From Thauera sp. 28 (lineage in GTDB: Bacteria; Pseudomonadota; Gammaproteobacteria; Burkholderiales; Rhodocyclaceae), in contig NZ_AMXA01000005.1 in assembly GCF_000310145.2 (NCBI RefSeq), positions 1 through 64,000 on the forward strand: a stretch of 64,000 nucleotides of DNA, read 5' to 3'. Each line of letters opens with the position of its first letter. The first letter of the stretch is position 1. This document shows positions 1 through 64,000 of this stretch, one piece after another. Under the pieces are notes generated by a model, which had not been told where the DNA came from, did no database searches, and saw nothing but the letters and a program-made list of their open reading frames with translations. The translations under genes were made by a program, and so were the position numbers.

Positions 1-962
1 TCGTCGGCACTGCGGCGGGCGGCGGCGAACGCACTGTCGGCCGGCACCACCAGCGCCGCTCGGCGCGCCTGCGCCAGGCGCTGGCGCTGGGTGTCGAGCT
101 CGACCAGGCCGGTCTCCAAGGCCTGCAAGGCGGTCTTCGCCGCATCCGCTTCGACAAACTGCGCTTGGGCCGCCTGGCCTTGCTGCAGGGCGGTGCGCGC
201 AGCGGCATCGTCGGCGCGCGCCTGCGTTTCGGCGCCGGTCAGTACCGCCAGTTCGGCCTGCAGTGCATCGCGGCGGGCCAGCAGCGCCTCGGGTGCGTCA
301 GCGCCAGCCTGATCGAGCAAGGTGCGGCGTTGCAGCGCGGCCTTCTCGCCACGCTCGCGCAGCGCGGCGGCGTCGGCCTTGAGGGCATCCTGCAGACGCT
401 TGTAGGTGGCGGTGGCGAACAGGGTCTCGAGGATCTTCTCGCGCTCGGCCGAGCTCGCCGCGAGGAGCTTGCGGAACTGCCCCTGCGGCAGCACCACCAC
501 CTGGCGGAACTGTTCGGCCTTGAAGCCGAGCAGCTCTTCGACCAGCGCACCAACCTCGGTGGTCTTCTGCGCCAGCGGCGTCCAGGTCTCGCCGTCCGCC
601 TCGAGGCGGTAAAGCTCGGCACGGGCGAGCACCTTGACCAGCTTGTCGCCACGCAGCGCTGCACGCTCCTGCTCGGGCACGCGTCGCACGCGGTAGTGGC
701 GCTGGCCGAGGGCGAACTCGAACTCGACCTCGGTCTGCACGCTGGCGTCGGCATGGTGGCTGCGCATTTCACGCGCGCTGCGCTCGCCGCCCGAGGTGTC
801 GCCGTAGAGGGCGTAGGTGATGCCGTCGAGGATGGACGTCTTGCCGGCGCCGGTGGGGCCGGCGATCAGGAACAGGCAGCCGGGCGGCAACAAGGTGAAG
901 TCCACCGTTTCACGGCCGGCGAAGGGACCGAAGGCCTGCAGGCTGAGCTTGAGCGGTTTCAT
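1..962 (-). CDS. sbcC: SbcC, exonuclease subunit (N-terminal part, cut by window start)
   Basis: ATPase subunit of the SbcCD nuclease, which opens hairpins and processes DNA ends. The reverse frame is open from the ATG at 962 to the window edge (about 320 codons). The N-terminus has the ABC ATPase start: the Walker A loop GPTGAGKTS at about residues 35-43, then the YALYGDTSGGERS segment and the Q-loop region VVLPQGQFRKLL. After that it becomes Ala/Gln/Arg-rich, as expected for the start of the long coiled-coil arm. The zinc hook and C-terminal ATPase half lie outside the window. The start overlaps the sbcD stop (ATGA), so the two subunits are translationally coupled. Identification is firm. 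Confidence 0.93.
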   Translation of the reverse strand, partial: MKPLKLSLQAFGPFAGRETVDFTLLPPGCLFLIAGPTGAGKTSILDGITYALYGDTSGGERSAREMRSHHADASVQTEVEFEFALGQRHYRVRRVPEQERAALRGDKLVKVLARAELYRLEADGETWTPLAQKTTEVGALVEELLGFKAEQFRQVVVLPQGQFRKLLAASSAEREKILETLFATATYKRLQDALKADAAALRERGEKAALQRRTLLDQAGADAPEALLARRDALQAELAVLTGAETQARADDAAARTALQQGQAAQAQFVEADAAKTALQALETGLVELDTQRQRLAQARRAALVVPADSAFAAARRSAD

Positions 963-2104
963 GCGCTGCGCGCCTCCTGCTCGATGCGGTCGACGATGCG
1001 TTCGAGCGCGGCCTGTGCGGCAGGCTCGAGCGCGAGTCCGGTGGTGTCGCGATGGAAGCTGGCGAACAGGTCCTGGATGCGGGTGCGGCGGTGGTCGGCA
1101 TGGGCACGGCCGGGGCCGTCGCCGGTGAGCACGGGGCGCTCGATGGCGAGCGCGTTCGGGTAAGCCGTGCGCAGCTTGCCCATGGCATCGAGGAGCGCGC
1201 CGCTGTCGGTGAGGCGGGCGAGCAGGTAGTCGTCACGCGCCGGGTCGGCGGCAGCGGCGGCGACGATGGCCTCGAGCGTGCCTTCCACGATACGCAGGTC
1301 GCGGCGTGGCGTGAGCGCAATGCGCTCGACGCTGCACACGCCCGCGCCGTCGAGCTCGACCAGGGTCACGGACTTGCGCTGGTCCGCCTCGGAGAACGCG
1401 TACTTCAGCAGCGAGCCGGCGTACTGGATGCGCGCCTCGCCCACCTGCTGCGCACGGTGCAGGTGACCGAGCGCGACGTAATCGAAGCCGGCGAACACCT
1501 CGGCACCGACCGCCCCCGTGCCCCCTACCGACAGCGGACGCTCGGACTCGCTCTCTGCGCCGCCCTGCACGAAGGCGTGGGCAACCACGACCACGCGCCG
1601 GCCCGGCGCCCGCGCGGCACGCACGGCCGCGGTCTGCGCGGCAAGCGCGGCGTGGTGGTCGGTGACCGTATCGTCGCCACTGACGCTGCGCACCAGCGCG
1701 GGCTCGGCATAGGGCAAGGCATGGATCTCGACCTCGCCGTGCGCATCGTTCAGCACCAGCGGCGCCGCAGCCCACTCCACCGGGCCACGCACCACGAGCC
1801 CTGCGCGCTGCAGCAGGCCGGAGCCGAAGGCGAGACGATCGGGGCCGTCGTGGTTGCCCGCAATCATCACCACCGGAATCCTCAACCCGAGCACGAGCTG
1901 CTCGAGGACGCGGTCGAGCAGGCGCAACGCCTCTGCAGGCGGCACCGAACGGTCGTAGATGTCACCGGCAAGCAGAACGGCGTCGGGCCGGGTATCGGCA
2001 GCGATACGCACGAACTGCTGCAGCGCATGGTCCTGGTCTTCGAGCAGGGAGACGCCGTGATAGACACGGCCAAGATGCCAGTCGGCGGAGTGAAGGAAGC
2101 GCAT
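959..2104 (-). CDS. sbcD: SbcD, exonuclease subunit (Mre11-type phosphoesterase)
   Basis: Nuclease subunit of SbcCD, 381 aa from the chosen start. The Mre11-type metallophosphoesterase motifs appear in order: HSADWHLG at the N-terminus, GDIYDR, AGNHDGPDR, then a GHLH-like motif (LGHLHRAQQV). These supply the two-metal site. The frame stays open for 53 codons upstream, but the family's usual start (MRFLHSADWH) is the ATG at 2104 and the upstream residues look non-coding. The stop overlaps the sbcC start by 4 bp. The protein acts in the cytoplasm on double-strand ends and stalled-fork hairpins. Confidence 0.93.
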   Translation of the reverse strand: MRFLHSADWHLGRVYHGVSLLEDQDHALQQFVRIAADTRPDAVLLAGDIYDRSVPPAEALRLLDRVLEQLVLGLRIPVVMIAGNHDGPDRLAFGSGLLQRAGLVVRGPVEWAAAPLVLNDAHGEVEIHALPYAEPALVRSVSGDDTVTDHHAALAAQTAAVRAARAPGRRVVVVAHAFVQGGAESESERPLSVGGTGAVGAEVFAGFDYVALGHLHRAQQVGEARIQYAGSLLKYAFSEADQRKSVTLVELDGAGVCSVERIALTPRRDLRIVEGTLEAIVAAAAADPARDDYLLARLTDSGALLDAMGKLRTAYPNALAIERPVLTGDGPGRAHADHRRTRIQDLFASFHRDTTGLALEPAAQAALERIVDRIEQEARSA

Positions 2105-2319
2105 CGGGAGAGGATGGTTGCAGTGGGAGGCATACCGCCGGCGCGGACACCACCGCGCGCTCAGGCAGCGCGGCTCGACGGTGCCGTGCGGGAATCGTCC
2201 TACAGCGCAATCCGCACTGTCGGACAGCGTGCAGTCGCCACGGAGCATACATTTGAATCGCATCTCACGGGCGGCGACAGCCGTCCCGCCCCGGTGACAT
2301 TCCCGTCAAGGAGACCATC

Positions 2320-2631
2320 ATGAAACACACCGCCGTTAGCCTCGCACTTTCCGGCCTGCTCGCCTTCACTGCCGTCGGTTGTGCCGTTACCCGCGACCAA
2401 TCGACCGTGGGCGAATATGTGGATGACGCCACCGTGACCGCCCGCGTGAAGGCCCGGTTCGCCGACGACCCCACCGTAAGCGCGCTGGCGATCAGCGTCG
2501 AGACGCTGAGGGGCACGGTGCAGCTGTCCGGCTTCGCCAAGAGCAGTACCGAACGCAATCGTGCCGCCGAGATCGCACGCGGCACCCCAGGGGTGAGGAC
2601 GGTAAAGAACGACATCGCGATCCGCCCCTGA
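2320..2631 (+). CDS. BON-domain lipoprotein (OsmY-like)
   Basis: A 103-aa exported protein. The N-terminal signal ends in a lipobox-like AVGC at about residues 18-21, so it is probably a lipoprotein. The mature part is a single BON domain of about 65 residues: alternating strand/helix, a VTARVKARF helix, a VQLSGFAKS strand-turn and a closing GVRTVKNDI. BON domains are thought to bind phospholipids; OsmY-type proteins protect the envelope under osmotic stress. A Shine-Dalgarno AAGGAG precedes the ATG. It stands alone between sbcD (divergent) and a sensor kinase. The substrate or partner is unknown. Confidence 0.8.
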   Translation: MKHTAVSLALSGLLAFTAVGCAVTRDQSTVGEYVDDATVTARVKARFADDPTVSALAISVETLRGTVQLSGFAKSSTERNRAAEIARGTPGVRTVKNDIAIRP

Positions 2632-2740
2632 TCGAACCACTGCAAACGCGGCGGCACCGTGCGGGCACAGTGGCGGCCCGCGCGGCCACTCGGGGACAGC
2701 GGGACAAGTACCCGGCCTTGGACTAGCATAGGACACGTTC

Positions 2741-4135
2741 ATGCGCCCACTCCCGGAGGATATGCCCTTGCCGCCCGCGCCGTCCCGTCTTCCGACCCCG
2801 CGTACCGGCCTGCTGCTGGTGGTGCTCCTGCTGAGCTTTGCGCTTGGCTCGGCGTGGCTGGTGGCAGGCCAGTGGCAGTCTGAATCGAGTCGTGCGGCCC
2901 TGGAGGATCTGCGCGCGCGAACTACACGCCTGCACCACCTCGACACCCTGCTGCTGCAGGTACTCGACGCTGAATCGAGCGTGCGCGGCTACCTGCTCAC
3001 CCTGAACCCGGGCTACCTCACTCCTTATCAGGACGGTCCGCAGGCACTCGAGCGCACGCTCGACGCGCTGCGTGCAGACGTCTGGACAAGTGTCGATCAG
3101 CGCGAGGCCGTGGAGCATCTGGCACTACTGGTCGATATGCGCTGGAGCCTGCTCAGCCGGGCGATCGAGCGCGGCATACCTGCCGACGCCGACCTTCCGG
3201 ACGGCGGCCCCGGCAAGCAGGTGACCGACGATCTGCGGACGCGCATCATGGCACTGCGCACGCAGACCCAGGCCGAGATCGACGCCACCCAGGACGGTGC
3301 TTTCGAACGCTTTGGCGATGCACGCGCGATGAACCGCGTGCTCGGCGCCAGCGTGCTCGCCTTGCTGCTGGTGCTGGTCGTCGTGCTCTACCGCCAGGAC
3401 CGCCTGCGCGAACACATTGCCAACCTGCTGCGCTCGGAGAACGACCGCCTGCACACGGAGGTCGCCCATCGCACCCAGGCGCTCAGCAGCCTGGCCACTT
3501 ACCTGACCAACGCCCGCGAAGCCGAGCAGGCCCGCCTGGCACGCGAACTGCACGACGAGCTCGGCGCCCTGCTCACGGCCGCCAAGCTCGACGCCGGGTG
3601 GATTGCACGCAAACTGCCGGCGGAGACGATGACGGCGCTGCGCAGCCGCTTCGACCGCCTGCTCGACACCCTGAACCAGGGGATTGCGCTCAAGCGCAAG
3701 GTGGTGGCTGACCTGCGCCCCCCGCTGCTGTCCGAGCTCGGCCTTGTCGAGGCGCTGCGCGCACTGCCCGACAGCGGTGACATCGGCGAGCATGGCGGCA
3801 AGCTCGAGATCGATTTGCCAGACGCACTGCCCGAACTGCCCGCGCAGACCGCGCTCGCGCTCTATCGCATCGCCCAGGAAGCGCTCACCAACGTGCGCCG
3901 CTATGCTTCGGCCACTCGTGTGCAACTACGCCTCCACACCGAGGGCGACGAGCTGGTACTGGAGATCGAGGACAACGGTGTCGGCTTCGACCCTTCAGCA
4001 CGCGACCACGACCGTCACGGCCTGGCGGGCATGGCACACCGCGTGCAGATGCTGGCCGGGCGGCTGGACATCGACAGCCGCCCCGGCGCTGGCACCCGCA
4101 TCAGTGCGCGCGTCCCCTTCGCACGCATGCATTGA
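2741..4135 (+). CDS. CHASE3-type membrane sensor histidine kinase, NarX-like kinase core
   Basis: 464 aa. One TM helix at about residues 22-43, a helical periplasmic domain with a CHASE3-like pattern (LLQVLDAESSVRGYLLT), and a second TM at about 195-215. Next come a coiled linker and a HisKA_3 dimerisation helix with the phospho-acceptor His271 (ARELHDELG), then an HATPase domain with N box (ALTNVRRY), DNGVGFD and GLAGM motifs. HisKA_3 kinases pair with LuxR/NarL-type regulators, and two such receiver genes lie just downstream in convergent orientation. The ligand is not predictable. The ATG at 2741 has AGGA about 7 nt upstream; the next Met, at 2762, sits too close to its purine run. Confidence 0.85.
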   Translation: MRPLPEDMPLPPAPSRLPTPRTGLLLVVLLLSFALGSAWLVAGQWQSESSRAALEDLRARTTRLHHLDTLLLQVLDAESSVRGYLLTLNPGYLTPYQDGPQALERTLDALRADVWTSVDQREAVEHLALLVDMRWSLLSRAIERGIPADADLPDGGPGKQVTDDLRTRIMALRTQTQAEIDATQDGAFERFGDARAMNRVLGASVLALLLVLVVVLYRQDRLREHIANLLRSENDRLHTEVAHRTQALSSLATYLTNAREAEQARLARELHDELGALLTAAKLDAGWIARKLPAETMTALRSRFDRLLDTLNQGIALKRKVVADLRPPLLSELGLVEALRALPDSGDIGEHGGKLEIDLPDALPELPAQTALALYRIAQEALTNVRRYASATRVQLRLHTEGDELVLEIEDNGVGFDPSARDHDRHGLAGMAHRVQMLAGRLDIDSRPGAGTRISARVPFARMH

Positions 4136-4161
4136 GCGTGGAGCCATGTTCCGGCGCTGTC

Positions 4162-4584
4162 TCAGGAGCCAGGCTCGGGGAGCGCAGCCTGCACGAATTC
4201 GACCAACTCATCGAGCTGGAAAGACTTGTCGAAGAAGCGCTCGGCGCCAAACTGTTCGCAGCGCGCCCGCACCGGCGGGTGACCGTAGTTGGAGAACACC
4301 ACGGCTCGCGGACGACCGAAACGCTCAGGTTCGGCCTGCAACCGCTGCAACACGCCCAGGCCGCTTCCGGCGCGCAACTCGAGATCGATGATCGCCAGAT
4401 CAGGATGCAGGCGCTCGAGTGCTGCAAGCGCGTCCTGCTCGTCCGCGGCCGCCGCCACCACGCCCACGCCATCGAGCTCCTCGAGCATGTCCCGCAGCAT
4501 GCCGCACAGCAGCGCCGAATCCTCGACCAGGACGATGCGCAACACAGGCGGGTCGTCAGGGCGGGGCGATGCAGTCATCGACAT
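4162..4584 (-). CDS. Single-domain response regulator (receiver only)
   Basis: A 140-aa receiver domain with no output domain. The acidic pair is VLVEDS near residues 19-22, the phospho-acceptor is Asp67 (LAIIDLEL), and the Thr/Ser and Lys positions fit VVFSNYG and FFDKSF. The K in DKSF is the conserved lysine. A stand-alone receiver usually works by protein contact or as a phosphate sink. It lies 7 bp downstream of the LuxR-type regulator gene on the same strand, so the two are probably cotranscribed, and both converge on the sensor kinase at 2741-4135. The three likely form one circuit (inference). Confidence 0.8.
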   Translation of the reverse strand: MSMTASPRPDDPPVLRIVLVEDSALLCGMLRDMLEELDGVGVVAAAADEQDALAALERLHPDLAIIDLELRAGSGLGVLQRLQAEPERFGRPRAVVFSNYGHPPVRARCEQFGAERFFDKSFQLDELVEFVQAALPEPGS

Positions 4585-4591
4585 GACGGCC

Positions 4592-5242
4592 TCACTCGAG
4601 AATCAGCCCGTGACGCAGCGCATAGGTCGCGAGCTCGGCATTGCTGGCCACGCCGAGCTTTTCAAGCAGGCGCGTGCGGTAGGTACTGACCGTCTTTACA
4701 CTCAGACTGAGCACACCAGCGATGTCCGACACCGACTCGCCACGTGCGAGGCGCAGAAAGACCTGGAGTTCGCGGTCAGACAGCTTGTCATGCGCGGCGC
4801 CGGACGCTCCGCCGGCCAAGGTCTCGGCAAGCAGCTCTGCCGTGCGCGGCGACAAGTAGCGCCGCCCCTGCGCGACGGTGCGAATGGCGTTGATCAGGTC
4901 CTCGCGGGTGCAGTCCTTGCACAGGTAACCATCCGCTCCGTTGCGAATCATCGCCAGCGCATAGCGTTCCTCGGGAAAGCCCGACAGCACCAGAATGCGC
5001 AGCTTGTCGTAGCGCTGGCGCGCGGCGCGCAGCACGTCGACCCCGCTCTGCCCAGGCAGCGAGAGGTCGAGCAACAGCACATCGGTCTCATGCTCGCGCA
5101 AGCCCTGTAGCGCCTCCTCGCCTGACGCGGCCTCGAACGGAAACTCGAATCCCAGCTCGTCTGCAAGCATCTCGCGAAAGCCTGCACGCACGATCTGGTG
5201 GTCATCGACGATGGCGATACGCAGCATGTCCGACGGTCCCAT
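4592..5242 (-). CDS. LuxR/NarL-family response regulator
   Basis: 216 aa: receiver domain (IVDDHQ near the N-terminus, phospho-acceptor Asp59 in LLLDLSLPG, conserved Lys in YLCKDCT) joined to a C-terminal GerE helix-turn-helix (LSDRELQVFLRLARG, then SVSDIAGVLSLSVKTVSTYRTRL). This is a DNA-binding transcriptional regulator of the NarL/FixJ class, similar in layout to UvrY/GacA. The start may instead be the Met at 5227 (MLRIAIVDDHQ), which fits the family better. Its likely kinase is the HisKA_3 protein encoded at 2741-4135. Confidence 0.85.
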   Translation of the reverse strand: MGPSDMLRIAIVDDHQIVRAGFREMLADELGFEFPFEAASGEEALQGLREHETDVLLLDLSLPGQSGVDVLRAARQRYDKLRILVLSGFPEERYALAMIRNGADGYLCKDCTREDLINAIRTVAQGRRYLSPRTAELLAETLAGGASGAAHDKLSDRELQVFLRLARGESVSDIAGVLSLSVKTVSTYRTRLLEKLGVASNAELATYALRHGLILE

Positions 5243-5346
5243 TCACGATGAAGCGCTTGAAAGCATAGCCGATGCGCCGACCGCCCATCCAGGCGTCGGC
5301 CATCGGCAAACATCCCGCGGCGCGGCTGGCGGACCCGGGTGCGGAC

Positions 5347-5511
5347 TCATCGCCCCTTGGCAAGATTGACCAGGAAGCTGGCAATGGCCATGACCAGGAA
5401 CACGACGAACAGGATCTTGGCGATACCAGCCGCACCGGCGGCGATGCCGCCGAAGCCGAACACGGCTGCGATCAGCGCGATGATGAAAAAGATTACGGCA
5501 TAGTGCAGCAT
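5347..5511 (-). CDS. Small DUF1328 membrane protein (YtjA-like)
   Basis: A 54-aa protein read directly from the complement: start MLHYAVIFF, end VNLAKGR. It is almost entirely hydrophobic with two membrane segments (about residues 4-22 and 30-48) separated by a Gly/Ala turn ([15 protein letters not shown]). The start, length and Gly-rich turn match the DUF1328/YtjA family, which is widespread in proteobacteria and often lies beside CsbD-like and other general-stress genes, as here. Molecular function is unknown. A GGAGA-type purine run precedes the ATG. Confidence 0.8.
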
Positions 5512-5583
5512 GATGGTCTCCTTTGTCGGCAGCGCCGCCGGGCACGCGCCGCTACCGCGGCCGCCCGGCGCGCTCGGGTGGGC

Positions 5584-5781
5584 TCAGAAACGGCTTTCCC
5601 ATTCCTTGACCTGACGCTCGGCCTCGTCGCGGGTGATGCCGTAGCGCTCCTGCAGGCGACCGGCCAGTTCGGTGCGGCGGCCCGCGATGACGTCAAAGTC
5701 GTCGTCGGTGAGCTTGCCCCACTGCTGCTGGACCTTGCCCTTGAGTTGCTTCCAGTTGCCTTCGATGATGTCCTTGTTCAT
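5584..5781 (-). CDS. CsbD-family stress protein
   Basis: A 65-aa hydrophilic, helical protein. It starts MNKDIIEGNWKQLKGK and carries the CsbD signature (IEGNWKQLKGKVQQQWGKLTDDD) followed by the second helix with ERYGITRDEAERQVKEWE. CsbD proteins are induced by general stress in many bacteria; their biochemical role is not known. It lies 72 bp upstream of the DUF1328 gene on the same strand, a common pairing, so a small stress operon is likely. Confidence 0.88.
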   Translation of the reverse strand: MNKDIIEGNWKQLKGKVQQQWGKLTDDDFDVIAGRRTELAGRLQERYGITRDEAERQVKEWESRF

Positions 5782-6095
5782 GGTTGCTCTCCTTGAAGTT
5801 GAGGGTGCAGCGTGGTGCCTTTTGCATGGGAGCGGCCCTTGCTCGGCTCACGGCTTCACTTTAGGCGCCCCCCTGCTCCCGTCCCATCGGCCCGGTCCGA
5901 AACCAACGTCGGACTATTCCGACATCACCCCGCGGCGGGCAGGACGCAGGCGGCACACCCCAAGTAGCTGCACCGGCCCGCGAGCGCTGGAAACGCTGCC
6001 GCCGAACGCCCCCTCGGACGGCTGCCGCCCGGCACCAGCGCCCTTGCCTGCGCTATAATCCAACGCTTTGTTTTATCTGAACTTCAGGACTCTCC
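5782..6095. other. Intergenic region between csbD and ybiT
   Basis: 314 bp without a coding frame I can support. It separates the divergent csbD-like gene and ybiT and must hold both promoters. The only recognisable element is a perfect -10 hexamer TATAAT at 6054-6059 on the plus strand, about 37 bp before the ybiT start; no good -35 lies 17 bp upstream of it. Confidence 0.5.
6054..6059 (+). promoter_or_regulatory. Candidate -10 element for ybiT
   Basis: TATAAT, identical to the sigma-70 -10 consensus, 36 bp upstream of the GTG start of ybiT. No convincing -35 is present, so the promoter assignment is tentative. Confidence 0.45.
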
Positions 6096-7721
<1,626 letters not shown>

Positions 7722-7722
7722 T

Positions 7723-8511
7723 TCACTGCCACAGCGCGCGCAGCGGCGTATCCGGCGCGAACCGTTGCGCCACCTGCGCCTGCAGCAGCTCGGCGGTGGC
7801 GAGCGCGTCGGTCAGCGCGTGGTGGGCGCGGTAGCGCGGCAGGCGGTAGCGTTCGCGGCTGTCGGCGAGGCGGATCGACACCTGGTCGTGCTTGCGGCCA
7901 AACAGGCGGGCGCGGAGGTTTGCAAGCCAAGCGCCCGTCGCTGGCGCACGATGCAGGCGCGCCTCCAGCTCCATGGTGTCGATCACCGGAAACTCGATGC
8001 CTTCGCCGATGCGCGCCTTGAGCGCTGCGGCCAGGAAACTGCGCTCGATGTCGCCGCAATGCACCACCACGACGCGGCCGGCCAACGCCGGCAGCAGTTC
8101 GTCCACGATGGCGCCGAGATCGGGTGCGGAGGCGATCTGCGCGTGGGTGATGGCGTGGATCGTCACTGACTCGGGGTGCAGCTCGGCACGCGGGCGCACC
8201 ACCCAGTAGCGCGAGGCGCTCGAGCGGATGCAGGTGAGATCCATCGGCACCACGCCGATGCTGACGATCTCGTCGCGAACCGGGTCGAGCCCGGTGGTCT
8301 CGACGTCGAGCGCGACCATCTGCACGTTCTTGAGCGGCGTTTCGCCCGCGACCGTGCCTGCCGCATAGAAGCGATGCAGGCGCCGATCGCGTGCGGCGGC
8401 GGCGAGTTCGGTGAAGCGCGCCGGCCAGTCCCGAACGGCGCGGGCGCGCGGCTCACCGCTGCGTGCAGGCGCGGCGGGCGCGTCCTTCCTGAGGTCGCCA
8501 AGGTGAAGCAT
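7723..8511 (-). CDS. DEDDh 3'-5' exonuclease (DnaQ-like)
   Basis: 262 aa. After a basic N-terminal region of about 60 residues, an RNase T/DnaQ exonuclease fold begins: ExoI ALDVETTGLD near residues 67-76, ExoII around VVHCGDIERSFL, ExoIII with HHALTDALATAELL giving the His-x4-Asp of the DEDDh class. It is the last gene of a minus-strand run with the cNMP/CBS/DUF294 protein and a BCCT transporter. The same exonuclease-DUF294 pair is commonly linked to transporter genes in proteobacteria, but why an exonuclease belongs there is not established. The substrate is unknown. Confidence 0.85.
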   Translation of the reverse strand: MLHLGDLRKDAPAAPARSGEPRARAVRDWPARFTELAAAARDRRLHRFYAAGTVAGETPLKNVQMVALDVETTGLDPVRDEIVSIGVVPMDLTCIRSSASRYWVVRPRAELHPESVTIHAITHAQIASAPDLGAIVDELLPALAGRVVVVHCGDIERSFLAAALKARIGEGIEFPVIDTMELEARLHRAPATGAWLANLRARLFGRKHDQVSIRLADSRERYRLPRYRAHHALTDALATAELLQAQVAQRFAPDTPLRALWQ

Positions 8512-8521
8512 GGCCGCGCCC

Positions 8522-10399
8522 TTAGTTCGCCCGCCCGGGCTGGTAGCGGTACTTGAGGAATTTCTGCGCGTTGCCGAGGATCAGGAAGGCATCGCGCAGA
8601 CTCTTGCGTTCGAATTCGGACAGCTTCTCGGGGTCGATGCTGTTGTCCGGCTCTTCGCCTGCGGCGAGTGACTCGGCCTGGTGGCGGGCGCGCACCATGG
8701 CGATGAATTCCAGTGCGTCGTAGAGGTCCTGGCCGCGGCCAAGCGGCAGGATGGCGGCGTCGATGACGTCCTTCAGGCGCTCGAAGGAGTTGAGTGCCAT
8801 CGAGCCGATCGCCAGCGCGTGGACGCGGGTCAGGTCCGCGAGCGGCGCGGTGCCGCGGCGCTTGATGTTGATGACGCGGCTGTGGCGGCCATCGGATTCG
8901 ACCACGAAATCCTTGAAGAAACCCAGTGGTGGCGTGCGCTGCAGCGCGTTGCGTGCCATGCAGGCGAGGAAGCGCGAGTTGCCCTTGGCCTTGCGCGCGA
9001 TCAGCTCGCGCAGCCGCGTTGCCCACTCCAACCGCCCCCAGACGCCGTCGAGGTCGAAGAAGATGCCGGCGTTGAGCAGCGACTCGGGCGTGGGACGCTC
9101 GATCCAGTCCGTGAAGGTACGCTCCCACACCTTGAGCGGCTGGCGCCAGCGTTCGTTGCTCGCCATCACGCCGCCACTGCAGTAGCTGTAGCCGCAGCGC
9201 GCCAGGCCGTCGCTGACGAATGCGGCAAGCGCCCTGAAGTAGGCGTCGTGCTGCACGGGGTCGAAGCGGTCGTCGAGCACCAGGGCGTTGTCCTGGTCGG
9301 TGACGATCATCTGCTCCTGGCGCGCCATCGAGCCGAGCGCGAGGAAGCAGTAGGGCACGGGCGGCGCGCCAAGCTCGGCCTCGGCCAGCTCGAGCAGGCG
9401 CTGCTTGAAGCTGCGCCCGATCGCGGCCATGGCGCTGCCGATCATGTTGGCGCTGGCGTCCTCGGCCACCATGCGTGCGAAGCAGGCGCGCACCTCGGGT
9501 ACGAGGGCGGCGAGTTCATCCACCGAGTGCTGGCGGAAGATGCTGCCGACCAGGAACAGGCTGCTGCGCGACTCGTAGCGAATGATGTCCGACAGCGCGA
9601 TCACACCCAGCGGACGCTGGTTCCTGAGCACCGGCAGGTGATGCACGTTGTGGCGCAGCATCGCCAGCATGGCCTCGAACACGAGCTGGTTGTGGTTCAC
9701 CGACACCACGCCGGCCGACATGATCTCGGTCACCGGGGTGTCGTAAGGCAGGCCGGGGGCGACCAGGCGTGTGCGCAGGTCGCGGTCGGTGACGATGCCG
9801 GCAAGCTGCGGCAGATCGGGCACCTCCGGGTTGTGTTCGAGAATGAGCAGCGAGGACACGCCCTCCTCGCTCATGCGCTGCGCCACCTCGCGCGCACTGG
9901 CGGTGCTGGACAAGGTTACCGCGCTACGTCCGACCAGGGTGTCGATCGTCGCCGACAGCAGGTCGTTGGACTCCTCGCGCTTGGAGACCACCTGGCGCAG
10001 CCGTGTGCGGTCCTCGACCTCCACCAGGTCGGCGAAGCGCTCGTGCTGGTCGAAAAGCTCGGCGAAGAGCTCGCGCGGAATCAGGTACAGCAGCGTGTCT
10101 TCCAGCGCAGTGACCGGAAAACGCACCCGCCCGTTGCGCAGCAGGCCGAACTCGCCGAAGTAGCCGCCGGCGGTGAGGCGGTTGTAGAGCGTGCCGTTGC
10201 GACGGAAGACCTCCACCGCACCGCTGCGCACCACATGCCAGGACTCGGCCACCTGGCCGAACTCGACGATCGCCTCGCCCGCTTTGTAGTAGCGCACGTC
10301 GATCGCCGCCGCCACCCGCTGCAATACCTCGTCGGGCAGTTCGTCGAAGGGCGGATGGGCGCGCAGGAAGTCGAGGATCTCGAGTTGTTCGATCTGCAT
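8522..10399 (-). CDS. cNMP-binding/CBS/DUF294 nucleotidyltransferase-like signalling protein
   Basis: 625 aa from the Met at 10399 (MQIEQLEILDF); 14 more residues upstream are possible but unlikely. Domain order: a cyclic-nucleotide-binding domain (about residues 10-130, with GGYFGEFGLLRNG); a CBS pair (about 155-280, IVTDRDLRTR and LGVIALSDIIRY); a DUF294 GlnD-like nucleotidyltransferase domain with the GS...D-x-D pattern (LGSMARQEQMIVTDQDNAL); and a C-terminal helical DUF294_C domain. It looks like an adenylate-sensing regulator that could modify or control the neighbouring transporter (inference). It lies 46 bp downstream of the BCCT gene on the same strand. Confidence 0.85.
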   Translation of the reverse strand: MQIEQLEILDFLRAHPPFDELPDEVLQRVAAAIDVRYYKAGEAIVEFGQVAESWHVVRSGAVEVFRRNGTLYNRLTAGGYFGEFGLLRNGRVRFPVTALEDTLLYLIPRELFAELFDQHERFADLVEVEDRTRLRQVVSKREESNDLLSATIDTLVGRSAVTLSSTASAREVAQRMSEEGVSSLLILEHNPEVPDLPQLAGIVTDRDLRTRLVAPGLPYDTPVTEIMSAGVVSVNHNQLVFEAMLAMLRHNVHHLPVLRNQRPLGVIALSDIIRYESRSSLFLVGSIFRQHSVDELAALVPEVRACFARMVAEDASANMIGSAMAAIGRSFKQRLLELAEAELGAPPVPYCFLALGSMARQEQMIVTDQDNALVLDDRFDPVQHDAYFRALAAFVSDGLARCGYSYCSGGVMASNERWRQPLKVWERTFTDWIERPTPESLLNAGIFFDLDGVWGRLEWATRLRELIARKAKGNSRFLACMARNALQRTPPLGFFKDFVVESDGRHSRVINIKRRGTAPLADLTRVHALAIGSMALNSFERLKDVIDAAILPLGRGQDLYDALEFIAMVRARHQAESLAAGEEPDNSIDPEKLSEFERKSLRDAFLILGNAQKFLKYRYQPGRAN

Positions 10400-10445
10400 G
10401 GCGGGCAGCAGTGGCGAGGGCGAGAGAGAATCGTAGCGCAAGCCT

Positions 10446-12077
10446 TCAGCCCGTACGCGGCTCCGAGGCCAGGCCCTTGATCACCGCCACCGCCGACATC
10501 AGCAGCACGATGGTAAACGGCAGGCCGGTCGACACCGCCATCGCCTGCAAGGCCACCAGACCACCGCCAAGAATCAGCGCAACCGCCACCAGCCCTTCGA
10601 AGGTGCACCAGAACACGCGCTGAGGCATCGGCGCATCCACCTTGCCGCCTGCGGAGATGACGTCGATCACCAGCGACCCGGAGTCGGACGAGGTGACGAA
10701 GAACACGACCACGAGCACGATGGCGACGAACGAGGTGATCGAGGCCAGCGGCAGCGCGTCGAGCATGGTGAATAGCTGCAGGGGCAAGGCGGCGCCGGCG
10801 GCAGCCTCGTAGCCATCCCTGACGAGCTGGCTGATCGCGGTCTCGCCGAATACCGTCATCCACATCACGCAGGCCAGCGAGGGCACGATCAGCACCGAGA
10901 CGATGAACTCGCGCACCGTGCGCCCACGCGACACGCGTGCAATGAACATGCCGACGAAGGGCGACCAGGAGATCCACCATGCCCAGTAGAAGGCGGTCCA
11001 GCCCTGCGAGAAGTTGGCATCGTCACGCCCGATCGGGTTGGCGAGCGCGGGCAGGTTCTGCAGGTAGGCGCCGAGATTGGAGAAGAAGCCGGTCAGGATC
11101 GCCAGCGTGGGCCCCACTGCTACCACGAACAGCAACAGCACGACCGCGAGCACCATGTTGATCTCGGACAGGCGCTTGACCCCCGCGTCCAACCCCGCCA
11201 CCACCGACACCAGTGCAATGGCGGTGATCGCAATCACCAGCACGACCTGGGTGGTGTTGCCGAGCGGTACGTCGAACAGGTAGTTGAGCCCCGCCGAGGC
11301 CTGCGCGGCGCCGAAGCCGAGCGAGGTGGCCAGGCCGAACAGTGTGGCAAATACGGCAAGGATGTCGATGACGTGCCCCGGCCAGCCCCATACACGCTCG
11401 CCGAGCAGCGGATAGAACACCGAGCGCACGGTCAGCGGCAGACCCTTGTTGAAGGAAAACAGGGCCAGGCCGAGCGCCAGGATGGCGTAGATCGCCCACG
11501 GGTGCAGCGCCCAGTGGTAGATGGTCGCTGCCATGGCGAGACGGGTCGCCGCCTCGGCATCGCCCGCTGCGGCCCCCAGAGGCGCCCAGTCGGTGCGCAC
11601 GCCGTCCTCGACCACGGTGCCGCCAAAAGCGCTGCCGAAGTGGGACAAGGGCTCGGAGACGCCGAAGAACATCAGCCCGATCCCCATGCCGGCCGCGAAC
11701 AGCATCGAGAACCAGCCGAGATAGGAGTAGTCGGGCTTCGCCTCGGTACCGCCCAGCCTGACCTTGCCGAGCGGCGACACCGCCAGGCCCAGGCAGACCA
11801 GCACGAAGACGTTGCCGGCGCTGATGAAGAACCAGTCGAGGTGTGTCGTCAGCCAGCCGCGCAGGCCACTGAAGAGGGGCTCGACATGGTTCTGGAAGGC
11901 CAGGGTGAGAATCACGAAGGCGACCACGGCGAGGCCGGAGATCGCGAATACGCGGTTGTGGATGTCGAGGCCGAGCGGCCCCACGTTAACGATGATGTTG
12001 TCCTGGCCAACCTTGTAGTCGGTGTCGATCGGATTGACCTGGCCATCGGGGGACATCGGGTCCCTGCGCTCTGTCAT
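10446..12077 (-). CDS. BCCT-family transporter (betaine/choline/carnitine type)
   Basis: 543 aa, about 12 TM helices. Family marks are the glycine-rich MGIGLMFFGVSEPLSHF segment in TM3 and the Trp-rich TM8 segment with FYWAWWISWSPFVGMFIARVSRGR. BCCT carriers take up compatible solutes such as glycine betaine by Na+ or H+ symport, or exchange carnitine-like substrates. The C-terminal tail is short, without the long regulatory extension of osmosensing members such as BetP. Substrate specificity is not predictable here. It heads the operon containing the cNMP/CBS/DUF294 protein and the exonuclease. Confidence 0.88.
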   Translation of the reverse strand: MTERRDPMSPDGQVNPIDTDYKVGQDNIIVNVGPLGLDIHNRVFAISGLAVVAFVILTLAFQNHVEPLFSGLRGWLTTHLDWFFISAGNVFVLVCLGLAVSPLGKVRLGGTEAKPDYSYLGWFSMLFAAGMGIGLMFFGVSEPLSHFGSAFGGTVVEDGVRTDWAPLGAAAGDAEAATRLAMAATIYHWALHPWAIYAILALGLALFSFNKGLPLTVRSVFYPLLGERVWGWPGHVIDILAVFATLFGLATSLGFGAAQASAGLNYLFDVPLGNTTQVVLVIAITAIALVSVVAGLDAGVKRLSEINMVLAVVLLLFVVAVGPTLAILTGFFSNLGAYLQNLPALANPIGRDDANFSQGWTAFYWAWWISWSPFVGMFIARVSRGRTVREFIVSVLIVPSLACVMWMTVFGETAISQLVRDGYEAAAGAALPLQLFTMLDALPLASITSFVAIVLVVVFFVTSSDSGSLVIDVISAGGKVDAPMPQRVFWCTFEGLVAVALILGGGLVALQAMAVSTGLPFTIVLLMSAVAVIKGLASEPRTG

Positions 12078-12244
12078 TCCAGCTCCTTGTCGTTATATGA
12101 AGGGAGGCCGCAGCACTTGCGGCACGAGCCGTAACGGGTCGAGCGAGGCATTTTAACATTTGTCCAAATTAAATTTGCCTAGTTTTTAAAATACCCTTTA
12201 CCCGCCGCACACCGGCCAACGGACGCCCCCCGCACAGACTCGGC

Positions 12245-12250
12245 TAGAAT
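12245..12250 (+). promoter_or_regulatory. Candidate -10 element upstream of the PTS genes
   Basis: TAGAAT, 21 bp before the EIIA start. No clear -35 is found at the usual distance. A GGAG Shine-Dalgarno lies between it and the ATG. Confidence 0.35.
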
Positions 12251-12271
12251 CACGCCCAGCGGAGAACGGAC

Positions 12272-12661
12272 ATGATCGGCATCTTTCTGATAACGCATGG
12301 CACGCTGGGCGAATCGCTCATCCAGTGCTGCTGCCATGTACTCAACAAACGGCCTGTGCAGATCGCGCAGCTTGGCGTATCGGCGCAGGACGACCCCCTG
12401 GACGTGCTGCCGCTGGCGCGCAACATGCTGGGCTGGGTCGATGGCGGCGAAGGCGTGCTCGTGCTCACCGACATCTACGGCGCCACGCCGAGCAACATCG
12501 CGGCCAAGCTGGTGATGCCGGGCCGCATCGAACTGGTCGCCGGCGTGAACCTGCCGATGCTGCTGCGCGTACTGACCTATCGCGAACGTGACATGCCGAC
12601 CCTGGTCAAGCGTGCGGTATCGGGCGCCTGCGACGGCGTCCTGCACGTCGACGCCAACTGA
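12272..12661 (+). CDS. PTS EIIA component, mannose family
   Basis: 129 aa. A complete EIIA(Man)-type domain with the phosphorylated histidine at His9 (LITHGTLG) and the LTDIYGATPSNIA segment of the family. It accepts phosphate from HPr. EIIB and EIIC partners are absent here and the next genes are HPr and enzyme I, so the set most likely forms a regulatory phosphorelay rather than a sugar uptake system, as known in several betaproteobacteria. The ATG is preceded by GGAG at good spacing. Confidence 0.9.
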   Translation: MIGIFLITHGTLGESLIQCCCHVLNKRPVQIAQLGVSAQDDPLDVLPLARNMLGWVDGGEGVLVLTDIYGATPSNIAAKLVMPGRIELVAGVNLPMLLRVLTYRERDMPTLVKRAVSGACDGVLHVDAN

Positions 12662-12708
12662 ACGCGAAGAATAACGAGGACACGGGAAAACCCGGGGGAG
12701 ACGAGTCC

Positions 12709-12978
12709 ATGCCAAGAGCGGACGCCGACATCATCAACAAGCTCGGCCTGCACGCACGTGCGTCGGCCAAGCTCACCCAGCTCGCCAGCAATTACCCGTG
12801 CGAGGTCTGGCTCGAGCGCAACGGCCGCCGCGTCAACGCCAAGAGCATCATGGGCGTGATGATGCTGGCCGCCGCCAAGGGCAGCACGATCACGATCGAC
12901 ACCGAAGGCGAGCAGGCCGACGACGCCCTGCGGGCGATCCGGGACCTGGTCGCGGACCGCTTCGGCGAAGGGGAGTGA
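12709..12978 (+). CDS. ptsH: HPr phosphocarrier protein
   Basis: 89 aa. The active-site histidine is His15 in KLGLHARASAK. The regulatory serine is Ser46 (AKSIMGVMML), as in HPr proteins that are targets of HPr kinase. HPr passes phosphate from enzyme I to EIIA. The gene lies 47 bp downstream of EIIA and its stop is almost contiguous with the enzyme I start. Confidence 0.95.
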   Translation: MPRADADIINKLGLHARASAKLTQLASNYPCEVWLERNGRRVNAKSIMGVMMLAAAKGSTITIDTEGEQADDALRAIRDLVADRFGEGE

Positions 12979-12979
12979 G

Positions 12980-14710
12980 ATGCCTTTCACTGTCCACGGC
13001 CTCCCGGTCTCGCAGGGCATCGCGATCGGCCATGTGCACCTGATCTCCCACGCCCTGCTCGAGGTCAACCACTACCACGTCGCGCCGCGCCACATCGAGG
13101 ACGAGCTCGCGCGCCTGGACGAGGCCGTCGCCACCGTGCAGGGCGAACTCGTCGGCCTCAAGGCGGTCACCACCTCGGGCCAGGCCCACAGCGAAGTCGG
13201 CGCATTCGTCGACCTGCAGCTGATGATGCTGGCCGATCCGATGCTGGTCGACGCCGCCCGCCAACTCGTCGAATCGCGCCGCTGCAACGCAGAGTGGGCG
13301 CTGGTGCAGCAGATGGAGCACCTGGTCGAGCAGTTCCGTCAGATCGAGGACCCCTATCTACGCGAGCGCCAGGCCGATGTCGTTCAGGTGATCGAGCGCC
13401 TGGTCAAGGTCCTGCTCGGCCATCCCGGCCACCTGCCGCCCAAGCGGCGCGACGGTCTGGGCACCATCGTCGTCGCCCACGACCTGTCACCGGCCGACAC
13501 CATCGGTTTTCGCGACCACAACATCGCCGGCTTCGTCACCGACGTCGGCGGGCCGACCAGCCACACCGCGATCGTTGCCCGCAGCCTCAAGATCCCCGCT
13601 GTGGTCGGCCTGCACCATGTGCGCGACCTGCTCGAGGACGATGAGCTCGTCATCGTCGACGGCACGCGCGGCGTCATCATCGTCGCCCCCGGCGACGAGA
13701 TCATCGAGGAGTACCGCCTGCGCCGCAGCGAGCTGGAGATCGAACGCTCCAAGCTCAACCGCTTGCGCGACACGCGCGCCACCACGCTGGACGGCGAAAC
13801 CATCAACCTGATGGCCAACATCGAGGGCCCCAAGGACCTGCCCGCGGTCAAGTCCGCCAACGCCGACGGCATCGGCCTGTACCGGACCGAGTTCCTCTTC
13901 ATCGGCCGCGACAACCTGCCCGACGAGGACGAGCAGTACGAGGCCTACCGCGCCGTCGTCAAGGCGATGCCGAGCAAGCCGGTCACCATCCGCACCTTCG
14001 ACGTCGGCAACGACAAGGCGCTCAACGGCGTGCACTCGCGCATGGAGCCCAACCCCGCGCTCGGCCTGCGCGCGGTGCGCTACTCGCTGTCCGAACCCAA
14101 GATGTTCCTCACCCAGCTGCGCGCACTGCTGCGCGCGTCGGCGCACGGCAAACTGCAGATCATGGTGCCGATGCTCGCCCACGCCCAGGAGATCGACCAA
14201 TGCCTTGCCCTGATCGAAAAGGCCAAGGCTGAACTGCGCGCCGAGAAGCTCAAGTTCGACGAAGGCGTGCAGATCGGCGGCATGATCGAAGTCCCCGCGG
14301 CCGCGTTGTCGCTCGGCATGTTCATCCGCCGCCTCGCCTTCCTGTCGATCGGCACCAACGACCTCATCCAGTACACGCTGGCGATCGACCGTTCGGACGA
14401 GGCGGTGGTACACCTCTACGACCCGCTCCACCCCGCGGTGCTCAAGCTCATCGCCGGCACCATCGCCACCGGCGCCCGCTACGGCCTGCCCGTGTCGGTG
14501 TGCGGCGAGATGGCAGGCGACCTCGCCTACACCGAGTTGCTGCTCGGCATGGGCCTGCGCAACTTCTCTATGCATCCGGGCAACATCCTCGAGATCAAGC
14601 AACAGATCCTGCGCGCCGACCTCGGCGAACTCGCACCCAAGGTGCAGCGCATCCTCAAGATGGACGAACCTGCGCGCATCCGCGAGGCGGTCGAACGACT
14701 GGTGGCCTGA
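12980..14710 (+). CDS. ptsI: PTS enzyme I (phosphoenolpyruvate-protein phosphotransferase)
   Basis: 576 aa, the usual enzyme I length. The phosphohistidine domain carries His195 in GGPTSHTAIVARS. The C-terminal PEP-binding barrel has GIGLYRTEFLF, the GTNDLIQYTLAIDR segment and the catalytic Cys in VSVCGEMAGD. It autophosphorylates from PEP and charges HPr. It ends the EIIA-HPr-EI operon. No enzyme II permease is present in the window. Confidence 0.95.
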   Translation: MPFTVHGLPVSQGIAIGHVHLISHALLEVNHYHVAPRHIEDELARLDEAVATVQGELVGLKAVTTSGQAHSEVGAFVDLQLMMLADPMLVDAARQLVESRRCNAEWALVQQMEHLVEQFRQIEDPYLRERQADVVQVIERLVKVLLGHPGHLPPKRRDGLGTIVVAHDLSPADTIGFRDHNIAGFVTDVGGPTSHTAIVARSLKIPAVVGLHHVRDLLEDDELVIVDGTRGVIIVAPGDEIIEEYRLRRSELEIERSKLNRLRDTRATTLDGETINLMANIEGPKDLPAVKSANADGIGLYRTEFLFIGRDNLPDEDEQYEAYRAVVKAMPSKPVTIRTFDVGNDKALNGVHSRMEPNPALGLRAVRYSLSEPKMFLTQLRALLRASAHGKLQIMVPMLAHAQEIDQCLALIEKAKAELRAEKLKFDEGVQIGGMIEVPAAALSLGMFIRRLAFLSIGTNDLIQYTLAIDRSDEAVVHLYDPLHPAVLKLIAGTIATGARYGLPVSVCGEMAGDLAYTELLLGMGLRNFSMHPGNILEIKQQILRADLGELAPKVQRILKMDEPARIREAVERLVA

Positions 14711-14855
14711 CGCTCACACAGAAAACGCCGTCTGCCGGTACCGGGCGAAGCGGATGTTGCGTAAGCCCAACTTGGGCGAAAAGACCCTGAGGCCCACGTG
14801 GCCTTGGTGCTAATCTTGAGCGCAGGATGCACTCGCACGCTCAGGAGACAAGAAC

Positions 14856-17051
14856 ATGAAAACCAGCAGCAAAAAAACCCGCTCGATGCTTCGCCCCAGC
14901 GTGCTGGCCTTGGCCATTGCGACGGGGTTCCCCCTGATTGCTTCGGCCCAAGCAAGCCTTCCCGCGGAATTCACCGTCCTAGGCTCGCTGGGAGGCGACT
15001 ACAACCGCCTCGGCAGCTACTACAACAGCCGTGTAGTCTCCGCGGATGGCACGGTCGTCATCGGTTACGGGCAAACGACGGATGGCTACTACAACGCCTT
15101 CCGGTGGACCGCTGCCGACGGCATTGCCAGCCTGGGGACCCTGGGTGGCAACTACAGTTACGCCCACAGCATGTCCGCCGATGGCGGCGTGGTGGTCGGG
15201 CAGAGCTACCTCACCGACTGGAGCGACTCCCGCGCCTTCCGCTGGACCGAGGCCACCGGCATGATCGATCTCGGCACCCTGGGCGGCAACTACAGCTATG
15301 CCTACGGTGTCTCCGCGGACGGTAGCGTGGTTGTCGGACAGGCCCGCACGGCGATGAACCAGGACCGCGCCTTCCGCTGGACGGAGACCACCGGCATGGT
15401 CGATCTGGGCACCCTGGGCGGCAGCTACAGCTACGCGACCGGTGTGTCTGACGATGGCAATGCCGTAGCCGGATATTCATACACTGCAGCAAGCCATGGC
15501 CATGCATTCCGCTGGACGGAAGCGGATGGGATGGTCGACCTCGGCACCCTGGGCGGCACCTACAGCTACGCATACGGTATTTCCGGCGACGGCAGCGCAG
15601 TGGTCGGCCACGCGGACACAGATAGCGGACACTCGCACGCCTTCCGCTGGACCGAGGCCTCCGGCATGACCAACCTGGGCACACTGGGTGGCAACTGGAG
15701 CTACGCCTACCGGGTCAACATCGACGGCAGCGTCGTGATCGGATACGCGCGCACCGAAGAGGACCATTACCATGCCTTCCGCTGGACCGAGGCGGGCGGC
15801 ATGGCCGACCTCGGCACCCTGGGCGGCAACTATAGCTGGGCGAGCGGGCTCTCGGACGACGGCAGCGTCGTGGTCGGAGTCACGTACGACGCAGACTCGA
15901 TCTACCAGCCCTTCCGCTGGACGGCCGCAACGGGCATGCAGTCGGTGTCGGACTGGCTGGCGGGCGCGGGCGTGACCACGCCCGAAGGCTGGCGGCTGGC
16001 AGACGGTGGCGAGGTCGGCGTGAATAGCCTCGGCAACGTCATGGTCGGCACCGGTCGGGATGCAGAGGGGCGCAATCAGGTGTGGCTCGCACGAGTGGGT
16101 CACGGCAGCGGCATCATCAGCGTGCAGGACTGGCTGCGCAGCGTCTCCGGCGCCGGCCAGGCATTCCATTCCGGCTTGCAACTGACCAACCTGCCGCTCA
16201 ATGGCGCCCACCATCGCCCGCTGATGAGCTATCCACAGCTCGGCAGCACGAACTGTTTCTGGGCGACCGGCGATCTCGCCCGACACGAGAACAAGGATGC
16301 CCGCGTTGGCACGGGCGAGGTGGGTGTGTGCACCGACTTCGCTGGCGGCGCCGTGCGCGCCGGGGTCGGAGTCGGCATCGGACGCCAGACTCAGGATCTC
16401 GCCTTTGGCGGCCGCAGCAAGGTCGACGGCCAGTTCCTGGTGGGCGAGGTGAACTGGCGCCCTGAAGGCTCCCCCATCGTCGGCTCCGTCACCGCAGTGC
16501 TCGGTGATTGGGATGCCGATATCCGGCGCGGCTACATGAACGGCACGACGCAGGAACGTTCGAGCGGCAGCCCGGACGTCGACGCACTCGCACTGCGCTT
16601 GCGTGCGGACTGGTTCGACGCCGCACGGCTGGGCTCGGCGACACTGACGCCCTGGGCCTCTTACACCTGGAGCCGGGTCAAGGTCGACGGCTACACTGAG
16701 AGCGGCGGCGCTTTCCCCGCTACCTTTGACGGCCAGAAACATAACGCCGACGAGCTCCGCCTCGGCGTCGCCGCCGACTGGAGCTTGACGCCGGCGACCG
16801 GGGTCCGCGGCACGATCGAGACCGTTCATCGCCTCGACGACCGTGGCCCGGCGCTATCTGGCAGCGAGGCGAGCGGTCTGCTCAGCTTCAACGAGCCAGG
16901 CGCCCGCATCCGCAAGAACTGGCAGCGTGTCGGCGTCGATGTGGATCACCGCATCAAGCCGAACATGGTTGTGACCGTGTCGGCGCATGCCGCCACCTCC
17001 GGCGAGGACCCGAGCTACTCCGCCGCGGTTTCGCTGCGCCTCGGCTTCTGA
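14856..17051 (+). CDS. HAF-repeat autotransporter
   Basis: 731 aa. Signal peptide to about residue 31 (ends SAQA). The passenger (about residues 40-370) consists of seven copies of a 46-residue HAF unit with the pattern LGTLGGNYSYA...SADGSVVVG...AFRWTE. The rest is a C-terminal autotransporter beta-domain of about 280 residues (alternating strands such as WASYTWSRVKVDGY and ending AAVSLRLGF with a terminal Phe). It is therefore a type V secreted surface protein. HAF-repeat proteins have no assigned molecular function. CAGGAGA precedes the ATG. The gene stands alone and ends at a hairpin terminator. Confidence 0.85.
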   Translation: MKTSSKKTRSMLRPSVLALAIATGFPLIASAQASLPAEFTVLGSLGGDYNRLGSYYNSRVVSADGTVVIGYGQTTDGYYNAFRWTAADGIASLGTLGGNYSYAHSMSADGGVVVGQSYLTDWSDSRAFRWTEATGMIDLGTLGGNYSYAYGVSADGSVVVGQARTAMNQDRAFRWTETTGMVDLGTLGGSYSYATGVSDDGNAVAGYSYTAASHGHAFRWTEADGMVDLGTLGGTYSYAYGISGDGSAVVGHADTDSGHSHAFRWTEASGMTNLGTLGGNWSYAYRVNIDGSVVIGYARTEEDHYHAFRWTEAGGMADLGTLGGNYSWASGLSDDGSVVVGVTYDADSIYQPFRWTAATGMQSVSDWLAGAGVTTPEGWRLADGGEVGVNSLGNVMVGTGRDAEGRNQVWLARVGHGSGIISVQDWLRSVSGAGQAFHSGLQLTNLPLNGAHHRPLMSYPQLGSTNCFWATGDLARHENKDARVGTGEVGVCTDFAGGAVRAGVGVGIGRQTQDLAFGGRSKVDGQFLVGEVNWRPEGSPIVGSVTAVLGDWDADIRRGYMNGTTQERSSGSPDVDALALRLRADWFDAARLGSATLTPWASYTWSRVKVDGYTESGGAFPATFDGQKHNADELRLGVAADWSLTPATGVRGTIETVHRLDDRGPALSGSEASGLLSFNEPGARIRKNWQRVGVDVDHRIKPNMVVTVSAHAATSGEDPSYSAAVSLRLGF
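14979..15940 (+). repeat. Tandem 138-bp coding repeats (HAF units)
   Basis: Seven successive copies of the LG(T/S)LGG motif spaced mostly 46 codons apart, all in one reading frame of the autotransporter gene. The copies differ mainly in the variable loop just before AFRWTE. Such repeats can expand or contract by recombination. Confidence 0.85.
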
Positions 17052-17074
17052 CGGCTGCAGCCTTCGTCCTACCG

Positions 17075-17110
17075 CCACCGTGCCGGGTCCCGCCCTGGCG
17101 CGGTGGTTTT
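17075..17110 (+). terminator. Rho-independent terminator after the HAF autotransporter
   Basis: Stem CCACCGTGCC (17075-17084) pairs with GGCGCGGTGG (17097-17106), one G-T wobble, followed by TTTT. It lies 24 bp past the autotransporter stop and isolates that gene from the operon starting at 17161. Confidence 0.7.
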
Positions 17111-17160
17111 GACCTTTCTCATCCACTTCATCCGGAACCGCAGCAAGCGCCCCCCCAAGC

Positions 17161-18516
17161 ATGGACTTCGTAAGCACGATGCCTGGCCTGCACTGGCCAG
17201 CGTTGCCGGGACCAAGGGCGATCATGCGCCTCGGGCTGCTGCATCAGTTCGCAGCCACGCAATGGTGGCCTGTCGAGCGGCTGGCAAGCATGCAGTTGCG
17301 CCAGCTTGCCGAGCTCGTCGCCCACGCCCGCAAGCACAGCCCCTACTACGCCCGCACGCTCGCACACCTCCCCGCGCAACTGGACGAAAGCGCATGGCGG
17401 TCGATCCCGGTCCTCAAGCGCGACACCGTGCAGGAAGAGAAAGCGGCGCTGCGTAGTACGCATTGCCCGCAAGCGCATGGTGGTCGCGAAACCATTTTCT
17501 CTTCTGGCTCGACAGGCAAGCCGATCGCCGTCGAGCAAACCACGCTCACCCAGTTGTTCTGGGAGGCATTCACGCTTCGTGACCACGAATGGCATGCGCG
17601 TGACGTGGCGGGCAAGCTGTGTTCAATCCGCTTTTTCCCCGATGGCAGTGCCGCGCCCCCCCAGGGTGGGCGTGGCCCGAACTGGGGCAGCGCCACGGCC
17701 GACCTCGTCCGCACCGGCCCCGTTGCCATGCTGGACGTACGCTCGAGCGTCGACCAGCAGATCGCTTGGCTGGAGCGCGAACAACCCGAATACCTGCTGA
17801 CCCACCCCACGATTCTCGACACCCTTCTGCGCACCCTTGAAGACGGCAGGCCGTTGCGGCTGGAGCGCCTGCGCGAGGTCCGCACGGTAAGCGAAGCGCT
17901 GCCCGAAGGCTTGCGCGAGCGCTGCCGGCAATTGCTCGGTGTTTCCCTGACCGACATCTACAGCACGCGCGAGACGGGCTACCTCGCGCTGCAATGCCCC
18001 GAGCACGATCACTACCACCTACAGGCCGAGAACGCCCGCATCGAGATCCTCGACGCCGGCGGCCAGCCCTGCGGCCCCGGTGACATCGGACGAGTGGTGG
18101 TCACACCGCTGCACAATTTTGCCTTCCCGCTGCTACGCTACGAAGTTGGCGACTATGCCGAAGTCGGCGAACCTTGCCCCTGCGGTCGCGGCCTGCCGGT
18201 CATCAGGCGCATCCTTGGCCGCCAACGCAACATGCTGCGCCTGCCGGACGGTCGATGCCACTGGCCGATCCTGAACTACAAGGCCATGAACACCATCGTG
18301 CCATTGCGACAGCTGCGCATGATCCAGGTCGAGCTCGAGCGTATCGAGGTCGACATCGTGGCCACGCACCGACCTGATGAAGCCACGGAGCTGCGCCTCG
18401 GCGAGGAGATACAGCGCAACCTGGGCTACCCCTTCAAGCTCGAGTTTCACTATGTCGACGCCATTCCACGCTCCGCAGGCGGCAAGTTCGAGGACTTCAT
18501 GTCGCGGGTCGCATGA
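17161..18516 (+). CDS. PaaK/CapK-family adenylate-forming enzyme
   Basis: 451 aa, the family's usual size. The ATP/phosphate loop FSSGSTGKP lies at about residues 112-121, DIYSTRETGYLALQ supplies the A5-like motif, and YEVGDYAEVGEPCPCGRGLPVIRRILGR matches the A7/A8 region. These enzymes activate carboxylic acids as acyl-adenylates, often on to a CoA thioester; phenylacetate-CoA ligase is the model, but the substrate here is unknown. It is the first of three overlapping genes (next start overlaps by 4 bp). The start could be the Met at 17224 (MRLGLLHQF). No paa or capsule genes are nearby, so a dedicated small pathway is inferred. Confidence 0.8.
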   Translation: MDFVSTMPGLHWPALPGPRAIMRLGLLHQFAATQWWPVERLASMQLRQLAELVAHARKHSPYYARTLAHLPAQLDESAWRSIPVLKRDTVQEEKAALRSTHCPQAHGGRETIFSSGSTGKPIAVEQTTLTQLFWEAFTLRDHEWHARDVAGKLCSIRFFPDGSAAPPQGGRGPNWGSATADLVRTGPVAMLDVRSSVDQQIAWLEREQPEYLLTHPTILDTLLRTLEDGRPLRLERLREVRTVSEALPEGLRERCRQLLGVSLTDIYSTRETGYLALQCPEHDHYHLQAENARIEILDAGGQPCGPGDIGRVVVTPLHNFAFPLLRYEVGDYAEVGEPCPCGRGLPVIRRILGRQRNMLRLPDGRCHWPILNYKAMNTIVPLRQLRMIQVELERIEVDIVATHRPDEATELRLGEEIQRNLGYPFKLEFHYVDAIPRSAGGKFEDFMSRVA

Positions 18517-19226
18517 GTCCGCACAGTGATGAGCACATGATGACGGCGTCGATTTCACCTACCGCAAGCCTGCTGCCCAGCAACGCGGCATTGCTCGCAT
18601 TCTGGGAAACACTGCTGGCGGGCTCGCTCGCCACCCACGAGTTCGAGGACATGGTCGGCAGGCATTGGCAGGAACGACGTTTCCTGCGCCGCTGCCCGGC
18701 TGCTGTCGATCAAGTCGAGGAGATCATGCGCGCACGCCACGACCTCGAGTCCGCGGGCTATGGTCATGACATCGGCGACATGCGTTTCGAGAGCCTGCTG
18801 CTGACCCGGTCGATCGGCGGACCGTCGGCAATCCACGTGCGCGCCCCGGCCGAGCGCCACCCCGATGGCCCATTGAGGACACGCAACCGCGAACCCCATG
18901 TACACGACTCGGGGCGTATTGCGCTGATCACCGCGGACAGCGCCACGTTCTTCATCGAACATCCGGGCCGGCGAGGCGAAGCAGTACTCAGGGTGGCGGT
19001 GGCGCGCGGCGACATGCTGTTCTGGCCCGCCGGCCTCGCCCACACCTTCGATGCTGGCAAGGGATTCAGCCTGGTCTCGGCCATGGCACGCCACGTCCCG
19101 CCTGCATCCACCGAGTTCGCCTTGCCGGCGTCGGCGCTGGGACTCGATCTCGACGCCTGCGAGGCGTTCGACTACGGCGACATCGAAGCGCAGATTTCAC
19201 CTCTGCCCCCCGCTCGACACGGATGA
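18513..19226 (+). CDS. Cupin-fold protein of unknown function
   Basis: 237 aa. The C-terminal half resembles a cupin: REPHVHDSGRIAL with His129 and His131, a strand-rich core, and a second motif GDMLFWPAGLAHTF with His177, enough for a metal site. The N-terminal about 90 residues are helical with no motif I recognise. It sits between an adenylating enzyme and a SAM-fold-like protein, both joined by ATGA overlaps, so the three products are probably made in fixed ratio. A metal-dependent oxygenase or isomerase step is possible; this is inference. Confidence 0.6.
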   Translation: MSPHSDEHMMTASISPTASLLPSNAALLAFWETLLAGSLATHEFEDMVGRHWQERRFLRRCPAAVDQVEEIMRARHDLESAGYGHDIGDMRFESLLLTRSIGGPSAIHVRAPAERHPDGPLRTRNREPHVHDSGRIALITADSATFFIEHPGRRGEAVLRVAVARGDMLFWPAGLAHTFDAGKGFSLVSAMARHVPPASTEFALPASALGLDLDACEAFDYGDIEAQISPLPPARHG

Positions 19227-20068
19227 CAGCGGCTTCGACCGCCATGCGCACGGAGCTGCCCTGGCTGCTCGGCGGACGCCCGCTGCGACCCGACCGCGGC
19301 GGCTACACCGTGACGATGCGGGAGGACGAAGGCACCGCCCGCGCTCTCGCTGCGCTGCGCGCGAGCCGGCGCGCGGCGCCCTGCATCCATGTCGGCTGGG
19401 GCAGCTTTCGCAATCTCGACATCGCCGCGGCCAGAAGCTCCGCCAGCGTGTATCTGTGCGACATCAATCTGCACCAGTTCCGCGTCTGGCGAGCAGTACG
19501 CCAGGCATTGCGCAGGGCCGACTCACCCGCAGCCTTCGTGGATGCAGTCACCCCGAAACTGCCCCAGCGCCCTCGCCTGCGGATGTTCTCCACCGACGTA
19601 CGGGACTGGATTGGCCGTGAGCTGTCCCGCCCCGACAGCTGGCTCAACGAACGTTCGACAGAGCGCTACCGGCACATACGCGAGCTGTTCGAAACCGGCG
19701 CCGTCAGAGTGCTGCAACTGGATCTTGCAACCTCGCCCGACGCCCCGCTACGGCCCTTCGGACGCCTTGCCGCACGACTCTCGGAGCGGGCAAGCAACGA
19801 CGGTTTCGCTGTGGACACGGTATACGTGTCGAACATCCCGTTCATGCTGCAACAAGCGGTAGGCTTCTTCGGGGAAGACCAATCATCGGACGGACGGAGC
19901 GTATCCGCCGCGTTGCACGCAGTCCGCCACAACCTTGGATTGCTCGCCTCGCCCGCCGCCCTGTTGATCACGGCTGAGCACCTGGCAACGACGAGCACGA
20001 ACGACAATCTGCAATGGCGCACCGAGGTACTGCAGCTCGATGCGTATCTGCAAGCAGGACTGCCTTGA
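19223..20068 (+). CDS. Putative SAM-binding (Rossmann-like) protein, unknown function
   Basis: 281 aa, not recognised by family name. A glycine-rich turn (HVGWGSFRNLD from residue 56) followed by a strand ending in an acidic residue (VYLCDINLHQ, Asp80) looks like methyltransferase motifs I and II, and VYVSNIPFML (Ser203, Asn204) sits where motif IV would be. No signal peptide or membrane segment. It is the last gene of the three-gene overlapping operon and ends 142 bp before tRNA-Gly. It could instead be a non-catalytic Rossmann protein; a methyltransferase is only my best guess. Confidence 0.5.
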   Translation: MTAASTAMRTELPWLLGGRPLRPDRGGYTVTMREDEGTARALAALRASRRAAPCIHVGWGSFRNLDIAAARSSASVYLCDINLHQFRVWRAVRQALRRADSPAAFVDAVTPKLPQRPRLRMFSTDVRDWIGRELSRPDSWLNERSTERYRHIRELFETGAVRVLQLDLATSPDAPLRPFGRLAARLSERASNDGFAVDTVYVSNIPFMLQQAVGFFGEDQSSDGRSVSAALHAVRHNLGLLASPAALLITAEHLATTSTNDNLQWRTEVLQLDAYLQAGLP

Positions 20069-20140
20069 GGCGGCGCCACGACGCATAACCGCAGTCACTC
20101 CGTCATCGCTGACACCACCTGCCGGGCTCACCTGGACACA

Positions 20141-20170
20141 TTGCGTCGGACGGCCTGCGCCCAGTAGAAT
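20141..20170 (+). promoter_or_regulatory. Sigma-70 promoter of tRNA-Gly
   Basis: -35 TTGCGT (20141-20146) and -10 TAGAAT (20165-20170) with an 18-bp spacer. Predicted start about 20177, some 34 nt before the tRNA 5' end. Confidence 0.65.
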
Positions 20171-20210
20171 GGCGACCTTGTTCGCTTCGGCCAGGGGCCG
20201 GATGCGCATG

Positions 20211-20285
20211 GCGGGTGTCGTATAATGGCTATTACCTCAGCTTCCCAAGCTGATGACGAGGGTTCGATTCCCTTCACCCGCTCCA
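20211..20285 (+). tRNA. tRNA-Gly (anticodon CCC)
   Basis: A cloverleaf can be drawn. Acceptor GCGGGTG (20211-20217) pairs with CACCCGC (20275-20281). The anticodon stem TCAGC/GCTGA (20237-20241, 20249-20253) closes loop TTCCCAA with anticodon CCC at 20244-20246. The T-arm contains GGTTCGATTCC, and the discriminator base T is followed by an encoded CCA (20283-20285). It reads GGG codons. Confidence 0.95.
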
Positions 20286-20303
20286 CCTGAATTCAAGCAC
20301 TTG

Positions 20304-20329
20304 CGCCAATCCTCCGGGGTTGGCGTTTT
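20304..20329 (+). terminator. Terminator of tRNA-Gly
   Basis: Stem CGCCAA (20304-20309) and TTGGCG (20320-20325) with a 10-nt loop, followed by TTTT. It begins 19 nt after the tRNA 3' end. Confidence 0.65.
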
Positions 20330-20422
20330 GCTTTCATGGCTCATGTAGCCGAGACGAATGCCATTCGGATGTACTGAAGAAGGAATTGTTCTCGGGCCGG
20401 CAGTCCCTCTTACCAGTCGCCG

Positions 20423-21874
20423 TCAGCTGGCTGCAGCCGGCGGCGTCGCGTAGCCATCGACGATGCGATCGATTTGTGCACAGGCCTCGATCAGCGCTTC
20501 ATCCCCCCAGCGCCGCCCGACACACTGCAGACCGACTGGCAGGCCATCGACCGGGCCAGCCGGCAGCGAAACCACGGGGTGACCGGTCAGTGAAAACAGC
20601 CCCACCATACTGACGGTGGCCTCCAGAAAAGGGAGGGCCCGGTCACCGACCACCAGTGTCGGCGGCTTGCCCAGCGGCTTGAGCGCGAACGCCGGATAAG
20701 CGGTCCGCGGTGCCGTGGGGCAAATCAGCACATCGTGGTCATCGAGGAAGTTCTCCATGGCACTGATCAGCTGATCCCGGATGTTGAGCGCGGCGTTGTA
20801 GCGACGCCAGTCAAACCGCAAACCTTGCGTGAAGGCTCGGGTGAGAGGCTGGCGCTTGGGAATCAGGCGACCGGCCATCGCGATCAGATGACGCTCCCAG
20901 GGCTTGAAGGCCAGACCGATCTCGGCGCCGGCGAGCACACCATAAGCGTATAGGGCACGCTCAGGATCGAAGGCGTCGGGAAAACACCGTACAACCTCTA
21001 CGCCCGCATCGGTGAGCCGCCCGATGGTCCGATCCAGGCCGGCACGTGTACGATCGCACAGGGGCAGGCCGGCGAAGTCATCCCACCAAGCGACGCGCAG
21101 CCGGTCAGTGCGGGCACGGCCGGCCACTCCGGCGACCGGCGGCACCTCGGTATCGATACGGTCCGGCCCCGCCATGACCGACAAACCAAGCGCCAGATCC
21201 TCGATCGACCGGGTCAGTACGCCGAAACTGAGCATGTGTCGGACACTGCGCGGCTGCCCGGGCAGATGCGGAATGTGACCGGTTCTCGGAATACGGTTCT
21301 CCGTGGCCTTGAGTCCATAGACGCCACAGTAGGCCGCCGGGATGCGGATGGAGCCGCCCAGGTCGCTGCCCGGGTCCATGTACGAGAACCCCATGGCCAC
21401 CGCGGCGGCGGCACCGCCGGAACTGCCGCCCGGGGTGACATCGTGACGCCATGGGTTGCGTGTCGCCCCGAATACCGGACTGATGCATTGAGGGTCGCCA
21501 GCCAGTCGGGACAGGTTCGTCTTTCCCAGGATGATTGCACCCGCCTGGCGCAAACGCGCAACCACGGTCGCATCGGTGTCAGGCACGTAGTCAGCCAGCG
21601 GCGGGTGGCTAGCGGTCGTGCGCATGCCAGCCGTGGCAAACGCATCCTTGACAGTGATGGGCACGCCCCGCAACGGCAGCTTCGCAGGGTCATGGACAGA
21701 CTCACGGTCACAGGCCTCGGCCTGCCGGCGCGCAGACGCCGCATCCAGGGTCACCACGGCGTTGATGATGCCGTTGGAGAGATCGATACGCGTCAGACAC
21801 CCGTCCACCGTGGCCGCCGCGCTCGTCGTGCCGATCGACATGGCTTGATGCAGCCGGGCAACCGAATTGCTCAA
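20423..21874 (-). CDS. Amidase-signature family hydrolase
   Basis: 483 aa, full-length amidase signature enzyme. The Ser-cisSer-Lys triad is present: Lys76 (VPITVKDAF), the cis-Ser at 151/152 in GGSSGGAAAAVA, and nucleophile Ser175 in SDLGGSIRIPA. Such enzymes hydrolyse aliphatic or aromatic amides, Asn/Gln-tRNA intermediates or carbamates. This one lacks gatB/gatC neighbours, so it is not the tRNA amidotransferase. It lies downstream of an RsaM-like gene and a LuxR solo. Some amidase-signature enzymes cleave acyl-homoserine lactones, so a link to signalling is possible but unproven. Confidence 0.85.
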   Translation of the reverse strand: MSNSVARLHQAMSIGTTSAAATVDGCLTRIDLSNGIINAVVTLDAASARRQAEACDRESVHDPAKLPLRGVPITVKDAFATAGMRTTASHPPLADYVPDTDATVVARLRQAGAIILGKTNLSRLAGDPQCISPVFGATRNPWRHDVTPGGSSGGAAAAVAMGFSYMDPGSDLGGSIRIPAAYCGVYGLKATENRIPRTGHIPHLPGQPRSVRHMLSFGVLTRSIEDLALGLSVMAGPDRIDTEVPPVAGVAGRARTDRLRVAWWDDFAGLPLCDRTRAGLDRTIGRLTDAGVEVVRCFPDAFDPERALYAYGVLAGAEIGLAFKPWERHLIAMAGRLIPKRQPLTRAFTQGLRFDWRRYNAALNIRDQLISAMENFLDDHDVLICPTAPRTAYPAFALKPLGKPPTLVVGDRALPFLEATVSMVGLFSLTGHPVVSLPAGPVDGLPVGLQCVGRRWGDEALIEACAQIDRIVDGYATPPAAAS

Positions 21875-22052
21875 GATGATGCTCCTCTGGCCGGAAGCAA
21901 ACCAATCATGACATTTGCTTTTCGATGTACATCAAAATTGATATTCTCAACGGATATCGTTTGAGCTTTTGTTCAAGCGAAATCCGCTTGTAAAGGCGAA
22001 TTTTCGGTTGTTCGTGTGCCATTTTGGATGATGTATTTTTCTGGCGCCCGGG
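21875..22052. promoter_or_regulatory. AT-rich control region upstream of the amidase
   Basis: This 178-bp stretch is clearly richer in A and T than its surroundings and separates the amidase from the RsaM-like gene. It contains the inverted repeats CAAGCG-N5-CGCTTG (21974-21990) and ATCAA-AA-TTGAT near 21930, either of which could be an operator. I cannot place a promoter with confidence. Confidence 0.35.
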
Positions 22053-22511
22053 TCAGCCGACGCCGCCGTAGCGCTGAACGATGGAAGGCCACACCGTCTT
22101 GGTCCAGGCCAGACCATCGACAATGGCTGTCAGTCGCCGCAGGGAGGCAGCCATGCCCAGATCCCGCATGTGCCCGTCGACCAGCATGACGTTCGATCGT
22201 GGCTCGCCCGTGCGCTTTAGGAAGGTATGACCGTGCAAGACATCAAGCACCCAATCCCAACCCAGACTGATGTAAGGACGACGCCCCGCGATCCATTCGG
22301 TGAACCCGGTCACCTCAGTCACGTCACCACACCCCGGAATGGGGGCCGCCTCCGGTACGTCCAGACCCGAGGCGAAGTGACGCAACCGGACAGTGCTCAA
22401 GGCCTGCTCCGGCAAACGGACGAGTCCATCGTCCGATACCCGAACGACGGACGTCATTGGCTGTTCTGTTCTCATCTGCTCACGCGTTGTTATTGGTTTG
22501 AAGCGCTTCAT
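22053..22511 (-). CDS. RsaM/DUF4902-like protein
   Basis: Up to 152 aa, with internal starts at 22475 and 22457 equally possible. The central segment (GFTEWIAGRRPYISLGWDW) and overall size resemble the RsaM/DUF4902 family, small regulators that damp acyl-homoserine lactone quorum sensing in Burkholderia and some pseudomonads. RsaM genes typically lie next to luxR/luxI pairs. Here the protein is divergent from a LuxR-type receptor with a lux box between them, which supports the call, but no luxI synthase is present. The family assignment is from memory of its pattern, without alignment. Confidence 0.6.
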   Translation of the reverse strand: MKRFKPITTREQMRTEQPMTSVVRVSDDGLVRLPEQALSTVRLRHFASGLDVPEAAPIPGCGDVTEVTGFTEWIAGRRPYISLGWDWVLDVLHGHTFLKRTGEPRSNVMLVDGHMRDLGMAASLRRLTAIVDGLAWTKTVWPSIVQRYGGVG

Positions 22512-22546
22512 TGTTGCCAGACATTAGCGCGCCGGTGTGTTTCTAG

Positions 22547-22566
22547 GCATGTCAACGTTGACAGGT
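22547..22566. promoter_or_regulatory. lux box (LuxR operator)
   Basis: GCATGTCAACGTTGACAGGT. The inner 14 bp (22550-22563) form a perfect palindrome and the right half-site ends ACAGGT. Compared with a full dyad ACCTGTCAAC-GTTGACAGGT only the two outer left positions differ (GCA for ACC). It lies 35 bp before luxR and 36 bp before the RsaM-like start, so one site could control both divergent genes. Confidence 0.75.
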
Positions 22567-22600
22567 TCAGAGATCCCGATACCCGGCCAGAGGGCGTCGG

Positions 22601-23314
22601 ATGAACATCTGGCGCGAAGACCTCCTGACCCGACTGAACGCCGCGCACGGTGCAACCGAAGTGTTCTCGGTGATCGAGCTTGAGAGCAAGGCACTTGGCT
22701 TCGACCACCTGGCCTACGGTGTGCGCTTCCGCTATCCACTGAGCAACCCCCGCATCGTTCTGCTCAACAACTACCCGGAACAATGGCAAACCCTTTACGC
22801 CGAGCGTGGATACATCAATAACGATCCCGTGGTCATGCGTGGAATGGCATCGCAACTGCCCTTCGTCTGGTCCGAACACTACTCACAGGCCAGCGACACG
22901 TTCTGGGAAGAAGCCAGGCAGTTCGGCATTGCCAACGGTTGGTCTCAATCTGCCACGGACTGTCGCGGCCGGCAGAGCCTGGTGTCTTTCGTTCGCGGCG
23001 CCGAGTGTCTGAGTTCGGCCGAGCTATTCGCGAATGGGGCGCGCTTGAGCTTTCTCGCCCATGCGGGCCATGAGTACCTGTGTCATCAGTTGGCCCGCGA
23101 ACACCACGCGCAAGATCTCGGCGAACTGACGACCCGTGAGGTCGAGGTCTTGCGATGGACCGCCGAGGGCAAGACTGCCGGGGAGATTTCGATTCTCATG
23201 GGCATTTCCGAACGCACCGTGAATTTTCACGCCGCCAACACCATGGCCAAACTCAACTGCGCCAACAAGACCGCCACCGCGGTAAAGGCAGCCATTCTGG
23301 GATTGCTGGATTAA
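22601..23314 (+). CDS. LuxR-family quorum-sensing receptor (solo, no luxI in window)
   Basis: 237 aa. N-terminal autoinducer-binding domain with the conserved ligand-pocket residues at canonical spacing: Trp62, Tyr66, Asp75, Pro76 and Trp90. The C-terminal GerE helix-turn-helix begins at LTTREVEVLRWTAEGKT and includes ISERTVNFHAANTMAKL. All residues needed to bind an acyl-homoserine lactone appear present, so it is likely a true signal receptor rather than a plant-signal variant (those change Trp/Tyr). No synthase lies in the window. A near-perfect lux box sits 35 bp upstream, suggesting autoregulation. Confidence 0.9.
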   Translation: MNIWREDLLTRLNAAHGATEVFSVIELESKALGFDHLAYGVRFRYPLSNPRIVLLNNYPEQWQTLYAERGYINNDPVVMRGMASQLPFVWSEHYSQASDTFWEEARQFGIANGWSQSATDCRGRQSLVSFVRGAECLSSAELFANGARLSFLAHAGHEYLCHQLAREHHAQDLGELTTREVEVLRWTAEGKTAGEISILMGISERTVNFHAANTMAKLNCANKTATAVKAAILGLLD

Positions 23315-23487
23315 GCTTGAAGCGCCGCCGTTCGGCGATCGGGCGCTGGAGCCACCGGCTGGGTCGGGGGGCTGGCCGTACTTGGCATGTCGCTCTACAC
23401 CCGCTTAATACGGATTCAGACGCTCAACCCGGCTCATGCGAGTCGGCCGTTTTGGATCACACCCTGAGGCAACAGCGGAGGCAAGTG

Positions 23488-24270
23488 ATGAGTCCACGCC
23501 GACCGAAGACATGGCATGCCCAAGCAACAGCGCTGGCCGTGCTCGGCGTAAGCGCCCTCGCACTCGCGCTCGTAGCGCCCATCCCACAGTCGCCGCAGTA
23601 TCACCAATTCGCCGACACGCGCGCACTTGCAATCGGCCGCCTGCTCATTCCCAACGCTGCCGATGTCCTGAGCAGCCTCGCCTTCTGTGCGGCGGGCCTT
23701 GCAGGCCTGGTGCGGGGAGCGCACGCGCCGCCCTCGCAGCGCATGGCGCTGAGGGTGTTCTTCATCGGCCTGGTCCTGACTGGGGCGGGTAGCGCCTGGT
23801 ACCACCTCGACCCCAGCAGTGCCAGCCTGTTCTGGGATCGCCTCGCCATGTGCATCGCGTTTGCCGGTGCACTCGGCGCCCTTGCCGGCGAGCGCCTCGG
23901 CGACCGAGCGGCTCGGCGCTGGCTCGGTGGCTGGCTGTTGCTGGGCGCGTCGGCGCTGGCCCTATGGGTACTGAAGGACGACCTGCGGCTATACGTTCTG
24001 ACGCAGTTCGGCGGCTTCATGGTCCTACTGATCTGGCTGCGCCACAGTGTGCGGCCCGGGGCCTGCGCCTTGCCATGGGGATGGCTCCTGGTGGCATACG
24101 GGCTGGCCAAGGTTTTCGAGGCCGCCGACACCAGCATCTGGACGCTCTCCGGGCAGCTTATCGCTGGACATGCACTCAAGCACCTCGCCGCCGCCGCGGG
24201 TGTCATCCCGCTGCTGATCGCCCTGTCACGTGCAGACCGGGGCCTGGATCAAGGCTCGGGCGGCAGGTAG
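23488..24270 (+). CDS. Ceramidase/CREST-family membrane hydrolase-like protein
   Basis: 260 aa, about seven TM helices after a basic N-terminus. It carries the CREST-superfamily marks: a Ser and His-Asp near the end of an early helix (GAGSAWYHLDP), an Asp in WDRLAM and a late paired-His helix GHALKHLAAA. These place it near alkaline ceramidases (PF05875), which bind Zn and hydrolyse amide bonds in membrane lipids. The bacterial substrate is unknown. The frame extends upstream but the ATG at 23488, preceded by GGAGG, is the natural start. The 3' end overlaps the convergent lrp-type gene by 22 bp. Confidence 0.7.
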   Translation: MSPRRPKTWHAQATALAVLGVSALALALVAPIPQSPQYHQFADTRALAIGRLLIPNAADVLSSLAFCAAGLAGLVRGAHAPPSQRMALRVFFIGLVLTGAGSAWYHLDPSSASLFWDRLAMCIAFAGALGALAGERLGDRAARRWLGGWLLLGASALALWVLKDDLRLYVLTQFGGFMVLLIWLRHSVRPGACALPWGWLLVAYGLAKVFEAADTSIWTLSGQLIAGHALKHLAAAAGVIPLLIALSRADRGLDQGSGGR

Positions 24271-24740
24271 AGACTTTCCTTGACCTCCTCCATCACCACG
24301 TAGCTGCGCGATTCGGTTGCCGACGGCAGCTTGAGCAGGATGTTGCCAAGCAGGCGCCGGTAGTCGCTCATCTCGGCGATACGCGCCTTGATCAGGTAAT
24401 CGAAGTCACCCGACACAAGGTGACACTCCATCACCTCGGGGACAAACGCGAGCTCCTTCTTCACGCGGTCGAAGGTGTCGTTCGACTTGGCAGCGAGCTT
24501 GAGTTCGACGAACACCAGCAAGGGCCGGCCAAGCGCCCGCGGGTCGACGCGGGCGTGGTAACCAGTGATGACGCCCTCGCGTTCGAGACGGCGCACACGC
24601 TCGGTGCACGGGGTCGCCGACAGCCCCACACGCTGGGCAAGCTCGGTCATCGACAGGCGGCCGTCCTTCTGCAGCAGATCGATGATCCGGCGGTCTATGC
24701 GGTCGAGATCGCGCATTTCACTCCTGAAGTGCCCTGGCAC
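24249..24740 (-). CDS. lrp: Lrp/AsnC-family regulator of the dad genes
   Basis: 163 aa, or 155 aa from the Met at 24716 (MRDLDRIDRR), which fits the family better. N-terminal winged HTH (RIIDLLQKDGRLSMTELAQRVGLSATPCTERVRRLE), C-terminal RAM ligand domain (FDYLIKARIAEMSDYRRLL). It closely resembles Lrp-type activators that respond to alanine or leucine. It is divergent from dadA, the classical arrangement in which the regulator induces D-amino acid dehydrogenase and the catabolic racemase in response to alanine. The intergenic 110 bp is AT-richer than its surroundings. Confidence 0.88.
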   Translation of the reverse strand: MPGHFRSEMRDLDRIDRRIIDLLQKDGRLSMTELAQRVGLSATPCTERVRRLEREGVITGYHARVDPRALGRPLLVFVELKLAAKSNDTFDRVKKELAFVPEVMECHLVSGDFDYLIKARIAEMSDYRRLLGNILLKLPSATESRSYVVMEEVKESLYLPPEP

Positions 24741-24850
24741 GGGGCAACAAAGTTCATATCACTAGAATCGACCATTAGTTAGGTGATTTTCACTGCATTT
24801 TGCTGACTAAACTGCCGATATTCAACAGCTACAAGACAGGAGACACCAGG

Positions 24851-26161
24851 ATGAACGTGATCGTACTCGGAAGCGGCGTGATCGGCACCACCACCGCCTG
24901 GTACCTCGCGCAACGCGGCGCCCGGGTAACGGTCATCGACCGCCAGCCTGGTGCCGCGCTCGAGACCAGCTACGCCAATGCCGGCCAGGTCTCGCCTGGA
25001 TATTCGACGCCCTGGGCCGCACCCGGCATTCCCCTCAAGGCCGTGAAGTGGCTGTTCCAGCGCCACGCCCCACTCGCGATCCGTGCCGACGGCAGCCTGT
25101 TCCAGCTGCGCTGGATGGCGAGCATGCTCGCCAACTGCACCAGCGCGCGCTATGCGGTGAACAAGGAACGCATGATGCGCGTCTCCGAATACAGCCGCGA
25201 CTGCCTGCGCACCCTGCGTGCCGAAACCGGCCTGCACTACGAAGAGCGCAGCCGCGGCACGCTGCAGCTGTTCCGCACTCAGGCCCAACTAGACGCAGCT
25301 GCGCGCGACACGGCCGTACTCGACGAGTGCGGCGTACCTTATGAACTGCTGGCCGGCGACGCGCTTGGCGGCGCCGAGCCCGCACTGGCCAGCCGGGCCA
25401 CCCCGCTCGCCGGGGGCCTGCGCCTGCCCAACGACGAGACCGGCGACTGCCACCTGTTCACCACCCGGCTCGCCGACATGGCACGCGCAGCGGGTGTGGA
25501 GTTCCGCTTCGGCGTCGATGTGCGCGAACTGCTCAAGCGTGGCGGCCACATCGACGGCGTGCGTGTCGCGGGAGCAGAGGGCGACGAGATCCTGCGCGCC
25601 GACCGCTACGTGCTGGCCTTCGGTAGCTACTCCCGGCAGATGGCAGCCAGCCTGGGGCTCGAACTGCCGGTGTACCCGGTCAAGGGCTACTCGCTTACGG
25701 TACCGCTGGTCGATGCCGCCGCCGCGCCGGTGTCGACGGTGCTCGACGAGACCTACAAGGTGGCCGTGACCCGCTTCGACGACCGCATCCGAGTTGGAGG
25801 CATGGCCGAGCTCGGCGGCTTCGACCTGCGCCTGAACCCACGCCGGCGCGAAACCCTGGAGATGGTCGTCGGCGACCTCTTCCCCGGCAGCGGCGACCTG
25901 CCCAAGGCAGAATTCTGGACCGGGCTGCGGCCGATGACGCCCGACTCGACGCCGATCATCGGCGCCACCTCCTACCCCGAGCTTTTCCTCAACACCGGTC
26001 ACGGCACGCTGGGCTGGACCATGTCCTGCGGTGCCGGCGCACTTGTCGCCGATCTCGTCTGCGGCCACCAGCCGGCGATCCGCCATGACGACCTCGGCCT
26101 CGCCCGCTACGGTCGCAAGGCGGGCGGCAGCACCGCGGGCTACACCCTGTCACCCGCCTGA
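24851..26161 (+). CDS. dadA: D-amino acid dehydrogenase (small subunit type)
   Basis: 436 aa from the ATG at 24851, preceded by AGGAGA. N-terminal FAD-binding Rossmann motif [16 protein letters not shown], followed by the DadA-specific [18 protein letters not shown]. The C-terminal FAD contact is in [17 protein letters not shown]. It oxidatively deaminates D-alanine and other D-amino acids to keto acids, feeding electrons to the respiratory chain at the inner membrane. Downstream comes alanine racemase, so L-alanine can be converted and catabolised. Confidence 0.95.
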
Positions 26162-26192
26162 ATCCCCTGCTCATCAGTCGTGGAGTCATGCC

Positions 26193-26220
26193 ATTGGGGC
26201 CGCGCTATTGCGGCCCCAAT
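26193..26220 (+). repeat. Perfect 11-bp inverted repeat between dadA and alr
   Basis: ATTGGGGCCGC (26193-26203) and GCGGCCCCAAT (26210-26220) flank a 6-nt loop. No T-run follows, so it is not a standard terminator. It may stabilise the dadA mRNA end or reduce read-through into the racemase gene. Confidence 0.6.
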
Positions 26221-26259
26221 GCGTTGACTGCACCATCGAGCCTGTACATTGCACCCCGG

Positions 26260-27330
26260 ATGCCTACCATGCGCCCTGCCCGCGCCCAGATCGACCTCGC
26301 CGCCCTGCGTCACAACTACCGCCTCGCCCGCGAGCGCCACGGCGCGCGCGCGTTGGCGGTAGTCAAGGCCAACGCCTACGGCCATGGCGCGGTGCACTGC
26401 GCACTGGCGCTGGCCGCTGAGGCCGACGGCTTCGCGGTTGCCTTCCTCGAGGAAGCGTTGGTGCTGCGCGCCGCCGGTATTCGTCAGCCGCTGCTCCTGC
26501 TCGAAGGCGTGTTCGAGGCGGCTGAGCTTGCCGAGGTCGCGCGCGAGGGGCTATGGATCGTCGTCCACCATGAGGATCAGGTACGGATGCTCGAAACGAC
26601 GCCGATGGCAGCCCCCATCCACGTCTGGCTGAAGGTGAATACGGGCATGAACCGGGCCGGCTTCGCGCCAGCGGAAGTCGGCACCGTGTGGGCACGGCTG
26701 AAAGCCTGCAGGCAGGTTGCCGACATCACCTTGATGACGCACTTCGCGCGCGCGGACGAACCACAGGTGATCACCACTGCGGACCAGATCGAATGCTTCC
26801 AGGAGGCGACCGCCAACCTGCCCGGCGCGCGCAGTCTTGCCAACTCGAGCGCCATCCTGGGCTGGCCAGACGCCCGGCGCGACTGGGCGCGCCCCGGCAT
26901 CCTGCTCTATGGGGCCGACCCGATGCCGGCGCCAGACAACGGCCTCAAGCCGGTGATGACGCTCGAAAGCGCGGTGATGGCGGTACGCGAGATCGCTGTC
27001 GGAGAAGCGCTCGGCTACGGCGGCCGCTTCGTCGCGCAGACACCCACGCGTGTCGGACTGGTGGCGATGGGCTACGCCGACGGCTATCCGCGCACAGTGC
27101 CGGACGGCACACCGGTGAGCGTGGGCGGAAAGCCCAGTCGCATCATCGGGCGGGTCTCGATGGACATGCTCACGGTGGACCTCAGCGCCCTGCCGACTGC
27201 GAACATTGGCACCCGGGTCGAGCTGTGGGGCACCGAAGTGCCGGTCAACCGCGTTGCCGCGGCTGCGGGCACGATTGCTTACGAACTGCTGTGCAACGTG
27301 AAGCGGGTGCGTTTGGAATACATCGGCTGA
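26260..27330 (+). CDS. alr: Alanine racemase (catabolic, dadX-type context)
   Basis: 356 aa from the ATG at 26260; the Met at 26269 is an alternative and the upstream extension is not family-like. The PLP lysine lies in AVVKANAYGHG; the second catalytic base region is MGYADGYPRTVP. It interconverts L- and D-alanine. Position after dadA and the divergent Lrp-type regulator suggests the catabolic DadX role, though it could also supply D-alanine for peptidoglycan. The hairpin at 26193-26220 separates it from dadA. Confidence 0.93.
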   Translation: MPTMRPARAQIDLAALRHNYRLARERHGARALAVVKANAYGHGAVHCALALAAEADGFAVAFLEEALVLRAAGIRQPLLLLEGVFEAAELAEVAREGLWIVVHHEDQVRMLETTPMAAPIHVWLKVNTGMNRAGFAPAEVGTVWARLKACRQVADITLMTHFARADEPQVITTADQIECFQEATANLPGARSLANSSAILGWPDARRDWARPGILLYGADPMPAPDNGLKPVMTLESAVMAVREIAVGEALGYGGRFVAQTPTRVGLVAMGYADGYPRTVPDGTPVSVGGKPSRIIGRVSMDMLTVDLSALPTANIGTRVELWGTEVPVNRVAAAAGTIAYELLCNVKRVRLEYIG

Positions 27331-27340
27331 GCGGCGACCG

Positions 27341-28567
27341 TCACTCCCGCACGCGGTCAATCACGACGCTGAGTCCCTCGCTGTCGGGCGAAACCACCGG
27401 GCTTGCGCCCTCGAGGTCGCCGCTGCGCGCCGTCGCGTCACCGCCCTTTGCAACCCGGGCCGCGACGACGACACGCTCGGGGATGGGCATGTCGCCCATC
27501 ATCAGTGTCGCGCCATCGAAATCGAAGTCGAGCGGCAGTTCCGCGGCCGTGAAACGCAGCGCCGCGAACGGCGGACCGCCGGCTTCGGCACGCACGAACA
27601 CGAACACGACATCTGCTGGCTGCACCTTGTCCGCAAGCTCGGCAGACAGGCTGAGACGGCCGCTGATCGTCAGTACCGGGGCGGCCGCCGCCGGCGCTGC
27701 CCCCTCGAGCGCAGCCAGCGGTTCGAGCCCGGCCTTGGCGCGCGCGTCGTTGATGCTGTCGCGCAAACCCTTCGCCATGTCGTTGGTCGCGGGAATCTGC
27801 GCAAGGATGCGTTCCCAGTGCCCGGCTGCGGTCGCGAAGTCCTTGCGCTGGTATGCACCGGTGCCTGCAATGGCGAGCGCCTTGACATGCTGGGGCGCCA
27901 CCGCCAGCGCACGCTGCGCCAGCGCCTCGGCCTCGCCCTGCACCGTTCCGCTCACCACCGCAGTGGCATCTGCCCAGTCGGCCAGGACATCGGGGTCGTC
28001 GGGCACCAGCGCCCCCAGACGCGCGAACGCAGCGACCGCCTTCGGGTAATCCTCCAGCACCATGTAGGTGCGCGCGAGCATGGTCCAGCCCTCGACGTTG
28101 TCGGGCTCCTGCTCGAGACGGGCCACGAGCTGGCCCACCATGTCGTTGACCTGTTCGCGGGTGAAACCTTGCTGCGTGGTGAGGTTTGCGGGATCGAGCG
28201 CCTCCGGCTCTCCGATCGCCAGGTAGGAGGCGATGGCCACGGCCGGGATGCTCACTGCCATCGCCACCGCCCAGCCGCGGCTCGGGCGCACGTCGGCACG
28301 CTCAGCCGCTTCGGCAGCCGCCTCGCCCTCTTCGAGCGCGCGGCGCTCGAGCTCCTCGCGACTGCGGGCATGGCTTTCGGCGTCGATCTGGCCGGACGCG
28401 AGGTCTGCATCGAGCTCGGCCAGCTGCTCGCGCAGCACGGTCAGCGCCATCGTGCTCTGACGCGCCTGCTCGCGCCGCTGGCGCGCACCTGCGCCCAACA
28501 GCGGCGGAACGATCAATAGCAGGGCACCGGCCAGCAACAGGCCGGCAAGAAGGATAAAGGCGGTCAC
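27341..28567 (-). CDS. ccmI: CcmI, cytochrome c haem-lyase TPR subunit
   Basis: 408 aa. Two N-terminal TM helices (about residues 3-24 and 98-118) with a charged cytoplasmic loop between them. The periplasmic TPR region begins near residue 140 (NVEGWTMLARTYMVLEDYPKAVAAFARL), and the C-terminal domain is strand-rich. CcmI presents apocytochrome c to the CcmF/CcmH ligase. The start overlaps the ccmH stop (ATGA). It closes the ccmABCDEFGHI operon. Confidence 0.9.
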   Translation of the reverse strand: MTAFILLAGLLLAGALLLIVPPLLGAGARQRREQARQSTMALTVLREQLAELDADLASGQIDAESHARSREELERRALEEGEAAAEAAERADVRPSRGWAVAMAVSIPAVAIASYLAIGEPEALDPANLTTQQGFTREQVNDMVGQLVARLEQEPDNVEGWTMLARTYMVLEDYPKAVAAFARLGALVPDDPDVLADWADATAVVSGTVQGEAEALAQRALAVAPQHVKALAIAGTGAYQRKDFATAAGHWERILAQIPATNDMAKGLRDSINDARAKAGLEPLAALEGAAPAAAAPVLTISGRLSLSAELADKVQPADVVFVFVRAEAGGPPFAALRFTAAELPLDFDFDGATLMMGDMPIPERVVVAARVAKGGDATARSGDLEGASPVVSPDSEGLSVVIDRVRE

Positions 28568-29124
28568 GAACGGGACTCCGGTGATTCAGATTTCGGTGCT
28601 GCCTCGTCCGCTCCCGCGAGCAGGACGCGCGCACGTTCGCGCTCGGCGGCGCTCAGGCCATGATCGGCCGCCACTTCTTCCTGCCTGCGGCGCAGCCGCC
28701 AGGCCAGCCAGCCGGCGCCCCCGAACAGGAGCAGTGCCGGCCCCACCCACAGCACGGCAGTCGAGGCACGGAATGGCGGCTGGTAAAGGACGAAGTCGCC
28801 ATAGCGGGCGACGACATAGTCGATGACGTCCTGCTTGCTGTTGCCGGCCGCGAGCTGTTCGCGCACCTGGTCGCGTAGATCGACCGCCAGCGGCGCATTG
28901 GATTCCGCAATCGACTGGTTCTGGCACACCAGGCAGCGCAGCTTGTGCGACAGCTCCATGACGTCAGCCTCGAGCGCGAGGTCTGCCGCCACCGTCGGCG
29001 CCAAGCCGGGGTCGGACGCAGGCTGGCCCTCAGCCCAGGCGGACTGCCCGCCCGCGAACATGAGCGCGCAGGCAGCCAGGCGCAGCGTCCGGAGCGCAAA
29101 TTCCTTGTAGTGATCAGCCGGCAC
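28564..29124 (-). CDS. ccmH: CcmH, thiol-reducing haem-lyase subunit
   Basis: 186 aa. Signal peptide to about residue 31, periplasmic domain with the RCLVCQNQ redox motif (the LRCxxC of the family), then a TM helix near residues 130-150 and a short cytoplasmic tail. It reduces the CxxCH cysteines of apocytochrome c before haem attachment. Single-domain length, with TPR functions carried by the separate CcmI. The start overlaps the ccmG end by 11 bp. Confidence 0.92.
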   Translation of the reverse strand: MPADHYKEFALRTLRLAACALMFAGGQSAWAEGQPASDPGLAPTVAADLALEADVMELSHKLRCLVCQNQSIAESNAPLAVDLRDQVREQLAAGNSKQDVIDYVVARYGDFVLYQPPFRASTAVLWVGPALLLFGGAGWLAWRLRRRQEEVAADHGLSAAERERARVLLAGADEAAPKSESPESRS

Positions 29125-29707
29125 GGCGGACCTCCTCGATCTTCGGTAGCAACACCTGCTTCAGCACCTCGGGCGTGATCGGGCCGATGTGCTTGTAGCG
29201 GATCTTGCCCTCGCGATCGATCAGGAAGGTCTCGGGTACGCCATAGACGCCAAAGTCGATGCCAACGCGGCCATCGATGTCGAGCACGGACAGCACGTAG
29301 GGGTCGCCATGGTCGGTCAGCCAGCGCCGGGCGCGCTGGATTGCAAGGTCGGTTTCGGTGTCGAGTGCCATACCGCGTACGTTGAGCGCCCCGTCACCAC
29401 GTACCTCCTTGTAGTTGAGGCCAACGATGGGCACCAGCTTCTGCTGCGCCATGCGCACCAGAACGGGGTGCTCCTCGCGACAGGCGACACACCACGACGC
29501 CCACACGTTGAGCAACCACACCTCGCCGCGCATTTCCTCGAGTGCGAAGCGCTGCTCGGGCTGATCGAGGCGGGCAAGCGTGAATTCGGGCGCCGGCTTG
29601 CCGATCAGCGGCGAGGGTACCTCGCGCGGGTTGAGGGTGAGGCCGAAGCCGAGGAACGCGGCAAGAGCGAAGAACAGCAGCAGCGGAACGAGAAACTTTG
29701 CTTTCAT
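29114..29707 (-). CDS. ccmG: CcmG/DsbE thioredoxin-like protein
   Basis: 197 aa from the ATG at 29707 (MKAKFLVPLLLFF); the frame stays open upstream, but only this start has the expected membrane anchor. One N-terminal TM anchor, then a periplasmic thioredoxin domain with WASWCVACREEHP and the acidic/cis-Pro loop GVYGVPETFLIDREG. It keeps apocytochrome cysteines and CcmH reduced with electrons from DsbD. Confidence 0.93.
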   Translation of the reverse strand: MKAKFLVPLLLFFALAAFLGFGLTLNPREVPSPLIGKPAPEFTLARLDQPEQRFALEEMRGEVWLLNVWASWCVACREEHPVLVRMAQQKLVPIVGLNYKEVRGDGALNVRGMALDTETDLAIQRARRWLTDHGDPYVLSVLDIDGRVGIDFGVYGVPETFLIDREGKIRYKHIGPITPEVLKQVLLPKIEEVRRAG

Positions 29708-29727
29708 GAGGCTTGTCCGGTCTCCAC

Positions 29728-31710
29728 TCAGGCTGCGCCGGCAACGCTGCGCCCTGCGCCGACCTTGGCATCGCGCTCGGCAAGGCGGCGATAACGGCGG
29801 TCGGCCGCGGCAAACAGTCCGCCAAGACCCATCAACGTGCAACCCAGCCAGATCCAGCTGATGAAGGGCTTGTAGTACAGGCTGACGATCCATGCCCCGG
29901 TCTCGAGCTGTTCACCAAGCGATACATACACGTCGCGGAACGGGCCGATGTCGATCGAGGCCTCTGTCATCGGCATGCCCTGCGCCCAGTAAAGGCGTTT
30001 CTCGGGCGTCAGAGTCGCAATCGCACGACCGTTGCGCGTTACGTCGATGATGCCGCGCGCGGCGTCGTAGTTGGGGCCATCGGCGTCGATCGCGCCACGG
30101 AAGGTGAAGGTGTAGCCCGCAAGCTCTGCACGCTGTCCTTCCTGCATCTTGACGTCAAGGTGCTGATCGAGGCTGCCGACCATGGTGACGCCGATGATGA
30201 ACACGCCAATTCCGAGGTGTGCGAGCCACATACCCCACCAGGATGCAGTGATCGAGCGCAGGCGCGATCCGACCGATGCACCGGCGCGCTCCTTGAGGCG
30301 GCCATAGAGCAGCTGGATGCTGGCCAGCACCACCCAGGCGGCAAGGAACAGGCCCAGCGCTGTGCGCCAGGTCAGGTGATCCACCGCCATCGCCGCACCG
30401 ATTCCGATCAGGATGCTGGCAACGAAGGCTGGCGCGACCTTGCGCGCCGCCGCGACGAAATCATCGTCCTTCCAGCGCAGGAAGGGGCCGAACATCATCA
30501 GTACCACCACCGGCGTCATCAGCGGCACGAACACCGCCTCGAAGTACGGCGGCCCCACCGAGATCTTGCCCAGGTTGAGCGCATCGAGGAACAGCGGATA
30601 GAGCGTGCCGAGCAGCACCGACGCCGAAGCCACGGTCAGCAGCACGTTATTGCCTAGCAGCGAGGTCTCGCGCGATACCAGCGCAAAGCTACCGCCACCC
30701 ATCAGCTTGTTGGCACGCATCGCGTACAGCATCAGCGAAAAGCCGATCACCAGCACGAGCAGGGCAAGGATGTAGAGACCGCGCTTCGGGTCGGTCGCAA
30801 ATGCATGCACACTGGTGATGACGCCCGAACGCACGAGGAAGGTGCCGAGCAGCGACATCGAGAACGCCGCGATCGCCAGCAGCACCGTCCAGCTACGGAA
30901 CGCACCACGCTTCTCGGTGACCGCGAGCGAGTGGATCAGCGCGGTGCCAAGCAACCACGGCATGAAGGAGGCGTTCTCGACCGGATCCCAGAACCACCAG
31001 CCGCCCCAGCCGAGCTCGTAGTACGCCCAGCCCGAACCGACCGCGATACCCGCAGTCAGGAACACCCAGGCCACCGTGGTCCATGGCCGCGACCAGCGCG
31101 CCCAGGCAGCGTCGAGCCGGCCGGAGAGCAGCGCGGCAATGGCGAACGCAAAAGCCACCGAGAAACCGACATAACCCATGTAGAGCAGTGGCGGGTGGAT
31201 GATCATCCCCGGGTCCTGCAGCAGCGGGTTCAGGTCACGGCCCTCGGCCACCGCCGGCAGCAGGCGGTCGAACGGGTTGGAGGTAACGAGCGTGAAGGAG
31301 ATGAAGCCGACGCTGACCCAACCCAGCACGCCGAGCACGCGGGCCATGAAGGCCTCGGGCAGGTGGCGCGAGAACACCGTCACCGCCACCGTCCACAACG
31401 ACAGCGACATCGCCCACAGCAGCAAGGAACCTTCGTGGTTGCCCCATACGCCGGTGATCTTGTACATCAGCGGCGTGGCGCTGTGCGAGTTCGACGCGGC
31501 CAGCTGCACCGAGAAATCACTGGTGACGAAAGCCCAGGTCAGGCATACGTAGCTGAACAGGATGAAGAAGAACTGACCCTGTGCTGCAGGCCGGCCGACT
31601 GCCATCAGCGCCATGCTGTTGCGGCTGGCACCGACCAGCGGCACGATGCCCTGCACCAGCGACAGCACCAGCGCGAGGATGAGCGCGAAATGTCCGAGTT
31701 CGGGAATCAT
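29728..31710 (-). CDS. ccmF: CcmF, cytochrome c haem lyase
   Basis: 660 aa, about 14-15 TM helices. The tryptophan-rich haem-handling motif WGGWWFWDPVENASFMPWL is present and periplasmic-loop histidines flank it. CcmF transfers haem from holo-CcmE to reduced apocytochrome c in complex with CcmH and CcmI. It sits 4 bp downstream of ccmE and about 20 bp upstream of ccmG. Confidence 0.95.
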   Translation of the reverse strand: MIPELGHFALILALVLSLVQGIVPLVGASRNSMALMAVGRPAAQGQFFFILFSYVCLTWAFVTSDFSVQLAASNSHSATPLMYKITGVWGNHEGSLLLWAMSLSLWTVAVTVFSRHLPEAFMARVLGVLGWVSVGFISFTLVTSNPFDRLLPAVAEGRDLNPLLQDPGMIIHPPLLYMGYVGFSVAFAFAIAALLSGRLDAAWARWSRPWTTVAWVFLTAGIAVGSGWAYYELGWGGWWFWDPVENASFMPWLLGTALIHSLAVTEKRGAFRSWTVLLAIAAFSMSLLGTFLVRSGVITSVHAFATDPKRGLYILALLVLVIGFSLMLYAMRANKLMGGGSFALVSRETSLLGNNVLLTVASASVLLGTLYPLFLDALNLGKISVGPPYFEAVFVPLMTPVVVLMMFGPFLRWKDDDFVAAARKVAPAFVASILIGIGAAMAVDHLTWRTALGLFLAAWVVLASIQLLYGRLKERAGASVGSRLRSITASWWGMWLAHLGIGVFIIGVTMVGSLDQHLDVKMQEGQRAELAGYTFTFRGAIDADGPNYDAARGIIDVTRNGRAIATLTPEKRLYWAQGMPMTEASIDIGPFRDVYVSLGEQLETGAWIVSLYYKPFISWIWLGCTLMGLGGLFAAADRRYRRLAERDAKVGAGRSVAGAA

Positions 31711-31714
31711 GGCG

Positions 31715-32161
31715 TCACTGGCTCACGGTTTGGGCGGCTTTCTGCGCCTGCTCGACCGCGTGTGCGGCCTCGGGTGGCATGTAGTTCTCGTCGTGCTTGG
31801 CGAGTACCTCCGTCGCACGGAAAATGCCGTCGTCCTCGAGCCGCCCCTGCACCACTGCGCCCTTGCCCTCCTTGAAGAGGTCGGGCAGCGTGCCACGGTA
31901 GGTCACCGGAATGACCTTCGCGGTATCGGTGATGGCGAAACGTACGGTGAGTCCATCGGCCTCTCTCGCGATCGAGCCATCCTCGACCATGCCGCCGATG
32001 CGGAAGGTCTTGCCCAGGGGCGCCTTGCCTTCGGCAACCTCGGAAGGCGTGTGGAAAAACACCAGGTTTTGCTGGAAGGCGCTCAACACGAGGGCGACCG
32101 CCGCCACCAACAGGGCGACACCGCCGCCAACCAACATCAGACGCTTGCTACGGGCTTTCAT
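31715..32161 (-). CDS. ccmE: CcmE, periplasmic haem chaperone
   Basis: 148 aa. N-terminal TM anchor (about residues 8-28), OB-fold periplasmic domain, and the haem-binding His in the flexible tail ([10 protein letters not shown]), the HxxxY type of proteobacterial CcmE. It binds haem covalently from CcmC and delivers it to CcmF. The start overlaps ccmD by 4 bp. Confidence 0.95.
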
Positions 32162-32385
32162 CTTTCAGACTCCAGGGCGGGCTCGAACTCGCCGCCATCA
32201 TGCTTGCCAACTTCCTTGCCGACCGCCCGCCGCCAGCGCAGCAGTCGGCGCGTCGTGTCTCTCCGACGCTGGAACACGAGCACGAGTTCCAGCGCGAGCA
32301 ATCCGAAGGTGACGGCGTAGCTGCCCCAGACGAAGATGGCTGCACCGCCCATGTCCCAGAACGCGGACCAGCTTTCCCATTGCAT
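32158..32385 (-). CDS. ccmD: CcmD, haem exporter subunit
   Basis: 75 aa with a single TM helix (about residues 14-38) and a basic cytoplasmic tail. Position between ccmC and ccmE, size and topology identify it. It helps release holo-CcmE from the CcmABC complex. Its start shares one base with the ccmC stop. Confidence 0.88.
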
Positions 32386-33173
32386 CAGGCACGTCCTCCC
32401 TTGTTCGCTGCAACGGCCTGCAATTCCTTCTCAAGCACCGTGCCCACCCATTCGGTGTGGCGCTCGCGCTCGAGGATCATCGGGCGCACCCGCCACAGCA
32501 CCACGGCGATGGTGTACATCCACGCCGCGATCGCCATCACCAGCATGCCGGCGAGCATCGTCGCCGCCATCGACGGCGCCTTGGTAAGGCTCACCGAAGC
32601 ACCCTGGTGCAGGGTGTTCCACCAATTCACCGAGAAATAGATGATGGGCACGTTCACCGCACCGACCAGTGCGATGATGGCGCCGGCACGGTCGGCGCGG
32701 CGCGGGTCCTCGATCGCGCGCGTGAGCGCGATGAAGCCGAAATAAAGGAAAAGCAGCAGCAACTGCGAGGTCAGGCGTGCGTCCCACACCCAGTAGGCCC
32801 CCCAGGTCGGCTTGCCCCACAGCGCGCCGGTCCACAGCGCCAGGAAACAGAAGATCGCGCCAGTGGGCGCCAGCGCCTGGCTCATCACGAAGGACAGGCG
32901 CGTGTTCATGACCAGGCCGACCGCAGACCAGAAGGCCATCACCAGGTAGATGAACATCGACATCCAGGCCGCAGGCACGTGGATGAAGATCACCCGATAG
33001 ACCTCGCCCTGGGTTGCATCGGTGGGTGCCACGAAAAAGCCCAGCCAGAGGCCGGCAAGGGTGAGCACGACCGCCAGGGCTGCGAACCAGGGGGCAAGCT
33101 TGCCAGCGAGCGGATAGAAGTACTGCGGGGATGCGAAGCGGAGCACGCTGCGACTGCGTTCGGAGGTCGTCAT
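32385..33173 (-). CDS. ccmC: CcmC, haem handling membrane protein
   Basis: 262 aa with six TM helices and the tryptophan-rich WGAYWVWDARLTSQ motif in the second periplasmic loop. It loads haem onto CcmE. It lies 58 bp downstream of ccmB on the same strand. Confidence 0.95.
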   Translation of the reverse strand: MTTSERSRSVLRFASPQYFYPLAGKLAPWFAALAVVLTLAGLWLGFFVAPTDATQGEVYRVIFIHVPAAWMSMFIYLVMAFWSAVGLVMNTRLSFVMSQALAPTGAIFCFLALWTGALWGKPTWGAYWVWDARLTSQLLLLFLYFGFIALTRAIEDPRRADRAGAIIALVGAVNVPIIYFSVNWWNTLHQGASVSLTKAPSMAATMLAGMLVMAIAAWMYTIAVVLWRVRPMILERERHTEWVGTVLEKELQAVAANKGGRA

Positions 33174-33231
33174 GCGAAGATCGGTCGTTGTCTCGTCTCA
33201 AGGCCACACACGCAAATGCGCGGCCACATCA

Positions 33232-33900
33232 TCATTCGGTCGAAATCCTGAGCGCCGCGGCGCACGCCCAGGGGGCAAGCGCCACCGCACCGGCCAGCCC
33301 GCCACCAAGCAGCAGCAGGTGAGCCAAGGCACCACTACCCGACACCTCGGCCTCGACCGCCCCCGCACCGAAGATCAGCACCGGCACGAACAGCGGCAGT
33401 ACAAGCAGCGCCAGCAACATCCCGCCACCTCTCAGGCCAAGCGTCAGGGCGGCGCCTACAGCGCCCAGCAAGGTCAGGATCGGCGTGCCCAGCGTCAAAC
33501 TTAGTACCAACACCGAAAGTCCACCTTGCTCCAGGTCAAGCAGCAAGGCCATCGCAGGCGCAACCGCAATCACCGGCAGGCCGGTGCTGAGCCAGAAGGC
33601 CAGCACCTTGGCCATCACCCATACAGCAGCAGGCTCTCTAGACAGGAGGAGTTGCTCCAGGGTTCCGTCCGCATAGTCCTGTGCAAACAGCCGGTGCAAG
33701 GACAACAGGCACGCGAGCAAGGCGGCCACCCACAACACGCCGGGTGCGATCGCGCGCAGCTGGTTGGGCTCGGCACCGACACCGAACGGGAACAGACAGA
33801 CGACGATGACGAAGAAGGCCAGCGTCACCAGTACGTCGGCGCGCCCGCGCCACGCCAGCAATAGGTCGCGGCGCAGCACGGCGAGGAAGGTGCTCAGCAT
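33232..33900 (-). CDS. ccmB: CcmB, haem exporter membrane subunit
   Basis: 222 aa from the ATG at 33900 (MLSTFLAVLRRDLLLAWRGRAD); the 55 upstream codons overlap ccmA and are not family-like. Six TM helices. Membrane partner of the CcmA ATPase. The start overlaps the ccmA stop by a few bases. Confidence 0.93.
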   Translation of the reverse strand: MLSTFLAVLRRDLLLAWRGRADVLVTLAFFVIVVCLFPFGVGAEPNQLRAIAPGVLWVAALLACLLSLHRLFAQDYADGTLEQLLLSREPAAVWVMAKVLAFWLSTGLPVIAVAPAMALLLDLEQGGLSVLVLSLTLGTPILTLLGAVGAALTLGLRGGGMLLALLVLPLFVPVLIFGAGAVEAEVSGSGALAHLLLLGGGLAGAVALAPWACAAALRISTE

Positions 33901-34520
33901 GCAAAGGCTCCGACATCGAGCACCGCGGGTGGGCGGGCAAAGGGTGCATCCTGGTGGGTGGTCATCATCACGCAGCCACCGTCCGCACAGTGTGCGGACA
34001 GGGTCGCGGCCAGATCGGCCACCGCGTGCACGTCGAGTGCAGTGAAGGGTTCGTCCAGTACCCACAACGGCCGCCGCGCCGACAGGAACAGGCGGGCAAG
34101 CCCCACACGCCGGCGCTGGCCCTGCGACAGCACCCGTGCGGGGAGATCGAGCTGGTTCTCGAGACCGATGCGGACAAGCGCCTGTACGCAGTCATCCTCG
34201 GCGACATGGTCGCCTCCCGCGGCACAGGCAAAGCGGAGGTTCTCGAGCGGGCTGAGCAAGTCGTTGAGGGCCGGCGCATGGCCGAGATAGAGCAGTTCGC
34301 CATGGAAGGCTTCGCGCTCGCGGCGGATACAGTGGCCGCGCCAGCGCACCTCCCCGGCTTCCGGCAAGGCAAGGCCGGTGACCAGGCGCAGCAGGCTGGT
34401 CTTTCCTACCCCGTTGGGGCCGGCGATACGCAGCATTTCGCCCGCCTGCAGGCGAAAGGCGAGGTCGCGGAACAACAGGCGATCGCCCTTCAGGCAGGCG
34501 AGATCTTGGGCTTCGAGCAT
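33894..34520 (-). CDS. ccmA: CcmA, haem exporter ATPase
   Basis: 208 aa from the Met at 34520 (MLEAQDLACLKGD), the family's usual start; the frame extends 27 codons further upstream. ABC ATPase with Walker A GPNGVGKTS, signature LSQGQRRRVGLAR and Walker B VLDEPFTALD. Powers release of holo-CcmE from CcmC. First gene of the ccm operon, about 160 bp after napC on the same strand. Confidence 0.93.
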   Translation of the reverse strand: MLEAQDLACLKGDRLLFRDLAFRLQAGEMLRIAGPNGVGKTSLLRLVTGLALPEAGEVRWRGHCIRREREAFHGELLYLGHAPALNDLLSPLENLRFACAAGGDHVAEDDCVQALVRIGLENQLDLPARVLSQGQRRRVGLARLFLSARRPLWVLDEPFTALDVHAVADLAATLSAHCADGGCVMMTTHQDAPFARPPAVLDVGAFAC

Positions 34521-34678
34521 GGGGACGGATTGAACCACAGGGATGGCAGGCGACGCCATCCCGAGCTGCGCCGAAAGGCAATGGCAAACCCCCTGCGCCA
34601 CCGATCCTGATCAGCGCCGCAGGGGGCGGATATGTGGAGCGGGCGCCTAAGCCCCCGCTCTGCCCTTCACGCCAGGGC

Positions 34679-35305
34679 TTACTGCTGGGCGGCGGGCGGC
34701 GTCGGGTGCATGGTCTCCGGCGTCACACCGCCACGCTCGGCGCCGATATCCTGCGCGACCGGCGGCAGCGAGTGAGCGATGCCCTTGTGGCAGTCGATGC
34801 AGGTCTTGCCTTCGGCGAAGCCAGCCTGGTGCATCTGGTTGGAGCGGCGACCCTGCGCCGAGTAGTCGAAGTACTCGAAGCTGTGGCAGTTGCGACACTC
34901 GCGCGAGTCGTTCGCCTTCATGCGGCGCCATTCGTTCTCGGCGAGGCGGAGGCGCTCCTTGTTGAACTTCTCGGGCGTGTCGATCGTGCCCATCACCTTG
35001 CCGTACAGCTCACGCGAGGCCTGGACCTTGCGGACCATCTTCGGCCCCCACTCCTTGGGGACGTGGCAGTCCGGGCAGGTCGCGCGCACACCGGTGCGGT
35101 TCTGGTAGTGGATGGTGTTGCGGTACTCCTTGAAGACGTTCTCCTCCATTTCGTGGCAGGAGATGCAGAACTTCTCGGTGTTGGTCGCCTCCAGGGCCCA
35201 GTTGAAGCCGCCCCAGAACACGACACCGGCCGCGAACAGCAGCACGACCGCGCCCCAACCGGCGCCGCGGATGCGCTGCATCAAACTCTTCTTGTTGTCG
35301 GTCAT
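34679..35305 (-). CDS. napC: NapC, tetrahaem quinol dehydrogenase
   Basis: 208 aa. N-terminal TM anchor (about residues 15-38) and four CxxCH haem sites: CISCH, CPDCH, CRNCH, CIDCH. It takes electrons from the quinol pool and passes them to NapB/NapA in the periplasm. The Pro/Gln-rich C-terminal tail is non-conserved. Last gene of the nap operon. A GC-rich hairpin lies near 34637-34661 before ccmA, without a T-run. Confidence 0.95.
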
Positions 35306-35327
35306 TTCATACCCCGTTCAGTCGGCC

Positions 35328-35780
35328 TTAGCGCAGGCCCTGGGCGCGCTGGAACTGGTTCTCGACCAGCGGGCGGGCATCGGTCTGCGGCACATGGCAC
35401 TGCAGGCAGAAATAGCGCCGCGGCGAGATGTTGGAGAGTTCGGTGCCCTCGCGGTCCTTGAAGTGCGTGATGCTGACCTTGGTCGCACCGGTCTCGCGAT
35501 AACGCGTCCAGGAGTGGCAGTCCATGCACTTGTTGAAATTGATGGTGACCTCATAACCATCGATCTTGTGCGGCACCAGCGGTGGCTGCTGCACATAGTC
35601 ACGCGGCAGCGGGGCCTGGTCGGGGATCAGCTTGTAGTTGCCCACGGCCAGTTCGGGATCGGCGACGTCGGCGCCACGAATACTGCGCACGCTCTGGGCC
35701 TCGGCGGCATCGGGCAGTGCAGCGCCGATGCCGAGTGCGGCGACGAGCGCGATCACGAGATTGCGGGTTTGTTTTTTCAT
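35328..35780 (-). CDS. napB: NapB, dihaem electron-transfer subunit
   Basis: 150 aa from the ATG at 35780 ([13 protein letters not shown]). Cleavable signal peptide (ends AEAQ), two CxxCH haem motifs (CMDCH, CLQCH) and the conserved HFKDREGTELSNISPRRYFC segment between them. It transfers electrons from NapC to NapA. The frame is open far upstream through napH but only this start gives NapB. It overlaps the napH stop by 4 bp. Confidence 0.95.
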   Translation of the reverse strand: MKKQTRNLVIALVAALGIGAALPDAAEAQSVRSIRGADVADPELAVGNYKLIPDQAPLPRDYVQQPPLVPHKIDGYEVTINFNKCMDCHSWTRYRETGATKVSITHFKDREGTELSNISPRRYFCLQCHVPQTDARPLVENQFQRAQGLR

Positions 35781-36721
35781 GACTCGCTCCTGTTGAATCG
35801 GGTCGTAATACGGAAAACGTCCTTGCCGCATACATCCACACAGCGTCCGCAGGTGGTGCAGTCGGCATCCAGAATCAGGGGGTGGTCCTGCCCGGCCGCC
35901 TTGAGCGCGGGACGGATGACCTGCGGCTCGGGGCACACGGCGAAGCAGTCCATGCAGTCGTTGCAGGCGCTGCGCCTGGCGGCCGACACCTTGAGCACCG
36001 AAGCACGGCCGAGCAGCGCGTAGAAGGCGCCTTGCGGGCACAAGTGACCGCACCAGCCGCGCGGCGCAATCAGCAGGTCGTAAAAGAAGATGCCGCCGAC
36101 GATGCCCCAGGCCAGGCCGAAGCCGAAGATCAGCCCACGGTGGAACATCGACACCGGATTCACCCACTCCCACGCCAGCGAACCGGTTGCCGCCGCGATC
36201 ACCAGCACGAACCCCAGCAGCCAGTAGCGCGTGCTCGCCGCAGGCGCCTTGCCGCCCTTGAGCCCCAGCCGGCGCCGCAGCCAGGCCGCAGCATCGGTGA
36301 CGAGGTTCACCGGGCATACCCAGGAGCAGAACAGCCGCCCACCGAGGAGCAGGTAGAAGGCCAGCACGATGCCACCACCGAGCAAGGCCTCGCGATACGG
36401 CCACTGCCCCGCCGCCACCTGCTGCGCGATCAGGAAGGGATCGGTGAGCGGCAGCACGCCCAAGGTCAGGCTTGAGGCCAGGTTGCCCTTGACGATCCAC
36501 CAGCCGAGCCAGGGCCCGACCAGGAACAGCGCAAGGATGCCGAACTGGGAAGCGCGCCGCAGCAGCAACCACTTGTGGGCACCGAACCAACCCTTGGCCT
36601 CGATCGCTTCATGCCCTGGCCGCGCAACGACACCACGCATCGCCGCACCACGCACACTGGTGGGCGGCACCGTGCGCTCGGGCTTGCCGCCCGCCATCAC
36701 GGAAGTCGTCTGCGTGCTCAT
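35777..36721 (-). CDS. napH: NapH, ferredoxin-type quinol dehydrogenase membrane subunit
   Basis: 314 aa from the ATG at 36721, chosen because it overlaps the napG stop (ATGA); a Met three codons upstream also exists. Four TM helices, two CxxxCP motifs ([18 protein letters not shown]) in cytoplasmic loops, and two 4Fe-4S clusters near the C-terminus ([23 protein letters not shown]). With NapG it forms a second electron-input route to Nap, usually from ubiquinol. Confidence 0.94.
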
Positions 36722-37593
36722 GGCTTCCACCCCGAATCCAGTCCGCCGGGGGCCGTCGGTGCATACTCGGGCGTACGGGTCGGCGCTTCACCAGGACGCA
36801 CGCGGGTATCCCCAAAGGCCTTGTCCTCCAGGCCTCGCACAGGCAGCTCGATCTGGTCGCCGATGAGCGACTGCCCGGCCGCTTCCTTCTGTTCCCAGCC
36901 GCGCAGGTAATGGTCGGCTTTCGAACCTTGGGCGAGCTTGATCGGCAGCACCTTGATCGCCGACTCGCCCGGCAGCACGCAGGCCTGCTCGCATTTCCCG
37001 CAACCCGTGCAGTGATCCGAATGCACCGTGGGCAGCAACATGGCGTGACGGTCCGAGCGCGGGTTGTGCATGCGCTCGAGCGTGATCGCCTTGTCGATGA
37101 CCGGGCACACGCGGTAGCACACATCGCAGCGCAGGCCGAGGAAGTTGAGGCAGTTCTCCTGGTCGATGAGCACGGCCAGTCCCATGCGCGCCTGCTCGAT
37201 GTCGGTGAGCGCACGATCGAGCGCACCAGTCGGACAGGCAACCACGCAGGGAATGTCCTCGCACATCTCGCAGGGGATCCTGCGTGCTTCGAAGTAGGGC
37301 GTGCCGGTGGCGACACCGTCGCCCAGTTCGGCCAGCTTCAGGGTGTCGTAGGGGCAGTCGCGCACGCACAGGCCACAGCGCACACAGGCGGCCAGGAACT
37401 CGGGCTCGGGGAGCGCCCCGGGCGGACGGATGGCAGTGGCCGGCAACGCCGACGCCTGCTTCGCGTACATCCCGGCACCGAGCGCGAGCAGGCCGGCACC
37501 GCCTGCCACGCCCGCCGATTCCTTGAGGAACCGGCGGCGCGAGGACGGGACGGTGGCCCCTTTGCGCTCGGTGTTTTCCGTTTGCTTGCTCAT
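36718..37593 (-). CDS. napG: NapG, ferredoxin-type periplasmic subunit
   Basis: 291 aa from the Met at 37593 ([11 protein letters not shown]). Twin-arginine signal ([12 protein letters not shown]) and four 4Fe-4S motifs: [35 protein letters not shown] and [11 protein letters not shown]. It is exported by Tat and works with NapH in quinol oxidation. It lies 75 bp downstream of napA, the widest gap in the operon. Confidence 0.94.
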
Positions 37594-37668
37594 TTCATTC
37601 GTGGATCCCCGCCCGCGCACGCCGCCCCCCGGTCGGTCGTGCGCAAGCCGGACTCACGCCTCCATTTA

Positions 37669-40215
37669 TCAGGCCTTGACCACCTTGACCGGGCACTTCT
37701 TGAAGTCGGTCTCTTTCGAGATCGGGCAGGTCGCGTCCAGGATCAGCTTGTTCACCAGACGCCCTTCGTCAAAGAAGGGGATGAAGATGAGGCCGACCGG
37801 CGGCTTGTTGCGGCCACGCGTCTCGAGACGCGCCACCACTTCACCACGCTTGGAGACGATCTTCACCGCCATACCACGTTGCAGGCCGCGCTTCTGGGCA
37901 TCGTCCGGGTGCATGAAGACCTGCGCGTCCGGCACCGAGCGGTGCAGCTCGGGCACGCGGCGCGTCATCGAACCCGTATGCCAGTGCTCCAGCACACGGC
38001 CCGTGCACATCCACATGTCGTACTCGGCATCCGGCATCTCGGGCGGATCCTGGTAGGGCAGCGCGAACACGATCGCCTTCTTGTCCGGATAGCCATAGAA
38101 GCTCCAACCCTCGCCTGCCTCGACGTAGGGGTCATAGCCTTCGCGGTAGCGCCACAGGGTTTCCTTGCCCTCGACCACCGGCCAGCGGAAACCGCGGGAG
38201 CGGTGGTAGTCATCGAAGTCGGCCAGATCGTGCGCCTTGCCGCGGCCAAACTTCGCGTATTCCTCGAACAGCCCCTTCTGCAGGTAGAAGCCAAGCTCCT
38301 TGGACTCGTCGTTCATGTAGCCCGCCCAGGCGTGCTCATTGACCTTGGCGACGTCCTCGAGCGGATACTTGGTGACCTCAGAGTTCGCATACAGGATGTC
38401 GTACAGCGTCTTGCCGCGGTACTCGGGCTTTTTGGCCAGCAGTTCCTCGGGCCACACCTCCTCAACCTTGAAGCGCTTGGCAAACTGGATGTACTGCCAC
38501 AGGTCGGACTTGGCCTGGCCAGGCGCGCTCACCTGCTGGCGCCAGAACTGGCTGCGACGCTCGGCATTGCCGAAAGCGCCCTCCTTCTCTGCCCACATCG
38601 CAGCCGGCAGGATCAGGTCGGCCGACAGCGCTGACACGGTCGGATAGACATCGGAGACGACGACGAAGGCTTCCGGGTTACGCCAGCCCGGATAGATCTC
38701 GTCATTGACGTTGGGCCCCGCCTGCATGTTGTTGGTGGTCGTGGTCCAGTAGCACTTGAGCGTGCCATCCTTGAGCGCACGGCTCTGTGCCACGGCGTGC
38801 AGGCCAATCCAGTCGGGGATGGTGCCCTCAGGCAGTTGCCAGATCTTCTCGCTGTACTCGCGGTGCTTCGGATTGGTAACGACCATGTCCGCCGGCAGGC
38901 GATGGGCGAAGGTGCCGACCTCGCGCGCGGTACCGCAGGCGGAAGGCTGGCCGGTGAGCGAGAACGGGCTGTTGCCCGGCTCCGAGATCTTGCCCACCAG
39001 CAGGTGGACGTTGTAGATCATGTTGTTCACCCAGGTACCGCGGGTGTGCTGGTTGAAGCCCATGGTCCAGAACGAGGTGACCTTGCGATTCGGATCGGCA
39101 TAGACCTCAGCCATGCGCTTGAGGTGGGCCTCGGGCACACCCGAGAGCTTGGAGGTCTTCTCCAGCGTGTACTCGGAGACGTAGGCGGCGAACTCCTCAA
39201 ACGTCATGTCCTCGGCCTTGCCCGGGTTGCCCTTGGGCTTGCCGTCGGCGCCGGGATAGCCGTTGTTGGTCGCATTCACCTCGAGCGCATGGTTGCCGCG
39301 CAGGCCGTAGCCGATGTCGGTCTCACCGCGCTTGAACTTGACGTGCTTGGCGACGAAGTCCTTGTTCACCGCACCGGTCGAGATGATGTGATGGCAGATG
39401 TAGTTCAACATCGCCAGGTCGGTCTGCGGCTTGAAGATCATCGGGTTGTCGGCGAGCTCGTAGGAGCGATGCTCGAAGGTCGACAGCACGTGCACCTCGC
39501 AACCCGCGTGGGTCAGGCGACGGTCGGTGATGCGGCTCCACAGGATGGGGTGCATCTCGGCCATGTTCGCGCCCCAAAGCACGAAGGCGTCGGCGTTCTC
39601 GATGTCGTCATAGCAGCCCATTGGCTCGTCCATGCCGAAGGTGCGCATGAAGCCTGCCACCGCCGAAGCCATGCAGTGGCGGGCGTTGGGGTCGATGTTG
39701 TTGGTGCGGAAACCGGCCTTGTGCAGCTTGGCAGCCGCATAGCCTTCCCAGATCGTCCACTGGCCGGAGCCGAACATGCCGATCGAGCGCGGACCGTGTT
39801 CCTTGAGCGCGGCCTTCCACTTCTCGGCCATGATGTCGAAGGCTTGGTCCCAGCTGATCGGGGTGAACTCGCCGTTCTTGTCGTACTTGCCGCCACGCAT
39901 GCGCAGCAGCGGCTGTGTCAGGCGGTCCTCGCCGTACATGATCTTGGACAGGAAGTAGCCCTTGATGCAGTTCAGGCCACGATTGACCGGCGAGTCGGGG
40001 TCGCCCTGCGAGGCCACCACACGCCCGTTCTGCACACCCACCAGCACCGAGCAGCCGGTGCCACAGAAGCGGCAGGCAGCCTTGTCCCAGCGCACATTGG
40101 TACCTGCCGGCGCCACGCCCTGCGCCTGCGTGACCACGGGGATGCCGATACCGGCCGTGGCCGCGGCAGCCGCAACCGCATTGTTCTTGATGAATTCGCG
40201 TCGATTCATGCTCAT
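37669..40215 (-). CDS. napA: NapA, periplasmic nitrate reductase catalytic subunit
   Basis: 848 aa. Tat signal ([15 protein letters not shown]), 4Fe-4S motif [13 protein letters not shown] with the downstream Cys in [12 protein letters not shown], and the molybdenum-ligating cysteine in [13 protein letters not shown]. The C-terminal molybdopterin-dinucleotide domain is complete. It reduces nitrate to nitrite in the periplasm. The ATG at 40215 has GGAGG about 6 nt upstream; a second Met follows two codons later. Every catalytic element is intact. Confidence 0.97.
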
Positions 40216-40216
40216 T

Positions 40217-40471
40217 TCATGCCTCCGTTAATTCGAGACCATCATCGGTGTATTCATAGGCGATCGTCAGGCCCTGGACCTTCGGGGCAAGATTCACCGC
40301 AAGGATCGAGTCGGTGACCGACCAGCCCTCGCCGTCCTCGATCGTGACGACGATGCTGCCTTTTTCTTCCGAAGCGCCATGCAGCTCGACGCCGGGGATC
40401 TTGCGCAAGGCTTCCATCACCGTGGGGAAATCGGCGGGAAAAGCCCGCACGACCAGGCTTGCTATGTTCAT
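40217..40471 (-). CDS. napD: NapD, NapA signal-peptide chaperone
   Basis: 84 aa from the ATG at 40471 ([12 protein letters not shown]). Ferredoxin-like fold pattern with the conserved [21 protein letters not shown]. It binds the NapA twin-arginine signal to hold back export until the cofactor is inserted. The start overlaps the napF stop (ATGA); napA begins 1 bp after its stop. Confidence 0.93.
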
Positions 40472-40989
40472 TGTTCGCTCTCCATGGGCGTATCCAATCG
40501 TGATTCGATGGCGATCGCGCGCGTCGGGCAAGGGGCGAAGCAGGCGCCGCAGCCCGTACACGTCTGTACATCGAGCTGGGGACGCGACACGCCGCCGAGT
40601 TGCGGGCGAAAGCGGATTGCGCCGACCGGGCAGGACTCACCGCAAACCCGGCACTCGACCCCTGCGGCGGCGATACACGCATCGCCGATGCGCGCGGCGA
40701 GCGCCCACGGCAACTCATGCGCATCGGTGCGCAACAGCGCACGGGGCTCGCACCGCGTGACGCACTCGGTACAGAAGCTGCACTCGCCCTTGCTGAAATC
40801 GACGCTCGGGAAGCCACCCTCCCCACGCACGAGAATCAGCGTCGGGCAGGCCTCGACACACGCGTCGCAGCGGGTGCAGCGGGAGATGAAATCATCCTCT
40901 GCAAGCGCCCACGGGGGGCGCTGTGCGGGCGCAACCTTGCGCATGCGGCCCCGCAGGAAACCCCTGCGGGAGAGAGTGACTGATTCCAC
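40468..40989 (-). CDS. napF: NapF, cytoplasmic ferredoxin-type protein
   Basis: 173 aa. Four cysteine clusters: CTRCDACVEACP, CSFCTECVTRC, CRVCGESCP, CTGCGACFAPCP. It is thought to help load or repair the NapA iron-sulfur centre in the cytoplasm. The first codon is GTG at 40989 (MESVTLSRRGFLRG). An ATG at 41020 with a strong AGGAGG is out of frame and gives a 42-residue peptide, so the GTG is preferred. First gene of napFDAGHBC. Confidence 0.88.
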   Translation of the reverse strand: MESVTLSRRGFLRGRMRKVAPAQRPPWALAEDDFISRCTRCDACVEACPTLILVRGEGGFPSVDFSKGECSFCTECVTRCEPRALLRTDAHELPWALAARIGDACIAAAGVECRVCGESCPVGAIRFRPQLGGVSRPQLDVQTCTGCGACFAPCPTRAIAIESRLDTPMESEQ

Positions 40990-41020
40990 TTCGCTGACCT
41001 GACCTTTTTATCGATTCCAT

Positions 41021-41026
41021 TGGATA
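41021..41026 (-). promoter_or_regulatory. Predicted -10 element of the nap promoter
   Basis: TATCCA on the minus strand. A start site about 7 nt downstream (near 41014) would be 41 bp from the centre of the FNR/Dnr dyad, the class II spacing for FNR-type activators. Inferred from geometry only. Confidence 0.45.
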
Positions 41027-41047
41027 CCTCCTGGACCGCATGGATCA

Positions 41048-41061
41048 TTGACTACAGTCAA
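41048..41061. promoter_or_regulatory. FNR/Dnr-type binding site upstream of napF
   Basis: TTGACTACAGTCAA, a perfect 5+4+5 dyad one base per arm from the FNR consensus TTGAT-N4-ATCAA. It sits 59 bp before the napF start and 15 bp from the narL stop, so it can only serve nap. Likely activators are FNR or the Dnr-like protein at 43903. Confidence 0.75.
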
Positions 41062-41075
41062 GTTGCGAGCGTCTC

Positions 41076-41720
41076 TCAGTTACGTATGTGCTCCACCGCC
41101 CACACCGCGGCTTCCACCCGCGAACGCAAGTCGAGCTTGCGCAGGACGTGTTTGACATGGACCTTGACAGTCCCTTCGGTGATGTCCAGTTCGCGCCCGA
41201 TCTGCTTGTTGGACAAACCTGCGGCGATCTTCTCGAGGATACGGGTCTCCTGCTCGGTCAGACCTGCCGCCCCCACCGATTGCGGGCGGGTCTCGCTGCG
41301 CAGCGCAGCCGCAAGCAGGTGATTGAGCTGAGGCGGAATCACCACCCTGCCAGCCGCGACATCGGCCAGCGCTGCCATCATCGCCTCAGGCTCCATGTCC
41401 TTGAGCAGATAGCCGTCGACGCCCGCGCGCAACGCAGCGACGACATCCTCCCCGGCGTCCGAAACGGTGATCATGACGACCTTGCTTTCGATACGGGCGG
41501 TACGCAAGCCACGCAGCACTTCCAGGCCATTCATGCCACGCATGTTGAGATCGAGCAGGATCAGGTCAGGCTTGAGCTGGCGGGAAAGCGCGAGCCCCTC
41601 CTCCCCGTCCGCAGCCTCACCGGCAAGCACGAAACCGGGCACCATCTGCAGCAGCTGGCCCAATCCCTTGCGAAACAGAGGGTGGTCGTCGACGATCAGG
41701 ACGCGGTGGTGCTCATTCAT
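41076..41720 (-). CDS. narL: NarL-type response regulator
   Basis: 214 aa. Receiver with IVDDHP and phospho-acceptor Asp57 (LLDLNMRGMNG), conserved Lys in LLKDMEP, then a GerE HTH (LTEQETRILEKIAAGLSNKQIGRELDITEGTVKVHVKHVL) that matches NarL in sequence. It mediates nitrate/nitrite control of respiratory genes. The start overlaps the narX stop by 4 bp, and it lies just upstream of the nap operon on the same strand. Confidence 0.92.
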   Translation of the reverse strand: MNEHHRVLIVDDHPLFRKGLGQLLQMVPGFVLAGEAADGEEGLALSRQLKPDLILLDLNMRGMNGLEVLRGLRTARIESKVVMITVSDAGEDVVAALRAGVDGYLLKDMEPEAMMAALADVAAGRVVIPPQLNHLLAAALRSETRPQSVGAAGLTEQETRILEKIAAGLSNKQIGRELDITEGTVKVHVKHVLRKLDLRSRVEAAVWAVEHIRN

Positions 41721-43648
41721 GCGCGGCTTTCTCCGGCGTGGCTTCGCGCCTCTGCGGGCGCGGGGGGAACGACAGGCTCGGCAAGGCTGGCGGCCGCCTG
41801 GAAGCGCACCCGCAGACAGGTGCCGCCGTCGGCTTGGTCATCAAACGCAATACTGCCGCCAAGGCTGCTGGCACGCTCGCGCATGATCGCCATGCCATGA
41901 TGGTTATGCGCATCGGCCGGCGGCATGCCGAGGCCGACGCCGTCATCCATGACAGTCAGCTCCACCATCCCGTCGTCAGTACCGATCAGGCTGACCCGGG
42001 CCCTGCGAGCCTGGGCGTGACGCACCATGTTCGACAAGGCCTCGCGCGCGATCTGCAGCACATGCACTTCCTGGTTGGGACGCAGCGTGCACTCCCCGAG
42101 CGCAACTTCCAGCTGCACCTCCACACCACCGCGTGCCCCGTACTCGCGCACGGCATCCGCGAGCAGGGTCTTCAGGTCGCCCGCAAGGCCGAGCCGGAAC
42201 GAGACGAGCAGTTCGCGCAACTGCCGGTAGGCCGCGTTGATGCCTTCACGCAGATCGGCCAGTATGGGCTCGGCTTCGGCACGCCGCTGCGGATCGGCAA
42301 GCACGCCCTGCAGGAGACTGACCTGAATCTTCATGTAGGACAGCGCCTGGGCAAGCGAGTCATGAAGCTCGCGCGCAATCACCGAACGCTCCTCCTGCAG
42401 CGCCAGTAGGCGCTCCTGCTCGCTGCGCCGGCTCGCGCCGAGCGCCATGCCGATGTGGCGCGACAGCGCCTCCACCAGCTGACGCTGCCAGTCCTCGAGG
42501 CGGGCCCCATCGGGCAGCGAAAGGCGCAGCATGCCGTAGTGGTGCTCACGGTCGCGCAGCGGAAAGCGCAACAAGGCCGGGTGATGAAGCGCCAGCCCAA
42601 CGCCATCGGATGCCGCCCGACAGGCGCCACAGGCATCCTCGCCACGCTCGTTGCGGTCGGGACAGCCCCCCATCGAGGAAGCGATCACACTCGCCGGCCC
42701 ACCGTGACGCGGCTCGATGCAGACAAAGCTGCCCTCCAGGCCCGCCACCCGATCGATGTCGCGCAGGGTCGCCTCATACGCCTCGGTGGCCGTTGGCGTC
42801 TGGTACAGGCGGGCAATGGCGTGGTACAGCAACTCCAGCGAGCGGTTGCTGCGCTGAAGTTCGGATGTCTTGTCGGCAACTCGCTGCTCCAGCGTGCGGT
42901 AGTGGCCGGCAAGCTCATCTGCCATCAGATTGAAAGCCAGACCGACGCGGCCGAGTTCGTCCTGGCCGGTGTAGCTCACACGCACCCCGAAATCGCCGCC
43001 GGCGATACGCCGCGCCGCATCGAGCAGCCCACGCAAGGGCGTCAGCAGCGCACGCTTGAGCAACAACAGCGCCACCACAACCACCAGCACGGTGAGCACA
43101 ATCGCCCCTGCCAGGATCAGACGCAGGTCCTGGATGCGCTTCTCGGTATCGTGTTCGAGCACGGCGACCAGGGTATTGAGCTGGTCGACAAAGGCGTCGA
43201 CCTCGGTCAGCAGGATCTCGACCTGCTCATTGGGCGGTGGTGGCGACTGGGCGCCAAGCGCCTCGATGCGCGGCTTGAGGCTCAAGTGCCAGGATGCGTG
43301 CACGCCGCGGTACGTGGCGGCAAACAACTCGCCGGGCGCACGCTCGACGAAGCGCAGCAGCGCAGGGTGCTCGAGATGGGTCTCGAAGTCCCTCACCGCC
43401 GCCTCGACCCGCTGCGACTCGGAACGCCCCGAGAGCGCGTCGACCGCGATCAGGTTGGCAAGGCGATGGGTGTAGCGGCGCAGGCTGCCGGCAACGTTGA
43501 TCGCGCTCGCACTGCCGCGCGCACTCTCGACGACCAGCACCGAGGCGCTCATACCGGCAAGGGTGATCAGGGTGAGGGTGAGCATTGCCACCGATACCAG
43601 CAGCATGATCGAACGCCTTGCCAGCGGACGCAGGGTGGGAAAGTTCAT
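41717..43648 (-). CDS. narX: NarX-type nitrate/nitrite sensor kinase
   Basis: 643 aa from the Met at 43648 (MNFPTLRPLARRS); the upstream 27 codons look non-coding. TM1 about residues 15-38, a periplasmic domain whose start carries the P-box pattern (ARGSASAINVAGSLRRYTHRLA), TM2 near residues 150-175, HAMP, and a cysteine-rich central module (CPDRNERGEDACGACRA). Then come HisKA_3 (VIARELHDSLAQALSYMKIQ) and HATPase. It phosphorylates NarL when nitrate is bound. Confidence 0.92.
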   Translation of the reverse strand: MNFPTLRPLARRSIMLLVSVAMLTLTLITLAGMSASVLVVESARGSASAINVAGSLRRYTHRLANLIAVDALSGRSESQRVEAAVRDFETHLEHPALLRFVERAPGELFAATYRGVHASWHLSLKPRIEALGAQSPPPPNEQVEILLTEVDAFVDQLNTLVAVLEHDTEKRIQDLRLILAGAIVLTVLVVVVALLLLKRALLTPLRGLLDAARRIAGGDFGVRVSYTGQDELGRVGLAFNLMADELAGHYRTLEQRVADKTSELQRSNRSLELLYHAIARLYQTPTATEAYEATLRDIDRVAGLEGSFVCIEPRHGGPASVIASSMGGCPDRNERGEDACGACRAASDGVGLALHHPALLRFPLRDREHHYGMLRLSLPDGARLEDWQRQLVEALSRHIGMALGASRRSEQERLLALQEERSVIARELHDSLAQALSYMKIQVSLLQGVLADPQRRAEAEPILADLREGINAAYRQLRELLVSFRLGLAGDLKTLLADAVREYGARGGVEVQLEVALGECTLRPNQEVHVLQIAREALSNMVRHAQARRARVSLIGTDDGMVELTVMDDGVGLGMPPADAHNHHGMAIMRERASSLGGSIAFDDQADGGTCLRVRFQAAASLAEPVVPPAPAEARSHAGESRA

Positions 43649-43766
43649 CCTCAACCTCCGCTCAGGCAATCCCACGTCGGAAACGTGGACATACCCCTTT
43701 AACGCCAGGGTCAGGCAACTCGGAAGCACACATTCTTGCCACCCTATTCAAATCATGCACTTACAC

Positions 43767-43802
43767 GCTTGGCGCATACCTCTTTGGAGGTATGCGCCAA
43801 GC
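43767..43802. repeat. Perfect 16-bp inverted repeat between narX and the Crp/Fnr gene
   Basis: GCTTGGCGCATACCTC (43767-43782) and GAGGTATGCGCCAAGC (43787-43802) flank a 4-nt loop TTTG. There is no T-run on either strand and the flanking genes are divergent, so a terminator is unlikely. It is 119 bp from the narX start and 101 bp from the Crp/Fnr gene. It could be an operator for a dimeric regulator or a cruciform-forming element. Confidence 0.7.
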
Positions 43803-43902
43803 CACACCGGGCGTCCGGCCCAGCGCTGGCAGGGCGTAAATCGGTGCACAAGTGTCTAGTGTACAGGTCTAGCGCCAGACACGGCGTCCGCAGGAGAACC
43901 GC

Positions 43903-44601
43903 ATGAACCGCAGCAAGCCCCCCGTCGTCGATACAAGCAGCCTACTGAGCCGCTTCAGCCCTTTCAACATGCTCGACGACGCGGAGCGCAACCGTCTCCA
44001 GGCCGGCGCGCGGCCCATCCACGCGGCACGCGGCGAACTGCTCGTGCAGCAGGATGACTGTCCGCGCGGTGTCTACCTCGTCCTCTCCGGCCGGGTGAAG
44101 TGCTTCGTGCTCTCACCCTCGGGCGGCGAGAAAATCGTCAGCCTGGCGGAATCAGGCTGTTTCTTCGGCGAGGACGCAGCGATGCTCAACCGCCCGCACA
44201 TCGTCAACGCTCAGGCCATGACGGCAACCGAGCTGCTGCTGGTTCCGACCACCCTCCTGCGCGAAGCCATGGTGAGTTCGACCGCATTCTCGGTGTCGAT
44301 GGCGATGCGCCTGGCGATGGCGAACTACGACCTGATGTCGACCATGCAGGTACAGCTGCAGATGAGCGGCACGCAGCGCGTCGCGCACTACCTCACCCGC
44401 CTCGCGCCCGACGATGCCGAGCACTGTGAGATCCGCCTCGACATCGACAAGCAGACCATTGCGGCACAGCTCAACCTGACGCCCGAAACCCTGTCGCGCA
44501 TCCTTTCGCAACTGACCCGCGACGGCATGATCCAGCCGCGCGGCCGGCGTGGCATGGTGTTGAACCGGGTCTCGGAACTGCGCAGCTGCGCAGCACACTG
44601 A
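43903..44601 (+). CDS. Crp/Fnr-family regulator (Dnr-like)
   Basis: 232 aa. N-terminal cNMP-type effector domain (LSGRVKCFVLSPSGGEKIVSL, FFGEDAAML), dimer helix, and a Crp-type HTH with the recognition helix TPETLSRILSQL; its E-x2-S-R residues predict recognition of TTGA(T/C) half-sites. The N-terminal cysteine cluster of FNR is missing, so it is not an oxygen sensor of that kind. The pattern matches Dnr/Nnr regulators that sense NO through haem. The dyad upstream of napF is a natural target. Confidence 0.85.
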   Translation: MNRSKPPVVDTSSLLSRFSPFNMLDDAERNRLQAGARPIHAARGELLVQQDDCPRGVYLVLSGRVKCFVLSPSGGEKIVSLAESGCFFGEDAAMLNRPHIVNAQAMTATELLLVPTTLLREAMVSSTAFSVSMAMRLAMANYDLMSTMQVQLQMSGTQRVAHYLTRLAPDDAEHCEIRLDIDKQTIAAQLNLTPETLSRILSQLTRDGMIQPRGRRGMVLNRVSELRSCAAH

Positions 44602-44633
44602 GCGCACTGCACACACAGGCCCTCGAACAGGCC

Positions 44634-46082
44634 TTACTCGGCGCCTGTTGCGCCCCGGCCGTCCACCGGCTGCACACCGGCAAGATGAACCGGCACAGCG
44701 AGCCAGCGTGTGAGGATGCGCGCGACATCGGCATCGAACGCACGTGCGGTGCTCGCCGCCATGGCCGCCAACGAGGCCGCGTCCGGCACGCTGCCCAGGT
44801 GGCACCAGCGGTCGAAAAGATGGAACATCTCGCGCCCGCTGTGCGCATTGCTTTCCCGCACGAACACTGCGCCTGACCACGGCCACGGCTTCGGACCCAG
44901 AGCCGACAGAGCAGCGGCGAGGCGCCCATCATGCTCGTCAATCGACTCACGTCGTGCGCAGACGCCTGCACAACGGCGCCCTTGGTAAGCCGAGCACGGA
45001 CCGCTCCCACCCTCCAGCCCCAGCCGGCGCGGACACAGGCGATACAGCATCGCCAGTTCGCGCAGAAGGTTGTCCACCTCGCGCGCGTTGCGAAACACGC
45101 CATGCAGGCCCGTCCATTGCGCCGGATCGGTGCCAGCCACGGGCACGCGTTCATAGATCGGTGCCCGCCGGCGCCCCGTCAGCAGGCGCAAGGCAAAGAC
45201 CGTGTCCGCCGGCTCCTGAGGTCGGTTGTAGGGTGGGCCAAAGCGGCGTAGTAGCGCCAGCTCCTGCAGTGAGGTGTCGAGCTCGCCCGCGGTCTCGACC
45301 CACTCCACCCGGCGCACCCTTGCTGCCAGCTCGGCGTCGCGCCCCTTGCGGGCCTGCGCGGCAAAATGCTCACGTACCCGCGCACGCAGGCTTTGCGCGC
45401 GGCCGACGTATAGCGGCCGAGTGTCGCGCGCACCAGCGGGCGGCTCGGGGGTATCGTGAAAAAGGTATAGCCCGGGCACGTCCGGCACCGCCTCCAGCAG
45501 CCCCTCGGGCAGGCCGGGGGCCTGGGCCGCTGCCTTCATCGCACGCTCGACGGCGCGCTCGAGCACCTCGGGAGCGAATGCGGCCCGGGCCTGGCACACG
45601 AACTGCCAGAGCGCCTGCACGTCGCCCATGGCGCGGTGACGGGCGTCACAGACAAGTTGATGGCGCTCTATCAGTGCATCGAGGCCGTGCCGATGATGCT
45701 CGGGGTAGAGCGCGCGCGACAGCTTCACCGTACACAGCACCGGCGCATCGAAACGGCGTCCGATGCGGTCGAAGGCACTCTTGATGAAACCGAAGTCGAA
45801 GCGGGCGTTGTGGGCGACGAAGACGCAGTCGGCAAGCAGGGCTTCGACCTTGTCGGCGAGCGCTTCGAAGCTCGGCGCGTCGGCAACCATCTCATCGGAG
45901 ATGCCGGTCACCTCGCGGATCAGCGGCGGAATCGGCTGACCGGGACAGACCAGGCTTTCCCAGCTTGCGACGACCTGCCCGTCCTCGATCCGCAGGATGG
46001 CGATCTCGGTGATGCGGTCGCGTACCGGATGGGCGCCGGTGCTCTCGACATCAATGAAGGCTAGGCGACGCGGCAGGCTCAT
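44634..46082 (-). CDS. DnaQ exonuclease-GIY-YIG endonuclease fusion
   Basis: 482 aa. Residues about 1-175 form a DEDDh 3'-5' exonuclease (FIDVESTGAHPV with the first two acidic residues, HNARFDFGFIKSAF, and a late HRAMGD). Residues about 205-290 form a GIY-YIG domain (GLYLFHDTPEP, PLYVGRAQSLRARVREHF), as in UvrC or Cho. The C-terminal region has cysteines (PCSAYQGRRCAGVCARRE) typical of UvrC-like proteins. Fusions of this type are known in betaproteobacteria and are annotated as Cho-like; the DNA repair role is inferred. Confidence 0.85.
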   Translation of the reverse strand: MSLPRRLAFIDVESTGAHPVRDRITEIAILRIEDGQVVASWESLVCPGQPIPPLIREVTGISDEMVADAPSFEALADKVEALLADCVFVAHNARFDFGFIKSAFDRIGRRFDAPVLCTVKLSRALYPEHHRHGLDALIERHQLVCDARHRAMGDVQALWQFVCQARAAFAPEVLERAVERAMKAAAQAPGLPEGLLEAVPDVPGLYLFHDTPEPPAGARDTRPLYVGRAQSLRARVREHFAAQARKGRDAELAARVRRVEWVETAGELDTSLQELALLRRFGPPYNRPQEPADTVFALRLLTGRRRAPIYERVPVAGTDPAQWTGLHGVFRNAREVDNLLRELAMLYRLCPRRLGLEGGSGPCSAYQGRRCAGVCARRESIDEHDGRLAAALSALGPKPWPWSGAVFVRESNAHSGREMFHLFDRWCHLGSVPDAASLAAMAASTARAFDADVARILTRWLAVPVHLAGVQPVDGRGATGAE

Positions 46083-46137
46083 GCGCGCGCGCCGCCTTCG
46101 CGCCGCCCTTGCGGCAAGGTGTTCAGGGCGTTACGGC

Positions 46138-46326
46138 TCAGTGGTTGCTGTCGTAGTAGTAGGGCTTGACCGGCACCTTGGCCTGCTCGAGCGCGCCCTG
46201 CGCACGGACGTCCTGCGGCTTGTCCCACCACAGCGCGCGGCCCTTCTGCTGTTCGGCCGCCTGCTCGGGATGCTGCGCAAGCCATTCGCGCATGAACTTG
46301 GTGTGATCGGATTCGTACATTGCCAT
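46138..46326 (-). CDS. DUF3460 small protein
   Basis: 62 aa, hydrophilic. The start MAMYESDHTKFMREW, then RALWWDKPQD and the aromatic end VKPYYYDSNH match the DUF3460 family, found mainly in betaproteobacteria; function unknown. A minus-strand TAGAAT at 46413-46418 may be its -10 element. It has its own promoter region, separate from spoT. Confidence 0.82.
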   Translation of the reverse strand: MAMYESDHTKFMREWLAQHPEQAAEQQKGRALWWDKPQDVRAQGALEQAKVPVKPYYYDSNH

Positions 46327-46434
46327 GTCGGGTCCCGGCTGGATGCAATGAGGGTTGTCAGTCGCGCCTGCAGCGGCCCTGGCCGCAGCGCAAGCAAAGA
46401 CACAAGGCCGGTATTCTAGCAGCGCGGCGGCCGT

Positions 46435-48663
46435 TCAGCTCGCCCGCCCGTCGCCCTTGGCCCGGCCAATGCGCACCACTTCCTGCACCCTGCGTACCCC
46501 GCGCATGACGCGCGCCAGGTGCATGCGGTCGCGCACCTGGACGGTGAAATTGAGCGCGGTGTAGTCGCCCTGCCCGCTTTCCATGCTGACGCTCTGGATA
46601 TTGCAGTCTTCCTCGGCGATCGCGTTGGCGACACGGGCGAGCACGCCGCGAGCATTGCGCGTGAGCACGCGGATGCCGACATCGAACAGGCGATCATCGA
46701 CAACGTGCTCCCACTCCACATCGACCCAGCGCCCGCGGTCGCCACGCAGCTTGCCCATCACTGCGCAGTCGTGCGTATGCACCTCGAGTCCCTGGCCCTT
46801 GCGCAAGGTACCGATGATCGGATCACCCGGAATCGGGTGGCAGCACCGCGCCAACTGGACCGCAACGCCCTCGGAGCCGCGGATGGTGATGGCGCCTGCC
46901 GGCTTGGGCTTGACCACGTCCGGGCGACCGGATTCGAGGTCCTGGGCCTCTGCCAGACGCCGCGCCACGATGATCGGCAAGCGCTTGCCCAGACCGAGAT
47001 CGGAGAAGATGTCCTTCTTGCTGCGCACACCGCGGTCACGCAGGAAGCGGTCCCAGGCAAACGTGGAGATCTGCCCCAGGGTGAGCCCGTGCGGTCGCAA
47101 AGCCTGGTTGAGCAGGCGCTCGCCGAGCGCGACCGACTCGTCGAGCTGGGCGTTCTTGAGGAAGTGGCGGATCTGCGAGCGCGCCTTGCCGGTGCGGGCG
47201 TAGGACAACCAGGCGGGGTTGGGGTTGGCATGCGCGGCGGTGATGATCTCGACCTGGTCGCCGTTCTTGAGCTCGCTGCGCAGGGGCATCAGGTCGCCAT
47301 TGATGCGGCAGGCCACGCAGCGGTTGCCGACGTCCGTATGCACCGCATAGGCGAAATCGACCGGCGTCGAGCCCTTGGGCATGGAGAAGATCTTGCCCTT
47401 GGGCGAGAACACGTAGACCTCACCCGGGAAAAGGTCGATCTTGACGTGCTCGAGGAACTCGGTGGCCTCGCCCGAGGTGGACTGGAGCTCGAGCAGGGAC
47501 TGCAGCCATGAGTGCGTCTTCTGCTGGAGTTCGGACAGCGTGCGCTCGTCCTCCTTGTACAGCCAGTGGGAGGCCACGCCGGTCTCGGCGATGTGGTGCA
47601 TCTCGCGAGTGCGGATCTGCACCTCGACCGGCATGCCGAAAGGGCCGATCAGCGTCGTGTGCAGGCTCTGGTAGCCGTTGGCCTTGGGAATCGCCAGATA
47701 GTCCTTGAACTTGCCCGGCACCGGCTTGTACATCGAGTGCAGTGCGCCCAGCGCGAGGTAACAACTCGGTACGTCGCGCACGATGACGCGAAAGCCATAG
47801 ATGTCGAGCACCTGCGAGAAGGACAGGTGCTTTTCCACCATCTTGCGGTAGATGCCGTAGAGATGCTTCTCGCGCCCCTGCACCTCTGCGCCGATGCCCC
47901 ACTGCGGCAAGCGTTCCTCGATACTGGCGAGGATCTTGCCCACAACCTCGCGGCGGTTGCCACGCGCCGAGCGGATCGCCTTGGCAAGCACCTCGTAGCG
48001 CAGCGGATGCTTGTTGCGGAAGGACAGTTCCTGCAGCTCGCGATAGAGGTCGTTGAGGCCGAGCCGGTTGGCGATCGGCGCGTAGATCTCGAGCGTTTCG
48101 TTGGCGATGCGGCGGCGCTTGGCCGGACGCATGTGGTCCAGCGTGCGCATGTTGTGCAGGCGGTCGGCGAGCTTGATGAGGATGACGCGCAGGTCGCTCG
48201 CCATCGCCAGCAGCATCTTGCGGAAATTCTCGGCCTGCGCCTCTTCCTGCGAGCGGAACTCGATCTTGTCGAGCTTGGACAGGCCATCGACCAGCTCGGC
48301 GGACACCTTGCCGAAGCGCTCGGTCAGCTCCGCCTTCGTGATGTGGGTGTCCTCCATCACATCATGGAGGAGCGCGGCGATCAGCGCCTGGGCGTCAAGA
48401 TGCCAGTCGGCGACGAGCGAGCAGACGGCAACCGGGTGGCTGACATAGGGCTCGCCACTGACGCGGAACTGCCCGGCATGGGCATCGGCCGAGAAATGGT
48501 AAGCCGCCTCGACCCGGCCGACGTCCTCGGGCTTGAGGTAGGTCTCGATCTTGGCCTTGAGTTGCTGGAAGTCGAGCGACAGCACGCTCGACACCGGCGG
48601 ACGAAAGATCGGGCCGGGGGATTGCGCGGGCTGAGGGGGCGCGCCTACATGATTGGCTTGCAT
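46435..48663 (-). CDS. spoT: SpoT, bifunctional (p)ppGpp synthetase/hydrolase
   Basis: 742 aa. N-terminal HD hydrolase (ALLHDVMEDTH, IKLADRLHNMRT), synthetase domain (GIYRKMVEKHLSFSQVLDIYGFRVIV, GYQSLHTTLIGP), TGS domain (VYVFSPKGKIFSMPKG), and a C-terminal ACT domain. HD residues are intact, so it can hydrolyse as well as make ppGpp. It is followed upstream on the same strand by rpoZ, the usual spoT arrangement. No relA lies in the window. Confidence 0.95.
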   Translation of the reverse strand: MQANHVGAPPQPAQSPGPIFRPPVSSVLSLDFQQLKAKIETYLKPEDVGRVEAAYHFSADAHAGQFRVSGEPYVSHPVAVCSLVADWHLDAQALIAALLHDVMEDTHITKAELTERFGKVSAELVDGLSKLDKIEFRSQEEAQAENFRKMLLAMASDLRVILIKLADRLHNMRTLDHMRPAKRRRIANETLEIYAPIANRLGLNDLYRELQELSFRNKHPLRYEVLAKAIRSARGNRREVVGKILASIEERLPQWGIGAEVQGREKHLYGIYRKMVEKHLSFSQVLDIYGFRVIVRDVPSCYLALGALHSMYKPVPGKFKDYLAIPKANGYQSLHTTLIGPFGMPVEVQIRTREMHHIAETGVASHWLYKEDERTLSELQQKTHSWLQSLLELQSTSGEATEFLEHVKIDLFPGEVYVFSPKGKIFSMPKGSTPVDFAYAVHTDVGNRCVACRINGDLMPLRSELKNGDQVEIITAAHANPNPAWLSYARTGKARSQIRHFLKNAQLDESVALGERLLNQALRPHGLTLGQISTFAWDRFLRDRGVRSKKDIFSDLGLGKRLPIIVARRLAEAQDLESGRPDVVKPKPAGAITIRGSEGVAVQLARCCHPIPGDPIIGTLRKGQGLEVHTHDCAVMGKLRGDRGRWVDVEWEHVVDDRLFDVGIRVLTRNARGVLARVANAIAEEDCNIQSVSMESGQGDYTALNFTVQVRDRMHLARVMRGVRRVQEVVRIGRAKGDGRAS

Positions 48664-48685
48664 GCTTCACCCCCTGGCCCCGGGC

Positions 48686-48901
48686 TCAGGCCTGGCCGCG
48701 GTTGAGCATCTCGAGCCCGACCTTGCCCGCCGCCACTTCGCGCAGGGCGATCACGGTGGGCTTGTCGTTGTCACCCGGCTCGAGTTCGATCTGGGGCGTG
48801 CTGCCGATGGTGAGCTGGCGGGCACGATAGGTCGCAGCCAGGGTGAGCTGGAAGCGATTGGGGATGCGTTTCAGGCAATCTTCGACGGTGATGCGGGCCA
48901 T
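48686..48901 (-). CDS. rpoZ: RNA polymerase omega subunit
   Basis: 71 aa from the ATG at 48901 ([17 protein letters not shown]); the two codons upstream include a TTG but a CAGGA ribosome site fits the ATG. The conserved omega motif is ARITVEDC and the end [10 protein letters not shown]. It binds beta-prime and supports ppGpp response. It lies 22 bp upstream of spoT and directly after gmk. Confidence 0.95.
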
Positions 48902-48903
48902 GT

Positions 48904-49518
48904 TCAATCCTGTTCGAGAAAGGCGAAATATTCGGGATGCCGCAGGTGCTGATTGCCGCAGCGCAGGCGCGCTGCACGCACGACGGCGACGAGATCATCC
49001 AGCGCGGCACCGATTTCGTCGTTGATTATAACGTAGTCGAATTCGGCGACATGGCGCATTTCCCCGCGCGCACCCAGCAAGCGCCGGCTGATCACGTCGG
49101 GACTGTCGGTGCCGCGACCGACGAGACGCGCCTCGAGCGCCTCCATCGACGGCGGCAGGATGAAGACCCCGACCGCATCCGGAAAGTGCTTGCGCACCTG
49201 CTGCGCCCCCTGCCAGTCGATCTCGAGCAAGGTGTCGCGCCCAGCCTCGATCTGCTCCTTCAACCAGACCTTGGAAGTAGCGTAATAGTTGCCATGCACC
49301 TCGGCCCACTCGAGAAACTCGCCGCGATCGCGCAGGGCACGGAAGGTCGCCACATCGACGAAATGGTACTCGCGCCCATCCTGCTCGCCCGGGCGCGGGT
49401 CGCGCGTGGTGTAGGAGATCGACAGCTGCACGCGTGCATCGCGTTGCAGCAGGCCGCGCACCAGGGTGGTCTTGCCCGCGCCCGATGGCGCGGTGACGAT
49501 GAAGAGGGTTCCGGGCAT
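48904..49518 (-). CDS. gmk: Guanylate kinase
   Basis: 204 aa. Walker A SGAGKTTL at the N-terminus and the GMP-binding [18 protein letters not shown] segment. It phosphorylates GMP to GDP. In the gmk-rpoZ-spoT order that is conserved across proteobacteria and ties guanine nucleotide supply to ppGpp signalling. Confidence 0.95.
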
Positions 49519-49530
49519 GCGAGGCGCTCC

Positions 49531-50397
49531 TTATTCGATGTTCTGCACTTGCTCGCGCATCTGCTCGATCAGCACCTTCATCTCCATGGCGATGGCGGTG
49601 ATGTCGGTGGCGGGCGACTTGGAGGCCAGGGTGTTGGCCTCGCGGTTGAGCTCCTGCATCAGGAAATCCAGGCGCTTGCCCGCAGCCCCGCCGGCCTTGA
49701 GGATGCGCTCGACCTCGTCGAGGTGGGTGACGAGCCGGGTGAGCTCCTCGGCCACGTCGATGCGCTGCGCGTAGAGTGCCACCTCCTGGCGGATGCGGTC
49801 CTCGTCAAGACTGGCCACTGCGTCGCGCAGCTTGGTCGTGAGGCGCTCCTGGTATTCGGCAACAACGGCCGGCATGCGCGGGGTGGCGATGGTGACCAGT
49901 TCGCGCATGCGCACGACGCGCTCGCGGATCATGTCGGCAAGCTTGTCGCCTTCACGACGGCGGGTGGCGACGAGTTCGTCGAGCGCGGCGTTGGTGAGCT
50001 CGACGATCGCCGGCAGCATCTCGTCGAAGCCGAGGCCGTCGTCAGCCAGCATGCCGGGCCAGCGCAGCAGCTCATTGACCGACAGCGGCGCGGCATCGGC
50101 AAAGCGCGCACGCAGCCCGGCCTGGGCGTCGGCGAGCTGATCGAGCAGTGCGGTGTTGAGCGCCAGGCTGCGCGCACCGCCATGGCCGGCCTGCAGGTTG
50201 AGCCGGCATTCGACCTTGCCACGGCCCAGGCGGGCGCTCAGGCGTTCGCGAATGGCGGGTTCGGCCGCACGCAGGTCATCGACGATACGAAAGCCGAGGT
50301 CGAGATAGCGCGAATTGACGCTGCGCAGTTCGAGGTGCAGACAAACGCTGCCCAGGTCTCGCGTCTGTACCGCGAAACCCGTCATGCTGTGGATCAT
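49531..50397 (-). CDS. yicC: YicC-family endoribonuclease
   Basis: 288 aa. The family start MIHSMTGFAVQTRDLG and the C-terminal REANTLASKSPATDITAIAMEMKVLIEQMREQVQNIE, which bears the YicC signature, are both present. YicC proteins are now known as endoribonucleases acting on small RNAs. Upstream of gmk by 12 bp on the same strand. A sigma-70-like promoter lies just upstream. Confidence 0.9.
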   Translation of the reverse strand: MIHSMTGFAVQTRDLGSVCLHLELRSVNSRYLDLGFRIVDDLRAAEPAIRERLSARLGRGKVECRLNLQAGHGGARSLALNTALLDQLADAQAGLRARFADAAPLSVNELLRWPGMLADDGLGFDEMLPAIVELTNAALDELVATRRREGDKLADMIRERVVRMRELVTIATPRMPAVVAEYQERLTTKLRDAVASLDEDRIRQEVALYAQRIDVAEELTRLVTHLDEVERILKAGGAAGKRLDFLMQELNREANTLASKSPATDITAIAMEMKVLIEQMREQVQNIE

Positions 50398-50470
50398 GTG
50401 GAGTCTCCGGGAACCCGGCGCGATCGATTACACTGCGGGTCCCACTCAGGAATGAAGCTGCAAAGAGCTG

Positions 50471-50500
50471 ATTCTAGCGCCCACGAAGATGCCCTCTCAA
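50471..50500 (-). promoter_or_regulatory. Candidate promoter for yicC-gmk-rpoZ-spoT
   Basis: Read on the minus strand: -35 TTGAGA (50500-50495), 18-bp spacer, -10 TAGAAT (50476-50471). It overlaps the first codons of the divergent kinase gene, so the two transcripts may interfere. Start predicted near 50464. Confidence 0.45.
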
Positions 50501-51436
50501 GCCAACTTCGCGCTGCCACAGGGCTTTCAGCTCGACCAGTACCGTATCGAGCGGCAATTGTCGCTGGGCGGCTTCTCCATCGTCTACCTCGCTCATGACG
50601 AGGCCGGCATCCCGGTGGCGATCAAGGAGTACCTGCCCAATTCGCTCGCGCTGCGCAAGGAGGGCGAGATCGAACCGCAGGTCCCGGACGAGCACCGCGC
50701 CGCCTTCCGCTACGGCATGAAGTGCTTCTTCGAGGAAGGCCGCGCACTCGCCAAGCTGATGCACCCCAACGTGGTGCGCGTGCTCAACTTCTTCCGCGCC
50801 AACGGCACGGTGTACATGGTGATGCAATTCGAGCGCGGCCGCACGTTGCACGACTACATCCAGCGCCACCGCGGCGAGCTCAAGGAGCTGTTCATCCGCG
50901 CGGTGTTCGCCCGCATGCTCAACGGCCTGCGCGAAGTGCACGCCCACAAGCTGCTCCACCTCGACATCAAGCCGGCCAACATCTACCTGCGTGCCGACGG
51001 CACGCCCGTGCTGCTCGATTTCGGCGCGGCACGCCAGACCTTGATGGTGGGCCAACCGGTGCTCAAGCCGATGTACACGCCAGGCTATGCCGCACCGGAA
51101 CAGTATGACAAGCGCGATCAGCTCGGCCCATGGACAGACATCTACAGCGTCGGCGCCAGCCTGTATGCCAGCGTCACCGGCAAGGCGCCGCCGCGTGCCG
51201 ATGAACGCAGCACCAAGGACACCCTGCAGCCGGTCGCGAAGACCCATGCCGAACACTACGCGCCACAATTGCTCGAACTCGTGGACTGGTGCCTCAAGCT
51301 CGACCCGCTGGCCCGGCCGCAGAGCGTGTACAGCCTGCAGAAGGCGCTGATCCAGCGCGACACCGGGGCACAACCGTCCGCACGCTGGTTCTCCGACCTC
51401 GGCGGCAGGCTGAAGTCCTTCATCGGACGCAACTGA
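50489..51436 (+). CDS. Serine/threonine protein kinase (Hanks type)
   Basis: 315 aa, single soluble kinase domain with no TM or sensor extension. Gly loop [10 protein letters not shown], Lys in VAIKEYLP, catalytic loop [11 protein letters not shown] (with HLD in place of HRD), LDFGAAR for DFG, and [12 protein letters not shown] in the activation segment. The HRD Arg-to-Leu change suggests it may not need activation-loop phosphorylation. It is followed 11 bp later by a PP2C phosphatase, the usual kinase-phosphatase pair, ahead of rph-rdgB-hemW. Confidence 0.88.
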
Positions 51437-51447
51437 AGAGACTGCCC

Positions 51448-52371
51448 ATGCGTTTCACGATCTACCAGGAAAGCCGCACCGGCAAGCGCAACGACAACCA
51501 GGACCGCATTGCGCACTGCTATTCGCGCGATGCCCTGCTCATGCTCGTCGCCGACGGCATGGGCGGCCACCTTCATGGCGAACTGGCCGCGCACATCGCC
51601 GCCCGCCACGTGGTCCAGGCGTTCCAGCGCGAGGCGCGCCCTGCCCTGCCCGACCCTGGCCTGTTCCTGTCGCGCGCACTCGCCGGTGCCCATCACGCCA
51701 TCCTCGACGATGCGCTCGACCGCGCGCTGCCCGAGGCGCCGCGCACGACCATCGTCGCCTGCGTCATCCAGGACGGCGCTGCGCACTGGGCCCATGCCGG
51801 CGACTCGCGCCTGTACCTGCTGCGTCGCGGCCATGTGGTGACGCGCACGCGCGACCATTCGCGCACGCAACTGCTGGTCGACCAGGGTATCCTCACGCCC
51901 GCCGAGGCCGACAGCCACCCCGCTCGCAATCGACTCTACTCCTGCCTGGGAGGCAGCCACGCGCCGCAGATCGAGCATTCCGCCCGGACACCGCTGCGCG
52001 ACGGCGACATCATCGCCCTGTGCAGCGACGGCGTGTGGGGCCCGGCGGGCGACGATGCGCTCGTCAGCGGACTCACCGGCGGCCCACTCAGCCGCTGCGT
52101 GCCCCAGCTCCTCAAGCAGGCAGAACTCACTGCCGGCAGCAGTGCCGACAACCTGTCCATCGTCGCCATGTGCTGGCATGCCGACAACGCCAGTCAGGCA
52201 ACGATGGCCGACGCGATCTCCACACGGACGATGGCGCTCGACGACAACACCACCCGTCTCGACACCTCGAGCATGGGTGCGGACGCCTCCGGCGAGCTGG
52301 ACAACGACGACGAGATCGAACGCGCGATCCGCGAGATCAACGACACCATCAAGAAACTCGACAAGCGATAG
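51448..52371 (+). CDS. PP2C-family protein phosphatase
   Basis: 307 aa from the ATG at 51448 ([19 protein letters not shown]); the upstream open frame overlaps the kinase gene and is not domain-like. Metal-binding motifs [23 protein letters not shown] and SADNLSIV. The acidic C-terminal tail ([18 protein letters not shown]) is outside the domain. It should reverse the action of the adjacent Ser/Thr kinase. Confidence 0.9.
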
Positions 52372-52379
52372 GAACCTCC

Positions 52380-53099
<720 letters not shown>

Positions 53100-53102
53100 A
53101 GC

Positions 53103-53708
53103 ATGAGCAAGCGACTCGTCCTCGCCAGCAACAACGTCAAGAAGGCCGCCGAAATGCAGGCCCTGCTCGCCCCGCTGGGGATCGAGGTGGTGCCGCAGTC
53201 GGTGTTCGGCGTCAGTGAAGCCGAGGAGCCCCACCCCACCTTCGTCGAGAATGCACTCGCCAAGGCCCGTCACGCGGCAGCGGCCACCGGCCTGCCGGCG
53301 GTCGCCGACGACTCCGGCCTGTGCGTGGAAGCGCTAGGCGGCGCACCGGGCGTGATCTCCGCACGCTTTGCCGGCGAGCCCAAGTCGGATGCACGCAACA
53401 ACGCCCTGCTGCTGGAAAAGCTCGCGCACCTCACCGAGCCCGCCCAGCGCGCAGCCTACTTCTACTCCACCGTGGTCCTGGTGCGTCACGCAGAGGACCC
53501 GCGCCCGCTGATCGCCGACGGCGAATGGCACGGCCAGATCCTCACCGCCGAGCGCGGCGCGGGCGGTTTCGGCTACGACCCGCTGTTCTGGCTGCCCGAG
53601 CTCGAACAGACCGCCGCCGAGCTCGAACCTGCGCTCAAGAACACCCTCAGCCACCGCGGCGCCGCCATGCGCCACCTGCTCGACCGCCTCAAGTACTACC
53701 CGCTGTGA
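53103..53708 (+). CDS. rdgB: RdgB/HAM1 XTP/dITP pyrophosphatase
   Basis: 201 aa. Family motifs LASNNVKKAAEM at the N-terminus, VADDSGLCVEALGGAPGVISAR and GFGYDPLFW. It removes non-canonical purine nucleotides (dITP, XTP) to prevent mutagenesis. The stop overlaps the hemW GTG start. Start codon ATG with a short 3-bp gap from rph. Confidence 0.95.
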   Translation: MSKRLVLASNNVKKAAEMQALLAPLGIEVVPQSVFGVSEAEEPHPTFVENALAKARHAAAATGLPAVADDSGLCVEALGGAPGVISARFAGEPKSDARNNALLLEKLAHLTEPAQRAAYFYSTVVLVRHAEDPRPLIADGEWHGQILTAERGAGGFGYDPLFWLPELEQTAAELEPALKNTLSHRGAAMRHLLDRLKYYPL

Positions 53709-54928
53709 GCAGCCGCCGCATCATCCCGCTGAGCCCGGTCACCCCCCCGGCGAAGCCCCTGCCGCTACCCGAGCGTCCGCAGCTCGAGGCACCTCCGCCG
53801 CTGTCGCTGTATGTGCATTTTCCCTGGTGCGTGAGGAAGTGCCCCTACTGCGACTTCAACTCGCACGCCCCGCGCGAGGGCGGCATCCCGGAGCAGGCCT
53901 GGCTCGATGCGGTACTCGCCGACCTCCAGCACGCACTGCCCCAGGTCTGGGGGCGGCGGGTACATAGCGTCTTCATCGGTGGCGGCACGCCCAGCCTGAT
54001 GTCCGCGGCCACGCTCGACGGCCTGCTCACCGGCATCCGCATGCTGCTGCCGCTCGACCCGCTCGCCGAGGTCACGCTCGAAGCCAACCCGGGCACGGTG
54101 GAAGCCGGGCGCTTCCGCGACTACCGCGCTGCCGGCGTCAATCGAATCTCGCTCGGCATCCAGAGCTTCGACGACGCCATGCTGGCGAAGATCGGCCGCA
54201 TCCACGGCGGCGATGAGGCGCGACGCGCGATCGACGCTGCGCGCACGCACTTCGAGCGCGTCAATCTCGACCTCATGTACGCCCTGCCAGGCCAGACCCT
54301 GGACATGGCGCTTGCCGACCTGGACACCGCAATCGGCTTCGGCGTGCAGCACCTGTCCTGCTACCACCTCACCCTCGAACCCAACACCCCCTTCGCCCAC
54401 AACCCGCCGGCGCTGCCCGACGACGACACCGCCGCCGACATGCAGGAGGCGATCGAATCCCGCCTCGCCGCGGCCGGCTTCGCCCACTACGAGACCTCCG
54501 CCTTCGCCCGCCCGCACGAGCAGAGCCGTCACAACCTCAACTACTGGACCTTCGGCGACTACCTCGGCATCGGCCCCGGCGCCCACGGCAAGCTCTCCAG
54601 CCACGAAGGCATCCGCCGCGAGATGCGCCACAAGCACCCGGGGCGCTACCTCGAAGGCGCGGCACGCAACGACTTCATCCAGGAGGCGCGCGAGGTGTCG
54701 GTAGCCGAGCTGCCCTTCGAGTTCATGATGAACGCGCTGCGCCTCACCGAGGGTGTGCCGGCCAAGCTGTTCGCCGCACGCACCGGGGTGCCGATCGAGA
54801 CGATCACCGACGAGCTGGCGCAGGCGCGCGAGCGCGGGCTGCTGGAGATGGCAGAGGGGCAATTGCGGCCGACGCTCCAGGGGCGGCGGTTCCTGAACGA
54901 GTTGCTGCAGGTGTTCTTGCGGGATTGA
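53705..54928 (+). CDS. hemW: HemW, radical SAM haem chaperone
   Basis: 407 aa from a GTG at 53705 that overlaps the rdgB stop. Radical SAM cluster CVRKCPYCDFNSH (Cx3Cx2C plus a further Cys), SAM motif FIGGGTPSLM and HemW C-terminal domain (PFEFMMNALRLTEGVP). Formerly called coproporphyrinogen oxidase HemN-like; current evidence supports a haem chaperone. In the rph-rdgB-hemW order common in proteobacteria. Confidence 0.92.
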   Translation: MSSRRIIPLSPVTPPAKPLPLPERPQLEAPPPLSLYVHFPWCVRKCPYCDFNSHAPREGGIPEQAWLDAVLADLQHALPQVWGRRVHSVFIGGGTPSLMSAATLDGLLTGIRMLLPLDPLAEVTLEANPGTVEAGRFRDYRAAGVNRISLGIQSFDDAMLAKIGRIHGGDEARRAIDAARTHFERVNLDLMYALPGQTLDMALADLDTAIGFGVQHLSCYHLTLEPNTPFAHNPPALPDDDTAADMQEAIESRLAAAGFAHYETSAFARPHEQSRHNLNYWTFGDYLGIGPGAHGKLSSHEGIRREMRHKHPGRYLEGAARNDFIQEAREVSVAELPFEFMMNALRLTEGVPAKLFAARTGVPIETITDELAQARERGLLEMAEGQLRPTLQGRRFLNELLQVFLRD

Positions 54929-55044
54929 GGGTGCAAGCCCTCACGACCTTGAGACTGAAGCGCGGCCGCCTCGCTGAGCGAGTGGTCGAGGCTCACCAGT
55001 CTTGCCCTGATGCAGCGCCGGATACGGCTGCAAGCGCATTCCGA

Positions 55045-55050
55045 TAGAAT
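55045..55050 (+). promoter_or_regulatory. Candidate -10 element for the OmpA-like gene
   Basis: TAGAAT, 55 bp before the ATG at 55105. No -35 at the usual distance. Confidence 0.35.
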
Positions 55051-55104
55051 CCGGTCCACGCTGCCCGAGCCGTCGGGTCGCGCATCTACAGGAGAATCCA
55101 GCAC

Positions 55105-55599
55105 ATGTTCGATCAGGAAGACAGCGAGCTCAACGTCGTGATGGGCGTGGTGTTCGGCATCATCGCGCTGGTCATCGCCTTCGTCATCGGCCTGGCCGCC
55201 AACCAGCTGGGCGGAAAGCAGGCGGCGCCGGCGCTTGCAGCGCACGGTGCGAGTGAGGTCGCCTTCGTGGACGTCGCCGAAGTCGGCGAACCGCTGGTGA
55301 AGATCTACTTCGAGCTCGGCCAGGCCGCGCTGCCGGCGACCGCCGACGAGCAGATCGCCACCGTCGCCTCGGCACTGGCAGCCACACCAACGGCCAGCGC
55401 GCTGTTGTCCGGCTACCACGATGAGACCGGCGGCGCAGCGGTCAACGCCGAAGTGGCGAAGAACCGCGCCCTGTCGGTGCGCGACGCCCTCGTCGCCGCC
55501 GGCGTGCCCACCGAGCGCGTGCTGATGCGCCGCCCCGCCGTCACCCTCGGCGGCAGCGACGCCGCGGAGGCGCGCAGGGTCGAGGTACGGGTGCAGTAA
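55105..55599 (+). CDS. OmpA-like domain membrane protein
   Basis: 164 aa. One N-terminal TM helix (about residues 11-32), then an OmpA-C-like domain whose core features are [29 protein letters not shown], and [20 protein letters not shown]. OmpA-like domains bind peptidoglycan; here a single inner-membrane anchor replaces the beta-barrel. It may tether the membrane to the wall. Single gene, ended by a clear terminator. CAGGAGA precedes the ATG. Confidence 0.8.
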
Positions 55600-55627
55600 G
55601 CGCACCACGGCACGCGAACAAGACTCG

Positions 55628-55651
55628 AAAGCCGGGCATGCCCGGCTTTTT
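55628..55651 (+). terminator. Rho-independent terminator after the OmpA-like gene
   Basis: AAAGCCGGGC/GCCCGGCTTT stem with an AT loop, running into TTTT. It is 28 bp past the stop and about 22 bp before the SDR start. Confidence 0.85.
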
Positions 55652-55673
55652 CGCACAAGAGAGGAACGGCGCT

Positions 55674-56486
55674 ATGAAGCGACTCGATGGCAAGACCGCC
55701 TTGGTGACCGGCGCCGCGCGCGGCATCGGGGCAGCGATTGCCACGACCTTTGTTGAAAATGGCGCCTTCGTCTATCTGAGCGACATCAACGAAGACATGG
55801 GCCAGGCGCTTGCCGCCGCCCTGGGTGCCAATGCGCGCTACCTACACCTCGACGTGCGCGAAGAACCCCATTGGCAGGCGGCCATGGCGCAGATCCTTGG
55901 CGAAGCGGCGGGCCTGAACGTCCTGGTCAACAACGCAGGGATCACCGGATTCGAGGACGGTTGCCTGGTGCACGACCCCGAACATGCCTCGCTCGCGGAT
56001 TGGCATGCCGTGCATCGCACGAATCTGGACGGTGTGTTTCTCGGCTGCAAGCACGCCATTCAGGCGATGCGCCAATCGGCAAGCACGGGCTCGATCATCA
56101 ATGTGTCCTCGCGCTCCGGCCTGGTCGGCATCCCCGGCGCCGCGGCCTATGCCTCGTCAAAGGCCGCCGTGCGCAACCATACGAAGACCGTGGCGCTCTA
56201 CTGCGCCGAGCAGGGCTTGCCGGTCCGGTGCAACTCGATCCACCCCGCCGCCGTGCTGACACCCATGTGGGAACCGCTCCTGGGCGAGGGTCCGGAGCGC
56301 GAGATCAGAATGCGCGAGTTCGTCCAGGATTGCCCCCTGCGACGCTTCGGGCGGCCGGAGGAGGTCGCCGCCGTAGCCGTGATGCTCGCCTCCGACGAGG
56401 CCGCCTACATGAACGGGGCGGAACTCAACATCGATGGCGGCATCCTCGCTGGCGCCGTTGCGGCACCTGCATCTTCTCGGCAGTAG
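55674..56486 (+). CDS. SDR-family NAD(P)-dependent oxidoreductase
   Basis: 270 aa from the ATG at 55674 with GAGGA upstream. Rossmann motif [15 protein letters not shown] (VNNAGITG) and the catalytic YASSK preceded by the Ser in [11 protein letters not shown] classical short-chain dehydrogenase with all catalytic residues. The substrate is unknown. The C-terminal [12 protein letters not shown] closes the fold as usual. Confidence 0.85.
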
Positions 56487-56601
56487 CCTGACTCCGTCGG
56501 GTGGTGGGACTGCGTTGCAATCACCGCGCATGAACACGCTCAGACCCTCGCGGCTGGCGCCGCTCCCACTTCAGCGCACCTGCATCGGCACTCCACTCGC
56601 C

Positions 56602-57069
56602 CTAAAGCGGCCTGCCGAGTTGCTTCTGCACCTGCTTGCGTTCCCACTCCGCACCCAAGAAGGGTAGCCAGTGGAAGGTCCTCACCGCGTGCGCGAGGAT
56701 GCCGACCCCCCAGCCCAGCGCTGGCCACAAGAACCAGAGTTTGTGCGGATTGCTCACCAGATTGAAGACACCCAGACCGGCGATGACAACCAGATACTGC
56801 GCAAGATGAATGTAGAAACCCTTGATCTTCCGGACCCTGAACAGGGCCAACTGCTCATCGTGATTGACTGCGGCTGAAGCAGGCATGGTCGGTTCGCTTG
56901 AAAGTGTGGAGAAGTCGATCTCGAAAACCGCGCACAGCGACTTCAAGGACTCCGCGCTGGCTGTCTGCCCGTTCTCGATGCGCTGAATGGTGCGAACGCT
57001 CAAACCGCTGAGCTCCGCGAGCTGCTGCTGCGACCACCCACGCTGAAGCCTGAGTTTCTGCACTTGCAT
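56602..57069 (-). CDS. XRE-type HTH with C-terminal two-TM (2TM) domain
   Basis: 155 aa. N-terminal HTH_XRE (LRLQRGWSQQQLAELSGLSVRTIQRIENGQ), a linker, then two TM helices (about residues 90-110 and 115-135) with the 2TM domain pattern HLAQYLVVIAGLGVFN and ending AEWERKQVQKQL. A membrane-tethered transcription regulator is likely. The same 2TM domain occurs in LytTR and kinase families. It has no cotranscribed partner here, so the signal is unknown. Confidence 0.8.
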   Translation of the reverse strand: MQVQKLRLQRGWSQQQLAELSGLSVRTIQRIENGQTASAESLKSLCAVFEIDFSTLSSEPTMPASAAVNHDEQLALFRVRKIKGFYIHLAQYLVVIAGLGVFNLVSNPHKLWFLWPALGWGVGILAHAVRTFHWLPFLGAEWERKQVQKQLGRPL

Positions 57070-57451
57070 CCGGACTCCTTGAGATCACGCCTTGCAGATT
57101 AGAGGAACACACCGGTGTCGCAACGACACGAAGGTGACCACAGGGCGACACGACCACGACAGCGCCCCGCGCAGTCCCCTGGCGAACAACCCGAGCGGCC
57201 CGGTCATGCCGAAGCGCGTCGAACGCGCCGGCGCATACTCCGTCACGACCGCCAGCACCCCCATGGCGACGACCGTCAGGTTTGCGCCGATCCGCGCAGC
57301 ACCATCGCGTCGATCATCTGCTGACGTAAGGGGCTCATGACACTTCTCCTTGAACGCGGGGACATCCCCAGCTTCAAGGTAGGTCTTCGGCGCAGAGGTC
57401 ATGAAAAAACGCGGTGACGCCTGGGTTCGCGGCCACCGCGTCAGCGGTTTA
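57070..57451. other. Non-coding stretch with a recombinase relic
   Basis: About 380 bp between the XRE-2TM gene and the first attC-like site. Apart from the 20-codon recombinase remnant at 57276-57338 I see no intact gene. The longer open frame read across it on the minus strand does not resemble a protein. Confidence 0.5.
57276..57338 (-). pseudogene. N-terminal remnant of a phage-type (tyrosine) integrase
   Basis: Reads MSPLRQQMIDAMVLRGSAQT then TGA, from the ATG at 57338 with AAGGAG upstream. The opening (PLRQ-x-MID-x-M-x-LRG) is that of the SAM-like N-terminal domain of site-specific recombinases linked to insertion and integron-type elements. The rest of the gene is not found in any frame beyond the stop, so the gene was deleted or decayed. 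The short length keeps this tentative. Confidence 0.45.
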
Positions 57452-57536
57452 GTTCAACGCTCGGGCTCAGGGACGGCAAAAAGCTGAGCGATGAACGAGC
57501 GGGGCTTTTTGCAGCCCCTTGGAGCCCATTGTTAGC
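57452..57536 (-). repeat. attC-like recombination site 1
   Basis: Minus-strand reading: inverse core GCTAAC (57536-57531), an imperfect hairpin arm (GGGCTC pairs with GAGCCC, CAAAAAGC with GCTTTTTG) and core GTTGAAC (57458-57452), fitting GTTRRRY. About 85 bp. It follows the 57539-57832 gene immediately, as attC sites follow cassette genes. Confidence 0.65.
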
Positions 57537-57538
57537 AA

Positions 57539-57832
57539 CTACCTGTTTGCAATGAGTTCTTCCGCTTTCTTAATGAATCTCTGCAAGTCGTCGGTACCAA
57601 GCGGATAGGAAGGACTTCTACTCCCTGCGATTGCAACGCCATAAAGCATTTGAACCTTGACAACCTCATGGTTCTCCCCGCCCCAGACCTCTGATCCGAT
57701 TGATATTCTGTACTGCGTGTTTTTAGGGTGTGGATCGCTGGCCTTTACGTATGCAATTTTCTCTGAGTGGGGGAAATATGCATTTGGCACAGGGGAACCT
57801 CCAGAATTGATTGAACAGATGACAGTATCCAC
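57539..57832 (-). CDS. Hypothetical cassette protein
   Basis: 97 aa from a GTG at 57832, with a stop codon immediately upstream in frame and no clear ribosome site. No signal peptide, TM helix or known motif; fairly hydrophilic, with an aromatic/Gly-rich middle (SIGSEVWGGENHEVVKVQMLYGV) and a helical end (DDLQRFIKKAEELIANR). The base composition is much more AT-rich than the rest of the window. It ends 2 bp before an attC-like site, so it is the 3' gene of a cassette. Function unknown. Confidence 0.55.
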   Translation of the reverse strand: MDTVICSINSGGSPVPNAYFPHSEKIAYVKASDPHPKNTQYRISIGSEVWGGENHEVVKVQMLYGVAIAGSRSPSYPLGTDDLQRFIKKAEELIANR

Positions 57833-57877
57833 CTATAGATTCTTATGGCAACTTTTGTAACCCATTTAGAATAAGTG

Positions 57878-58318
57878 CTATTTTTTGATTATGTCATTCA
57901 TATAGTCGATGCCACCAAAGCTGGCACCTAGAGAAAAAATAAAGAACAATCCTCCAAATACATAGCCAGCTTCTTGCCCCCACCACTCATTACCCAGCAT
58001 GTAACCGATAAAACCGAATGCCCCGGCAAGCGCCAAGCCTACGATTTTGCCTACCACCGGAATCATGAGAACAAGCATTAACCCAAGAAATGCTCCGCCA
58101 AATACAAGCCATGATTCTTTGTATACCCCCGAAGCTATCGCAACGATAAGAATTTGAAACATGAACGGACCGGAAAGATCCTGGTTCAGATGGGACTGGG
58201 TAACTGCTGCCCTTTGTTCTTTAATTCTTGAATGACTCAAAGGTGCGCCACATTTTGGGCATGACGATGCCTTATCGCTAACTTCGTTGTTGCACTCTGC
58301 ACATTTAATCATAGCCAT
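57878..58318 (-). CDS. Zinc-ribbon membrane protein (cassette)
   Basis: 146 aa. N-terminal zinc ribbon with CAEC...CPKC, a basic linker (RIKEQRAAV), then three TM helices (about residues 52-65, 70-95 and 100-130), ending GGIDYMNDIIKK. A strong AAGGAG precedes the ATG at 58318; a second Met two codons later could be used. The region is AT-rich. It starts about 21 nt after the core of attC-like site 2, the usual spacing of a cassette's first gene. Membrane protein of unknown function. Confidence 0.7.
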   Translation of the reverse strand: MAMIKCAECNNEVSDKASSCPKCGAPLSHSRIKEQRAAVTQSHLNQDLSGPFMFQILIVAIASGVYKESWLVFGGAFLGLMLVLMIPVVGKIVGLALAGAFGFIGYMLGNEWWGQEAGYVFGGLFFIFSLGASFGGIDYMNDIIKK

Positions 58319-58338
58319 GATGATTCTCCTTTTTTATT

Positions 58339-58411
58339 GCTAACGACCAGCGTAACCGGCGCCCAACGGAGCGCAGCGCAGTTGGGCGTCCGAGTTGACG
58401 CTGTTGTTAGC
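58339..58411 (-). repeat. attC-like recombination site 2
   Basis: Minus-strand reading: inverse core GCTAAC (58411-58406), core GTTAGC (58344-58339). The two are exactly complementary, with a 61-bp imperfect hairpin between (GCGTCAACTCGG...CCGGTTACGC; CGCCCAACTGCG pairs with CGTTGGGCG). This is the classic Pseudomonas/Xanthomonas-type shape. The stop codon of the preceding gene lies inside the inverse core, a hallmark of integron cassettes. Confidence 0.8.
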
Positions 58412-58862
58412 GCTTCTGCTCATATTTCGCCCGCGCCGGCTCGTAAGAAATCCTGACGATCCAATCACGAACCACCTTCACCCTCATTACGAGCGGACCT
58501 GCCTCCAACTTAACACGCTCCCAATCGTGTTTGAGCAGAAGCGCTATTCGTTCCGCGAATTCCTCGGCACGCTCAAGCTCCTTTCCCTCGTCGGGAAGAG
58601 AAATACACCTGATGATCGCGCCATCATCTTCATCTTCTGGGTTCAGAATCGCCCTGAACTCTACCCTAAGCTTATCCAGCGATTCTTTGTCACGGGAAAT
58701 TATGGCGTCGTGGACGGTAAGCGACTTTACTCTGACCTTCTCACGCCAAGATCGGCGGTCTTGCGTGATGTTCTCGATGCTAATCTTTCGCTGCGCGGTC
58801 CAGGCGGCAACGAGCCCAGCTACGATTGCTGCAATTACTGTTGAAGTAAGAATCACGTTCAC
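58407..58862 (-). CDS. Hypothetical membrane-anchored cassette protein
   Basis: 151 aa from a GTG at 58862 preceded by GGGAGAAAG. One N-terminal TM helix (VILTSTVIAAIVAGLVAAWTA), then a soluble, highly charged helical domain (RSWREKVRVKSLTVHDAIIS, ERAEEFAERIALLLKHDWERV). No family recognised. AT-rich like its neighbours. The start is 15 bp after a GTTAGC core (58882-58877) and the stop lies inside attC site 2, so it fills one cassette exactly. Confidence 0.65.
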   Translation of the reverse strand: MNVILTSTVIAAIVAGLVAAWTAQRKISIENITQDRRSWREKVRVKSLTVHDAIISRDKESLDKLRVEFRAILNPEDEDDGAIIRCISLPDEGKELERAEEFAERIALLLKHDWERVKLEAGPLVMRVKVVRDWIVRISYEPARAKYEQKR

Positions 58863-58876
58863 CGCTACTTTCTCCC

Positions 58877-58882
58877 GCTAAC
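58877..58882 (-). repeat. Integron core site (GTTAGC) before the first cassette gene
   Basis: Minus-strand GTTAGC 14 bp upstream of the 58862 gene. It marks the 5' boundary of the first cassette. The sequence just upstream lacks a clear inverse core, so it may be what is left of an attI site. No integrase gene is adjacent. Confidence 0.5.
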
Positions 58883-59299
58883 GTGTTCTGCAAGTTACTG
58901 TTTAGAAGCGAAGATTACGCGAACCACTGAGTAACAACGCAGGCAAAGCAGCAGCCGACAGCTTTCCGAGTCGAGGCGACCGATTTGGCATACAGGCCAG
59001 CAGCATACCGCCTCGCTCGAATGACCGCTATCCGGAATGGGTGGCCAGTGACAGCCCCTGGACGAATGTGAGTCCGCGTTGAACGCCTCCCAGTTCTACC
59101 TTTTGTTCTTCGCCCGAATATAGAGCATCTTACTTGTCCCACCCGGCGCAGCCCTGCTTCCGAGCTCCCGCGCGATGTGCAAGGCTTCGCCCTGCCACCC
59201 CGATTCTCTGGCGGCACCCCGGCATCCCGCAGTTGTTGCAGCGCCCCGAGGGGCGGGCGCAGCTGGAAGGCTTCAGCGCGCGGCGGCCTGGAGCCTCGC
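58883..59299. other. Non-coding stretch upstream of the cassettes
   Basis: About 420 bp between the cassette core and the halohydrin-dehalogenase-like gene. I find no supported gene, tRNA or intact integrase. A minus-strand frame runs through it but reads as noise (Arg/Cys-rich, no domains). A GCGTTGAAC near 59069 could be a decayed core, without enough around it to call. Confidence 0.45.
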
Positions 59300-59980
59300 C
59301 TACCGCCCCACCCAGCCGCCACAGACCGGAAACACCTGGCCGACGAAACAGTCCGCGGCCGGGCTGCACAGGTAGGCCGCGAACAGCGCATCCTCGCGCG
59401 CAGACACCAGACGTCCCAGCGGCACCTCGCGCGCCAGCCGCTCCTGGAAGCGCGGGTTGGCCTGCACCTCGGGCGGGAAGTAGGTCGGGTTATCGACGAA
59501 GTTCTGCGCGACGGCATTGACCTGCACGTTGTGCGCGGCCAGTTCCACGCCGATCGCCTGCACATAGGCCAGTTGCGCGCCGCGCGCGGCACTGTAGGTG
59601 GAGGCGCGCTTCATGCCGCGCAGGGCCGAGGCGCTGCCCATAAGCAGGATCTTGCCCGCACGGCGCTCGACCATGGCCGGCGCAGCGGCGCGCACCAGGC
59701 GTGGCAGCGGGTCGACCAGCGCAGCGAAGACGTCGCGCCATTCGGCATCGGTGACCTCGACCGCGGCGGTCGATGGGGCCTTGATGGCCAGGTTGGCGAC
59801 CACGACGTCGATGTGCCCGGCCGCGCGCACCACGCGCTCGGCCGCATCGACCACGGCAAGATCATCGGCGCTGGCGACGACCTCCGCGCCCTGCTCGGCG
59901 AAGACTTCGCACAGCACGGGGCCCATGAAGGCATCGGCCTGGGTGATGAGGACGCGCTTGCCGGCGAGTGCGTTTTCCAT
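59300..59980 (-). CDS. Halohydrin dehalogenase-like enzyme
   Basis: 226 aa of SDR fold, but the catalytic pattern is that of halohydrin dehalogenases. Ser116, Tyr129 and Arg133 give S-x12-Y-x3-R (Arg replaces the SDR Lys), and T13-QADA-F18-M-G20 gives T-x4-F-x-G in place of the NAD-binding glycine motif. The loop AQNFVDNPTYFPPEV resembles the halide pocket, and the end GQVFPVCGGW matches. Such enzymes convert vicinal halohydrins to epoxides and halide without cofactor, and open epoxides with azide, cyanide or nitrite. The natural substrate is unknown. No SDR-type cofactor role is expected. Confidence 0.75.
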   Translation of the reverse strand: MENALAGKRVLITQADAFMGPVLCEVFAEQGAEVVASADDLAVVDAAERVVRAAGHIDVVVANLAIKAPSTAAVEVTDAEWRDVFAALVDPLPRLVRAAAPAMVERRAGKILLMGSASALRGMKRASTYSAARGAQLAYVQAIGVELAAHNVQVNAVAQNFVDNPTYFPPEVQANPRFQERLAREVPLGRLVSAREDALFAAYLCSPAADCFVGQVFPVCGGWVGR

Positions 59981-60134
59981 GATCTGTTTCCCCCGCGTGG
60001 TTACAGCGCCGGCAAATTCGGGCTGCGTCCCCTTACTTATAGCAAGCAGACGCGCGCTCGGCTTGCGCTCGCGGCGGGCAGCGAAGCGCGCGAATCGGCA
60101 CTATCGGGGAGAAACGGGCCGGTTCGGCTCCGGC

Positions 60135-60938
60135 TCAGGGCAGCGCGCTGAGGAAGGACCTCACCATGGCAACGACTTCCGCCTCGCGCTCGCGATGCGG
60201 CACATGGCGCGTCTCGGCCATCAGCGCCAGCTGCGCCGGGCCGGCGCTGAGCTCGGCAATCAGCGCCGGATGCGCTGGGGAGCCGTACTCGTCGTCGATG
60301 CCGTGGATCACCAGGCTCGGACACTTGACCTCGGGCAGCACGACGCGCAACGACCAGGCCGCGAAGTCCGGGTGCAGCCAGGAGCCGATCCAGGCGTCGA
60401 GCACCCAGCGCGCCTTGTCACCGTGGTAGCGCGCGAGACGTTCGACCTGGCCGGGGTCCTTGAACTGCTCGCGCGCGTCCTCGATCCCCGCGACGGTGCG
60501 GTCCTCGACGAAGGCCTGGGCGGATTCGGTGATCAGGGCGACGCATGCCGCGGCATGACGCACGGCGCAGTTCACCGCCATGCCGCCGCCCACGCTGTGG
60601 CCGAAGACGATGAAGCGCGCGAGATCGAGCTGGTCGATGACGGCGGCGAAATCGGCTTCGGCCTCACTGGCGATGAAGTCCTGCGCCAGCCTGCCCGGAT
60701 GCGGGTCGGAGCGGCCGAAACCGAGGCGGTCATAGGCGAACACCTGGCGGCCAGTGGCCTTGCACAGCTCGGCAGGAAAGCCGCGCCACAGCTCGACGCT
60801 GCCGAGCGAGTCGTGCAACAGCACGATCGGCGCCCGCGCCGAAGGCTCGGTAGGCATCCAGCTGCGCACGAAGAGGCGGCCCTGGCGGCCGTCGACCCAG
60901 GCGTCCTGGCTCGTTGTGTGTTGTGGTTTAGCGTTCAA
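60135..60938 (-). CDS. Alpha/beta hydrolase
   Basis: About 267 aa from a TTG at 60938; the Met at MPTEPS is a shorter alternative, but the earlier residues (DAWVDGRQGRLFVRSW) look like the first strand. Nucleophile elbow GHSVGGG (Ser), oxyanion region VLLHDSLGSVELW, acid in HGIDDEYGS and His in ETRHVPHRERE. The Ser nucleophile means an esterase or lipase-like hydrolase, not an epoxide hydrolase or haloalkane dehalogenase (those use Asp). It lies 154 bp upstream of the halohydrin dehalogenase-like gene on the same strand; a shared pathway is possible. Confidence 0.75.
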   Translation of the reverse strand: MNAKPQHTTSQDAWVDGRQGRLFVRSWMPTEPSARAPIVLLHDSLGSVELWRGFPAELCKATGRQVFAYDRLGFGRSDPHPGRLAQDFIASEAEADFAAVIDQLDLARFIVFGHSVGGGMAVNCAVRHAAACVALITESAQAFVEDRTVAGIEDAREQFKDPGQVERLARYHGDKARWVLDAWIGSWLHPDFAAWSLRVVLPEVKCPSLVIHGIDDEYGSPAHPALIAELSAGPAQLALMAETRHVPHREREAEVVAMVRSFLSALP

Positions 60939-60960
60939 GCGGGAGTCCCGACAGGGAAGG

Positions 60961-62100
60961 TCAGCGTTGCGGGTCGGCGCGATTGCCCTCGTCCATGCGG
61001 CGGATCGCCTGCTCGCCCTGGCTGGCGAGCGCGGCGAGGCGGTCGATCTGGGCGTCGAGCCTGGGCAGGGCCTCCTGGCGGTAGCGCGACAGGTCGTCGA
61101 TGGCGCCAATGACGTCGGCAAAGGCCTGCTCGAGCTGACCCATGTCGAGCATGGTCGAAGCGGCACGCTTCTGGATGTCCACGCCCTGGGTGCGCAGCGC
61201 CTGGGCGGTGCCGGCAATGAGTGCAGAGGTCGTGTCGTTGAGCGCTGCAACGCGGTCGAGCACCAGGCGCTGGTTGGCGAGGCCCAGCGCCACCGTGACC
61301 GCGACGTTGAGCGCCGACACCGTGACGTTGATTGCGCGGTCCACGCCACGGATCAGCTCGCGATTATTGCGGATCACCACCTCGAGCGCGAGCACGCCCT
61401 GCTGGCTCACCGCGACCTGCTGCTGCAGGTCGATGATGCGCTGGCGCAGCGGGAACAGGAGCTCCTCCTCGACGAAGGCGCGGCGCGCTGCGGGCAGGCC
61501 GGTGGCCGCGGCCTCGCGGGCGAGGCGGCGGTCGATCATGCGGCCGAGTTCGACCTGGCGCTCGAGCTGGGCGAGGATGGCGCGCAGGGACTGCTGGTCG
61601 TCGGCCAGGGTAAGATTGTCGCGGCGCAGCATGTCGGCACCGGCCTGCAGGTCGCGGATGATGGCGTCGAGTGCATCCTGTGCCTTCTCGTACTTCTGGA
61701 AGTAGCGCTGCATCGGCTTGCCGACGCCGGGGATGAAGGACAGCGCACGCGACAGGCCGTCGCCACTCAGCGTCTGGCGCGCAGGGTCGAGGTCCTGCAT
61801 CTTGTCGCGCAAGGCCATCAGGGCCTGGGCCACCGGGCCGCCTTCGTCGCCCTGATGGGCAAGCTTGCGGATCGGCGCCTGCAGCATCTCGCTGCGCCAG
61901 GCGGCCTGGCGCTGCAACTCGACGCCCATGGTGTCGACCGCCTCGCGCTGGCGCTGCAGCTCGGCCTCGTCGACGGCGAGGACATCGCGCACGAAGGCGT
62001 CGGCGGTGGCGGCGAGTTGGGCGTCTTCGGGCGCCTCCGCAGGCTGGGGCGGCACCGCTTCGCGCGCGATGTCCTCGATCGGGGGCAGTGACAGGCTCAT
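60961..62100 (-). CDS. TelA-family toxic anion resistance protein
   Basis: 379 aa from the ATG at 62100 (MSLSLPPIEDIA). Long helical protein with the TelA pattern: FIPGVGKPMQRYFQKYEKAQDALDAII in the middle and LRQRIIDLQQQVAVSQQGVLALEVVIRNNREL. TelA-like proteins are associated with resistance to tellurite and other stresses; the mechanism is not known. It lies 16 bp downstream of a membrane protein gene on the same strand. Confidence 0.82.
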   Translation of the reverse strand: MSLSLPPIEDIAREAVPPQPAEAPEDAQLAATADAFVRDVLAVDEAELQRQREAVDTMGVELQRQAAWRSEMLQAPIRKLAHQGDEGGPVAQALMALRDKMQDLDPARQTLSGDGLSRALSFIPGVGKPMQRYFQKYEKAQDALDAIIRDLQAGADMLRRDNLTLADDQQSLRAILAQLERQVELGRMIDRRLAREAAATGLPAARRAFVEEELLFPLRQRIIDLQQQVAVSQQGVLALEVVIRNNRELIRGVDRAINVTVSALNVAVTVALGLANQRLVLDRVAALNDTTSALIAGTAQALRTQGVDIQKRAASTMLDMGQLEQAFADVIGAIDDLSRYRQEALPRLDAQIDRLAALASQGEQAIRRMDEGNRADPQR

Positions 62101-62116
62101 TGCAACACTCCTCGGT

Positions 62117-63052
62117 TCAGGGCTGGCGGCCGTACAGACCGGCACGCTCGGCAAAGCGGCGCAGCTCTTGCAGCGCCTGCTCCATGTTGCCCGCACTGCC
62201 GGACTGTGTGCGGCCAGTGTCGATGCGGGCGACCGCGACCGCAACATGGTCGAGCGCGGTGAGCGCGGCCTCATTGCCGGCGGCAATCTCGGCCAGCCGG
62301 CGCTCGGTCTCATCGGCAATCGCCAGCCGGCGCTGCAGCGCTTCGCGCTCGGTGGGATTGAGGCGCGCGGGGGCGCGCTCGAGACGCTCGCGCACGAAAT
62401 CGGCATCCAGGCCGGCGCTGCCGTGCACCAGCTCGACCATCGCACCCAGCCCGGCGCTGGCCTCGCGACCTACCTCGGCGACCAGGCCACGGGCGCGCTC
62501 GTAGGTGAGCTCGCGCGTATCGAACTTGTCGTCCAGCACGGCGAGCGCGCGCTGGTAGCGGGTGAACAGGCGGTCGGCCTGCACGGCGAGGTCGGGGCGG
62601 CGCAGGCCGACAAGCTCGCGCTTGACCTCCCACAGCTGCAGCACCACCGCATCGGCGTTGGTAGGCGCGAGGGCGGGATCGAGGGTAAGCAGGTCGCGCT
62701 CGCGGTGCGCCTGGGCCAGTTCGTCGCGCTGGCGCTCCCGGATAGCGGCACGTTCGCGCCCCGCCCGTGCCGCACGCCAGCGCCACCAGCGCCGCTCAAG
62801 GAAAAGCGCTGTCGGCACCGCGACCAGACCGGCGAGCCAGCCGCCCAGGCTGGCACCGAACCCACCCCACAGCGAGGTCAGGAACAACAGCATCGCCAGC
62901 GCAGGCATCGCCACCGCGTAACGCAGGATCACCTGCCAGCGCGTGGCAAGCTCTTCCGGCACGGCCAGGCGCGGATCGTACAGCCCGGCCACGAACCAGG
63001 GCACGAAGGTGACGAACAGGCCAAAGGCAAAGCCCTGCAGGAATTCGAACAT
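62117..63052 (-). CDS. TelA-partner membrane protein (5-bromo-4-chloroindolyl phosphate hydrolysis/XpaC-like)
   Basis: 311 aa. TM helices near residues 5-25, 43-62 and 67-85, followed by a basic segment (RRWWRWRAARAGR) and a long helical region with heptad-like charges. Its pairing with TelA on the same strand is common in bacteria, where the partner is often XpaC-like. I call it by context and topology, and the exact family is uncertain. Confidence 0.6.
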   Translation of the reverse strand: MFEFLQGFAFGLFVTFVPWFVAGLYDPRLAVPEELATRWQVILRYAVAMPALAMLLFLTSLWGGFGASLGGWLAGLVAVPTALFLERRWWRWRAARAGRERAAIRERQRDELAQAHRERDLLTLDPALAPTNADAVVLQLWEVKRELVGLRRPDLAVQADRLFTRYQRALAVLDDKFDTRELTYERARGLVAEVGREASAGLGAMVELVHGSAGLDADFVRERLERAPARLNPTEREALQRRLAIADETERRLAEIAAGNEAALTALDHVAVAVARIDTGRTQSGSAGNMEQALQELRRFAERAGLYGRQP

Positions 63053-63176
63053 CGATGCCTCCGCTTCCCGGCGCCCGGGTGCCCTCAGGTCGGTCCGTTC
63101 TTCGCCTCGGCGGGCGAGGCGCCCTGATCCGAGCGTTCGTTGTGGCGCCTGGCGATGGCCGTCTTCCGTCGCCCGC

Positions 63177-63806
63177 TCAGCCGCGCAAGGCGGGGTTGAG
63201 CGTATACGTGCCTGTCAGCTTCGCCTCGGCGAGCACATGGCCGGCAATCGCCGCACGCACGTCCTGGCCCGTGAAGCGCCCATCCACGGCACAACGCGGG
63301 ACGTCCAGCGCGTAGAGCGTGAACACGTAGTGGTGGATGATCTCGTCGTTCCAAGGCGGACAAGGGCCGTCATAGCCGTGGTAGTCGCCCTTCATCGCCT
63401 CGTCACCGGCAAACCAGGCAGTGTAGTCATTGACGCCGTGGCGTGCGCCGAGCGCAGTCTCGGGCCCGGGCTTGCCGCCGGGCGTGACCTCGCCCGAGAA
63501 ATGGCCGGCGTCGATCGCGCGCAGGTCGGCGGGCAGGTCGACCACCACCCAGTGGAAGAAATCGACACGCGGCAGGCTGGCGGGCACGCTGCGCCCCTCC
63601 TGATTCACGTCGTCACCCTTGCTGGGCACATCGGGGTCGTGGCAGATCAGCACGAAGGACTGCGTACCCGCCGGCACCTCTGCCCACGACAGCTGCGGAT
63701 TGCGGTTGCCGCCCAGGCAGACGTGACCTTCGTCGGCCGGAATGCAGAACGCGAACTCGCCCGGGATGGGGGCGCTGTCGGTGAAGCTCTGGCTGCTCAG
63801 TTTCAA
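63177..63806 (-). CDS. YbhB/YbcL-family (PEBP-like) protein
   Basis: 209 aa from a TTG at 63806, chosen because GAGGAG lies 7 nt upstream and the product then starts MKLSSQSFTD, the usual family start; a Met 20 codons upstream has no support. Phosphatidylethanolamine-binding fold with the conserved DPDVPSK and the GPCPPWNDEIIHHYVFTLYALD segments. Bacterial members have unclear physiological roles. Soluble, cytoplasmic. Confidence 0.83.
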   Translation of the reverse strand: MKLSSQSFTDSAPIPGEFAFCIPADEGHVCLGGNRNPQLSWAEVPAGTQSFVLICHDPDVPSKGDDVNQEGRSVPASLPRVDFFHWVVVDLPADLRAIDAGHFSGEVTPGGKPGPETALGARHGVNDYTAWFAGDEAMKGDYHGYDGPCPPWNDEIIHHYVFTLYALDVPRCAVDGRFTGQDVRAAIAGHVLAEAKLTGTYTLNPALRG

Positions 63807-63882
63807 GGCTGTCTCCTCGCTGGTTGAAGCTTGTTGGGAAGGCTGTTCGGCATCGCAGGCGCGCACATCACGGGGCCGCGCC

Positions 63883-64000
63883 TCAGGGCGCCTCGCACAG
63901 GCAGTGCAGGTACATGTGCTGAGGATCGTTCCAGCGCAGCAGTTCGCCCGCCGCGGTCTGCACCTCGTCGATGACGAGCGCGAGCGCCCCCGGACGCGAG
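63883..64000 (-). CDS. C-terminal fragment of an unidentified protein (cut by window end)
   Basis: The minus-strand frame is open from the window edge to a TGA at 63883-63885, giving 38 residues: about SRPGALALVIDEVQTA, then ELLRWNDPQHMYLHC and an end LCEAP. The run is too short to name. It is followed by the PEBP-like gene on the same strand. The start lies outside the window. Confidence 0.5.
   Translation of the reverse strand, partial: SRPGALALVIDEVQTAAGELLRWNDPQHMYLHCLCEAP

Follow-up and report, generated by a model that had tools for sequence, protein, structure and literature searches.

Does the gene at 59300..59980 on the minus strand of this Thauera sp. 28 DNA (64,000 nucleotides, hereafter the window) encode an ordinary short-chain dehydrogenase/reductase (SDR), or a halohydrin dehalogenase (HHDH), as an earlier note on the raw letters had proposed? 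The gene has an ATG start, includes its stop codon within these coordinates and codes for 226 amino acids. We suggest with high confidence that it encodes a D-type halohydrin dehalogenase, with its activity predicted from the family. The enzyme class proposed earlier is supported by sequence, tree and fold, and is corrected here to subtype D.

The gene and its two motifs

Parts of two papers (PMC4989007, PMC11976700) define HHDHs by the motif T-x4-F/Y-x-G together with the motif S-x12-Y-x3-R. The former replaces the N-terminal T-G/A-x3-G/A-x-G of SDRs, the latter is the catalytic triad, and the window protein has both. Motif 1, T13-QADA-F18-M-G20 (59921..59944, minus strand), is found where the SDR glycine motif would sit and is assigned to the nucleophile (halide) pocket. 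Motif 2, S116-x12-Y129-x3-R133 (59582..59635, minus strand), is assigned to the catalytic triad. All six residues named in the earlier note (T13, F18, G20, S116, Y129 and R133) are present as stated in the ATG-started minus-strand frame, and the pair agrees with the published motifs as far as these parts of the papers define them. A classical SDR reductase, with T-G-x3-G-x-G and Y-x3-K, was considered and rejected, as Gln14, Phe18 and Arg133 are found instead. A portion of the 2016 review (PMC4989007) reports on mining with the two motifs, HHDH activity having been verified in 19 selected enzymes found in this way.

The chance occurrence of the motifs was tested on 1576 stop-to-stop frames of at least 200 amino acids from 80 related loci. 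Motif 1 occurs anywhere in 140 frames, motif 2 in 120 and both in 80. The motifs are ordered at the family spacing in 78 of these 80, each of which shows the letters typical of the HHDH family. The remaining two frames, those in L019 and L061, lack this order and are not HHDHs. Hence, a chance origin of the pair is rejected.

The SDR comparison set consists of six proteins of the host genome, one located 2.8 kb away in the window and five taken from other matches. Gly at the position of F18 and Lys at that of R133 are present in all six, while the position of Q14 is occupied by Gly in five and by Ala in one; their identity to the window protein is 24.0-27.3%. The SDR of the window (55638-56486, plus strand) is ordinary, with canonical motifs, and provides a useful internal control for the HHDH assignment. 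In the 81 orthologues, a number that counts the window protein, S116, Y129, R133 and G20 never vary, and T13 and F18 are each replaced in a single one.

We note that two D-type orthologues are each short of one motif 1 residue, L054 with T13 changed to Ile and L070 with F18 changed to Leu. A strict two-motif screen would therefore miss both.

Subtype, fold and proposed reaction

Measured on a single alignment, the identity of the window protein is 68.9% with HheD2, 65.5% with the HheD8 mutant (223 columns), 49.8% with HheB, 34.0% with 6a41, 30.4% with HheG, 28.6% with HheA2 and 28.0% with HheC; the protein thus falls with the HheD enzymes. A phmmer search of PDB sequences gave 454 matches at E 0.001, and the best 60 of the 454 were examined. 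Among these, 7b73 comes first (E 8.5e-101), followed by 8xxb (4.9e-91), HheB 4zd6 (8.5e-62), 5b12 and then 6a41 (3.6e-31), and the HheA, HheG-like and HheC chains have E-values between 1e-18 and 1e-21, as do FabG-type SDRs. 7b73 is the halohydrin dehalogenase HheD2, as described in part of PMC9629495, and the title of 8xxb gives the HheD8 triple mutant with chloride.

According to sections of the 2016 review (PMC4989007), HHDH subtypes are less than 30% identical to one another, and the putative HheD19-HheD38 are 57-95% identical to the verified HheD-HheD6. This 30% line fails to part B from D, since the two are 50% alike here. Subtype E or F is very unlikely to apply, judging from the 69% identity to HheD2.

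The maximum-likelihood tree was built from 41 rows, of which 24 come from the 80 named loci, three from loci in genomes of the same genus, two from the window itself, five from the further host SDRs and seven from the PDB; sequences of HheE and HheF were left out. The 35 HHDH rows are separated from the six SDR rows by a branch with support 100/99, and the window protein belongs to a B+D group with support 100/96. Support is weak (64/76) for uniting the 30 D rows in one group apart from HheB, and the tree has several long reference branches. A placement inside ordinary SDR clades, named in the earlier note as a result that would refute the proposal, was looked for in this small tree and was not found.

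The AlphaFold model, built with 21 sequences in the alignment, has a mean pLDDT of 85.6 and pTM of 0.86, but is weak (pLDDT below 50) in two segments, 119-124, which adjoins the active site, and 221-226. The predicted model has an SDR-like fold. Foldseek gave 1996 matches with E-values up to 0.001. In the best 50 of the 1996, four 7b73 chains come first (TM 0.90-0.91), then 8xxb, HheB chains and 6a41; the nine top matches are HheD2, HheD8 and HheB chains, and HheC enters at rank 38, behind many SDRs. The 454 sequence and 1996 fold matches, many of them SDRs, show the shared superfamily only.

The putative halide-pocket loop Q159-P169 (AQNFVDNPTYFP; 59474..59506, minus strand), whose role is taken from the HHDH family, was aligned with HheD2, the HheD8 mutant, HheB, HheA2, HheC, HheG and 6a41. 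It is of D type: identical in HheD2 and with one change relative to HheD8, HheA2 (PNFFNNPTYFP) being the next closest. The reading of this region as HheC-like, made in the earlier note, is thus unsupported, given the D-type alignment and the entry of HheC only at rank 38 of the fold matches. The HheC subtype itself was tried and rejected on the three-residue gap in the loop alignment and the low overall identity.

By analogy with the family, we suggest that Y129, acidified by R133, would take the proton of a substrate hydroxyl held by S116. The substrate oxygen would then attack the neighbouring carbon and expel the halide with the formation of the epoxide, and the expelled halide would enter the pocket formed by motif 1 and the 159-169 loop. 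In the reverse direction, the epoxide would be opened by halide, azide, cyanide, nitrite and similar anions. NAD(P) is probably not bound, because Gln14 and Phe18 occupy two glycine positions of the SDR motif.

Distribution, neighbourhood and natural role

In the genome collection 308 stretches match the search pattern, and 224 of them encode a relative at E 1e-3, a set that may include SDRs. The best 80 of the 224 were kept and are all 72-97% identical to the window protein; they include two records of one strain (L029 and L030) and many MAG contigs with unchecked binning. The rarity claimed earlier does not extend to the D type, which is found at at least 80 such loci. The closest named records among the best 80 of 224 are from Thauera (97, 95, 91 and 90% identity). 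The carriers are mostly Pseudomonadota, with further records named Desulfatitalea, Deltaproteobacteria, Acidobacteria, Chloroflexaceae and Gemmatimonadetes, the binning of the MAGs being unchecked.

At E 1e-50, and with its own genome counted, the HHDH is present in 15 of 29 genomes of the genus (9 of the 21 good ones) and in 5 of 369 genomes of a class-wide sample, where up to seven candidates per genome were scored. Within the genus the identities fall into three bands: seven genomes, among them one with a split copy, at 87-100%, five at 78-82% and three at 64-66%, the last band being the HheD8 clade of the tree. The split copy, in G026, lies in two pieces (L102, 1501-2180, and L106, 2405-3084) covering residues 1-147 and 165-226, and is either a broken gene or an assembly error. 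The gene is under purifying selection, with dN/dS of 0.07-0.17 against eight relatives, dS being near saturation for L021. No relative was found at E 1e-30 in 72,556 plasmid records.

Neighbouring genes were clustered over 81 loci in two ways. With stop-to-stop frames at E 1e-12, the top five clusters consist of the HHDH and of frames that overlap it, and the next is an alpha/beta hydrolase in six loci. Three of the top five also chain in non-overlapping frames from 13, 9 and 5 loci. A home-made gene caller based on codon usage, run at E 1e-5, gave no conserved neighbour: the largest non-HHDH clusters cover 6 of the 81 loci, and among the 25 listed clusters a gene lies within two genes of the HHDH in at most four loci. 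This caller misses genes, since it called the HHDH itself in just 76 of the 81 loci, and real neighbours can be missing because many of the loci are short contigs. The host assembly, estimated at 100% completeness, has no epoxide hydrolase of the EHN (PF06441) or LEH (PF07858) families, the two kinds that the search covered.

We suggest that the most likely, though weakly grounded, role is that of a stand-alone enzyme for detoxification or assimilation of small haloalcohols or epoxides. This physiological reading has no support from the context, given the lack of EHN and LEH enzymes in the host and of a conserved neighbour. According to the cited part of the 2016 review (PMC4989007), an operon shared with an epoxide hydrolase is known for just two HHDH genes. 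No paper on the natural role of D-type HHDHs was found; this is weak evidence of absence, as most subscription journals lie outside the literature covered.

Alternatively, a D-type HHDH might remove epoxides with an endogenous anion, or act on another cellular metabolite, rather than dehalogenate xenobiotics. We consider this rather unlikely for the present enzyme. It is favoured by the occurrence across many lineages (with MAG binning unchecked), by purifying selection and by the same two absences, of a conserved neighbour and of an EHN or LEH enzyme, and a passage of the 2016 review (PMC4989007) states that other physiological functions cannot be excluded. The patchy presence in the genus and in the class-wide sample, however, is a better fit to an accessory catabolic or detoxification gene than to a housekeeping one. 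Extended to the D type as a whole, the proposal would make these enzymes a widespread stand-alone family that clears reactive epoxides, or another metabolite, with a cellular anion and is not primarily one of xenobiotic dehalogenases. We regard this broader version as a distinctly unlikely conjecture; if true, it would explain both the missing conserved neighbour and the missing epoxide hydrolase partner. The lack of a detectable conserved neighbour thus sharpens the question of the natural role of D-type HHDHs without answering it.

The stand-alone reading, which we prefer, has also to be weighed against a functional pair, in which the HHDH and the alpha/beta hydrolase upstream of it would serve one pathway, like HheC with its epoxide hydrolase. 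The hydrolase gene (60135..60896, minus strand; Pfam Abhydrolase_1, start codon chosen by eye) has the same orientation as the HHDH and ends 154 bp before its start. In the close Thauera clade the gene order is PEBP, hypothetical, TelA, alpha/beta hydrolase and HHDH, and the adjacency of the last two is kept in five genomes (G000, G011, G025, G026 and G027), with a sixth, G012, at a contig end. The sole case outside Thauera in the neighbour clusters is a Desulfatitalea record (L060), where a hydrolase of 36% identity is located 2.4 kb away from the HHDH gene.

Against such a pair, the hydrolase has a Ser nucleophile (GHSVG). The epoxide hydrolases of the alpha/beta fold use an Asp nucleophile, and hence this neighbour is probably not an epoxide hydrolase. 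Moreover, the gap between TelA and the HHDH in G021 holds no full hydrolase match, the eight other Thauera HHDH loci (L094-L101) have no such hydrolase within flanks of 1.0-1.5 kb, and homologous hydrolases are present in Thauera genomes that lack the HHDH. A partnership of the two genes is therefore possible but unproven, and we hold a shared pathway to be improbable.

Two further features surround the gene. The PEBP, hypothetical and TelA-family block (60964-63866, minus strand) is kept in several Thauera genomes and is variable downstream of TelA. It is also found in the HHDH-free Thauera genomes G028, G024, G013 and G007 (in G007 with a split TelA match), where the hydrolase and HHDH of the window were not found after TelA. 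On the other side, just downstream of the HHDH, the stretch 57501-59000 has 45-52% GC against 66% for the window and contains three small ORFs, two without a Pfam family and one with a zinc ribbon. It may be a recent insertion.

Likely annotation and nearest known enzymes

The earlier note expected standard annotation to call this gene an SDR, and this is borne out as likely by the Pfam domain, the NCBIfam matches and the PDB names. The general SDR domain adh_short_C2 scores 108.6 bits against a cut-off of 27. NCBIfam yields 185 matching models; the best 25 of the 185 are all of SDR-type reductases or dehydrogenases and none of these reaches its cut-off, the model with the lowest E-value being a FabG subfamily with 102 bits against 222. 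Since adh_short_C2 passes its cut-off and the 25 best NCBIfam models, all below theirs, are SDR-named, an SDR label is the likely outcome of automatic annotation. Even HheD2 and HheD8 bear the PDB molecule name "Short-chain dehydrogenase/reductase SDR".

That the protein is in fact an ordinary SDR reductase, dependent on NAD(P) and with its motif residues there by chance, is scarcely credible: the Pfam score, the 185 NCBIfam matches and the SDR fold speak for it, and the sub-threshold scores of the 25 best NCBIfam models, Gln14 and Phe18 in place of the SDR glycines, Arg133 in place of Lys, the 100/99 separation from six host SDRs and two halohydrin dehalogenases as the nearest solved structures (66-69% identity) speak against it. 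Two motifs read in the raw sequence lead here to an HHDH to which general family models give an SDR label.

Among the known enzymes, HheC (1pwx) shares the motifs and the catalytic triad with the window protein, and differs from it in the low identity and in the three-residue insert of its pocket loop. Beyond the GGF/GGW end HheC continues for about 10 residues, whereas the window protein has only three. HheB (4zd6) is closer, with the motif 1 T-N-ADA-Y-MG and its grouping with D in the tree; unlike the window protein, it has Tyr for Phe in motif 1 and the pocket loop AQHWTQNKEYFW.

HheD8 (8xxb, the engineered mutant) is of subtype D, as is the window protein, and has both motifs, the loop with one change and the C terminus GGWVxR, but it falls in its own clade within D (100/100 branch). 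Wild-type HheD8 is encoded in another genome of the genus (G001), with the gene and TelA on different contigs. Over 223 residues the G001 protein and 8xxb disagree at three positions, whose letters and spacing match the engineered changes A69F, M124P and R127G. The HHDH of the window is thus an ordinary find, as the genus was already known to have a D-type enzyme of solved structure. It adds one further D-type HHDH, 65-69% identical to the two structure-solved D-type enzymes found here (one of them an engineered mutant), and is a candidate biocatalyst. The closest of all is HheD2 (7b73), from a gammaproteobacterium, which has the motifs, the loop QNFVDNPTYFP and the fold in common with the window protein; between these two we see sequence divergence alone and no qualitative difference.
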